A stretch of 42,442 nucleotides of DNA, from positions 1 to 42,442 of the forward strand of contig CANGIU010000012.1 of assembly GCA_947454255.1 (NCBI GenBank), given 5' to 3'. A model generated the notes under the pieces. It was not told the origin of the DNA, did no database searches, and saw nothing but the letters and a program-made list of their open reading frames with translations. The stretch comes from Micrococcales bacterium. GTDB lineage: Bacteria; Actinomycetota; Actinomycetes; Actinomycetales; Microbacteriaceae. Positions 1 through 42,442 of this stretch are shown piece after piece (position 1 is the first letter of the stretch; the number at the start of each line of letters is the position of its first letter). Made by a program: the position numbers and the translations under genes.

Positions 1-120
1 AAGACTTCTGGTGGACGTCACCCAGTGACTCCTTGGGGTCAAGCTGAGGGCCGTACCCGTAAGCCAAACTTGCCAAGCGACAAGCAAATTGTTCGCCGTC
101 GTCCACGTGGAAGCCACTAG
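1..120 (+). CDS. rplB: 50S ribosomal protein L2, C-terminal end (partial)
   Basis: Only the last 39 residues are in the window; the gene enters from the left edge in frame 1 and stops at TAG 118-120. The tail carries the [10 protein letters not shown] and RTRKPN segments typical of the L2 C-terminus, the part that lies near the peptidyl transferase centre of the large subunit. It is followed after 16 bases by rpsS, the usual S10-operon order, so it is the upstream part of the same transcript. Identification from this short piece is secure because both motif and position agree. Confidence 0.95.
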
Positions 121-136
121 TAGGAGCTAGAAGAAT

Positions 137-418
137 ATGCCAAGAAGTTTAAAGAAGGGCCCTTTCGTTGATGAGCACCTATTCAAAAAGGTTGCTAAGC
201 AGAATGAGGCCAACAGCAAGAACGTGATCAAGACCTGGTCACGCCGCTCAATGATCGTTCCTGCAATGTTGGGTCACACCATCGCTGTGCACGACGGTCG
301 TAAGCACATCCCAGTTTTCGTTACTGAGACCATGGTTGGTCACAAGCTAGGCGAATTCGCACCTACCCGCACCTTCCGTGGACACGTGAAGGACGACAAG
401 AAGGGTCGCAGGAAGTAA
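137..418 (+). CDS. rpsS: 30S ribosomal protein S19
   Basis: A 93-residue protein of normal S19 length beginning [15 protein letters not shown], the family signature. S19 sits in the head of the small subunit beside S13 and contacts 16S rRNA. The central [20 protein letters not shown] stretch and the basic C-terminal tail ([12 protein letters not shown]) match the family. An AGGAG ribosome binding site at 122-126, ten bases upstream, supports the ATG. It lies between rplB and rplV, with two bases to rplV, so it is co-transcribed and probably translationally coupled to it. Confidence 0.98.
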
Positions 419-420
419 TC

Positions 421-813
421 ATGGAAGCTACCGCTAAATTACGCAGTGTTCGTATTACACCGCAGAAGGCTCGTCGTGTTGTCGACCTTATCCGTGGCAA
501 GAGTGCAGAAGAGGCTCTAGCGCTGATGAAGTTTGCACCTCAGGCTGCCGCTGAGCCAGTCAACAAGTTGATTGCTTCAGCTGTTGCTAACGCAAGAGTT
601 AAAGCAGATGCAGCTAACGTTCGTTTGGACGAGAGCGACCTAATCATCTCTGCAGCATTTGTTGATGAAGGTGCGACAATGAAGCGATTCATGCCTCGCG
701 CTCAGGGCCGTGCAGCTCAGATCCTTAAGCGCACAAGCCACATCACAGTTGTAGTTTCAACACCAGATGAGATCGTTGCTAAGGCGACCGCACAGAAGGC
801 GAGGACCAAGTAA
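421..813 (+). CDS. rplV: 50S ribosomal protein L22
   Basis: A 130-residue L22, which binds domains of 23S rRNA and lines the nascent peptide exit tunnel with its long beta hairpin. The N-terminal [18 protein letters not shown] motif and the C-terminal hairpin region (residues about 85-112, [26 protein letters not shown]) are diagnostic. The stop TAA overlaps the ATG of rpsC by one base (TAATG, 811-815), a sign of coupled translation. A short basic tail (ATAQKARTK) follows the conserved domain. Nothing is missing. Confidence 0.98.
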
Positions 814-1547
814 TGGGTCAGAAAGTAAATCCTTACGGTTTCAGACTTGGAATCACAACAGACCACCGTTCACGTTGGTTTGCAGATTCAACCAAGGTTG
901 GACAGCGTTACAAGGACTACGTTGCAGAAGACATCCGTATTCGTATTTTGCTAACTGAACGTCTAGACCGTGCCGGTGTTTCACACATCGAGATCAAGAG
1001 AACCCGTGACCGTGTTGAAATCAACATTCACACTGCTCGTCCTGGTCTTGTTATCGGTCGTCGTGGTCAAGAAGCAGAAGCGATCAGAACTGATCTTGAG
1101 AAGCTAACCAAGAAGCAGATCCAGCTAAACATTCTTGAAGTCAAGAACCCAGAAATGGATGCACAGCTTGTTGCTCAGGGTATTGCAGAACAGCTAGCAG
1201 CTCGTGTTGCTTTCCGTCGCGCAATGCGTAAGGGTATGCAGGGTGCTGAGCGTCAGGGTGCCAAGGGTATCCGTGTTCAGTGTTCAGGTCGTCTAGGTGG
1301 AGCAGAAATGAGCCGCTCGGAGTTCTACCGTCAGGGAAGAGTTCCACTACACACACTTCGTGCCAACATCGATTACGGTTTCTACGAAGCCAAGACCACT
1401 TTCGGTCGTATCGGTGTGAAGGTATGGATCTACAAGGGTGACATCACAAACAAGGAACTAGCGAAGGAGCAGGCTAACGCCAAGCCAGTTCGCGAAGGCC
1501 GTGGACGTCGTCCAGCACAGGCACCAGCAGAAAGCGTTGAGGCATAA
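813..1547 (+). CDS. rpsC: 30S ribosomal protein S3
   Basis: A 244-residue S3, part of the mRNA entry site of the small subunit. It begins [14 protein letters not shown], then has a type II KH domain whose GXXG loop is GRRG at residues 82-85, and a C-terminal S3 domain (about residues 120-205). The last 30 residues are a low-complexity Ala/Pro/Arg/Glu tail beyond the conserved core. The start overlaps the rplV stop by one base and there are two bases to rplP. The tail is an accessory extension of the kind also present on other ribosomal proteins in this window. Confidence 0.98.
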
Positions 1548-1549
1548 AC

Positions 1550-1969
1550 ATGTTGATTCCACGTAAAGTCAAGCACCGTAAGCAACATCACCCAAACAGA
1601 AGTGGTGCAGCAACCGGTGGTACAAAGGTAGCTTTCGGCGAGTGGGGCATTCAGGCTCTAACTCCTGCATACGTTACTAACCGTCAGATTGAGTCTGCTC
1701 GTATTGCTATGACTCGTCACATCAAGCGTGGTGGAAAGGTTTGGATCAACATTTTCCCGGACCGTCCACTAACCAAGAAGCCTGCTGAAACTCGTATGGG
1801 TTCCGGTAAGGGTTCACCTGAGTGGTGGGTAGCTAACGTCAAGCCAGGTCGCGTAATGTTCGAACTTGCTGGTGTTACTGAGGAAGTTGCTCGTGAGGCA
1901 ATGACTCGCGCAATCCACAAGCTTCCACTTAAGGCTCGCATTATCAAGCGTGAAGAAGGTGACGCATAA
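1550..1969 (+). CDS. rplP: 50S ribosomal protein L16
   Basis: A 139-residue L16 of standard length, beginning [16 protein letters not shown]16 helps organise the A-site and P-site region of the large subunit. The [14 protein letters not shown] segment, the [12 protein letters not shown] segment and the [18 protein letters not shown] loop are all present; the Arg within ETRMGSGKG corresponds to the region that is hydroxylated in some proteobacteria. The stop overlaps the rpmC ATG by one base (TAATG at 1967-1971). The gene is intact and in its usual place. Confidence 0.98.
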
Positions 1970-2268
1970 TGTCTATCGGTTCAAAGAATCTAACTCCAGC
2001 TGACCTAGATGCAATCGAGGATTCAGTTTTGGTTGAAGAACTAAAGAAGGCTAAGGAAGAACTTTTCAACCTTCGTTTTCAGTCAGCAACTGGCCAGCTA
2101 GAAAGCCACGGACGCATCAAGGCTGTTAAGCGCGACATCGCTCGCATCTACACAGTCATTCGTGAACGTGAACTAGGTATCCGTGCAGTTGTTGCTGCAG
2201 CTCCAGTCAAGAAGACTGCAAGCAAATCTAAGGCAGCCGCTGAGGTTGTCGAAACTGAGGAGGCATAA
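1969..2268 (+). CDS. rpmC: 50S ribosomal protein L29 with C-terminal extension
   Basis: The first roughly 75 residues are an L29 helical hairpin with the [25 protein letters not shown] type motif; L29 sits at the exit of the peptide tunnel and forms part of the docking site for trigger factor and SRP. The protein is 99 residues, about 25-35 longer than the common family length, because of an Ala/Lys/Glu-rich tail ([24 protein letters not shown]). It starts within the rplP stop and is followed two bases later by rpsQ. Confidence 0.96.
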
Positions 2269-2270
2269 CC

Positions 2271-2546
2271 ATGGCTGAAGTTGAAAACACTCTAGACCGC
2301 GGTGACCGCAAGTCACGTCGTGGCTATGTTGTTAGCGACAAGATGGATAAGACCATCGTTGTTGAGGTAGAAGACCGTGTGAAGCACCCGCTTTACGGCA
2401 AGGTTATCCGCCGTACCACAAAGATCAAGGCTCACGACGAAGCAAACTCTGCTGGCATCGGCGACCTAGTCATCATTCATGAGACCCGTCCACTTTCTGC
2501 AACTAAGCGCTGGCGTTTAGTTGAGATCGTTGAGAAGGCTAAGTAG
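2271..2546 (+). CDS. rpsQ: 30S ribosomal protein S17
   Basis: A 91-residue S17 with an OB fold that binds the 5' domain of 16S rRNA early in assembly. Residues about 17-85 hold the family core: [29 protein letters not shown] and then [27 protein letters not shown]. Residues 1-16 are a short charged leader. An ATG two bases after the rpmC stop, preceded by GAGG at 2259-2262, fits coupled translation. The gene is followed by ten bases containing GGAGA, the ribosome binding site of rplN. Confidence 0.97.
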
Positions 2547-2556
2547 GAGATAGAAA

Positions 2557-2925
2557 ATGCTTCAACAAGAATCCAGAATGAAGGTTGCCGACAACACCGG
2601 TGCGAAAGAACTTCTAGCTATCCGTATCTTGGGTGGTTCAGGACGTCGTTACGCAAGCCTAGGTGATGTCGTAGTAGCAACTGTCAAGGACGCTATCCCT
2701 GGTGGAAGCGTTAAGAAGGGTGACGTTGTTAAGGCTGTCATCGTTCGCACCAAGAAGGAAGTCCGTCGTGCAGACGGCTCATACATCAAGTTTGACGAGA
2801 ACGCAGCTGTGATCATCAAGAAGGACGGCGAACCTCAGGGAACCCGTATCTTTGGTCCAGTTGGTCGTGAACTTCGTGACAAGAAGTTCATGAAGATCAT
2901 CTCGTTAGCACCGGAGGTTATCTAA
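2557..2925 (+). CDS. rplN: 50S ribosomal protein L14
   Basis: A 122-residue L14, exactly the family length, starting [18 protein letters not shown]. It lies at the subunit interface and takes part in bridges to 16S rRNA. The [21 protein letters not shown] and [24 protein letters not shown] segments are diagnostic. A GGAGA ribosome binding site (2547-2551) stands six bases before the ATG. It is followed after two bases by rplX, the standard spc-operon order. Confidence 0.98.
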
Positions 2926-2927
2926 TC

Positions 2928-3287
2928 ATGGCAAACATTAAAAAAGGCGACACAGTAATTCTTATTACTGGTAAGAGCGAAGCTCGTGGCGGCGACCGCG
3001 GCAAGACCGGAACTGTTTTGTCAGTTGACAAAGAGAAGAACCGCGTAATTGTTGAAGGTCTAAACCTAGTCAAGAAGCACGTTCGCGTTACTGAAAACGC
3101 ACGTGGTGTGAAAGATGGTGGCATCGTTACCGAGCCAGCTCCGATTCACATTTCTAACGTGGCTCTAGTTGATCCAACCACCAAGAAGGCAACTCGTCTA
3201 GGTGTGAAGGTCACAACCGAAACCAAAAATGGCAAGACGAAGACTATCCGTACTCGCATTGCTCGCAAGTCAGGTAAGGAAATCTAA
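2928..3287 (+). CDS. rplX: 50S ribosomal protein L24
   Basis: A 119-residue L24, an early 23S rRNA-binding assembly protein. The N-terminal KOW motif ([24 protein letters not shown], about residues 5-30) and the [13 protein letters not shown] segment are present, and the [12 protein letters not shown] strand follows. The C-terminal 25 residues are basic and less conserved. The stop overlaps the ATG of rplE by one base (TAATG at 3285-3289), so translation of the pair is likely coupled. Confidence 0.98.
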
Positions 3288-3856
3288 TGACTGACGTAAA
3301 AATCCAGCCTCGCCTAAAAGAGCGCTACAAGGCAGAAATCAAGAACGAACTTCAGACTAAGTTTGGTTTCAAGAACGTTCACCAGGTTCCAGGTCTTACC
3401 AAGATCGTTGTGAACATGGGTGTTGGTGAAGCATCTAAGGACGGCAAGCTTATTGAGTTTGCTATCAAGGATCTAACTGCAATCACTGGTCAGAAGCCTC
3501 AGGTAAACCTAGCTCGCAAGTCTATTGCTCAGTTCAAGCTTCGTGAAGGTCAGCCTATTGGTGCACACGTAACTCTTCGTGGCGACAGAATGTGGGAATT
3601 CCTAGACAGACTTTTGTCTTTGTCACTTCCTCGTATCCGTGACTTCCGTGGTCTATCTGACAAGCAGTTCGATGGCAAGGGTAATTACACCTTTGGTTTG
3701 AACGAGCAGACAATGTTCCACGAAATTAACCAGGATGGCATCGACCGCCCACGCGGTATGGACATCACCCTAGTTACCACAGCTTCAAATGATGAAGAGG
3801 GCCGTGCACTTCTAACAGCACTGGGCTTCCCATTCAAGACTCCAGAGAACAACTAA
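3287..3856 (+). CDS. rplE: 50S ribosomal protein L5
   Basis: A 189-residue L5, which binds 5S rRNA and contacts the small subunit head through S13. Conserved segments include the [11 protein letters not shown] motif near residue 45, [25 protein letters not shown] near residue 70-95, and the C-terminal [25 protein letters not shown]. The start lies inside the rplX stop. In many bacteria the next gene is rpsN (S14), but here 67 bases lead directly to rpsH and contain no S14 reading frame. Confidence 0.98.
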
Positions 3857-3923
3857 CTACTAATTGGATAGGTCTGATTACTCGTAAAGTTTTCAGAAAC
3901 CGACAAAGAAGGAAACAAATCAA

Positions 3924-4322
3924 ATGACAATGACAGACCCGGTAGCAGACTTTCTGACCCGGCTGCGCAATGCGAACTCAGCGTTCCATGAGGAAATTAA
4001 TCTTCCTTACTCGAAGCTGAAGGCTAACATCGCTGAAATCTTGAAGGCAGAAGGATACATTGCTGCAATTAAGGTTTCTGACGCAGAGGTAGGCAAGACC
4101 CTAAACATTGAATTGAAGTACGGTCCTAACCGTGAGCGTTCAATCTCTGGTATCAAGCGTGTATCAAAGCCTGGCTTGCGTGTTTACGCGAAGTCAACTG
4201 AGATCCCTCGTGTACTTGGTGGCCTAGGTATTGCCATCCTTTCAACATCTTCTGGCCTTCTAACTGATCGTCAGGCAACCAAGAAAGGAGTAGGCGGAGA
4301 AGTTATCGCCTACGTTTGGTAA
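3924..4322 (+). CDS. rpsH: 30S ribosomal protein S8
   Basis: A 132-residue S8, a central 16S rRNA-binding protein that in other bacteria also represses the spc operon by binding mRNA. It begins [18 protein letters not shown], the family N-terminus, and ends [30 protein letters not shown] at 3907-3914 is the ribosome binding site; the first ATG (3924) is preferred over the one at 3930 because homologues begin MTMTDP. The 67-base gap upstream is the longest inside the spc part and marks the missing rpsN. Confidence 0.98.
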
Positions 4323-4328
4323 GCCCAC

Positions 4329-4865
4329 ATGTCACGTATTGGAAAGATGCCAATCCCAGTTCCGGCTGGTGTTGAAGTAAAGATTGATGGTCAAGTAGTT
4401 GACGTAAAGGGCCCTAAGGGAACTCTTTCTCACACTGTACCTAGCCCAATCACTATCGTTCTCGAAGATGGCAACATCATCGTCACCCGTCCAGATGACG
4501 AGCGTAATTCTCGTTCACTGCACGGTCTAACAAGAACCCTTATCGCTAACAACATTGAAGGTGTTACTAAGGGATTCTCGAAGGGTCTTGAAATCGTTGG
4601 AACTGGTTACCGTGTAACCGTTAAGGGTTCAGCTATTGAGTTTGCTCTTGGTTACTCACACCCAATCTTGGTCGAGCCACCAGCTGGAATCACATTCCAG
4701 GTAGACGGAAACACCAAGATCACTGTTGTCGGTATCGACAAGCAGGCTGTTGGTGAAGTTGCAGCAAACCTTCGTAAGCTACGCAAGCCAGAGCCATACA
4801 AGGGCAAGGGTGTTCGTTACGCCGGCGAAGTTGTTCGTCGCAAGGCCGGAAAGTCAGGTAAGTAA
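4329..4865 (+). CDS. rplF: 50S ribosomal protein L6
   Basis: A 178-residue L6, which lies near the factor-binding site at the base of the L7/L12 stalk. It has the two repeated domains of the family: residues about 1-82 ([17 protein letters not shown] onward) and 83-170, with the signature [27 protein letters not shown] at the C-terminus. The start comes six bases after the rpsH stop; no strong ribosome binding site is visible, so coupling to rpsH translation is likely. The gene is intact. Confidence 0.98.
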
Positions 4866-4867
4866 TC

Positions 4868-5245
4868 ATGGGACTAACTCCAAAGACTCGCGGTAAGAGC
4901 AAATCAGCCGCTCGTGGTCGTCGTCACCTACGTCTTCGTAAGAAGATTGAGGGCACTGCATCACGTCCTCGCCTAGTAGTAACACGTTCTGCTAGACACG
5001 TATTCGTCCAGATCGTTGATGACGCTAAGGGTCACACCCTAGTTTCAGCTTCGACTATGGAAGCAGACATGCGTAAGTCATCTGACGACAAGTCAGCTAA
5101 GTCAAAGGCTGTTGGTCTGCTTCTAGCAGAGCGCGCTAAGGCTGCTGGCATCTCAGAAGTTGTCTTCGACCGCGGTGGTAACAGATATGCAGGTCGTGTC
5201 GCAGCTATTGCTGATGGTGCACGTGAAGGCGGTTTGGTTCTATGA
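4868..5245 (+). CDS. rplR: 50S ribosomal protein L18
   Basis: A 125-residue L18, one of the 5S rRNA-binding proteins. The basic N-terminus ([26 protein letters not shown]) precedes the [31 protein letters not shown] core, and the [21 protein letters not shown] end is the family signature. It begins two bases after the rplF stop, and its stop overlaps the rpsE start by four bases (ATGA, 5242-5245), a classic termination-reinitiation arrangement. Confidence 0.98.
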
Positions 5246-5922
5246 GTCAAGAAAACAAGGAGCAAGAGTTGTCTACTGAAGCAACTGAAACCACAGCTGT
5301 GGTAGCTGAAAGTGCACCGGCGGAAACCAACGAGCGCGATGCGCGTCGTGGTTCTCGTGAGCGTGCACCTAGAGGCGAACGTCGCGAGCGCGAAGAAACC
5401 AAGAGCCCATTCCTAGAGCGTGTTGTTACCATCAACCGTGTTTCTAAGGTGGTCCAGGGTGGTCGTCGTTTCTCATTCACCGCTCTAGTTGTTGTCGGTG
5501 ACGGCAATGGCATGGTTGGTGTTGGCTACGGTAAAGCTAAGGAAGTTCCAGCAGCTATCGCTAAGGGTGTTGAAGAGGCCAAGAAGTCTTTCTTCAGAGT
5601 TCCTCGCGTTGGTGGAACCATCCCTCACCCAGTTCAGGGTGAAGCAGCTGCTGGTGTAGTTCTTCTTCGTCCAGCTGCAGCTGGTACCGGTGTTATCGCC
5701 GGTGGTCCAGTTCGTGCAGTACTTGAGTGTGCTGGTGTTCACGATGTTCTTTCAAAGTCATTGGGATCATCAAATACCATCAACATCGTCCACGCCACAG
5801 TCGCAGCTTTGCGTCAGCTTGAAGAACCTTCAGCTGTTGCAGCTCGCCGTGGCCTAACGCTAGAAGAAGTAGCCCCTAAGGGTCTTCTTCGTGCGCAAGA
5901 AGCTGCAAAGGCAGGTGCCTAA
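5242..5922 (+). CDS. rpsE: 30S ribosomal protein S5 with acidic/Arg-rich N-terminal extension
   Basis: The S5 core spans residues about 55-220: [23 protein letters not shown], then [19 protein letters not shown] and the RNA-binding double-stranded-RBD-like N-domain, then the C-domain with [21 protein letters not shown]5 controls decoding accuracy and helicase activity at the mRNA entrance. At 226 residues it is about 55-60 longer than E. coli S5 because of a Glu/Ala then Arg-rich N-terminal extension. It starts inside the rplR stop and ends two bases before rpmD. Confidence 0.98.
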
Positions 5923-5924
5923 TC

Positions 5925-6110
5925 ATGGCCGCACGTCTAAAAGTTACCCAAGTTAAAAGTGGTGTTGGCAACAGCCAGCGTCAGCGCGACTCTCTTCGCA
6001 CTCTAGGACTAAAGCGTATTGGCGACATCGTCGTCAAGGACGACAGCCTAGTAATGCGTGGACTTGTTCGTGCAGTAGCACACCTAGTTAAGGTTGAGGA
6101 GATCAACTAA
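5925..6110 (+). CDS. rpmD: 50S ribosomal protein L30
   Basis: A 61-residue L30 of normal bacterial length. [36 protein letters not shown] is the family pattern (two Gly-containing strands, [10 protein letters not shown] helix). It sits in the large subunit near 5S rRNA. It follows rpsE after two bases and its TAA overlaps the ATG of rplO by one base (TAATG), continuing the tightly coupled order rpsE-rpmD-rplO. Confidence 0.97.
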
Positions 6111-6664
6111 TGACCGAAGAAAACAAGTCAGTCGAAGAGACTGTAGTAGCAGAGAAAAAGCCTGCCGCTAAGAAGACTGCTGCTAAAGCTCCTGTGAAGA
6201 AGCCTGCTGCAGTTCAGGAGAAGAGCAACCTTCTAAAGTTGCACCACCTACGCCCAGCACCTGGTTCTAAGAAGGACCGTACACGTGTTGGTCGTGGTGA
6301 GGCTTCTAAGGGTAAGACTTCAGGTCGTGGTACCAAGGGTACTAAGGCTCGTTACCAGGTTCGTCCAGGCTTCGAAGGTGGTGGTGTTCGTCTAGTAATG
6401 AGAACCCCTAAGCTTCGTGGTTTCAAGAACCCGTTCAGAGTTGAGTACCAGGTAGTCAACATTGAGACTCTTGTTGAGCTTTTCCCTCAGGGTGGAGAAG
6501 TGACCGTAGCTTCTCTAGTTGCTAAGGGTGCAGTTCGCAAGAACGAGAAGGTCAAGGTACTTGGCCAGGGCGAGACTAGCGTTAAACTTGATGTCAAGGT
6601 TGACAAGGTCTCAGAGTCTGCCAAGGCAAAGATTCTTGCTGCCGGTGGCTCTGTAACTGAGTAA
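6110..6664 (+). CDS. rplO: 50S ribosomal protein L15 with Lys/Ala-rich N-terminal extension
   Basis: The L15 core starts near residue 40 ([37 protein letters not shown]) and ends with the conserved beta domain ([34 protein letters not shown]). L15 is a late, structural large-subunit protein. The 184 residues exceed the usual 145-150 because of a low-complexity leader of about 38 residues made of Glu, Lys, Ala and Pro. The ATG at 6110 overlaps the rpmD stop, and no other in-frame start stands nearer the core, so the extension is probably translated. Confidence 0.97.
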
Positions 6665-6685
6665 TAGCTCTTTAAGTATTAACTA

Positions 6686-6697
6686 GCCTCAGGAGGC
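6686..6697 (+). promoter_or_regulatory. Small hairpin overlapping the secY ribosome binding site
   Basis: GCCTC (6686-6690) and GAGGC (6693-6697) are complementary, and the right arm contains most of the AGGAGG ribosome binding site at 6691-6696, six bases before the secY ATG. A two-base loop is too tight, so at best four pairs form. It could reduce SecY translation initiation, but it may also be a by-product of a strong ribosome binding site. Confidence 0.25.
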
Positions 6698-6702
6698 GAA
6701 GA

Positions 6703-8013
6703 ATGTTTAGTGCCATCAAGCGTGCGTTTAGCACCCCTGACCTGCGCAACAAACTACTGTTCACACTTGCTATCGTTGCCATCTATCGTTTGGGATCTTT
6801 CATTCCTGCGCCATTTGTCAACTATGGAAACGTTAGGGCCTGTCTAAATGCGGGCAGTGCTAGCGTCAACGGCATTTATGAATTGGTAAACCTTTTCTCC
6901 GGTGGAGCTCTTCTTCAACTCTCGATCTTTGCGTTGGGCATCATGCCTTACATCACAGCGTCGATTATCACTCAGCTATTGCGCGTGGTAATTCCTCGCT
7001 TCGAGACTCTATACAAAGAAGGTCAAGCAGGACAGTCAAAGCTAACCCAGTACACCCGTTACCTAACTATCGGTCTTGGACTTCTTCAGTCAACAACTCT
7101 TATCTCTGTTGCAAGACAGGGCGCACTCTTTGGTAGCAACTGTAATGGTGTATTCAGTGACAACTCATGGTGGGCAATCTCACTTATGGTGATCACGATG
7201 ACAGCCGGTACCGGTGTAATCATGTGGCTTGCTGAGTTGGTGACTGAGCGTGGAGTTGGTAACGGTATGTCACTTTTGATCTTTACCTCTATTGCGGCTC
7301 GTTTCCCTTCAAGCTTGGGTTCAATTGCTCAGACTAAGGGTGTTGAAACTCTTCTAGGTGTTATCGCAGTCGGTGTCGTAATCGTTCTGCTAGTTATCTT
7401 GGTTGAACAATCACAAAGAAGAATTCCTGTTCAGTACGCCAAGCGCATGATTGGTAAGCGCAGTTATGGTGGTCAATCAACCTATCTACCTATCAAGGTA
7501 AACATGGCTGGTGTTGTCCCCGTAATCTTCGCATCAAGCTTGCTATACCTACCTGGCCTTATTGCTCAGTTCAACCGTCCAGCTGACGGCAAGATTGCAG
7601 CGTGGGTTATTTGGATTGACCAGAACCTAACTAAGGGTGACCACCCGCTATACATGCTTATGTATTTCTTATTGATCATTGCTTTCACATACTTCTATGT
7701 ATCAATCACTTTCAACCCTGAAGAAGTTTCAGAGAACATGAAGCAGTACGGTGGGTTTATTCCCGGTATCCGTGCGGGCCGTCCAACTACTGAATATCTA
7801 GAGTATGTTCTTTCAAGAATCACTCTGCCTGGATCTCTATATCTAGGTGTTGTGGCTTTGATTCCATTGATTGCATTGAGCTTGCTAAACGCCAACTCAA
7901 ACTTCCCATTTGGTGGAACATCCATTTTGATTATTGTTGGTGTCGGTCTTGAGACAGTGAAGCAGATCTCTGCTCAGATGCAGCAACGTAACTACGAAGG
8001 CCTCCTGAAGTGA
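6703..8013 (+). CDS. secY: Protein translocase subunit SecY
   Basis: A 436-residue polytopic membrane protein, the channel subunit of the Sec translocon. Ten hydrophobic segments are visible. Diagnostic sequences are LFSGGALLQLSIFALGIMPYITASII (TM2 region, residues about 65-90), LAELVTERGVGNGMSLLIF, and SFNPEEVSENMKQYGGFIPGIRAGRPT in the cytosolic loop that contacts SecA and the ribosome. A perfect AGGAGG ribosome binding site (6691-6696) gives it independent initiation after a 38-base gap. Its TGA overlaps the GTG start of adk (GTGA, 8010-8013). Confidence 0.98.
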   Translation: MFSAIKRAFSTPDLRNKLLFTLAIVAIYRLGSFIPAPFVNYGNVRACLNAGSASVNGIYELVNLFSGGALLQLSIFALGIMPYITASIITQLLRVVIPRFETLYKEGQAGQSKLTQYTRYLTIGLGLLQSTTLISVARQGALFGSNCNGVFSDNSWWAISLMVITMTAGTGVIMWLAELVTERGVGNGMSLLIFTSIAARFPSSLGSIAQTKGVETLLGVIAVGVVIVLLVILVEQSQRRIPVQYAKRMIGKRSYGGQSTYLPIKVNMAGVVPVIFASSLLYLPGLIAQFNRPADGKIAAWVIWIDQNLTKGDHPLYMLMYFLLIIAFTYFYVSITFNPEEVSENMKQYGGFIPGIRAGRPTTEYLEYVLSRITLPGSLYLGVVALIPLIALSLLNANSNFPFGGTSILIIVGVGLETVKQISAQMQQRNYEGLLK

Positions 8014-8597
8014 GTCGGTTTCTCTTGATCGGCCCTCCGGGTGCCGGCAAGGGAACGCAAGCCACGCTCTTAGCTCAGGCATACAGTATCCCAGCGATTT
8101 CAACTGGAGATATTTTCAGAGCAAACGTTAAAGCGGAAACTCCTCTTGGTGTCCAGGCTAAAGGATTTATGGATCGGGGAGAATACGTTCCTGATTCGCT
8201 AACCAATGACCTCGTTCGTGATCGCCTTTCACAAGAAGATGCATCTGCAGGTTTCTTGCTAGATGGGTATCCAAGAACTCGTGACCAGGTTTTAGAACTC
8301 GATGACATTCTTGGTAGCAACAATCAGGAACTTGATTCAGTGATTTTACTAAAAGCAGATCCTGATGAGATTGTTCGTAGATTGCTAAATCGTGCTCAAG
8401 AACAGGGCAGAGCAGATGATACAGAAGATGTTATTCGTCACCGTCAAAGTGTTTACCTAGAGCAAACTGCTCCACTAATTGAGATTTACAGTGCTCGCGG
8501 AATCGTAATTGAAATTGATGGTTTGGGACAAGTAGGTGAGGTCACTGACCGCATCCTGAACTCTCTAACCGCTCGCGGCTTTAGCCCAGCAATTTAG
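8010..8597 (+). CDS. adk: Adenylate kinase
   Basis: Converts AMP plus ATP to two ADP in the cytosol. The P-loop GPPGAGKGT lies at residues 8-16, the AMP-binding segment ISTGDIFRANV at about 31-41, DGYPRT at about 87-92, and the LID is the short form (RAQEQGRADDTEDVIRHR) without the zinc-binding insertion. At 195 residues it is the short bacterial class. GTG at 8010 overlaps the secY stop, and the second residue matches the family (SRFLLIGPPG). It is followed after seven bases by map, the typical secY-adk-map order. Confidence 0.97.
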   Translation: MSRFLLIGPPGAGKGTQATLLAQAYSIPAISTGDIFRANVKAETPLGVQAKGFMDRGEYVPDSLTNDLVRDRLSQEDASAGFLLDGYPRTRDQVLELDDILGSNNQELDSVILLKADPDEIVRRLLNRAQEQGRADDTEDVIRHRQSVYLEQTAPLIEIYSARGIVIEIDGLGQVGEVTDRILNSLTARGFSPAI

Positions 8598-8604
8598 GTC
8601 TATC

Positions 8605-9441
8605 TTGGGTCGCGAAAAGATCACCCTAAAATCCGACGCTGAGATTTTGCTCATGCGTGAGGCAGGACTCATTACTGCAAAGGCTTTAGCTGCTGTCAAA
8701 GCTGCAATTGTGCCAGGTATTTCCACATTGGAATTAGATGAAATAGCTGAAAAGACCATCACAGAGCTCGGAGCTAAGAGCAACTTCAAACTTGTAGCGG
8801 GTTATCGCCACACTATATGTGCAAGCATCAACGATGAAGTTGTTCATGGAATTCCAAGCCAAAATCGAATATTGGCAGCCGGTGACTTGATTTCCATCGA
8901 TTGCGGAGCCATTACACCTGCTGGTTGGAATGGCGATGCAGCTTTTAGCTACCTAATCCCTGGGGGAGATGAGGCAATTTCAGCTAAACGCCAAGCACTA
9001 AGTAATGCCTGTGAAGGCTCGCTCTGGGCTGGAATAGCAGCCTTGGCCAGTGCAATCAGGCTAAATGAGGTCGGTAGAGCAGTTGAGAAGAGCATCAGAA
9101 ACTCAGGCCGGTACGGAATATTGCAGGACTACATCGGACATGGGGTAGGTAGGTCCATGCACGAGGATCCAGCTGTTTTCAACTATCAGACTAGAGACTT
9201 AGGTCCAGTTGTTGAAACTGGGCTAGTTATCGCAATTGAGCCAATGATCACCGCCGGCAGTGAAAAAGTGCAGATTATGGCGGATGAATGGACTATTTCC
9301 ACCAAGGATGGCCAGGATGCCAGCCACTGGGAGCATACGGTTGCCCTGCACTCAGGTGGTATCTGGGTTCTTACCGCGGAGGACGGTGGGGAAGCTGGAT
9401 TGGCTAAATATGGGGTCAAACCAGTCCCGATAAATCTTTAA
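8605..9441 (+). CDS. map: Methionine aminopeptidase, type I
   Basis: Removes the initiator methionine from nascent proteins. All metal ligands of the pita-bread fold are visible: Asp99 (ISIDCGA), Asp111 (GWNGDAA), His179 (IGHGVG), Glu212 (AIEPM) and Glu243 (WEHTV), and the substrate-contact His81 (EVVHGIP). There is no N-terminal zinc-finger extension. The 278 residues are slightly longer than the 250-265 norm, with an extra GGEAGLAKYGVKPVPINL tail. TTG at 8605 is the only start near the conserved N-terminus (REKITLKS); no strong ribosome binding site is seen, so coupling to adk is likely. Confidence 0.96.
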   Translation: MGREKITLKSDAEILLMREAGLITAKALAAVKAAIVPGISTLELDEIAEKTITELGAKSNFKLVAGYRHTICASINDEVVHGIPSQNRILAAGDLISIDCGAITPAGWNGDAAFSYLIPGGDEAISAKRQALSNACEGSLWAGIAALASAIRLNEVGRAVEKSIRNSGRYGILQDYIGHGVGRSMHEDPAVFNYQTRDLGPVVETGLVIAIEPMITAGSEKVQIMADEWTISTKDGQDASHWEHTVALHSGGIWVLTAEDGGEAGLAKYGVKPVPINL

Positions 9442-9465
9442 CTACCAATTCTTGAACTTTTGTCC

Positions 9466-9564
9466 TAAGATTGAGTCTTGGTGTTTCGGCACGTAAAATC
9501 CCAATTTTTTCGGTTGGTTTTTCGCGTGCTTCGGAGCAACACAAAGCAAAAGATAAGTGAGTTT
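9466..9564 (+). promoter_or_regulatory. Candidate promoter and hairpin-bearing leader of infA
   Basis: TAAGAT at 9466-9471 is a plausible -10 box; no good -35 is visible. The following 87 bases before infA hold three small hairpins, each with TTCGG near its loop: GTGT/GCAC closing TTCG at 9481-9492, CCAA/TTGG at 9501-9517, and TGCT/AGCA at 9527-9538. AAGTGAG (9555-9561) is a weak ribosome binding site three bases before the ATG. The ten-base string CCTAAGATTG is also found just upstream of pcrA (35490-35499). Confidence 0.35.
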
Positions 9565-9786
9565 ATGGCCAGCAAAGACGGCGTCATCGAGATCGAGGGC
9601 ATAGTTGTTGAGGCTCTTCCGAACGCGATGTTCCGAGTAGAGCTGACCAACGGGCACAAGGTCTTAGCGCACATCTCTGGAAAGATGCGACAGAACTACA
9701 TTCGTATTCTTCCTGAAGATCGCGTAATCGTTGAGCTCAGCACCTACGACCTAAATCGTGGGCGCATCACTTATAGATATAAGTAA
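9565..9786 (+). CDS. infA: Translation initiation factor IF-1
   Basis: A 73-residue single S1/OB-fold protein that binds the A site of the 30S subunit with IF-2 and IF-3 during initiation. [23 protein letters not shown] at the start and [23 protein letters not shown] then RGRITYRYK at the end are nearly invariant in bacteria. The open frame reaches back to 9478, but that extra 29-residue piece is unrelated to IF-1 and the ATG at 9565 gives the exact family length, so the shorter start is chosen. rpmJ follows after 35 bases. Confidence 0.97.
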
Positions 9787-9821
9787 ATCGGTTTCTAAAA
9801 CCACGAACAGAAAAAAGAGAC

Positions 9822-9935
9822 ATGAAGGTTAATCCAAGCGTCAAGAAGATTTGTGACAAGTGCAAGGTCATTCGTCGCCACGGTCGCGTCATGGTCATCT
9901 GCGAGAACCCTCGCCACAAGCAGCGCCAGGGCTAA
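9822..9935 (+). CDS. rpmJ: 50S ribosomal protein L36 (zinc-binding type)
   Basis: A 37-residue protein, [14 protein letters not shown] at its N-terminus and [11 protein letters not shown] at its C-terminus. The zinc ribbon ligands Cys11, Cys14, Cys27 and His32 are all present, so this is the cysteine-containing, zinc-dependent (C+) form of L36 rather than the C- paralogue induced under zinc limitation. It is the smallest large-subunit protein and contacts the factor-binding region of 23S rRNA. AAGAGA (9815-9820) precedes the ATG. It ends the infA-rpmJ pair, 160 bases before rpsM. Confidence 0.96.
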
Positions 9936-9954
9936 GCACACAGATTTGCAACAT

Positions 9955-9970
9955 CCTCACTTCTGTGGGG
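9955..9970 (+). other. Six-pair hairpin after rpmJ
   Basis: CCTCAC (9955-9960) can pair with GTGGGG (9965-9970) around a TTCT loop, with one G-U pair. It is 19 bases after the rpmJ stop, where a terminator or attenuator would be expected. No T-tract follows (CATAACTAAATAAA), so it is not a canonical intrinsic terminator. Confidence 0.3.
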
Positions 9971-9992
9971 CATAACTAAATAAAACAACAAG

Positions 9993-10076
9993 GCAGTGTT
10001 CAGGATTTTATATCTGGCACCTCTCGAGAAGGCGAGAGCTTGAATTTATTCAAGACAACACTGCTGCAGACCTTCT
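9993..10076 (+). ncRNA. Structured leader RNA of the rpsM operon with predicted pseudoknot
   Basis: An outer helix of eight perfect pairs joins GCAGTGTT (9993-10000) to AACACTGC (10057-10064). Inside it are a weak arm (10001-10016), a hairpin CTCTCG/CGAGAG (10021-10026 with 10033-10038), and directly abutting it a hairpin CTTGAA/TTCAAG (10039-10044 with 10049-10054, loop TTTA). The six-base loop of the first hairpin, AGAAGG (10027-10032), is exactly complementary to CCTTCT at 10071-10076, so a pseudoknot to the 3' tail is possible. The ribosome binding site AGGAG follows at 10084-10088 and rpsM starts at 10096. The shape suggests a cis-acting site for ribosomal-protein feedback; this is inference from base pairing only, and I do not recognise it as a named family. 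Confidence 0.6.
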
Positions 10077-10095
10077 AAACAACAGGAGAAATCCA

Positions 10096-10476
10096 ATGGC
10101 ACGTATTGCCGGAGTCGATATTCCACGCGACAAGCGCGTTGAAATCGCCCTAACCTACATCTATGGAATCGGCCGCACACGCAGTGTGAAAGTTCTAGCC
10201 GACACCAACATCGATAAGAACACTCGAGTAAAAGATCTAACTGATGACCAGTTGGTTGCTATTCGTGACTACCTAGAAGGTAACTACAAAGTCGAAGGTG
10301 ATCTTCGTCGTGATGTTGCAGCTGACATTCGCCGCAAGGTTGAGATTGGTTCATACCAGGGTGTCCGTCACCGCAAGGGACTACCTGTTCATGGTCAGCG
10401 CACCAAAACTAACGCTCGTACTCGCAAGGGTCCAAAGCGTACTGTGGCCGGTAAGAAGAAGGCGGCACGCAAGTAG
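10096..10476 (+). CDS. rpsM: 30S ribosomal protein S13
   Basis: A 126-residue S13 in the head of the small subunit, contacting L5 and tRNA in the P site through its basic C-terminal tail. [30 protein letters not shown] and the signature [33 protein letters not shown] are present. AGGAG at 10084-10088 is the ribosome binding site. It is the first gene of the alpha operon and stands behind an unusually structured leader, so it is the likely point of translational feedback for this operon. Confidence 0.98.
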
Positions 10477-10519
10477 CCCCCGGCTCTTCGCGTCGTATTA
10501 AGGATTTAGGAGAAAACTC

Positions 10520-10930
10520 ATGGCAGCACCGAAGACTAAGGCAGCGGGTTCAGTTCGCAAGCCACGTCGTAAAGAAAAGAAGAACGTTACTCACGGACAG
10601 GCTCACATCAAGAGCACATTCAACAACACCATCGTGTCAATCACTGATGCAACCGGTGCTGTTATTTCTTGGTCATCATCAGGCGATGTTGGTTTCAAGG
10701 GTTCACGTAAGTCAACACCTTTCGCCGCACAGATGGCAGCAGAAGCTGCAGCTCGTAAGGCGCAGGAACATGGTTTGAAGAAGGTTGATGTTTTCGTAAA
10801 GGGTCCAGGCTCTGGTCGTGAAACAGCTATCCGTTCACTACAAGCAGCAGGTCTAGAAGTTGGTTCGATTTCAGATGTGACCCCACAGGCTCACAACGGA
10901 TGTCGTCCACCAAAGATCCGCCGCATCTAA
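10520..10930 (+). CDS. rpsK: 30S ribosomal protein S11
   Basis: A 136-residue S11 of the small-subunit platform. After a basic leader (residues 1-22) come [45 protein letters not shown] and the C-terminal [20 protein letters not shown], which are close to invariant. A GGAG ribosome binding site at 10509-10512 precedes the ATG by seven bases. In several bacteria rpsD follows, but here the next gene is rpoA after about 106 bases with no S4 frame. Confidence 0.98.
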
Positions 10931-10947
10931 GTTTTCAAAAACATATA

Positions 10948-10978
10948 ACTAAATAAACGCTGTTTAGTGGCCACTAAA
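10948..10978 (+). promoter_or_regulatory. Alternative-pairing palindromes in the rpsK-rpoA gap
   Basis: The hexamer ACTAAA (10948-10953) can pair with TTTAGT (10963-10968), which can instead pair with a second ACTAAA (10973-10978); the last two form the perfect 16-base palindrome TTTAGTGGCCACTAAA (10963-10978). The two pairings are mutually exclusive. A 13-base string ATAACTAAATAAA (10945-10957) at its left edge also occurs at 9972-9984, just before the rpsM leader. It may be a protein-binding operator, an RNA switch, or a processing site for rpoA mRNA. Confidence 0.4.
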
Positions 10979-11036
10979 TAGCAAACCCCAACAAACGAGA
11001 CATTAAATAGTGGATGTCTCCATGAAAGGAACCACA

Positions 11037-12038
11037 GTGCTAATTGCACAGCTACCAGTTCTGCACGAAGATATCGACAGCAATTTTCCTAACCGCGCAC
11101 GCTTCACTCTAGATCCACTAGAGCCTGGCTTCGGTTACACACTTGGAAACTCGCTACGTCGCACATTGCTTTCATCTATCCCAGGTGCTGCTGTTACCAG
11201 CATCAAGATTGAAGGTATCAGTCACGAATTCGGACCGATCAACGGTGTGAAGGAAGACGTTACCGAAGTTATCTTGAACGTCAAGGATCTAGTTGTTTCA
11301 TCTCACGCAGATGAGCCAGTTATCGTTCGCCTAAAGGCTGGCGTTGGTGAAGCTAAGGCTTCCGACATCGTTGCTGACGAGCGTGTAACAATCCACAACC
11401 CAGACCTAGTTATCGCAACTGTAAACAAGGGAACCCTTGACATGCAGTTGACCATTGAAGCTGGCCGTGGATATGTTCAGGCATCTCAGAACCGTCAGCC
11501 AGACATGGCTAACAACGGCATCATCCCAGTTGACTCAATTTACTCTCCTGTGTTGAAAGTTTCTTACCGTGTTGAGGCAACTCGTGCCGGTGAGTTCACA
11601 AACTTCGACAAGCTAATTGTTGACATTGAGACAAAGCCATCTATCACTCCTCGTGAAGCTGTTGCTTCTGCAGGAAAGACTTTGGTTAACCTATTCGGTC
11701 TAGCGGCAGCTTTGGATGAGAACGCAGAAGGTATCGACCTTCCTGCATCAGCAATCCCAGTTGATCTACCACCAGCACTTGCTAAGCCAATTGAAGAACT
11801 AGACCTAACCGTCCGTTCATACAACTGCCTAAAGCGCGAAGGTATTAACACAGTTAGCGAATTGATTAACCTAACCGAAGATCAGCTAATGAACATTCGT
11901 AACTTTGGTTCTAAGTCTGTTGATGAAGTGCGCGACAAGCTAACTTCAATGGGACTTCGCTTCCGCGACTCAGTTCCTGGTTTCGAAGCAGCATACTTCT
12001 CAGCCAACCCAAGCTTTGACGAGGACGACCAGGACTAG
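11037..12038 (+). CDS. rpoA: DNA-directed RNA polymerase subunit alpha
   Basis: Starts assembly of RNA polymerase by dimerising and binding beta and beta-prime. The N-terminal domain (about residues 1-225) has [23 protein letters not shown] and [19 protein letters not shown]; the C-terminal domain (about 255-320), which contacts UP elements and activators, has [33 protein letters not shown]. The frame is open from GTG 11010, but actinobacterial homologues begin (M)LIAQ, which matches GTG at 11037, and AAGGA (11026-11030) stands six bases before it. The resulting 333 residues equal the usual length. It lies between rpsK and rplQ with rpsD absent. Confidence 0.97.
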
Positions 12039-12069
12039 TCCTGAGTCAAGAAACTAATAGGAGAAATAA

Positions 12070-12756
12070 ATGCCACGCCCAACTAAGGGTCCACGCCTAG
12101 GTGGAGGTCCAGCTCACGAGCGTCTATTGCTCAACAACCTGGCCGCATCACTTTTCACTCACAAGGCAGTGACCACAACTGAGACCAAAGCTAAGCGCGT
12201 TCAGCCAGTTGCCGAGAAGCTAGTATCACTTGCCAAGCGTGGAGATCTTCACGCTCGTCGTCAAGTAATGGCTGACATCACTGACAAGAGCGTAGTTCAC
12301 GAGCTATTTACTAACGTAGCTCCGCTAGTTCAAGACCGTTCTGGTGGATACACCAGAATCACCAAGCTAGGTTTCCGTAAGGGCGACAACGCTCCTATGG
12401 CACTTATCGAACTTGTTCTTGAGCCAGTAACTGCAAAGCCTGCAAGAACTAAGACCAAGCTAACCAACGCTGTCAAGGCAACTGCTGCTGCAGTTGTAGT
12501 TGAAGAAGTTGTTGAGCACACCGAGCCAGAAACAGTTGTTGACGAAAACATCGTTGAAGAAGCAGTTGTTGAAGCCCCAGTTGTAGTTGAAGAAACTACT
12601 CCAGTTGCTGAAGAAGCTCCAGTTGCTGAAGAAGCTCCAGTGGTTGAAGAAGCCGCTGCTGAAGTTGTTGCTGAAGAAGCTGCACCTGCTGAAGAAGCAG
12701 CTGTTGCTGAAGCAGAAGCTGAAGCTGGCGATAACCCAACTGCAGACGAAGCCTAG
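12070..12756 (+). CDS. rplQ: 50S ribosomal protein L17 with long acidic C-terminal extension
   Basis: Residues 1-120 are an L17 domain: [58 protein letters not shown], then [26 protein letters not shown]17 lies near the tunnel exit. The remaining 105 or so residues are an Ala/Glu/Val/Pro-rich, strongly acidic tail, roughly doubling the bacterial minimum of about 120. The tail includes three tandem copies of a six-residue unit ([18 protein letters not shown]). AGGAG at 12059-12063 is the ribosome binding site. It is followed after 17 bases by truA. Confidence 0.97.
12601..12654 (+). repeat. Three tandem 18-base repeats inside rplQ
   Basis: CCAGTTGCTGAAGAAGCT occurs at 12601-12618 and again, identical, at 12619-12636; a third copy at 12637-12654 has two or three changes. 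Each encodes Pro-Val-(Ala or Val)-Glu-Glu-Ala in the acidic tail of L17. In-frame units of this kind readily change number by slippage. Confidence 0.85.
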
Positions 12757-12773
12757 AGTCTAAAGAGAATCTA

Positions 12774-13640
12774 ATGAGACAAGCCGTTGACCAACTGGTC
12801 GACGGCTTGACTCGTTTAAGGATTGATCTGGCCTACGACGGAACAGAATTCAATGGTTGGGCTAAACAGCCAAAACTCAGAACAGTTCAAGCCGAAGTTG
12901 TCGCAGTTCTAACCAAAATATTCGGCCCTTCCGAAACTGACTTTGGGCTTCGAGTTGCTGGAAGAACTGACGCTGGAGTCCACGCGGAGCATCAGGTGAT
13001 TCACATAGATGTGAGCCCGGCTCAGCTAAAGCGTCTAGGACGAAGTATGGATCTTCGTTTGAAAATGAATTCACTTTTGGATCCTGATATTCGGGTAGTC
13101 AAAGTTGAGCAAGCACCCGCGTCATTTCATGCTCGCTATGCTGCAACGCATCGTCGGTATCGATACACCATCGCAGATGCCACCAGTGGTTGGAACCCGC
13201 TTCGAGCCCGATACAACCTCTGGTTGAAATATCCTTTGGATCTTCAAGCCATGCAGGAAGCGAGCAAGGAATTCATCGGATTACATGATTTTGCGGCTTT
13301 TAGTAAGCCAAAGCCTAAAGCGACGACAATTCGAGAACTGCGGTCTATCAAAGTCTCTAGAAACAAGGCTTTGGGGAATGTTATTGAGATTGAACTTATG
13401 GCCGATGCGTTTGCCCACAATATGGTCAGATCCATCGTTGGGGCGCTCATCAAGGTGGGAGCTGGCAGAGCCACAGCTAAGGACCTCCAGAAGGCCCTGA
13501 AATCCAAGTCAAGGGCTCATCCATACAAGGTAGTCACTCCTGAGGGATTGAGCCTTATCGAGGTTGGCTACCCGCCCAAGAGCGAATATGCCAAGCAGGT
13601 AGCCACCACCCAGCACACTAGGTCGCTGGACGATAATTAG
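12774..13640 (+). CDS. truA: tRNA pseudouridine synthase A
   Basis: Converts uridines 38-40 of tRNA anticodon arms to pseudouridine. The catalytic Asp66 lies in GRTDAGVHA, preceded by LAYDGTEFNGWAKQP and RTVQAEV, and followed by FHARYAATHRRYRYTI and the C-terminal AFAHNMVRSIVGALIKVGAG. 288 residues is normal. The ATG at 12774 has a weak AGAG upstream; homologues usually start close to RLRIDLAYDG, so TTG at 12807 is an alternative. A strong hairpin (12781-12808) lies between these two starts. It sits after rplQ as in many actinobacteria. Confidence 0.95.
   Translation: MRQAVDQLVDGLTRLRIDLAYDGTEFNGWAKQPKLRTVQAEVVAVLTKIFGPSETDFGLRVAGRTDAGVHAEHQVIHIDVSPAQLKRLGRSMDLRLKMNSLLDPDIRVVKVEQAPASFHARYAATHRRYRYTIADATSGWNPLRARYNLWLKYPLDLQAMQEASKEFIGLHDFAAFSKPKPKATTIRELRSIKVSRNKALGNVIEIELMADAFAHNMVRSIVGALIKVGAGRATAKDLQKALKSKSRAHPYKVVTPEGLSLIEVGYPPKSEYAKQVATTQHTRSLDDN
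12781..12808 (+). promoter_or_regulatory. Strong hairpin at the 5' end of truA
   Basis: AAGCCGTTGACC (12781-12792) pairs with GGTCGACGGCTT (12797-12808) over twelve pairs including one G-U, with the four-base loop AACT. It begins four bases after the annotated ATG. Only TTGACTCGTTTAAG follows, so it lacks a proper T-tract; it may be an attenuator between the ribosomal genes and truA, or a translation-limiting element. Confidence 0.5.
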
Positions 13641-13674
13641 CCAATATCTGCGGGTTGCATTTACTGCCAACTTC

Positions 13675-13719
13675 GGGCTAAACTTGACCCTTGGTGCCGT
13701 AAGCCATTTGGCTTAGCCC
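13675..13719 (+). promoter_or_regulatory. Candidate structured leader upstream of rplM
   Basis: The 138 bases between truA and rplM hold GGGCTAA (13675-13681), complementary to TTAGCCC (13713-13719), and nested within it TAAGCCA (13700-13706), complementary to TGGCTTA (13709-13715). The two share TTA 13713-13715, so the full forms compete; a GCCA/TGGC inner stem could coexist with the outer one. TATAAG at 13754-13759 may be a -10 box and AGAAGG at 13764-13769 is the rplM ribosome binding site. L13 mRNA leaders are known in Firmicutes; I cannot say this one is related. Confidence 0.4.
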
Positions 13720-13778
13720 ATGTTGATGACTCTTAGATTCATCGCCAATCCGATATAAGAAATAGAAGGCAATCTAGC

Positions 13779-14222
13779 GTGCGTACTTATTCACCAAAGG
13801 CTCATGAGCTTCAGAACGACTGGCTCGTAATCGACGCCACTGACGTAGTTCTTGGCCGTCTAGCCGCCACTGCTGCCGCACTACTGCGCGGTAAGCACAA
13901 GCCAACCTTTGCTCCTCACATGGACAATGGTGACTTTGTAGTCATCATCAATGCAGAGAAGGTTGCTCTAACCGGATCAAAGCTTCAGAAGAAGAACGCA
14001 TACCGTCACTCTGGTTACCCAGGTGGTTTGACTGCAACTACTTATGCTGAACTTCTAGAGAAGTCTCCAGAGAAGGCAGTTGAGAAGGCAATCCGTGGAA
14101 TGCTTCCTAAGAACACTCTTGGTCGCGACCAGCTTGCAAAACTTAAGGTTTACCGTGGTGCAGAACACCCACACGTAGCTCAGGCTCCAAAGCCATTCAC
14201 AATCGGTCAGGTAGCGCAGTAA
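13779..14222 (+). CDS. rplM: 50S ribosomal protein L13
   Basis: A 147-residue L13, an early large-subunit assembly protein. [62 protein letters not shown] and the [30 protein letters not shown] motif are diagnostic. The GTG at 13779 is supported by AGAAGG at 13764-13769, nine bases before it, and by the family N-terminus. rpsI follows after 23 bases, the conserved L13-S9 pair. Confidence 0.98.
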
Positions 14223-14245
14223 GCGCTTAGAAGAGAAGAAGACTA

Positions 14246-14752
14246 ATGCCAACTAAGAAAGTCGCTGAAGCTGTAGAAGCTGTTGAAGCCGCGCCATCAT
14301 CTTTCACCACCGAGACTCCTGCTGCCAAAGAAACTAAGCCAGCTAAATCACGTGGCCCACTAACTGTTCCAGGTGCCGGTCTAGGTCGTCGTAAGGAAGC
14401 AATCGCTCGCGTACGAATCAAGCCAGGTACCGGAGTGATCAAGGTAAACGGTCGTGAACTTGCAGAATACTTCCCAAACAAGTTGCACCAGCAACTAATC
14501 ACAGACCCTTTCAAGGTTCTAGGTCTTCAGGATTCATACGACGTTGTCGCTCGCATCCAGGGTGGTGGAGTTGCTGGTCAGGCTGGTGCTCTTCGTCTTG
14601 GTATTGCTCGTTCCCTTAACGAGATTGACCGCGAGAACAACCGCCCAGCTTTGAAGAAGGCAGGCTTCCTGTCTCGTGACGCTCGTGTTATTGAGCGTAA
14701 GAAGGCTGGTCTTAAGAAGGCTCGTAAGGCGTCTCAGTTCTCTAAGCGTTAA
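14246..14752 (+). CDS. rpsI: 30S ribosomal protein S9 with N-terminal extension
   Basis: The S9 core runs from about residue 40 to the end: [33 protein letters not shown], then [19 protein letters not shown] and the C-terminal [32 protein letters not shown], whose last Lys-Arg contacts P-site tRNA. The 168 residues exceed the usual 130 because of an Ala/Glu/Thr/Pro-rich leader. AGAAGAAGA upstream of the ATG acts as a weak ribosome binding site. It closes the ribosomal part of the window and is followed by glmM. Confidence 0.98.
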
Positions 14753-14759
14753 GTCGCTT

Positions 14760-14773
14760 CGAGCAACTGCTCG
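14760..14773 (+). other. Short hairpin between rpsI and glmM
   Basis: CGAGCA (14760-14765) pairs with TGCTCG (14768-14773), giving five to six pairs seven bases after the rpsI stop. No T-run follows. It lies just upstream of the proposed glmM -10 box (14776-14781), so it may serve as a weak terminator or overlap promoter recognition. Confidence 0.3.
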
Positions 14774-14775
14774 GC

Positions 14776-14781
14776 TAATCT
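14776..14781 (+). promoter_or_regulatory. -10 box of a probable leaderless glmM transcript
   Basis: TAATCT fits TANNNT and ends exactly six bases before the glmM ATG (14788), so transcription would begin at or next to the A of the start codon. There is no ribosome binding site in the six-base spacer AAAACC. The same spacing is seen before glmS, purN, the type 1 binding-fold gene and the methyltransferase gene. Confidence 0.5.
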
Positions 14782-14787
14782 AAAACC

Positions 14788-16134
14788 ATGGCCCGCCTAT
14801 TTGGTACCGATGGTGTTCGCGGTGTTGCTAATCGCGATCTAACTGTTTCCCTCGCGCTCAACTTAGCTCAAGCTGCCGCACTCGTCCTAGGCGAAACTGC
14901 TCGTAATGAAGGTCGTCGTCCAATTGCAATTATTGGTAGAGACCCGCGCATCTCTGGAGAATATTTAGCGGCTGCAGTTGCAACCGGTTTAGCTTCTTCT
15001 GGTGTTGATGTTTACGACGCAGGTGTCGTTCCAACTCCGGCAACAGCTTTCCTTACCGCAGATTTCAGTGCAGATTTTGGTGTGATGATTTCTGCTTCAC
15101 ACAATCCAGCTCCAGATAACGGCATCAAGTTCTTTGCAGTGGGTGGCCACAAACTAGCTGATGATATAGAAGACAAAATCGAAGCAGCTATGCAGGAAGA
15201 ACCACTATCCCCAATCGGTGCAGGTGTTGGCAGGGTGCAAAGATTTGCTGATGCTGAAGATCGATATCTCGTGCATTTATTAGGTGCTATTCCCAACACT
15301 CTTGAAGGCCTGACTGTAGTTATCGACTGTGCTCATGGTGCAGCTTCTGCTATTTCTCCTCAGGCATTTGCTGATGCAGGGGCAAAGGTAATTGTTATTG
15401 GAAATGATCCTGATGGATTGAACATCAATGCTGGTTATGGTTCAACTCACATGAGCGCATTGCAAGCTGCCGTGTTAGAAAATAATGCGGATCTGGGTTT
15501 TGCTCACGATGGTGATGCAGACCGATGTTTAGCTGTTGATCACACTGGTGCAATTGTTGATGGTGATCAATTGATGGCAATCCTTGCACTATCGGCAAAG
15601 GCTAAAGGCACACTGGCTAGAGATACCTTGGTTGCAACTGTGATGAGTAACCTTGGCCTGCGAATAGCCATGAAAGATGCCGGCATTACCATGCTTGAAA
15701 CTAAAGTTGGTGACCGTTACGTTTTAGAGCAGATCCGTGAAGGTGGATATACCCTGGGTGGCGAGCAATCAGGGCACATAATCTTTAGCCGTTATGCCAC
15801 CACAGGAGATGGGATACTCACCGCACTTATGATTGCTGCGGAAGTGAAAGCAACCGGTAAGAAACTATCTGAGCTTGCAGCGCAGATGAAGATATATCCG
15901 CAGGTGCTGATCAATGTTCGAGGTGTTGATCTAAGCAGGGTAGAGACAGATCCTGGTTTGAAAGAAGTGGTTGCTGAAGCAGAGGCCGAACTAGGAAATA
16001 CGGGACGAGTCTTGCTTAGAGCTTCGGGCACGGAACCGCTTATTCGCGTGATGGTGGAAGCGGCCGATGAAGGAACAGCTCATTCCTGGGCAGACCGTAT
16101 TGCTCGTGTTGTTGAAAAGAATCTAGCGCTCTAG
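14788..16134 (+). CDS. glmM: Phosphoglucosamine mutase
   Basis: Interconverts glucosamine-6-phosphate and glucosamine-1-phosphate for UDP-GlcNAc and peptidoglycan synthesis. The phosphoserine loop ISASHNP has its catalytic Ser at 104, the metal loop DGDADR is at 241-246, GGEQSGH marks the sugar-binding loop, and [15 protein letters not shown] is the phosphate-binding C-terminal domain. 448 residues is the standard length. No ribosome binding site precedes the ATG, consistent with a leaderless mRNA. It sits near glmS, which makes its substrate, with coaA between them on the other strand. Its TAG shares CTAG (16131-16134) with the coaA stop. Confidence 0.97.
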
Positions 16135-17093
16135 ATCTTTCTAAGCAGGACTCTTTCGACTCTATGCTTACTGCCTTTTTGTAATACCAATGTCGCTCTG
16201 GATTTGGTTGAGATTATGTTTTCTTCAAGGTTCGGTAAGTTGATGGTTCGCCAAATCTCTTTGGCTCTTTTTAATGCAACCTCAAGGGGAATCTCTGCAT
16301 ATTTGTGGAAATAGGATTCAGGGTTTCTAAAGGCAGATTCTCTGAGCTGTCTAAATCTTTCTAGATACCAAGATTCAATTTCTTCTGTTGGCGCGTCAAC
16401 ATAAATCTGGAAATCAAAGTAATCGCTTAGGGCAACTTCTTGACCTAAGCCAGGTGGCTGCAAAACATTCAGCCCTTCAACAATCACTACGTCAGGTGAA
16501 TTCACTACAAGTTCTGATTCCGGGACTATGTCGTAGGTCAGGTGTGAGTAAACAGGCGCTTTCACACTCTCTTTACCTGATTTGATGTCAGCTACAAACT
16601 TTAGCAATGCAAGCCGATCGTAGGATTCGGGGAATCCTTTTCTAGACATCAAGCCTTTTTCTTCCAGAACACTGTTTGGATACAGGAAACCATCAGTGGT
16701 AACAAGCGCAACCGAAGGAGTGGTTGGCCATCTCGAAAGCAATTCTTTGAGCAATCTAGATACCGTTGATTTACCAACTGCAACTGACCCAGCAACACCG
16801 ATGATGAAAGGTGTTCGCTTTGCAGTTCTATCTAGGAAATCACCTGAGGCTCTGTGTAACTGCTGAGTATTGGTTACGTAGAGGTTCAGTAGTTGAGAGA
16901 GCGGGAGATAGATCTCTTCGACCTCAGCTAAATCTAGAAAATCTCCCAAACCACGAATATTCTCGATTTCTGCTTGGGTTAGGGGAGCGTCTGTTGTTTT
17001 GGCTAATTCAGCCCAATCATTTCTAGATATCTCAACAAATGGGGAAACTGCCTGGTTCTCTATAGGGTTTGGCCCTGCCGGCACAGCGTTCAC
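16131..17093 (-). CDS. coaA: Pantothenate kinase, type I
   Basis: Phosphorylates pantothenate in the first step of coenzyme A synthesis. The P-loop GSVAVGKST is at residues 102-110, followed by [36 protein letters not shown] and [11 protein letters not shown], all type I (CoaA) signatures. 320 residues is normal. It is read on the minus strand, tail to tail with glmM: the two genes share the tetranucleotide CTAG as overlapping stop codons. It is divergent from glmS with only 27 bases between starts. The GTG start has no clear ribosome binding site. Confidence 0.96.
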
Positions 17094-17099
17094 TATGCC

Positions 17100-17105
17100 A
17101 TTCTG
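17100..17105 (-). promoter_or_regulatory. Candidate -10 box for coaA (minus strand)
   Basis: Read on the minus strand the sequence is CAGAAT, one change from TAGAAT, and it ends six bases before the coaA GTG at 17093. The spacing equals that of the other proposed leaderless promoters. It nearly abuts the glmS -10 box on the opposite strand (17109-17114). Confidence 0.3.
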
Positions 17106-17108
17106 TCT

Positions 17109-17114
17109 TAAACT
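17109..17114 (+). promoter_or_regulatory. -10 box of a probable leaderless glmS transcript
   Basis: TAAACT fits TANNNT and ends six bases before the glmS ATG at 17121. The spacer AGGACT has only a poor, too-close purine run. The whole promoter must lie in the 27-base gap and in the 5' end of coaA, so glmS and coaA transcription may interfere with each other. Confidence 0.5.
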
Positions 17115-17120
17115 AGGACT

Positions 17121-18974
17121 ATGTGTGGAATCGTCGGCTATGTAGGCCCAAAATCAACTGTTGAGGTTCTGCTCGGTGGTCTGAAGAGACTGGAATACCG
17201 TGGCTATGACAGCGCTGGCGTTTCAGTAATTAATGGTTCAGGCACCCTTGAAACCAGAAAGCGCTCTGGCAAACTATCAGTCTTAGTTGACGATATCGAA
17301 CAGAACCCGCTTGGTGTTGCTCACATCGGCATTGGCCACACTCGTTGGGCAACCCATGGCGCACCAACTGATGGCAATGCCCATCCTCATCTAGGTGGAG
17401 CACACAAGAAACTTAGCCTCATTCACAATGGGATCATTGAGAACTTTGCTGAGCTCAAATCAGAGCTTTTAGAAGCTGGGGTTACCTTTACCAGCGAAAC
17501 TGATACTGAGGTTGCTGCTCATTTGATTGCGGCCGAGTATGACAAAACTGGAGATCTGATAAGTGCCTTTAGGAGAGTAGTTCTAAGACTGCACGGAGCA
17601 TTCACAATTTTGGTTATGCATGAAGATGAACCTGATGTTGTGCTGGCTGCTAGAAGAAATTCACCTTTGGTTGTTGGTCTTGGGGTTGGAGAGAACTTCT
17701 TAGGTTCGGATGTAGCTGCATTCGTTGAGCACACCAAGCGTGCCATCTCAGTTGGTCAAGATGAGATTGTCATTCTCAGAAGTGATCGAGTTGAACTGGA
17801 AGACTTTGCAGGCAATAAGGTAACCCATCCAGAGTTCCAGGTTGACTGGGATGCGAGCGCTGCCAGCAAGGGTGGTTGGTCATCCTTTATGGCTAAAGAA
17901 ATTGCTGACCAGCCGCAGGCTGTTGGCGATACTTTGATGGGGCGAGTTGCAAGCGATGGCACCGTTCATCTCCAGGAGCTTGCTCCACTAGGAAATGCAA
18001 TTCATTCAATTGATCGAATCATCATGGTTGCTTGTGGAACTGCCGCATATGCTTCTGAAGTTGGCAAGTATGCGATTGAGGCGTGGGCAAGAATTCCAGT
18101 TAGCGTGGAGTTATCCCATGAGTTTAGATATCGTGATCCAATTCTCACCAGCAACACCTTAGTTGTTGCCGTCAGTCAATCAGGTGAAACTATGGATACC
18201 TTGATGGCTACAAGATATGCAAAAGAAGCCGGGGCTATGGTCTTGAGTATTTGTAATACTCAGGGAGCTACATTAGCTCGTGAAGCCGATGCAGTTTTGT
18301 ATACCCATGCTGGCCCTGAGGTTGCTGTTGCCTCTACTAAAGCTTTTACTGCTCAGATAACCAGCATCTATCTACTAGCACTGCACTTAGCCAACACTCG
18401 CTCCGCGCATTCCAAGAGTGAACTACAAGAAATTGGCAGAGAACTACTAAAGCTCCCTGCGCAAATATCTGAAGTGCTGGCTGGACTTGATCCAATTCGT
18501 GAACTTGCTAGAAGTTACAAAGACGCCAAAACAGTATTGTTCTTAGGTCGAAATGTTGGTTTCCCGATTGCCCTAGAGGGCGCATTGAAGCTCAAGGAAC
18601 TTGCATACATTCACTCTGAAGGTTTTGCTGCTGGGGAACTAAAGCATGGCCCGATTGCTTTGATTGAAGAAGGTCAGCCGGTCATTGTCATCGTTCCAAG
18701 TGTTAACGATCCAGACTCGCTGCACGCCAAGGTGGTCAGCAATATTCAGGAAGTATTAGCTCGTGGGGCAAAGGTAATTGCCATCGCTGAAGAGGGCGAT
18801 AAAGCAGTTGCTCAGGTAACCGATCAGGTTTGTTATGTTCCAGCCGTGCACAGGATGCTTGCACCAATCCTCACCGTTATTCCGCTTCAGGTATTTGCAA
18901 TGGAGTTATCTGCCGCTAAGGGTCTAGATGTTGATCAGCCACGTAATCTAGCCAAGTCTGTTACGGTCGAGTAA
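17121..18974 (+). CDS. glmS: Glutamine-fructose-6-phosphate aminotransferase (isomerising)
   Basis: Makes glucosamine-6-phosphate from fructose-6-phosphate and glutamine, the committed step to amino sugars. MCGIVGYVG begins the class II glutaminase domain with nucleophile Cys2 (residues 1-about 225), with GHTRWATHG and HNGIIENF in place. Two SIS isomerase domains follow (about 290-420 and 460-600), with VSQSGET and SEGFAAGELKHGPIALIE, and the C-terminal DQPRNLAKSVTVE tail. 617 residues is typical. No glmS ribozyme or ribosome binding site is present upstream. acpS follows after two bases, so glmS-acpS-alr-tsaE-tsaB-rimI/tsaD form one probable operon. Confidence 0.98.
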   Translation: MCGIVGYVGPKSTVEVLLGGLKRLEYRGYDSAGVSVINGSGTLETRKRSGKLSVLVDDIEQNPLGVAHIGIGHTRWATHGAPTDGNAHPHLGGAHKKLSLIHNGIIENFAELKSELLEAGVTFTSETDTEVAAHLIAAEYDKTGDLISAFRRVVLRLHGAFTILVMHEDEPDVVLAARRNSPLVVGLGVGENFLGSDVAAFVEHTKRAISVGQDEIVILRSDRVELEDFAGNKVTHPEFQVDWDASAASKGGWSSFMAKEIADQPQAVGDTLMGRVASDGTVHLQELAPLGNAIHSIDRIIMVACGTAAYASEVGKYAIEAWARIPVSVELSHEFRYRDPILTSNTLVVAVSQSGETMDTLMATRYAKEAGAMVLSICNTQGATLAREADAVLYTHAGPEVAVASTKAFTAQITSIYLLALHLANTRSAHSKSELQEIGRELLKLPAQISEVLAGLDPIRELARSYKDAKTVLFLGRNVGFPIALEGALKLKELAYIHSEGFAAGELKHGPIALIEEGQPVIVIVPSVNDPDSLHAKVVSNIQEVLARGAKVIAIAEEGDKAVAQVTDQVCYVPAVHRMLAPILTVIPLQVFAMELSAAKGLDVDQPRNLAKSVTVE

Positions 18975-18976
18975 TC

Positions 18977-19333
18977 ATGATCGTGGGCATTGGTGTTGAC
19001 ATAGTTGAACTTGAGAGATTTCAAAGCAAGCTCGATGGCACACCAGCTCTAATTGAACGTATCTTTACTGAAGCAGAACGGGACCAAGCAACTCAATCGT
19101 TAGCTGGATGCTGGGCTGCCAAAGAAGCCCTAATCAAAGCACTCGGTAATCCAGTTGGACTTAGTTGGCAGGATGTTGCCGTTGTTAAAGATGAAAAAGG
19201 AAAACCTTTTCTAGCCGTATCAGGAGAAACACAATCCCGCGCCCAATCAATGGGCATCACTAATTGGCATCTCTCGATTAGTCACGATGGTGGGATGGCC
19301 TGCGCGATGGTTGTGGCAGAGGCAGGTGCTTGA
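18977..19333 (+). CDS. acpS: Holo-[acyl-carrier-protein] synthase
   Basis: Transfers 4'-phosphopantetheine from CoA to acyl carrier protein. MIVGIGVDIVELERF contains the magnesium-binding Asp8, and WAAKEALIKALG contains Glu50, the two signatures of the family; the WHLSISHDGGMACAMVV end completes it. 118 residues is the compact, trimeric AcpS length. The ATG is two bases after the glmS stop. Its TGA overlaps the alr ATG (TGATG, 19331-19335). CoaA nearby supplies the CoA pathway that feeds this reaction. Confidence 0.96.
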   Translation: MIVGIGVDIVELERFQSKLDGTPALIERIFTEAERDQATQSLAGCWAAKEALIKALGNPVGLSWQDVAVVKDEKGKPFLAVSGETQSRAQSMGITNWHLSISHDGGMACAMVVAEAGA

Positions 19334-20451
19334 TGAGAAAACTTACTATCGACCTAAATGCTGTCGCAAAGAATCTAACGGCCATCAGAACTTTAGTTGG
19401 ACCGAATGTGAAAGTAATGGGTGTTGTTAAAGCTGATGCCTATGGTCACGGCATGATCCAGGTGGCAAGAAAGCTTGAAGCTGAAGGCATAGATTTCCTA
19501 GGCACTGCAGATCTAAATGAAGCACTGACGCTAAGAGCGGCTGGGATTAGCACAAGGATACTTTCCTGGTTACACGATCCGGAAGATGATTTTATTGCAG
19601 CGCTAAAGCACAATATTGATTTAGCAGTGTCCTCTAACGACCAGCTCTATCGAATTCAAAAAGCAGCTAAGAGCACAGGTAAGACTGCAAGAATCCACAT
19701 CAAGGTTGATACTGGTCTTGGCCGCAACGGCGTTACTGTTCACGAACTAGAAGAACTGCTTTCAAATATCAAACTTGCTGTTGCCGATGGGGTTGTAGTG
19801 ACTTCTGGAATCTTTAGCCACCTTTCTTCAACTGGTGCTATTGAAGACTTAGCTCAAATAGCAAAATTTGATGAGGCCTTAGCGCTAGCTAGTAGTCATG
19901 GCTTTGAGTTTGAAGTCAGACACCTAACCGCAAGCGATGGCACACTTAGTTATCCGCAGGCACACTATGACATGGTGCGTTGCGGAATTGCTCTTTATGG
20001 GCTGTCACCGTTTAGCGATAACAGGGCAAAGGAGTTTGGGCTAACTCCGGTTATGTGTGCCGAAGCAAAGGTTGTCCAGACCAAGCGAGTTCCTGCCGGT
20101 AGCGGTGTCTCTTATGGTTACTTGTATCACACCGACCGTGAGACGACTCTTGCACTTGTCCCAGTTGGTTATGCAGAAGGCTTACCTCGCAACGCAACGG
20201 GTAAGGCCAAGGTTTGTATCAACGGAACACTTTACACAATTCAATCTCGAATCGCCATGGATCAATTCGTTGTTGATGTTGGGGATGCTTCAGTTAGCCC
20301 TGGCGATCGAGTAGTTATCTTCGGTGACTGTGGTCCTTCCGCTGATGATCTTGCGGATGCAGCCGAGACCATCAACTACGAGATAGTAACCAGAATTGGC
20401 TCTCGACTAAATCGCGTTTATCTTGGTGCTATTGAGGAAAGCAGCAATTGA
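19333..20451 (+). CDS. alr: Alanine racemase
   Basis: PLP enzyme that makes D-alanine for peptidoglycan. The cofactor Lys33 is in VVKADAYGHG and the second catalytic base Tyr261 is in SGVSYGYL; KVDTGLGRNG and VRCGIALYGL are further signatures. The frame is open one codon further (TTG 19330), but ATG 19333 overlaps the acpS stop and gives MRKLTIDLNAVAKNL, the better start. 372 residues is standard. Its TGA overlaps the tsaE TTG by three bases (TTGA, 20448-20451). Confidence 0.96.
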   Translation: MRKLTIDLNAVAKNLTAIRTLVGPNVKVMGVVKADAYGHGMIQVARKLEAEGIDFLGTADLNEALTLRAAGISTRILSWLHDPEDDFIAALKHNIDLAVSSNDQLYRIQKAAKSTGKTARIHIKVDTGLGRNGVTVHELEELLSNIKLAVADGVVVTSGIFSHLSSTGAIEDLAQIAKFDEALALASSHGFEFEVRHLTASDGTLSYPQAHYDMVRCGIALYGLSPFSDNRAKEFGLTPVMCAEAKVVQTKRVPAGSGVSYGYLYHTDRETTLALVPVGYAEGLPRNATGKAKVCINGTLYTIQSRIAMDQFVVDVGDASVSPGDRVVIFGDCGPSADDLADAAETINYEIVTRIGSRLNRVYLGAIEESSN

Positions 20452-20918
20452 CCTCTAGTACTTTGCTCTTAGATTCAGTTATTGAAACAACAGAAGAGAT
20501 GATGGGTCTTGGGGAATCGGTGGCTAAAGTGCTCACCGCTGGGGATCTAGTTTTGCTTATTGGCCCACTAGGAGCTGGTAAGACCACTTTCACTAGAGGT
20601 GTTGGCAAAGAGCTAAAAGCTATCGGGAACGTATCTAGCCCAACTTTTGTTATTGCTAGAACACATAAGCGTGAAGATTCAGAAATACCATTGGTACACG
20701 TGGATGCCTACCGTTTAGGTTCACCCAGCGAATTAGATGATTTGGACATTCCATTTAGCGAGGCGATCGTCTTGGTTGAATGGGGTAAAGGGCTTACTGA
20801 GGATATTGCCGATAATTGGTTAGAAATTGAAATTGCAAGAGATACTTCAGGGGCTACTGAAACTAGAACGATAAAAATTACAGGCTTTGGAAGTCGTTGG
20901 CAGCAGGTGAAAATATGA
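20448..20918 (+). CDS. tsaE: tRNA threonylcarbamoyladenosine ATPase subunit TsaE
   Basis: ATPase that works with TsaB and TsaD in forming the t6A modification at position 37 of ANN-decoding tRNAs. The P-loop GPLGAGKTT is at residues 39-47, then SSPTFVIA and the family motif HVDAYRL, and VLVEWGKG near residue 108. 156 residues is typical. TTG is the start because it overlaps the alr stop and gives the family length. Its TGA overlaps the tsaB ATG (ATGA at 20915-20918). The adjacent tsaB and tsaD support the assignment. Confidence 0.95.
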   Translation: MTSSTLLLDSVIETTEEMMGLGESVAKVLTAGDLVLLIGPLGAGKTTFTRGVGKELKAIGNVSSPTFVIARTHKREDSEIPLVHVDAYRLGSPSELDDLDIPFSEAIVLVEWGKGLTEDIADNWLEIEIARDTSGATETRTIKITGFGSRWQQVKI

Positions 20919-21577
20919 ACAACGTGACTTCAACCAAATTAGCTGATTTTTCAGTCGCTATCGACACCTCAGCAGGTACCACAATCGCATTACTGAGTTT
21001 AGGTTCAGTAATTGCTGAAGTTAATTACTTAGAACCGATGACTCATTCGGAACGTATCGGGAGTGCTATCCAAACTGTTCTCACTCAAGGACAAGTGTCG
21101 CCTAGAGCTATTGCTCAAGTTGTCGTCGGTAGAGGTCCTGGCCCCTATACAGGTCTAAGAGTTGGGTTAGCTGCCGCAAGATTCTTTGCAATTGGAGCTA
21201 AAGCAGAACTAGTCGGTGTTTGCTCTTTGGACGCCATTGCTTATAGCTATTACCTAGCTAATCCAGATCAGTCGTTGCCCATTCTGGTAACTACCGATGC
21301 CAGAAGAAAAGAAGTCTTCTGGGCCTTGTACACAGGCATGTCCGCTGGCATCCCAATCCGAGTTGAGGGGCCAAGTGTGAATAAGCCTGACTATTTGGCA
21401 GAGCATTTGAGTGGGCAGGAGCATGTTATTTGTGATTTACCGATAACTGCGTCTGCTCTAGGCCAGGTTGCTTACTACCAATCTCTTACCGACATAGGGC
21501 CGAGCCAGGATAGCTCTCCAATTTACCTTCGGGAACCTGATGCAGTTCCTGGTAAAGCTAAAAAGGTCAGTGGCTAA
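20915..21577 (+). CDS. tsaB: tRNA threonylcarbamoyladenosine dimerisation subunit TsaB
   Basis: Non-catalytic ASKHA-fold partner of TsaD in t6A synthesis. The start region has [16 protein letters not shown], then [30 protein letters not shown] and [12 protein letters not shown], all TsaB signatures. ATG 20915 overlaps the tsaE stop and is preceded by AGGTGA (20905-20910); the frame is open to TTG 20897 but that has no support. 220 residues is normal. The stop overlaps the next ATG by one base (TAATG), so tsaB is coupled to the rimI-tsaD fusion gene. Confidence 0.95.
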
Positions 21578-23079
21578 TGACTTATGTAATCAGAGAGGCA
21601 AGAGCGACTGACCTAGATGCCATCATGGCAATTGAGGTTGAATGCTTTGTCAATGACGCCTGGTCAAAAGAAAACATGCAGTCAGAACTTATCGCTTCCC
21701 ACACTTACTACCTAGTTGCACTTGTTGAAGATAGTGTGGTCGGTTATGCCGGATCTAGCCAGTTAGAGGGCGCAACCCAAGCAGATATTCAAACCATTGC
21801 AGTTAAACCAAATCAACGTGGATCCGGGATTGGCAAAGCTCTAATGGTTGCTTTGACTAAAGAAGCAAAGCGCAGAGGCGCAAAAGAGATTTTCTTAGAA
21901 GTTAGAGCAGACAACACTGTGGCGCAGAAGCTCTATAAAGTGTTTGGATTCAAGCAGATTGGGCTTAGAAAGCAGTATTACAAACCCGATGGAGTGGATG
22001 CTTTCGTAATGAAGACTTCACTGCTACCAGAAGTCCTCGAAGAGCCATTGGTGTTAGGTATCGAAACCTCTTGTGATGAAACAGGTATTGGCATCGTTAG
22101 AGGAAACGCTCTGCTGGCTAACGTGATTTCATCGAGCATGGATCTGCACGCAAGATTTGGTGGTGTAGTTCCAGAAGTCGCAGCTCGTGCTCACCTAGAA
22201 GCGTTATTGCCAGTTCTAGAACAGGCTCTTGCTGAAGCAAATGTCAACCTCGATGATATTGATGCCATTGCAGTAACCAACGGACCTGGCTTAGCAGGTG
22301 CGCTCATGGTTGGAGTCGGTGCAGCAAAGGCACTTGCGGTTGCAACAGGTAAACCGATTTATGCAGTTAATCATTTGGTAGGGCACGTTGGTGCAGACAT
22401 CTTGGATCAGGATAAATTAACTGTTCCAACTATTGCTCTTCTAGTTAGCGGTGGCCACACCTCACTCTTATTAGTCAGGGATTTACTAAACGATGTCCAA
22501 CTACTTGGTGAAACTATCGATGATGCTGCGGGGGAGGCATTCGATAAAGTAGCGAGAGTTCTTGGGCTTGCCTACCCAGGGGGACCTGAAATTGATAAAG
22601 CAGCCATTGGCGGGAATCCTTCAGCGATTAGATTCCCAAGAGGTCTAACTTTGCCAAAGGATATGGATGAGCATCGCTATGACTTTAGTTTCTCAGGGCT
22701 AAAAACTGCAGTGGCAAGACATGTTGAATTAGCCGAATCAAAAGGCGAAGATTATTTAATTGCTGACGTTGCAGCAAGCTTTAGAGAAGCAGTCGTAGAT
22801 GTTCTAGTGAACAAAGCAATAGCAGCTTGCTTGGATCACGGCATTCATAGATTGCTACTTGGCGGTGGTGTTATTGCCAACGCTAGATTGCGCGAAGTTG
22901 CTATTGCCAAGTGCGCTGCTAATGGAATTGAACTAAGGATTCCTCCGCTTAGCCTCTGCACAGATAACGGAGCCATGATTGCAATACTCGGTTCCCAACT
23001 GGTTCAGGCTGGTTATGCCCCCAGCACACTAGATTTCTCTGCAGATTCCACACTTTCTGTAACAACAATCCAGTCATAG
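21577..23079 (+). CDS. tsaD: Fusion of ribosomal-protein-alanine N-acetyltransferase RimI and t6A synthase TsaD
   Basis: One uninterrupted 500-residue frame encodes two enzymes. Residues about 3-147 are a GNAT acetyltransferase of the RimI type: [19 protein letters not shown] with the acetyl-CoA loop RGSGIG (81-86), then [29 protein letters not shown]. RimI acetylates the N-terminus of S18. Residues about 157-500 are TsaD, which transfers threonylcarbamoyl to A37 of t[14 protein letters not shown], metal ligands HLVGH (266-270), [20 protein letters not shown] and [12 protein letters not shown]. The linker is only about ten residues. An internal TTG/GTG pair (22048, 22051) could start a separate TsaD but has no good ribosome binding site. 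Separate genes are the usual arrangement. Confidence 0.93.
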
Positions 23080-23135
23080 ATTCCAAGGTTATATCCACTT
23101 CAAATACAGCAGACATTCAGGTTTGGTTGCTGTAG

Positions 23136-23168
23136 TTATCTAGTACCCGAACTTCGGGTCCTAGATAA
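23136..23168 (+). promoter_or_regulatory. 33-base interrupted inverted repeat before the DUF4190 gene
   Basis: TTATCTAG (23136-23143) is the exact complement of CTAGATAA (23161-23168), and inside it ACCCGA (23145-23150) is the exact complement of TCGGGT (23154-23159), with a single T/C mismatch between the helices and an ACT loop. The right edge runs into the AAGGAG ribosome binding site (23167-23172). No T-tract follows. It may be an operator for a dimeric repressor, or an RNA hairpin that limits translation or ends the tsa operon. Confidence 0.55.
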
Positions 23169-23178
23169 GGAGTGCAAA

Positions 23179-23577
23179 ATGGCTGATGCCAAAAACAAAT
23201 TCGATTACAGCAAACTAAATACCTTGGCTGTTGTCTCCCTTGCAAGTGCAATAACTTTATTCGGCGCTCCGGCAGCTGTCCTAACTGGCCATGTTTCTCT
23301 GGCTCAGTTAAAAGAAGACAATAAGAAAGGTCGTTGGATGGCCATTACAGGTCTTGTTTTAGGATACGTTGGCATCGCCTCTGCGATTCTCTTCACTGCT
23401 GTTGGCGTAATTGTTAGAGCTAGACATGGCTTTGGCTTCGACGATGGCAATCATTGGCAAAATGACTTCTTTGGTGGTCACAACCGTTTTGACGATGGCG
23501 GTGTAACACCTCAGCCATTCCCGACCGATCCAATGCCTGGGCCAACAATTCTTCCCCCAGTACCGGGAACTAACTAG
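23179..23577 (+). CDS. DUF4190-type small membrane protein
   Basis: A 132-residue protein with two hydrophobic segments (about residues 14-38 and 54-76). The first half reads NTLAVVSLASAI...GAPAAVLTGHVSLAQLKEDNKKGRWMAITGLVLGYVG, which matches the DUF4190 pattern of actinobacterial membrane proteins of unknown function. The last 50 residues are Gly/Asp/His/Asn-rich and then Pro-rich, probably an exposed flexible tail. AAGGAG (23167-23172) is a strong ribosome binding site. It is a single-gene unit between the inverted repeat and a terminator. No function can be assigned. Confidence 0.85.
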   Translation: MADAKNKFDYSKLNTLAVVSLASAITLFGAPAAVLTGHVSLAQLKEDNKKGRWMAITGLVLGYVGIASAILFTAVGVIVRARHGFGFDDGNHWQNDFFGGHNRFDDGGVTPQPFPTDPMPGPTILPPVPGTN

Positions 23578-23599
23578 TCATCCCAATTTCAAAGCTAAG

Positions 23600-23635
23600 C
23601 CCCTCACCAAGCTGACAGGTGAGGGGTTTTACTTT
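23600..23635 (+). terminator. Intrinsic terminator after the DUF4190 gene
   Basis: CCCCTCACC (23600-23608) pairs perfectly with GGTGAGGGG (23618-23626) around a nine-base loop, followed by TTTTACTTT. It lies between two convergent genes, 23 bases after the DUF4190 stop, and overlaps the last codons of the minus-strand methyltransferase. Confidence 0.9.
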
Positions 23636-24831
23636 AGGCTCTCGACAACGAGCACTCTATGTGTTGTGCCAACTCGAGTTACGATAAGCGTCGCTGAATT
23701 TGATCCTTTTGGATCGAGTTCTCTTCTCAGTTGTTCTGGCGTTATATCCGCACCACGTTTTTTGATCTCTAAAGTGCCAATATTTCTTTCTCGAAGGTAT
23801 GCCTTTAGTTTCTTGCGATCAAAGACTAGATTGTCTAGCACTTTATAAGACTTCAACCATGGTGAAGAAATTTCCTTTTCACCAGTCAGGTATGCGATTT
23901 CTGGAGCGAAGATGTGCAGGTTATTAGACAGCGCTAAGTCTCCTATTAGATGGGATCTAATAACTGAGTTATCAGGCTCATAAACGAAATCACTTATCTC
24001 GCCTATTGGCGCGTCAGTTCGCTGTCTCGAGGAACTTGTAATCTCATGGGACCCAGTGGGGGTTAGTAGAAGAGCTGCTCTTGAGACTTCAGATCTTTTT
24101 ACAGAGTTGAAATATAGGCCTGCTTCAACGAGATCGCCGTTGTCAGATACCCAGACAGCTTCAGCGTCCATCGGGATATCTTTGTGATCAATCCCTGGAC
24201 CTAGCTTGGCTATCGTTGGTTTTGATTTTGCAATCTCTAAAACAAAATCAAAAGACGGGGTGAGTTCTTGAATGTCAAACTTACGCTTTGTTGATTCCCT
24301 AACTGGGCCGTCTAGTTCCCTTCTAGCTGGGTCAATAAAGAAACCTTCGTAAGCACTTAACTCAAGCTTGGTGACATCAGCTTGTTCAATTTTGACCTTA
24401 GGAAAGTTAGCTAGGTTATAGGTGGCCATTGCCGCAGTGACTTCATCAAGCTCGAAGGCTGAAACCTCCAATTCAAGAGAAGCCATGGCTAACGATTCTG
24501 CACCAATACCGCAACCAAGATCAGCAACATGAGTTACCCCAGCTGCCCTGAATCTACCTGCGTGGATAGCTGCCACTTTTAGCCTGGAGGCTTGTTCCAG
24601 CCCTGCTTCGGTAAAGAACATCTGCTGGGCGAATTCTCCGAATTTAGCCTGGGCTCTTCTGCGCAATTTGGCCTGGCTTAGAACATTTGCAACGAGCTCA
24701 GGTGAATGCCCAGCTTTTCTAAGTTTGCTAACCAGAGCTAGAACATCTGTCTTGGACTCCAGATCCCCAACTTCTGCCAGGAGAGCCTGCCCTTCAGGGC
24801 TAATCAGGCTAAGAAAACTGGCGCGGTCCAT
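23629..24831 (-). CDS. Class I SAM-dependent methyltransferase with THUMP-like C-terminal domain
   Basis: A 400-residue protein on the minus strand. Residues about 60-200 form a Rossmann methyltransferase: VADLGCGIGAES (102-113) is the SAM-binding motif I, and FIDPARR (165-171) is in the position of the catalytic DPPY/NPPY-like motif. The C-terminal 75 residues, with LEIKKRGADITPEQLRRELDPKG and ATLIVTRVG, match the THUMP-like domain found on actinobacterial methyltransferases. The architecture suggests RNA as substrate but this is not shown. ATG 24831 has no ribosome binding site; TAGCGT six bases upstream suggests a leaderless mRNA. It is divergent from groES and shares the intergenic region holding CIRCE. 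Confidence 0.85.
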   Translation of the reverse strand: MDRASFLSLISPEGQALLAEVGDLESKTDVLALVSKLRKAGHSPELVANVLSQAKLRRRAQAKFGEFAQQMFFTEAGLEQASRLKVAAIHAGRFRAAGVTHVADLGCGIGAESLAMASLELEVSAFELDEVTAAMATYNLANFPKVKIEQADVTKLELSAYEGFFIDPARRELDGPVRESTKRKFDIQELTPSFDFVLEIAKSKPTIAKLGPGIDHKDIPMDAEAVWVSDNGDLVEAGLYFNSVKRSEVSRAALLLTPTGSHEITSSSRQRTDAPIGEISDFVYEPDNSVIRSHLIGDLALSNNLHIFAPEIAYLTGEKEISSPWLKSYKVLDNLVFDRKKLKAYLRERNIGTLEIKKRGADITPEQLRRELDPKGSNSATLIVTRVGTTHRVLVVESLK

Positions 24832-24837
24832 AACTCA

Positions 24838-24843
24838 ACGCTA
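24838..24843 (-). promoter_or_regulatory. -10 box of a probable leaderless methyltransferase transcript (minus strand)
   Basis: On the minus strand the sequence is TAGCGT, followed by exactly six bases (TGAGTT) and the ATG at 24831. No ribosome binding site is present. The -35 region expected upstream falls within the CIRCE operator (24855-24881), so HrcA binding could also affect this gene. Confidence 0.45.
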
Positions 24844-24854
24844 ACAGCCAGTAA

Positions 24855-24881
24855 TTAGCACTCTGGTTGCACGAGTGCTAA
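24855..24881 (+). promoter_or_regulatory. CIRCE operator (HrcA-binding site) for groES
   Basis: TTAGCACTC, nine bases, GAGTGCTAA is a perfect match to the CIRCE consensus. HrcA bound here represses chaperonin genes until heat shock. The element lies 78 bases before the groES GTG and contains the proposed -35 box of its promoter in its spacer, the usual arrangement for repression. Confidence 0.95.
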
Positions 24882-24895
24882 TCAAGAGATAAACT
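24867..24895 (+). promoter_or_regulatory. groES promoter
   Basis: TTGCAC (24867-24872) and TAAACT (24890-24895) are separated by 17 bases and form a plausible sigma-70-type promoter. The -35 box sits inside the CIRCE spacer and its 3' half-site. Transcription would begin near 24902 and leave a leader of about 57 bases before groES. Confidence 0.6.
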
Positions 24896-24958
24896 GAAGT
24901 CTGCGCTAGAGCCTAATTCAGCGCTTATCCCCGTTTTCAATAACAGAAGAGGTCAAAC

Positions 24959-25255
24959 GTGTCGGTTTCAATTAAGCCGCTTGAAGATCGCATTGTTGTT
25001 CTGCCAGTTGAGGCAGAGCAGGTCACAGCATCAGGTCTGGTAATCCCAGATACCGCTAAAGAGAAGCCTCAGGAGGCTGAGGTTATTGCCGTAGGTCCAG
25101 GTCGTATCGATGACAACGGTAACCGTGTGCCACTAGACATCAAGGTCGGTGACCGCGTTATTTTCTCAAAGTATGGCGGCACTGAGCTTAAATACAACGC
25201 AAAAGAGTACTTGGTACTCTCAGCCCGTGATGTGCTGGCAATCGTAGAGCGCTAA
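24959..25255 (+). CDS. groES: Co-chaperonin GroES
   Basis: A 98-residue Hsp10 lid for the GroEL folding chamber. [45 protein letters not shown] contains the mobile loop (TASGLVIP) that docks on GroEL, and [33 protein letters not shown] completes the fold. GTG 24959 is preceded by AAGAGG (24947-24952). A perfect CIRCE operator upstream shows HrcA control. A terminator follows directly, and no groEL gene adjoins, so the partner chaperonin must be encoded elsewhere. Confidence 0.97.
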
Positions 25256-25269
25256 AGATACTTGCTATC

Positions 25270-25300
25270 AGCCCCGAGCTAGCTCGGGGCTTTTGCATTT
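25270..25300 (+). terminator. Intrinsic terminator of groES
   Basis: GCCCCGAG (25271-25278) and CTCGGGGC (25283-25290) pair perfectly around CTAG, flanked by an A-T pair, with TTTTGCATTT after it. It starts 15 bases after the groES stop and isolates groES as a single-gene transcript. Confidence 0.93.
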
Positions 25301-25354
25301 AATGTGCAGACTAAAGGCAATAGGATTTTAGGAACCACAACTTAAGGTAGAGAT

Positions 25355-26251
25355 TTGACCGAACAGATGGATCTAAGCGACGACGTCGTTGCTGTCCCAC
25401 TTCGTCATCCTTGGCGCTGGATTTCCGGCGGCATTGCCACAGCATTGCTGCTGAGTTTTATCTGGGCAGTATTTAGCGCTACATCCATTCAGCACGACAT
25501 AGTCACTAAGTTCCTATTTGACCCAAGAATTCTTATCGGCATGGGCGTCACCGTTGTCGTGACCGTGGTCTGTATGTTTATTGCTACCGTTTTGGCGACA
25601 CTGCTTGCTGTTATGAAGTTGAGTGACAACCCACTGCAGCGCTGGTTGGCTACTGGGTTCATCGAGTTCTTCCGAGGAACACCTTTGCTTTTACAAATTG
25701 TGTTCTGGGGATATTTGGGAATCATCTTCCCTCACCTAGTCCTTGGAGTCCCATACACAGACATTGTTTTCCTAAGCGGTAAGACTAGCGATCTGATCCC
25801 AGCCATTGTTGCCGGCATCATCGCCCTCTCACTGAACGAGGCTGCCTACTCTGCAGAAATTGTAAGAGCGGGAATTCTTGCAGTTGATGGTGGACAGGTG
25901 GAAGCGGCTAAATCACTTGGTATGTCATCTAGCTACACAATGCGAAGAATTGTTTTACCTCAGGCGATGCGAGTGATTATTCCGCCAATGGGTAATGAGT
26001 TCATAGGAATGCTAAAGAACACATCCTTGTTGCAGGTGATTGCTGTGGCGGAGCTATACACCGCTTCGAGCACAATCTCTGCTGCCAACCTTGCTCAGAT
26101 TGAGCTGCTAATGGTTTCGGGATTCTGGTACTTGATAATGACCACTGTTCTTGGAGTTCCGCAGCGTGCGTTAGAGCGCAGATATGGAAGAGGCTTCGAG
26201 GTTGTCGGCGGCAGGTCTGCTCCTCGGGCATTCAAGGTGGGTAAACGCTAA
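25355..26251 (+). CDS. Polar amino acid ABC transporter, permease
   Basis: A 298-residue inner-membrane permease of the HisMQ/GlnP class. After a cytoplasmic N-terminus and a first transmembrane segment (about 27-48) it has the typical [27 protein letters not shown] start of the core, [12 protein letters not shown], and the coupling-loop EAA motif [30 protein letters not shown], which contacts the ATPase. The last 20 residues are basic. TTG 25355 is chosen because AAGG (25344-25347) stands seven bases upstream; ATG 25367 is an alternative. Its TAA overlaps the ATPase ATG by one base. The exact substrate cannot be told from sequence. Confidence 0.92.
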
Positions 26252-27015
26252 TGGCTAATTTGATGGTCGACGCTCGCAATGTGCGCAAGAGCTATGGCTC
26301 AAACCAAGTTCTTAATGGAATTAGTTTGACGGTGCAACAGGGTGAGGTGCTCTGCATCATTGGGCCTTCTGGTTCCGGTAAGTCAACATTCCTAAGATGT
26401 CTGAATCACCTCGAGTCAATCAATGGTGGTCGTATCTATGTCAACGATGAGCTGATGGGCTATCGCCAGGTAGGTAATGTCTTGCATGAACTTAAACCCC
26501 AGGACATCGCTAAACAGCGACAGTCAATCGGAATGGTTTTCCAAAGATTCAACCTATTCCCGCACATGACCGCTTTACAGAATGTCATTGAAGCACCTAT
26601 CGGCGTTGCTGGTATCGATCCGGAAGAGGCAAAGAAGCAGGGGCTTGAGTTGCTTGCCCAGGTTGGACTCCAGGATAAAGGTGACCACTACCCAGCTCAG
26701 CTATCTGGTGGCCAGCAGCAGAGAGTCGCTATTGCTAGAGCGCTTGCGATGAAGCCGAAGTTGATGCTTTTTGATGAACCAACTTCAGCTCTAGACCCAG
26801 AACTTGTGGGTGATGTTCTAGATGTAATGAAAAGCCTAGCTAAGGCTGGTATGACCATGATCGTGGTTACCCACGAGATGGGCTTTGCTCGAGAAGTTGC
26901 CGATAAAGTGGTATTTATCGACAAAGGAGTCATCGTTGAGCAGGGGAAGCCTAAGCAAGTCTTGGATAACCCACAAGAAACAAGAACCAAGTCATTCCTA
27001 AATAAAGTTCTTTAG
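26251..27015 (+). CDS. Polar amino acid ABC transporter, ATP-binding protein
   Basis: A 254-residue ATPase of the GlnQ/HisP class. Walker [10 protein letters not shown] (38-46), Q-loop in [14 protein letters not shown], signature [16 protein letters not shown], Walker [15 protein letters not shown], and the switch histidine in [18 protein letters not shown] are all intact. It starts at the ATG overlapping the permease stop (TAATG). With the permease before it and the lipoprotein after it, it completes a full uptake system for a polar amino acid. It is likely expressed as one transcript with both neighbours. Confidence 0.95.
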
Positions 27016-27044
27016 TAAACCCAACCAAAGAGAGCGAGAAACAA

Positions 27045-27941
27045 ATGGCTATAAAGAAACTAGGTCTAGTAGCAGTTATGTCTGCTGGACTATTACTACT
27101 TGCAGGCTGTGCCGGTGGAGTAGACAACGGTGTTGACCAGTCAAAGGTTGACAAGGCAGCGCAGGCACTTCTTCCTGCAGACTTCCTAAAGAACGGCATC
27201 GATGTCGCCAGCGACATCCCTTACGAGCCATTCGAATACAACGATGAAAGCGGAAAGCTAACCGGTTTCGATGTTGAGCTAGGTGCTCTAATCAGCCAGA
27301 AGCTTGGTACTGAACTTAGATTCAACGATGCTGTTTTCGACACCATCATTGCCTCTCTTGAATCAGGCACAAATGACATCATCATCAGCTCTATGAGCGA
27401 CACTGTTGAACGTCAGCAGAAGGTTGACTTTGTCGACTACAACATTGGTGGTTCACAGATGATCGTTGCTAAGGGTAACCCTGAGAACATCGTCGATGCA
27501 GCGAGCCTCTGTGGCAAGACTGTCATCGTCCAGAACGGAACAATCCAGATCGACCTTGTTGGAACAATGTCTTCAGACTGTGAAGCAGCAGGACATGCAG
27601 CTATCACAATTACTCAGCTACCTGATGCACCAAGCATGGAGAACGCACTTCGCGCAGGTCAAGGCGATGCAGTGATGATGGACTCATTCGTAGCTCAGGG
27701 TGCAGCGGCTAAGGCTGGTAACGGTGAATACTTCGACGTTGTCTCAGATGCAGCAGCACCTAATGGTTATGATGCCGGTTTTGTCGGTATCGCAATCTTG
27801 AAGAAGGACTCAGGTCTTCGCGATGCAATCCAGGCTGCACTTCAGTCACTGATTGATGACGGACAGTATGCAACACTTCTACAAAAGTGGAACATGTCTG
27901 CAAATGGTGTTACTTCAGCCAGCATCAACGGCACCAAGTAA
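27045..27941 (+). CDS. Polar amino acid ABC transporter, substrate-binding lipoprotein
   Basis: A 298-residue SBP_bac_3 family protein. The lipobox LLLAGC places the lipidated Cys at residue 22 after a hydrophobic signal, so it is anchored to the outer face of the membrane. SDIPYEPFEYNDESGKLTGFDVELGALISQKLG is the first ligand-binding strand-loop and SGTNDIIISSMSDTVERQQKVDFVDYN the second, both typical of amino-acid receptors. GAGAGCGAG upstream of the ATG serves as ribosome binding site. It is the third gene of the permease-ATPase-receptor operon, closed by the terminator at 27959. Confidence 0.94.
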   Translation: MAIKKLGLVAVMSAGLLLLAGCAGGVDNGVDQSKVDKAAQALLPADFLKNGIDVASDIPYEPFEYNDESGKLTGFDVELGALISQKLGTELRFNDAVFDTIIASLESGTNDIIISSMSDTVERQQKVDFVDYNIGGSQMIVAKGNPENIVDAASLCGKTVIVQNGTIQIDLVGTMSSDCEAAGHAAITITQLPDAPSMENALRAGQGDAVMMDSFVAQGAAAKAGNGEYFDVVSDAAAPNGYDAGFVGIAILKKDSGLRDAIQAALQSLIDDGQYATLLQKWNMSANGVTSASINGTK

Positions 27942-27958
27942 TTTAGAACTAAACGAAT

Positions 27959-27990
27959 ACGGGTCGGCCAATTGGTCGGCCCGTTTTCCT
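27959..27990 (+). terminator. Intrinsic terminator of the amino-acid transporter operon
   Basis: ACGGGTCGGCC (27959-27969) pairs with GGTCGGCCCGT (27974-27984) over eleven pairs with two G-U, around an AATT loop, followed by TTTTCC. It begins 17 bases after the receptor gene stop. Confidence 0.9.
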
Positions 27991-28026
27991 TTGTGGATAA
28001 CTTCAACTAAGACTTAGGCAATTTAC

Positions 28027-28032
28027 TAGCAT
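28027..28032 (+). promoter_or_regulatory. -10 box of a probable leaderless transcript
   Basis: TAGCAT fits TANNNT and ends six bases before the ATG at 28039. There is no ribosome binding site in AGCATCAAGCG. The spacing equals that of glmM, glmS and purN. Confidence 0.45.
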
Positions 28033-28038
28033 CAAGCG

Positions 28039-29132
28039 ATGCGCAAGATACCTGCAATCCTCTCAGCACTTTTACTTAGCCTTGTTGGGGTCTATTTAGT
28101 TTCGGTTAGTTATGCCAAACCTCTAGCTCCTCCGCTTCGGGTTGGGGTATTGGTGTCGGATTCTGGCCCACTGTATTTTGCAGGTCCAATACAAAGAGCG
28201 ACTGTGAAGCTTGCTGCAGGGGATTTAGCCAAAGCCGAGCAACCGGTAAATGTGAGTATCGATTTTGAGGACTTGGGGGATTCGGACAACGAGTTCCTAA
28301 ATGCAACGAATAGGCTCGCAAAGTTCAAGCCAGATCTCACCCTCGCACCAATCGAATCTAGTTCCGCAATACGATTTCTAAAATACATTGGACCAATTCC
28401 AACTATTTCTGTTTCAGCATTGACTGAAAAAATCGAGAACTCAAGTTGGTTATTTAGATTGGCAACCACCCAGTCACAAGAAATCATTGCTCTAGCACAA
28501 TACATAATTGAGAGCAAAGCTGATTCGGTGGCCATTGTTTTTAGCGACGATGATTATGGAAAATCGACAATGAAGTCATTAGCCATGGCCTTTGCACTCA
28601 GGGGCTTGAGCCGTGTGCAAGTAGTACCAATCGCTGAAAGTGAACTGTTGGCGAAATCAAAACCAGATGCTGTGGTGCTCGCCAGCATGGAACAATCAGT
28701 TTCTTTTCTAAGTAATTCATCCAATTTACCCAGAAAACCAAACCAGCTCTTCCTAGTGGCGGGCAATCAGGCAAACTATTCAAATTTCTCATGGGCCGAA
28801 AACCTATCTGGAACTCTTGCCCTGAGTTCAGATAATGAGGTTCCAAATAGCTTTAGGTTGCGGCTGGCTCAAGCCCTAAATCGGCCAAGCATCCAAACCT
28901 CGCAAAACCCCATGGTGGCTTTGGCCTACCGAAGCTACCAGGCAATCATGCTTTCAGCCGAAAGTTATCTCCGTTCAAAGAGCACCAGCGCACCTAAGTT
29001 GAAGGCAGCACTTCTGGATACCCATGTCGACGGCAAAGATCTCTTTACCAGTGCCGGGTTCTTGAATCAGGCAAAGTATGCGGTTTATAAATACTCTGCG
29101 AAGGGCAGTTATTCTCTGGCCGGAGAATATGA

Positions 29133-29145
<13 letters not shown>
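28039..29145 (+). CDS. Orphan extracellular protein with type 1 periplasmic-binding (Leu/Ile/Val-receptor-like) fold
   Basis: A 368-residue secreted protein. The N-terminus has a hydrophobic signal (about residues 5-26) ending VSYA-K, a fit for signal peptidase I. The mature part begins LRVGVLVSDSGPLYFAGPIQRATVKLAAGDL, resembling receptors of branched-chain amino-acid ABC systems, and AVIVFSDDDYGKS-type and DAVVLASMEQSV strands continue the fold. There is no lipobox Cys and no permease or ATPase gene next to it, so transport is not proven; a sensory or surface-binding role is possible. It stands alone between a terminator and guaB. The family assignment is moderate and the function unknown. 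Confidence 0.7.
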
Positions 29146-30702
<1,557 letters not shown>

Positions 30703-30711
30703 GAGATACCG

Positions 30712-31830
30712 TTGAGCGAAATAGAAATTGGCCGCGGTAAGCGTGGCAACCGAAGCTGGGCTTTCGATGACATTGCAGTAGTTCCGTCTAGAAGAACTAG
30801 AGATCCGAGAGATGTCTCAACTGCCTGGAACATTGACGCGTATAGCTTTGAATTACCAGTTCTGGCTGCTCCTATGGACTCAGTGGTTTCCCCTGAAACA
30901 GCAATTGCAATTGGCAAGCTTGGCGGACTTGGTGTCCTTGATCTAGAGGGTCTCTGGACTAGGTACGAAGACCCAACTAAGCAGTTAAAAGAGATTGCTA
31001 ATCTGAGCGATGCAGAAGCAACCATCGGGCTTCAGCGCATCTATGCGGAGCCAATCAAGCCTGAACTTATTCGTGACCGTTTAGCTCAAATTCGTAAAGC
31101 TGGAGTGACAGTTGCTGGAGCTCTTTCTCCTCAGCGCACTGCAGAATTTGCCAGTGTAGTTATCTCAAGCGGTGTTGATCTTTTTGTGATTCGTGGGACA
31201 ACAGTTTCTGCAGAACACGTTTCTAAAACCCAAGAGTCACTAAACCTAAAGCAGTTCATCTATGAATTAGATGTTCCTGTCATTGTTGGTGGAGCCGCCA
31301 CATACACTGCAGCACTTCACCTGATGCGCACCGGTGCCGCTGGTGTTCTTGCTGGTTTTGGTGGTGGCCGTGCGTCAACCACTCGTAATGTTTTAGGTAT
31401 CCACGCACCGATGGCAACCGCGGTTGCCGATGTTGCAGGAGCTAGACGCGATTACATGGATGAATCTGGAGGTCGTTACGTTCACGTAATTGCAGATGGT
31501 GGCCTAGGTTCTTCAGGAGATATTGTTAAGGCAATTGCCTGTGGTGCAGATGCGGTCATGCTTGGGTCTGTCTTGGCAAGAGCTAATGAAGCGCCAGGTT
31601 CAGGTTGGCACTGGGGTGCGGAAGCATATAACCCAGAACTTCCTAGAGGTGAAAGAGTAAACGTCGGCAACGTTGGTTCACTAGAACAAATCTTGCAAGG
31701 GCCTTCAACTGCGGCTGACGGTAGAACTAACCTTATGGGTGCGCTAAGACGAGCAATGGCAACTACCGGATACTCAGATCTAAAAGAGTTCCAAAGAGTT
31801 GACACTGTTGTTGCACCATACAACTCCTAA
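30712..31830 (+). CDS. guaB3: GuaB3-type IMP dehydrogenase-related protein lacking the catalytic cysteine
   Basis: A 372-residue relative of IMP dehydrogenase without CBS domains. IEIGRGKRGNRSWAFDDIAVVPSRRTRDP and VLAAPMDSVVSPE are GuaB3 signatures, and YVHVIADGGLGSSGDIVKAIACGADAVMLGSVL keeps the barrel's phosphate-binding part. The loop that is SICTT in GuaB reads RASTT here, so Ser222 occupies the position of the catalytic Cys. TTG 30712 starts the gene, with AGGAG at 30702-30706 overlapping the guaB stop. Such proteins sit beside guaB in many actinobacteria; to my knowledge their reaction there is unsettled. Confidence 0.93.
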   Translation: MSEIEIGRGKRGNRSWAFDDIAVVPSRRTRDPRDVSTAWNIDAYSFELPVLAAPMDSVVSPETAIAIGKLGGLGVLDLEGLWTRYEDPTKQLKEIANLSDAEATIGLQRIYAEPIKPELIRDRLAQIRKAGVTVAGALSPQRTAEFASVVISSGVDLFVIRGTTVSAEHVSKTQESLNLKQFIYELDVPVIVGGAATYTAALHLMRTGAAGVLAGFGGGRASTTRNVLGIHAPMATAVADVAGARRDYMDESGGRYVHVIADGGLGSSGDIVKAIACGADAVMLGSVLARANEAPGSGWHWGAEAYNPELPRGERVNVGNVGSLEQILQGPSTAADGRTNLMGALRRAMATTGYSDLKEFQRVDTVVAPYNS

Positions 31831-31836
31831 TCGCTG

Positions 31837-32631
31837 ATGCTAAAACTCGCACTTAGTGCTAAGTGGCTTGGCGCATTACTGTTTTGTTTTCTTCTAGCTG
31901 CGATATTCGCTGCCCTTGCCCAATGGCAGGTAACCAGATCTGTTCTTCCAAATTCTGATAACGCTGGTTGGGATATCGTTGAAACTCAACCCATTGAAGA
32001 AATTGCCCAACCTGGGCAAAGCTATACCTTCAACGAAATAAGCAAGCTAGGTAAGAAGAAAGTTCTGACTGAAATAACTACGAACATAACCGTTAATGCC
32101 AGCGCTGCAGTGTTAGTTGCAAATCGTATCCAGTTGGATGGAACCAAGGGGTACTGGCTAGTGGTGCCGGCAACTTCCCAGAGCGGAAGACTCTATGTTG
32201 CAGTTGGATTTATTTCTGATCAGACTCAGGCAAGGTCAGTTCTAGCGACAGCTAGAAAACTTGTACTACCTATGGCTCTTCTAACAGTCCAAGGCCGATA
32301 CTTTCCCAGCGAAGCACCTGAGCAACAGTTAGACCCAGATACTTTCAGTACATTATCGATCGCCCAACTGGTTAATCTTCCAGCACTCGAGCAAGGTGTT
32401 CAATCAAACACCTATAGCGGGGCACTAGCTCTTACCCACCACAACCAGTTCAGCACCTTAGCTAACCTTGAGACTATAACTATCGGTCTAGCCAAATCAG
32501 AAACCCAGTTGAATTGGCTGAGTGCTTTCTATGCAATTGAATGGACTGTCTTTGCATTATTCGCACTTTTTATCTGGTGGCGGTTGCTGTCCGATGCATA
32601 CCTGAAGCAGCAGAGTAAAATAGGGAAATGA
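31837..32631 (+). CDS. SURF1 family cytochrome oxidase assembly protein
   Basis: A 264-residue membrane protein with one transmembrane segment near each end (about residues 10-30 and 228-250), the SURF1 topology. The N-terminal WLGALLFCFLLAAIFAALAQWQVTR matches the WQ-x-R motif of the family, and the central extracytoplasmic domain has VLVANRIQLDGTKGYWLVVPA. SURF1 proteins assist heme and cytochrome c oxidase assembly, so an aa3-type oxidase is likely encoded elsewhere. It starts six bases after guaB3, and its TGA overlaps the next ATG (ATGA at 32628-32631). No ribosome binding site is evident. Confidence 0.85.
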   Translation: MLKLALSAKWLGALLFCFLLAAIFAALAQWQVTRSVLPNSDNAGWDIVETQPIEEIAQPGQSYTFNEISKLGKKKVLTEITTNITVNASAAVLVANRIQLDGTKGYWLVVPATSQSGRLYVAVGFISDQTQARSVLATARKLVLPMALLTVQGRYFPSEAPEQQLDPDTFSTLSIAQLVNLPALEQGVQSNTYSGALALTHHNQFSTLANLETITIGLAKSETQLNWLSAFYAIEWTVFALFALFIWWRLLSDAYLKQQSKIGK

Positions 32632-33047
32632 CCTCCCCAACTGAAGCCAAATCTGCTCTTTCTTTCTACCGAGTAACATCCATCACAACCGGTGTCTTTC
32701 TGTTGCTAGTGGTTGCTGAAATGGTCTTCAAATATGCCTTTGGCCAGACCATTTGGTCGGGTGGATCAGTTGGTTTCCTGGGGCTAGTTCCTAATCCTGT
32801 CGATGACATTGGACTGCCTGATTCAGGTACAGACATGTCCAGGACGCTGCTTCAGATCCACGGCTTACTCTATGTGGTTTATCTGTTTGCAGATTTCAGA
32901 ATCTGGAGGCTAGCTGAACTTAGGTTCAAAGACTTTATTGTCATTGCTATGGGTGGAATCGTTCCATTGAGCTCATTCTTTATCGAGCGTAGCTACCACA
33001 AGAAACTTGAAGCCATCTTTGCTGAAAAGGCAGGTAAGCAAAATTAG
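32628..33047 (+). CDS. DUF3817 family integral membrane protein
   Basis: A 139-residue protein with three hydrophobic segments (about residues 17-38, 82-100 and 104-122). [27 protein letters not shown] and [17 protein letters not shown] match DUF3817, a small actinobacterial membrane family of unknown function that often precedes guaA or follows SURF1. The start overlaps the SURF1 stop, and its TAG (33045-33047) overlaps the probable ATT start of guaA. An insertion-like stretch (residues 42-72, Gly/Asp/Pro-rich) lies between the first two membrane segments. No function is assigned. Confidence 0.82.
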
Positions 33048-34611
33048 CGAGAGCACTAATCGTCCAGTTCTAGTTGTTGACTTTGGTGCGCAGTATGCGC
33101 AACTTATTGCAAGACGTGTCCGCGAGGCAGGTGTTTATAGCGAGATTGTGCATCACAATGTTTCTGCTGCAGAAGTATCAGCTAAGAATCCGCTAGCCAT
33201 TATTCTTTCTGGTGGCCCATCAAGTGTTTATGAACCGGGTTCCCCTCAACTTGATAAAGGCATTTTGGAACTTGGCGTTCCAGTACTTGGCATTTGCTAT
33301 GGTTTCCAAGTTCTGGCTCAAGCCCTTGGTGGTCGCGTTGATAAGACCGGACTAAGAGAGTATGGAGCGACAGAGCTACACGTCACCGCTGCCGGTGAAA
33401 TACTTTCGGGTCAGGCAAGCTCACAGATTTGTTGGATGAGTCATGGCGATCAGGTCATGGTTGCACCAGATGGCTTTGAAGTCTTAGCTAGCACTGCAAC
33501 AACACCGGTAGCTGCATTTGCAAGTAGTGAGAAGAAGATTTACGGTGTCCAGTGGCACCCTGAAGTCAAACACTCACAATTCGGACAGAACGTCTTGGAA
33601 AACTTCCTGCACAATGCTGCAGGAATCCCAGCGGACTGGAATAGTGGCAACGTAATTGCTGATCAGGTCGCCAAGATCAAAGCTCAGGTTGGTAATGACC
33701 GAGTTATCTGTGGGCTATCTGGTGGAGTGGACTCTGCTGTTGCAGCAGCTCTTGTTCATAAAGCAGTTGGTGATCAACTGGTTTGTATTTTCGTAAATCA
33801 TGGCCTGATGCGTTCAGGAGAGGTAGAGCAGGTTGAACGTGATTACGTTGCCGCTACCGGAATTCGTCTTGTAACGGTTGATGCAGAAGAGAAGTTCCTT
33901 GCAGCTCTTGCAGGAGTAACCGATCCGGAAACTAAGCGCAAGATTATCGGTAGAGAATTTATTCGCTCTTTTGAAGATGCTCAGGCTCAACTAATTACAG
34001 AATCGAAGGCTGACAACCGCCCAATCAAGTTCTTAGTTCAGGGAACCCTATATCCAGATGTTGTTGAATCTGGAGGCGGGGTAACTGCAGGTATTAAGAG
34101 TCACCACAATGTGGGTGGTTTACCTGAAGACCTGCAGTTTGAACTTGTTGAGCCTCTAAGAACTCTTTTCAAGGATGAAGTGAGAGCTATTGGCAAAGAA
34201 CTAGGGTTACCTCATGAAATCGTTGGCAGACAGCCTTTCCCAGGACCTGGTCTTGGTATTCGAATTGTTGGTGAAGTGACTAAGGAACGCTTGGACCTTC
34301 TTCGTCATGCAGATGCCATCGTTAGAGCAGAGTTAACTGCGGCCGGTCTTGATGGTGAAATATGGCAGTGCCCGGTTGTACTTCTTGCTGATGTCAGATC
34401 TGTTGGGGTTCAGGGTGATGGCAGAAGCTATGGTCACCCAATTGTGCTGAGACCGGTTTCTAGTGAGGACGCAATGACTGCTGACTGGTCTAGATTGCCT
34501 TATGACCTGCTAGCTAAAATCTCTAACCGCATTACTAATGAAGTCTCTGGTGTAAACAGAGTGGTGCTAGATGTTACTAGCAAGCCACCTGGCACCATCG
34601 AGTGGGAATAG
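33043..34611 (+). CDS. guaA: GMP synthase (glutamine-hydrolysing)
   Basis: Makes GMP from XMP, glutamine and ATP. The class I glutaminase triad is Cys85 (LGICYGFQ), His172 and Glu174 (GVQWHPEV); the ATP pyrophosphatase P-loop is SGGVDS (226-231); [16 protein letters not shown] and the C-terminal KPPGTIEWE complete the XMP-binding part. No ATG or GTG stands near the expected N-terminus ([14 protein letters not shown]). ATT at 33043 fits the homologues' start, has AGGT (33032-33035) seven bases upstream and overlaps the DUF3817 stop. The alternatives TTG 33019 and TTG 33007 lack ribosome binding sites and add 8 or 12 residues. The gene is certain; the start is not. Confidence 0.93.
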
Positions 34612-34618
34612 TAAGTAA

Positions 34619-35473
34619 ATGAGCTCACCTTTGGTTATAGCTCATCGCGGAGCTAGCGCATATCGACCAGAGAACACAATAGAAGCATTTGAACTAGGCC
34701 TTGCCCAGGGTGCTGATGGAATTGAATTTGATTTAGTCACAACCAAAGATGAAGAACTCATCATCAGGCATGAGAATTCTCTCAGCGGGACTACCAACGT
34801 TAAAGACCTTCCACTGCTTAGGACATTGAAGCGAGAAGAAGAGAAGAACCAAAGCAGCGACTGGTTTTCAGAAGATTTTACAATCACAGAAATCAAACAA
34901 CTTAGAGCGGTAGAGAGACTCCCAGAGCTAAGGCCCGGTAGTGCAAAATTCGATGGGCAGTTTGAGGTGCCGACCTTCAAGGAATTACTTTCTCAAGATT
35001 TCATCAAAGACAAGTCATTGGTGGTGGAGCTAAAAGGCGGTAGTCATCTAGATCACCTCTCAAGCAGTATTGGTGAATTGACAGCAAGAGTAATTCGATC
35101 AATAGAACCTAAGTGCAAGCTCATAATCGAGTCCTTTGACTTAGAAGTGTTACTAGATGCGAAAGAGCAGCTCGAAGGTGTTGAAGCTAGTTTTCTTTAT
35201 GCCTTAGAAGGGACAACGCTTGCCCACGTTGATCTCTATTACTTGGCAGAAAACTTTGCTGGACTTACTATCTCACTCGAGATGCTCTTTAGTGAGGACT
35301 GGGTAAGTGCTTGCCACGAGGCCGGGCTTCAGGTTTGGGCATACACGGCTAGAGCAGAGGACGCTGAAACCTCCATCGATGAGTATTACGAGCGAATCAT
35401 TGAGACCGGTGTTGACGCCATATTTGCCGATCACCCAGACCTGCTTCGGCGTGTGCTGGCCGACCGAGGCTGA
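34619..35473 (+). CDS. Glycerophosphodiester phosphodiesterase family protein
   Basis: A 284-residue cytoplasmic GDPD-family enzyme without a signal peptide, expected to cleave glycerophosphodiesters to glycerol-3-phosphate and alcohol. VIAHRGASAYRPENTIEAF supplies His9-Arg10 and Glu18-Asn19; GADGIEFDLVTT supplies Glu36 and Asp38; and RHE (50-52) completes the metal and catalytic set. Near the end, LQVWAYTA is the family's Trp-containing strand, and GVDAIFADHPDLL closes the barrel. It starts seven bases after guaA; no strong ribosome binding site is visible. Substrate preference cannot be told. Confidence 0.88.
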   Translation: MSSPLVIAHRGASAYRPENTIEAFELGLAQGADGIEFDLVTTKDEELIIRHENSLSGTTNVKDLPLLRTLKREEEKNQSSDWFSEDFTITEIKQLRAVERLPELRPGSAKFDGQFEVPTFKELLSQDFIKDKSLVVELKGGSHLDHLSSSIGELTARVIRSIEPKCKLIIESFDLEVLLDAKEQLEGVEASFLYALEGTTLAHVDLYYLAENFAGLTISLEMLFSEDWVSACHEAGLQVWAYTARAEDAETSIDEYYERIIETGVDAIFADHPDLLRRVLADRG

Positions 35474-35506
35474 ACTGTCTCCGGCGCAACCTAAGATTGC
35501 TTAGTT

Positions 35507-37786
35507 ATGACCTTCTTAGAACCTTCTAACTCAGATAACCTGCTTGACGGGCTAAATCCGCAGCAGCGTGAGGCCGTCCTCTATAGAGGGCCAGCCCTAC
35601 TAATTGTTGCTGGAGCTGGTTCAGGTAAAACGAGGGTGCTAACTCACCGTATCGCTCACCTGTTGGGGAATAAGGAAGCTTGGCCCTCACAGATCCTGGC
35701 CATCACTTTCACTAATAAGGCTGCCAATGAGATGCGTGAACGTATCAAACATCTAGTGGGTGATCCTGAGGGAATGTGGATTAGGACTTTTCACTCCGCC
35801 TGTTTACAAATTCTTAGACGAGAAGCAGAACGGCTAGGACATAACTCAAACTTCACTGTTTATGACACCGGGGATACCAGGGCTCTAATCAAGAGATTGA
35901 TAAAAGCTGGTGGCTATGACATTGACAATCTAAAGCCACAATCAGTTGCAGCGGTAATAAGTAAAGCAAAGAATGAATTACAAACTGCCGAGGATTTCGC
36001 TACCAACGTTGATGTTAAGAATCCAAAGTCTTCTGCTATTGCCGAAATCTTCTCTGCTTATGAAAATGAGAAAAAGCGAAACAACGCTTTTGACTTTGAT
36101 GACCTAATTGGCGAGACGGTCTTTTTACTCAGAGCGTTCCCTGAAGTGGCCGCTAACTATCAACGTAAGTTCAGGCACATCCTCGTTGACGAGTATCAGG
36201 ACACCAATCATGCGCAGTACTCTCTGATCAGAGAATTGACCAAGCCAATTCATTCAGCTCATGCTATCCCTGACCCAAAAACTGGAGAATTGCTGGGGCC
36301 TGCATCCCTCACCGTTGTCGGTGACAGCGATCAGTCCATCTACGCCTTTCGTGGGGCAGACATCAGAAATATATCTGAGTTCAGCAAGGACTTTGCTGGT
36401 GCTCACACCATCCTCCTTGAACAGAACTACAGATCAACCCAGAACATTCTGTCTGCTGCTAATGCTGTTATTGCTAAAAACTTTGATCGACCAGATAAGA
36501 ACTTATGGACCGATGCCGGTACTGGTGAACAGATTATTCAGTTCACCGCTATTGATGAACGCCATGAGGCGGGCTTCATAGTTGACCAGATTCAGGAGCA
36601 CCATGGTGAAGGGATTGCCTATAGCCAGATGGCTATTTTGTATCGAACTAACGCGCTAACTCCAAGCATCGAAGCCGAGCTAAAATCCCAGCGCGTTCCA
36701 TACGCAGTTATTGGCGGATTGAAATTCTACGAGCGTAAGGAAATCAAAGATGCGCTCGCTTATCTAACTGCCATCTCTAATGGCAGAAACGATGAAGCGG
36801 TTAGAAGAATCTTGAATGAGCCTGGCCGCGGAATTGGTGAGAAGACTGAACTTAAGATTGCCCAACTTGCTCGCACAAACCAAATTAGCTTTAGAGAGGC
36901 ACTTGGCTATTCACAAGATTTAGGCTTAGGGCCTAAGTTGACTGAAGCCATAGCTAAGTTTTCTAAATTGCTAGGTGATCTAGAGGAGATGGCAGCAACG
37001 GCCAAGATCAGCGATGTTTTGATTGAGGCGTTAGTTCGCTCAGGTTATCGATACAACTTAGAGATGAGTAGAGATCCGCAGGACGAGGCAAGAGTTGAAA
37101 ACCTCGATGCTTTGGTTGGTCAAGTTATTGAATATCAGCTACGAAATCAGGAAGCCAGTTTGGCTGACTACCTTGCTGAAATAACTTTGGCAGCCCCAGC
37201 CGATGAGATTGATGATGGTTCTGGTCAGGTTTCACTTATGACATTACACACAGCTAAGGGACTGGAATACCCTGTGGTATTTATCGCAGGTCTTGAACAG
37301 GGAACGCTTCCGCATATGCGCTCGTTCGAAGAAGTCGGTGGCTTAGCTGAAGAACGAAGGCTGTTCTATGTTGGTATCACTAGAGCGATGAAGCAGTTGT
37401 ATCTGACTCTCGCATTACAGCGCACCCTCTTTGGGCAAATGAACTCCACTATGCCCTCAAATTTCTTACTGGATATCCCAACAGAGCTTGTTGATCAACG
37501 TGGGGCAGAACGAGAAAAGCCGATGTATCAACCAAGGGCAGTGGGTTCGGGTAATTATGACCGTCCGCCTCGGGAGAAGAAGGTTTGGAATAACGCCATT
37601 ACCCAGGTTAGAAACAATGAGGGTCTGGTCTTGGCGGTTGGAGACAAAGTAAAGCATGATGACTTCGGACTGGGTACGGTTATCGCCACTACGGGGGAAG
37701 GCGCTCGTCAGACAGCAGAGATTCGCTTCGAAAGAGTCGGCACTAAGCGCTTGATGGTGCGAGTGGCACCCATCGAGAGGCTCTAA
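35507..37786 (+). CDS. pcrA: ATP-dependent DNA helicase of the PcrA/UvrD family
   Basis: A 759-residue 3'-to-5' superfamily 1 helicase used in excision repair and replication restart. Motif I GAGSGKT (36-42), Ia ITFTNKAANEMRERI, II VDEYQDTN, III GDSDQSIYAFRGA, IV LEQNYRST, V MTLHTAKGLEYPVVFI and VI FYVGITRA are all intact. The C-terminal Tudor-like domain (VGDKVKHDDFGLGTVIATTG to VAPIERL), which in PcrA contacts RNA polymerase, is present. TAAGAT (35492-35497) lies nine bases before the ATG and no ribosome binding site is seen, so the mRNA may have almost no leader. GDPD lies upstream and sucC 53 bases downstream. Confidence 0.95.
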   Translation: MTFLEPSNSDNLLDGLNPQQREAVLYRGPALLIVAGAGSGKTRVLTHRIAHLLGNKEAWPSQILAITFTNKAANEMRERIKHLVGDPEGMWIRTFHSACLQILRREAERLGHNSNFTVYDTGDTRALIKRLIKAGGYDIDNLKPQSVAAVISKAKNELQTAEDFATNVDVKNPKSSAIAEIFSAYENEKKRNNAFDFDDLIGETVFLLRAFPEVAANYQRKFRHILVDEYQDTNHAQYSLIRELTKPIHSAHAIPDPKTGELLGPASLTVVGDSDQSIYAFRGADIRNISEFSKDFAGAHTILLEQNYRSTQNILSAANAVIAKNFDRPDKNLWTDAGTGEQIIQFTAIDERHEAGFIVDQIQEHHGEGIAYSQMAILYRTNALTPSIEAELKSQRVPYAVIGGLKFYERKEIKDALAYLTAISNGRNDEAVRRILNEPGRGIGEKTELKIAQLARTNQISFREALGYSQDLGLGPKLTEAIAKFSKLLGDLEEMAATAKISDVLIEALVRSGYRYNLEMSRDPQDEARVENLDALVGQVIEYQLRNQEASLADYLAEITLAAPADEIDDGSGQVSLMTLHTAKGLEYPVVFIAGLEQGTLPHMRSFEEVGGLAEERRLFYVGITRAMKQLYLTLALQRTLFGQMNSTMPSNFLLDIPTELVDQRGAEREKPMYQPRAVGSGNYDRPPREKKVWNNAITQVRNNEGLVLAVGDKVKHDDFGLGTVIATTGEGARQTAEIRFERVGTKRLMVRVAPIERL

Positions 37787-37788
37787 AC

Positions 37789-37794
37789 TTAGAT
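37789..37794 (+). promoter_or_regulatory. Candidate -10 box for sucC
   Basis: TTAGAT, just after the pcrA stop, is a possible -10 hexamer; transcription would begin near 37801 and leave a leader of about 40 bases. No convincing -35 box is visible. Confidence is low. Confidence 0.25.
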
Positions 37795-37839
37795 ACAGGT
37801 GCACGGTTTAGTGCCCATTTTTTCTGATTGGAATCATAA

Positions 37840-38997
37840 GTGGATTTATTTGAATACCAAGCCCGCGACCTTTTTGAAGCCTATGGCGTACCGGTTCTGC
37901 AGGGCATTGTTGCGGACACCCCTGAGGAAGTTGAGGCAGCTGCCGCCAAGATTGGCGGAACTGTTGTGGTCAAAGCTCAGGTCAAAGCAGGTGGACGCGG
38001 TAAAGCAGGTGGGGTCAAGGTAGCTCACACACCAGCCGATGCAAAGGCTGTTTCAGTAGATATCCTGAATCTGACTATCAAGGGTCACAAAGTTAACCGT
38101 GTCATGGTAGCCCAAGGTGCTGCTATCGATAAGGAGTATTACTTCTCGGTCTTGCTAGATAGAAGCAACAGAACTTTTCTCTCTCTTTGCAGCGTTGAAG
38201 GCGGAATGGAAATTGAGCAACTAGCCGAGGAGCGTCCAGATGCTTTAGCCAAGATTGCTATCGACGCTATTTCTGGGATTGATCTAGCTAAGGCTCTAGA
38301 GATTGCTAAGGCTGGTGGCTTTGATGATGAGATTGCTGCCAAGGTTGCTCCAGTTTTTGTGAAGCTCTATGAAGTTTTTGTTAAAGAAGACGCAACTCTG
38401 GTTGAGGTTAACCCGCTGATCTTGAGCAAGGATGGCGAGATTATCGCTCTGGATGGCAAGGTCAGTCTTGATGACAATGCTGAGTTCAGACATGAGCGTG
38501 AAAACCTAGAACGCGATCAGCTTGATCCACTAGAAGCTAAAGCTAAAGAGTCTGATTTGAACTATGTAAAGCTTGATGGTTCCGTTGGAATCATTGGTAA
38601 CGGTGCTGGTTTGGTTATGTCTACGCTAGACGTTGTTGCCTATGCAGGGGAGCGTCACGGTGGAGTAAAGCCGGCTAACTTCCTAGATATCGGTGGTGGT
38701 GCTTCTGCTGAGGTTATGGCTGCTGGTTTAGATGTGATTCTTGGTGACCCTCAGGTGAAGAGCGTTTTCGTAAACGTCTTCGGTGGAATTACTGCCTGTG
38801 ATGCAGTTGCTAACGGAATCGTTGGGGCCCTTGCAAAGCTAGGTTCGTCAGCTACCAAGCCGCTGGTTGTTCGTCTTGATGGTAACAACGTTGTTGAAGG
38901 TCGAAAGATTTTGGCTGATGCCAACCACCCACTCGTCACAGTAGTTGACACCATGGACGAAGCAGCTGACAAAGCCGCAGAACTTGCAAACCGCTAA
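37840..38997 (+). CDS. sucC: Succinyl-CoA ligase (ADP-forming), beta subunit
   Basis: Forms the nucleotide-binding half of the TCA-cycle enzyme that turns succinyl-CoA into succinate with ATP synthesis. The ATP-grasp domain opens [19 protein letters not shown] and has [19 protein letters not shown] and [26 protein letters not shown]; the C-terminal ligase domain has [13 protein letters not shown] and [16 protein letters not shown]. 385 residues is standard. The GTG at 37840 agrees with the family N-terminus, and TTGGAA upstream is a weak ribosome binding site. It is followed 14 bases later by sucD. Confidence 0.97.
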
Positions 38998-39011
38998 AGA
39001 GAGATTTAAGA

Positions 39012-39899
39012 ATGTCAATTTTCCTAGATAAAAACAGCAAAATCATCGTTCAGGGCATGACTGGCTCTGAAGGCATGAAACACACTAAGCGCATGCTGGC
39101 TGGTGGTTCAAACATCGTTGGTGGAGTGAACCCTCGTAAAGCTGGTGAGACCGTTGATGTTGATGGCACCTCACTTCCAGTATTTGGTTCCGTTGCAGAT
39201 GCAATCGCTGCAACCGGCGCAAATGTTTCTGTAATCTTTGTTCCACCTGCTTTTGCAAAATCTGCAGTTATTGAAGCAATCGACGCACAGATTGAATTAG
39301 CTGTAGTTATCACTGAAGGAATTCCAGTGCACGACAGTGCATCCTTCTGGGCATACAGCAACTCCAAGGGCAACAAGACCAGAATCATTGGTCCTAACTG
39401 CCCAGGTATCATCAGCCCAGGAAAATCTAACGCTGGTATCACTCCTTGGAACATTTCAGGAGCAGGTCCTATCGGTCTAGTTTCTAAGTCAGGTACTTTG
39501 ACTTATCAGATGATGTTTGAGCTACTCGAGATTGGTATTTCAACCGCTATCGGTATTGGTGGAGATCCAATCATCGGTACCACCCACATTGATGCACTGG
39601 CCGCCTTCGAGGCAGATCCAGAGACTAAGGCAATCGTTCTCATTGGTGAAATCGGTGGTGACTCTGAGGAGAAGGCTGCTGCATACATCAAGGACAACGT
39701 CACCAAGCCAGTGGTTGCCTATGTTGCTGGCTTCACAGCTCCAGAGGGTAAGACTATGGGCCATGCTGGTGCCATCGTTTCAGGTTCTGCTGGAACTGCT
39801 CAGGCGAAGAAAGAAGCTTTTGAGGCTGTTGGCGTGAAGGTCGGCAAAACACCGAGCGAGACTGCAGCCCTAATGCGCGGTGTTATCGCTAGCCTGTAA
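39012..39899 (+). CDS. sucD: Succinyl-CoA ligase (ADP-forming), alpha subunit
   Basis: CoA-binding and phosphohistidine-carrying half of succinyl-CoA ligase. [32 protein letters not shown] is the CoA-binding N-terminus, [17 protein letters not shown] the conserved loop, and [11 protein letters not shown] carries the phosphorylated His251. 295 residues is normal. GAGAGAT upstream of the ATG is the ribosome binding site. Its partner sucC precedes it; perM follows after three bases, the same order as in many actinobacteria including mycobacteria. Confidence 0.97.
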
Positions 39900-39902
39900 T
39901 TC

Positions 39903-41150
39903 ATGCGAATCAGGGGATTTGGTCAAGGCGCTTTAGAGGCAACATTTGTCATTGCCATTGGCTTTGTCACAATCTTTTTGCTCAACATTGCAATTTGGCT
40001 AATTGAACAAACCGCAGGTTCTAATTTTGGTTCAGTGCTGCAAACCTCAGCTCTTATTTGGTTCAATGCTCACGGCGTCCCGATTCAATATGCGGCCAGC
40101 AAGCTTGGAAATGTTCAAGTTCCCCCTTACACATTTGATCTAATTCCCCTAGGTTTTAGCATCCTAATCGGCTGGGCAATCTATCGAGCGGGAAGAAGAC
40201 TCAGTAGTGATGAGTTCTTGGGTTCAAGTTGGGTTGGAGCCATTCTCAGTTACGGAATACTTGCAGTTGCACTGAACTCTGTTGCTAGCACCAAGAAGGT
40301 TTTTGTTTTGGATTGGCAGGCAATATTCATTCCAACAGCACTCTTTGCGGCTATTTTGATTATCGGCTCGGTAGTGGGTGCTCCAAAGCATGAAACTTCA
40401 GGTCCACTGCGAATTAGGTTCACAGATTTTTTCATCAATCGCTTTGAGAAATTACCCTGGGCTATCAAACCTTTGCTCTCACCTGCACTTAGAGCTGGAA
40501 CTGGAGTTGTTTTAGCACTGACTGCTTTCAGTGCTATTTATATTGCTATCGCGTTGGCTTGGAACTGGATTGAAGTAATTCGTCTTTATCAATCTCTGCA
40601 GTTAAGTTTCCTAGGGACCGTATCGGTGAGTTTTGGTCAGTTGGCCCTATTACCTAACCTGATTGCTTTGGGAGATTCTTGGCTAAGCGGAGTTGGGTTC
40701 TCAATTGGTCAAGGTTCCATGGTCAGCCCGCTTGGAACCGAGCTTGGTCCAATTCCCGCGATCCCAGTATTAGCCGTGATCCCGGTTGGCAGTTCAACTT
40801 TGGCAATACTCTTCGTGATTATTCCGTTGCTCTCGGCTTTCCTAGCAACCTTGTTGGTCAAATCACATACCGCAGAACTTAGATTTAACTATGCCTCTGC
40901 AACATCTGCTGCCCTAGCCCTTGGACTATCAATTGGTTTTGTGGCAGCAGTTGAAATGTTCTTGTTAGCTGATTTCTCTGGCGGTTCAATTGGCCCAGGA
41001 CGGATGGCTTCGGTGGGGGCAACGCCTTGGTTAGTGGCGACGGTTACCTTTGTTGAAGTTTCTTTGGCTGCTGTCTTAGCTGCTTTCTTTAGCGCTAGAC
41101 CTGAGGCTGCCGACCGTGAACTTATTCAGAAGGTGCGACGGGTAAAATAG
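39903..41150 (+). CDS. perM: DUF6350 / PerM-like polytopic membrane protein
   Basis: A 415-residue protein with about eight hydrophobic segments and no soluble domain. The position between sucD and purN is where actinobacteria encode DUF6350 proteins, whose mycobacterial member PerM (Rv0955) is linked to cell division and persistence. The N-terminal GALEATFVIAIGFVTIFLLNIAIWL and the ALSLG(I)FVAAVEMFLLADFSGGSIGPGRMASVGATPW region near the end resemble this family. It begins three bases after sucD with no ribosome binding site. The symbol is by family and context; functional equivalence is inference. Confidence 0.75.
   Translation: MRIRGFGQGALEATFVIAIGFVTIFLLNIAIWLIEQTAGSNFGSVLQTSALIWFNAHGVPIQYAASKLGNVQVPPYTFDLIPLGFSILIGWAIYRAGRRLSSDEFLGSSWVGAILSYGILAVALNSVASTKKVFVLDWQAIFIPTALFAAILIIGSVVGAPKHETSGPLRIRFTDFFINRFEKLPWAIKPLLSPALRAGTGVVLALTAFSAIYIAIALAWNWIEVIRLYQSLQLSFLGTVSVSFGQLALLPNLIALGDSWLSGVGFSIGQGSMVSPLGTELGPIPAIPVLAVIPVGSSTLAILFVIIPLLSAFLATLLVKSHTAELRFNYASATSAALALGLSIGFVAAVEMFLLADFSGGSIGPGRMASVGATPWLVATVTFVEVSLAAVLAAFFSARPEAADRELIQKVRRVK
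41143..41148 (+). promoter_or_regulatory. -10 box of a probable leaderless purN transcript
   Basis: TAAAAT fits TANNNT and ends six bases before the purN GTG at 41155. It overlaps the perM stop codon. The spacer AGGGGA looks like a ribosome binding site but directly abuts the start codon, too close to work normally. Confidence 0.45.
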
Positions 41151-41154
41151 GGGA

Positions 41155-41727
41155 GTGCTCTCTGTTGTCGTTCTCATCTCTGGCAGCGGTTCTAACCTTC
41201 TTGCATTACTAAAAGCAGCTGAGAATCCGCTCTATCCAGTCAAAATAGTCGCAGTCGGATCCGATAAGGATGCCCCTGGGCTAGAGCATGCTGAACTCTT
41301 TGAGATAGACACTTTTGTAGTTCAACCTGAAAGATTCAGCGATAGAAACCAGTGGGGCCAAGCCCTATTAGCTAATGTCTTGCACCACCAACCAGATCTT
41401 GTAGTTTTGGCTGGCTTTATGAAGATTTTGCCGGAGGGCTTCGTCTCGGCTCTGTCTGGAAAGCTGATCAATACTCATCCTTCGCTACTTCCTGAGTTCA
41501 AAGGTGCACACGCGGTTCGCGACGCACTTCAGGCAGGAGCTAGCAAAACTGGTGTGACCATTCACTTTGTTGATGCCGGAGTTGATACCGGTCCAGTGAT
41601 TGTTCAAGAGGAACTACAAATTATTCCCGGCGAATCTGAAGCACAACTTCACGAACGAATAAAAGAAATTGAACGTGCATTACTGGTTAGAACTGTTGAA
41701 AATATTGCACTGGGCAAGATCAAATAA
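41155..41727 (+). CDS. purN: Phosphoribosylglycinamide formyltransferase
   Basis: Third step of purine synthesis, formylating GAR with 10-formyltetrahydrofolate. The N-terminal VVVLISGSGSNLLALL binds the substrate phosphate; the catalytic triad Asn106, His108 (INTHPSLLPEFKGAHA) and Asp144 (GVDTGPV) is complete. 190 residues is typical. GTG 41155 gives the family start; see the -10 box for its unusual upstream region. It is followed by purH after 17 bases, so the pair makes and then uses formyl groups in purine synthesis, upstream in pathway of guaB and guaA in this window. Confidence 0.96.
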   Translation: MLSVVVLISGSGSNLLALLKAAENPLYPVKIVAVGSDKDAPGLEHAELFEIDTFVVQPERFSDRNQWGQALLANVLHHQPDLVVLAGFMKILPEGFVSALSGKLINTHPSLLPEFKGAHAVRDALQAGASKTGVTIHFVDAGVDTGPVIVQEELQIIPGESEAQLHERIKEIERALLVRTVENIALGKIK

Positions 41728-41744
41728 AGGAACTAGAGGAATAA

Positions 41745-42442
41745 GTGTCTGCAAGTAACGAATACACCCCTGCTGATTACCAGCACCGTGATCGCATAGC
41801 CATTAAGCGTGCACTTTTATCAGTAAGCGATAAGACCGGTCTGCTGGATCTTGCTAAAGCACTTGCTGAGCATGGTGTTGAGATTGTTTCGACTGGCTCA
41901 ACTGCCTCCACTATTAGAGATGCTGGATATGCAGTAACCGATGTTTCTGCGGTTACCGGTTTCGCTGAAGCCCTTGATGGAAGAGTCAAAACATTACATC
42001 CAAACATTCATGCTGGTTTGTTAGCTGACCTACGTTTAACCAATCACCAGCAGCAACTAAAGAATCTTGCAATCGAGCCATTTGAGCTAGTGGTAGTAAA
42101 CCTCTACCCATTTGCTAAGACAGTTGCCGGTGGCGCTAAAGGCGATGCAGTTGTTGAGCAGATTGATGTTGGCGGCCCAGCTATGGTCAGAGGATCTGCA
42201 AAGAACTTTGCCAATGTTGCAGTTGTTGTCGATCCGGCAAAATATTCAGAAATTGTCGCGGCGTTAGTTGATGGTGGAACAACATTGAACCAAAGACGTG
42301 AACTTGCTTCTGAGGCTTTCACTCACACTTCTAGATATGACAGTGCTGTTGCCAGCTGGTTTGTTTCAGAAGTCGAAGCTCGAGCACTGCCTAATCAAAC
42401 AATTGAAACATCTCACAAGAACCCAGGTTTTCCCCAGACTAT
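41745..42442 (+). CDS. purH: AICAR formyltransferase/IMP cyclohydrolase PurH (partial, N-terminal part)
   Basis: Catalyses the last two steps to IMP. The frame starts at GTG 41745, preceded by AGAGGA (41735-41740), and runs off the right edge after 232 codons. After a 20-residue leader, [35 protein letters not shown] begins the MGS-like cyclohydrolase domain; [22 protein letters not shown] and [16 protein letters not shown] are its signatures. The last residues seen (about 220-232) are in the linker to the formyltransferase domain, which lies outside. Its product IMP feeds GuaB. Confidence 0.96.

Follow-up and report, generated by a model that had tools for sequence, protein, structure and literature searches.

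The closest described counterpart of the element reported here is Alpha_RBS (RF00140), the S4 site of the E. coli alpha operon, which occupies the same place, before rpsM of the same operon, and has a pseudoknot near the initiation region or including it. Candidate S4 r-leaders carrying GAAA/GUAA elements are also known before rpsM in other phyla, in Clostridia and Fusobacteriales; in the accessible text of Eckert and Weinberg 2020 (PMC7247131) these are the only groups with new leaders before rpsM, and S13 and S11 are not among the ligands in its table of newly found r-leaders (Table 1). Within the actinobacteria, the mycobacterial rpsO leader is likewise an r-protein 5' UTR, pseudoknot-capable and located before the start, but it belongs to another gene and another ligand, S15, and is set beside the present leader by its description (PMC8470358). 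In Mycobacterium tuberculosis a 216-nt rpsM 5' UTR is expressed and coordinate control of rpsM and rpoA has been suggested from sequence similarity; the accessible part of that report gives no structure, pseudoknot or ligand (Arnvig 2011, PMC3207917). Thirty ribosomal leader candidates were proposed by Narunsky 2024 (PMC11109978), with details in the supplements. Among the papers listed, our literature search found no structure for an actinomycete rpsM leader, a result limited by the possibility that this last supplement lists one, and for the literature searched such a leader is previously undescribed.

The leader studied here lies between rpmJ and rpsM in a 42,442-nt stretch of DNA (the window). 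The first-pass annotation had not recognised its fold as a named RNA family, and a search of Rfam 15 with the window and 13 relatives agreed, no family reaching its gathering score. Among families that act near bacterial translation starts, Alpha_RBS and freshwater-2 came closest. Alpha_RBS scored 18.2 bits (gathering 38), the aligned letters being mainly the Shine-Dalgarno sequence (SD) and the rpsM start. The weak likeness to freshwater-2 RNA (RF02980), over two hairpins and the SD, reached 18.5 bits (gathering 49.9), a score that generic hairpins and an SD would explain. The present leader shares probable translational control with Alpha_RBS, but its pseudoknot is a helix, part of a junction, between a hairpin loop and a tail; this helix stops at 10076, short of the SD (10084), and the operon lacks rpsD. 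Gene position and operon are those of the Clostridia and Fusobacteriales S4 r-leaders; when these were compared by their published description (PMC7247131, as far as accessible), a 29-sequence alignment of the present leader had neither GUAA nor GAAA among its invariant columns 5' of the SD.

The rpmJ–rpsM leader and its fold

The window contains rpsM, rpsK and rpoA in that order (Table 1), under names that, like rpmJ, were assigned here and checked by tblastn against relatives. The name of rpoA and its start at 11037 rest partly on what we take to be the usual N-termini of RpoA. The mechanical ORF of this gene begins at GTG 11010 (11010-12038); with the likely start at GTG 11037 (MLIAQ...), the rpsK–rpoA leader would measure 106 nt. 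In accordance with the earlier placing of rpsD outside the operon, this gene was located on another contig of the same genome (C1, at about 103.5 kb). An upstream ORF in the rpmJ–rpsM gap was considered and rejected, the four possible ATG/GTG/TTG starts opening only 4-15 codons. A 16S rRNA gene was not found in the genome assembly to which the window belongs (G000); missing 16S rRNA genes are common in metagenome bins.

Table 1. Coordinates of the leader, its structural elements and the genes that follow it in the window.
Feature	Position	Strand	Basis or remark
rpmJ–rpsM intergenic leader, 160 nt	9936..10095	+	rpmJ end 9935, rpsM start 10096
AACTAAATA 5' of the structure	9974..9982	+	by eye, many relatives have AACTAAATA/AACTGAATA-type words 5' of P1
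P1, 5' strand, GCAGUGUU	9993..10000	+	minimum-energy fold and covariation
P2 hairpin, CAGG 10001-10004 / UCUG 10013-10016	10001..10016	+	fold and covariation
P3 hairpin CUCUCG-AGAAGG-CGAGAG, AC in front	10021..10038	+	stem 10021-10026/10033-10038; covariation
P3 loop AGAAGG, pseudoknot 5' strand	10027..10032	+	pairing and covariation
P4 hairpin CUUGAA-UUUA-UUCAAG	10039..10054	+	stem 10039-10044/10049-10054; covariation
P1, 3' strand, AACACUGC	10057..10064	+	minimum-energy fold and covariation
CAGA linker ahead of the tail	10067..10070	+	commonest tetranucleotide there, 73/134 loci
Tail CCUUCU, pseudoknot 3' strand	10071..10076	+	pairing and covariation
SD AGGAG	10084..10088	+	sequence
rpsM (S13), first gene 3' of the leader	10096..10476	+	AUG at 10096
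rpsK (S11)	10520..10930	+	ORF; name assigned in this analysis
rpoA	11037..12038	+	probable start GUG 11037 (protein MLIAQ...), from sequence

Re-reading the sequence confirmed the length of the gap and the positions of P1, P3 and P4 given by the first-pass annotation, as well as its claim that the P3 loop has its exact reverse complement in the tail. The tail does precede the ribosome binding site as described, at a spacing of 7 nt and not 8. Two near-identical flanking words, AAACAACAAGG and AAACAACAGG, had also been pointed out; they are present, but by eye the corresponding parts of the genus sequences are variable A/C-rich linkers and no conserved pair. A ninth P1 pair (G9992-U10065) is possible. 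The minimum-energy fold also contained P2, a weak hairpin that had gone unlisted, and with P2 present P1 closes a four-way junction. Folded as a single sequence, the region exceeded chance only moderately, with z scores of -2.24 (9936-10110) and -2.54 (9983-10095), as calculated with a program that cannot score the loop–tail pairing.

Comparison with relatives was decisive for the reality of the fold. Among 67 genomes of the genus, the window's own included, rpsM was detected in 47, and in 21 of the 22 with completeness of at least 90% and contamination of at most 5%; the gap before it measured 121-205 nt in the 47 loci. In an alignment of 29 genus sequences, 24 of the 33 pairs of P1-P4 and the pseudoknot had changed on both sides, and the covariation score was 0.417 versus 0.206 for shuffled alignments, a value reached in 0 of 500 shuffles, with slid structures scoring at most 0.137. 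The pseudoknot was paired in 97.6% of the cells of this alignment, and one genus member combined the loop AGAAUG with the tail CAUUC, a compensatory change. In a wider alignment of 58 sequences, which was fitted to P1-P4 and favours those helices, the pseudoknot being outside the model, both-side changes affected 29 of 32 pairs (all nine in P1) and the score was 0.511 versus 0.174 shuffled, slid structures reaching at most 0.113. P3 was paired in every cell of both alignments. The P4 columns were empty in 12 of the 58 sequences, and judging from these P4 seems to be absent in some relatives. Compensatory changes occurred alike in P1, P2, P3, P4 and the loop–tail helix. Across relatives, therefore, the helices and the pseudoknot of the proposed fold covary, the sequence showing the conserved structure with covariation support that is expected of an r-leader, and a conserved structured leader is in our judgement practically certain.

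Distribution in the class Actinomycetes

The sample was widened to the 80 top-ranking loci out of 580 named ones (those ranking highest were mostly from Microbacteriaceae, the family to which the window was therefore assigned), 20 of 294 further genomes of the family and 69 of 145 class genomes with rpsM. A covariance model built from the 29 genus sequences (R1) gave 58 matches at E <=0.05 in 95 chosen loci, each 5' of rpsM by eye comparison of coordinates; in an earlier run it had given weak matches away from rpsM in L117 (16.5 bits) and L032 (13.7 bits). R1 scored 95 bits on the window's locus, whose sequence is in the seed, and at most 18.4 bits in the rest of that genome. A later model (R2) matched 41 of 59 class genomes, six of which (G000, G359, G368, G369, G389 and G395) had contributed sequence to it and 35 had not. 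In all 41 the match preceded rpsM on the same strand, within 10 nt in 39 and at 14 and 57 nt in the other two, so that among the 59 genomes searched every matched one carried the element directly 5' of this r-protein gene. Three other places scored 22-23 bits, one of which (23.3 bits, E 0.006) lay inside an ORF of the window's own genome. Three of the 18 class genomes missed by R2 were without an rpsM match. Thirteen missed genomes were inspected, and a P3/tail candidate was found in all 13 by a picker that selects loop and tail jointly and in 9 by a stricter independent pick. R2 was also run on 30 loci that belong to other classes or whose class is uncertain; it gave a single match (L069, 34.1 bits), and none in the 13 Firmicutes loci among the 30. 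The Acidimicrobiia loci L066, L071, L079, L093 and L105 had gaps of 2-28 nt before rpsM, and the Paenibacillus loci gaps of 17-21 nt, which leaves no room for the leader element.

The joint picker had returned candidates for 120 loci out of 123, several of its picks being plainly wrong. Since it selects loop and tail together, we relied on counts in which P3 (a 6-bp hairpin preceded by AC) and the tail (judged from its context and distance) were each picked blind to the other. Such picks were obtained in 162 of 170 loci, seven lacking such a P3 and one such a tail. At least five Watson-Crick loop–tail pairs in fixed register were present in 134 of the 162 loci, and 27 of 52 distinct loop/tail combinations paired, versus a mean of 4.9 and a maximum of 12 in 2000 shuffles. 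The fixed-register 5-bp match was absent in the remaining 28 usable loci, and 25 of the 52 combinations were unpaired; in many of these cases, part of which were checked, P3 or the tail was picked wrongly. When 130 distinct combinations were compared, the tail made a run of 5.06 with its own loop versus 3.75 with the loops of other genomes, a value reached in 0 of 1000 shuffles. The helix itself took many forms, among them GAAGG:CCUUC, GGAGG:CCUCC, CCAGG:CCUGG, ACCGGG:CCCGGU, GACAGG:CCUGUC and CAGUGG:CCACUG.

The geometry of the 134 pseudoknot loci was recorded as well. The tail started 23-35 nt before the AUG (median 28), and the pseudoknot ended a median of 9 nt before the SD in the 130 loci with a recognised SD. 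With offsets of 3-9 nt allowed, the spacing from the end of P1 to the tail was 4-5 nt in 98 loci. P1 scored at least 18 in 81 of 134 loci versus 84 of 670 with shuffled upstream sequence, and it ran uninterrupted over at least 7 bp in 89. The element is present in many families of the class, beyond Microbacteriaceae.

Proposed mode of action

Paired mutations across many members of the class suggest that the rpsM leader is very probably a control element. The first-pass annotation had read it as an autoregulatory site whose ligand could be a protein other than S4, and covariation together with the place before rpsM supports this as to the kind of leader; the function is assigned by analogy with known r-leaders, from which translational autoregulation appears probable. 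The 5' UTR folds into a junction closed by P1, and the P3 loop pairs with the tail outside the junction, in most cases 4-5 nt past P1 and about 9 nt before the SD; covariation shows this fold, and comparison across relatives its conservation and place. A surplus ribosomal protein encoded by the operon might then bind and stabilise junction and pseudoknot, and the stabilised pseudoknot would occupy the landing site of the 30S subunit just 5' of the SD. Initiation at rpsM would be blocked or trapped, and that of the later genes likewise through coupling. Entrapment has been described for S4, and blocking is considered possible for mycobacterial S15 (PMC10931766, in the part accessible).

A different reading is that of a structured 5' UTR serving basal translation, mRNA processing or stability with no r-protein ligand, or sensing the 30S subunit directly. 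It would fit the SD-like character of the P3 loop, which is often GGAGG and contains GGAG, GAGG or AAGG in 92 of 100 distinct loop/tail/SD combinations from the 134 pseudoknot loci, and the r-protein ligand of the leader is itself a proposal. However, the loop letters change along with the tail (CCAGG, ACCGGG, GGGGG, GACAGG and AGUGG types), which indicates that an SD-like word is not required, and a position before r-protein genes is the classic setting of r-leaders; we hold this reading to be quite improbable.

It is more improbable still, to the point of being hardly credible, that the leader works through a switch in which the tail sequesters the SD, or as a transcription attenuator. Pairing of the window's tail with the SD is feasible (-2.8 kcal/mol in a local fold), but co-evolution of tail and SD was not found over the 130 combinations (3.446 with the own SD versus 3.453 with those of others; 584 of 1000 shuffles as high), which makes tail–SD pairing unlikely as a switch. 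P3 was flagged as terminator-like; it is followed by CTTGAATTTA, with no U-run, and one terminator-like site was found versus 0.5 expected.

Other words and hairpins recur around these genes. AACTAAATA stands ahead of both the rpsM and the rpoA leaders of the window (9974-9982 and 10947-10955), and words like AACTGAATA or AACTCAATA were seen by eye 5' of P1 in relatives. The 16S leaders of four genus members contain a similar word, GAGAACTCAACAG, and from this likeness AACTAAATA may, speculatively, be a boxA-like antitermination signal. The pattern AACTVAATA occurred 7 times in the window versus 1.16 expected, four times on the minus strand, and the copy at 23213 falls inside an ORF. Inspection by eye also showed, just before rpoA in many Actinomycetes (for instance L031-L053 and L203-L221), a hairpin that recurs and whose loop region is of the UCAUAUAGCGG type; the window has it at 10997-11020, 5' of rpoA, as GAGACAU-UAAAUAGUGG-AUGUCUC followed by GAAAGGA. 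A second copy of the rpsM leader before rpoA, an idea taken from the accessible part of PMC3207917, was discarded, this different hairpin being what the rpsK–rpoA and rpsD–rpoA gaps show by eye.

The ligand and the displacement of rpsD

In order to narrow down the ligand, the position of rpsD was recorded in the 134 pseudoknot loci: it was in the operon in 43, outside it in 72 and could not be assigned in 19. The leader therefore does not follow rpsD. An R1 search found no second copy of the leader before the rpsD gene of the window's own genome. Instead, 24 rpsD loci of the genus (L132 and L222-L244) share a different conserved leader, GUUGCC...GGCUG...UAGCC...CGUGGC, with GUUGCC, GGCUG, UAGC and GGC as conserved words of the upstream regions. 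A hairpin around UAGC kept at least 6 stem pairs in 18 of the 24, with 16 different 5' arms, versus 44 of 480 shuffled sequences. This structure was seen through a targeted hairpin test and a 9-sequence alignment; RNAalifold on a first alignment of all 24 upstream regions gave almost no consensus structure (-2.2 kcal/mol), and five of these leaders searched against Rfam gave no match. Pairing would be possible between GGCU and AGCC, which lie in the two loop regions. We regard the genus rpsD leader as a candidate S4 leader. Where rpsD follows rpsK and the rpsM gap is long, the rpsK–rpsD gap was short (median 28 nt, above 80 nt in 2 of 70 loci).

S4 could be the ligand of the rpsM leader too, as in E. 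coli and in the predicted leaders of Clostridia and Fusobacteriales, acting in trans in Microbacteriaceae from its gene elsewhere. Other leaders before rpsM have S4 as their accepted or predicted ligand (PMC7247131, as far as accessible). Besides the 43 pseudoknot loci, rpsD was in the operon in 55 of 63 loci from outside the family (L139-L201; seven without it and one that could not be assigned), and from both counts rpsD was probably in the operon ancestrally; moreover, S4 binds two dissimilar RNAs in other bacteria and could do so here. Against S4 stand the 72 pseudoknot loci in which the leader is kept without rpsD next to rpsK, the different leader shared by the 24 genus rpsD genes and the failure of R1 before the window's own rpsD, and the lack of GUAA in the invariant columns ahead of the SD. 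On balance S4 seems an unlikely ligand.

Since the leader is kept without rpsD in the operon and rpsD has a separate leader in the genus, S13 (first gene) or S11 (second) is likelier than S4, and one of these two is, by a slight preference, our choice of ligand. Gene content cannot fix the ligand, since L17 and often S4 are products of the operon too, and both S4 and L17 could still fill this role. A search for rRNA mimicry gave nothing convincing. When R2 was run on 16S regions from two genus members, its best score was 9.6 bits, for a match at the anti-SD end, and the longest words that six leader pieces had in common with one 16S measured 7-8 nt. One shared word, GAAGGCCUUC, whose 16S site we take to be helix 16, was set aside since the leader changes those letters by covariation elsewhere.

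Taken as a whole, the evidence moderately favours a cis-acting translational r-leader of the actinomycete rpsM-rpsK-(rpsD)-rpoA-rplQ alpha operon, for which S13 or S11 would be a likelier ligand than S4. The fuller reading, of an undescribed r-leader spread over the whole class with S13 or S11 as ligand, and of control that split when rpsD left the operon and came to have its own leader for S4, may or may not hold with about equal probability.

The alpha operon encodes S13, S11, the alpha subunit of RNA polymerase, L17 and often S4. With this leader, the way in which Actinomycetes balance these products becomes directly testable. Its pseudoknot letters, changing in pairs, supply compensatory variants ready-made by nature, and lineages whose operon lacks rpsD serve as a natural test of ligand identity. 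If the proposal is true, the old leader would have stayed with S13 and S11, while the departed rpsD has a separate S4 leader.
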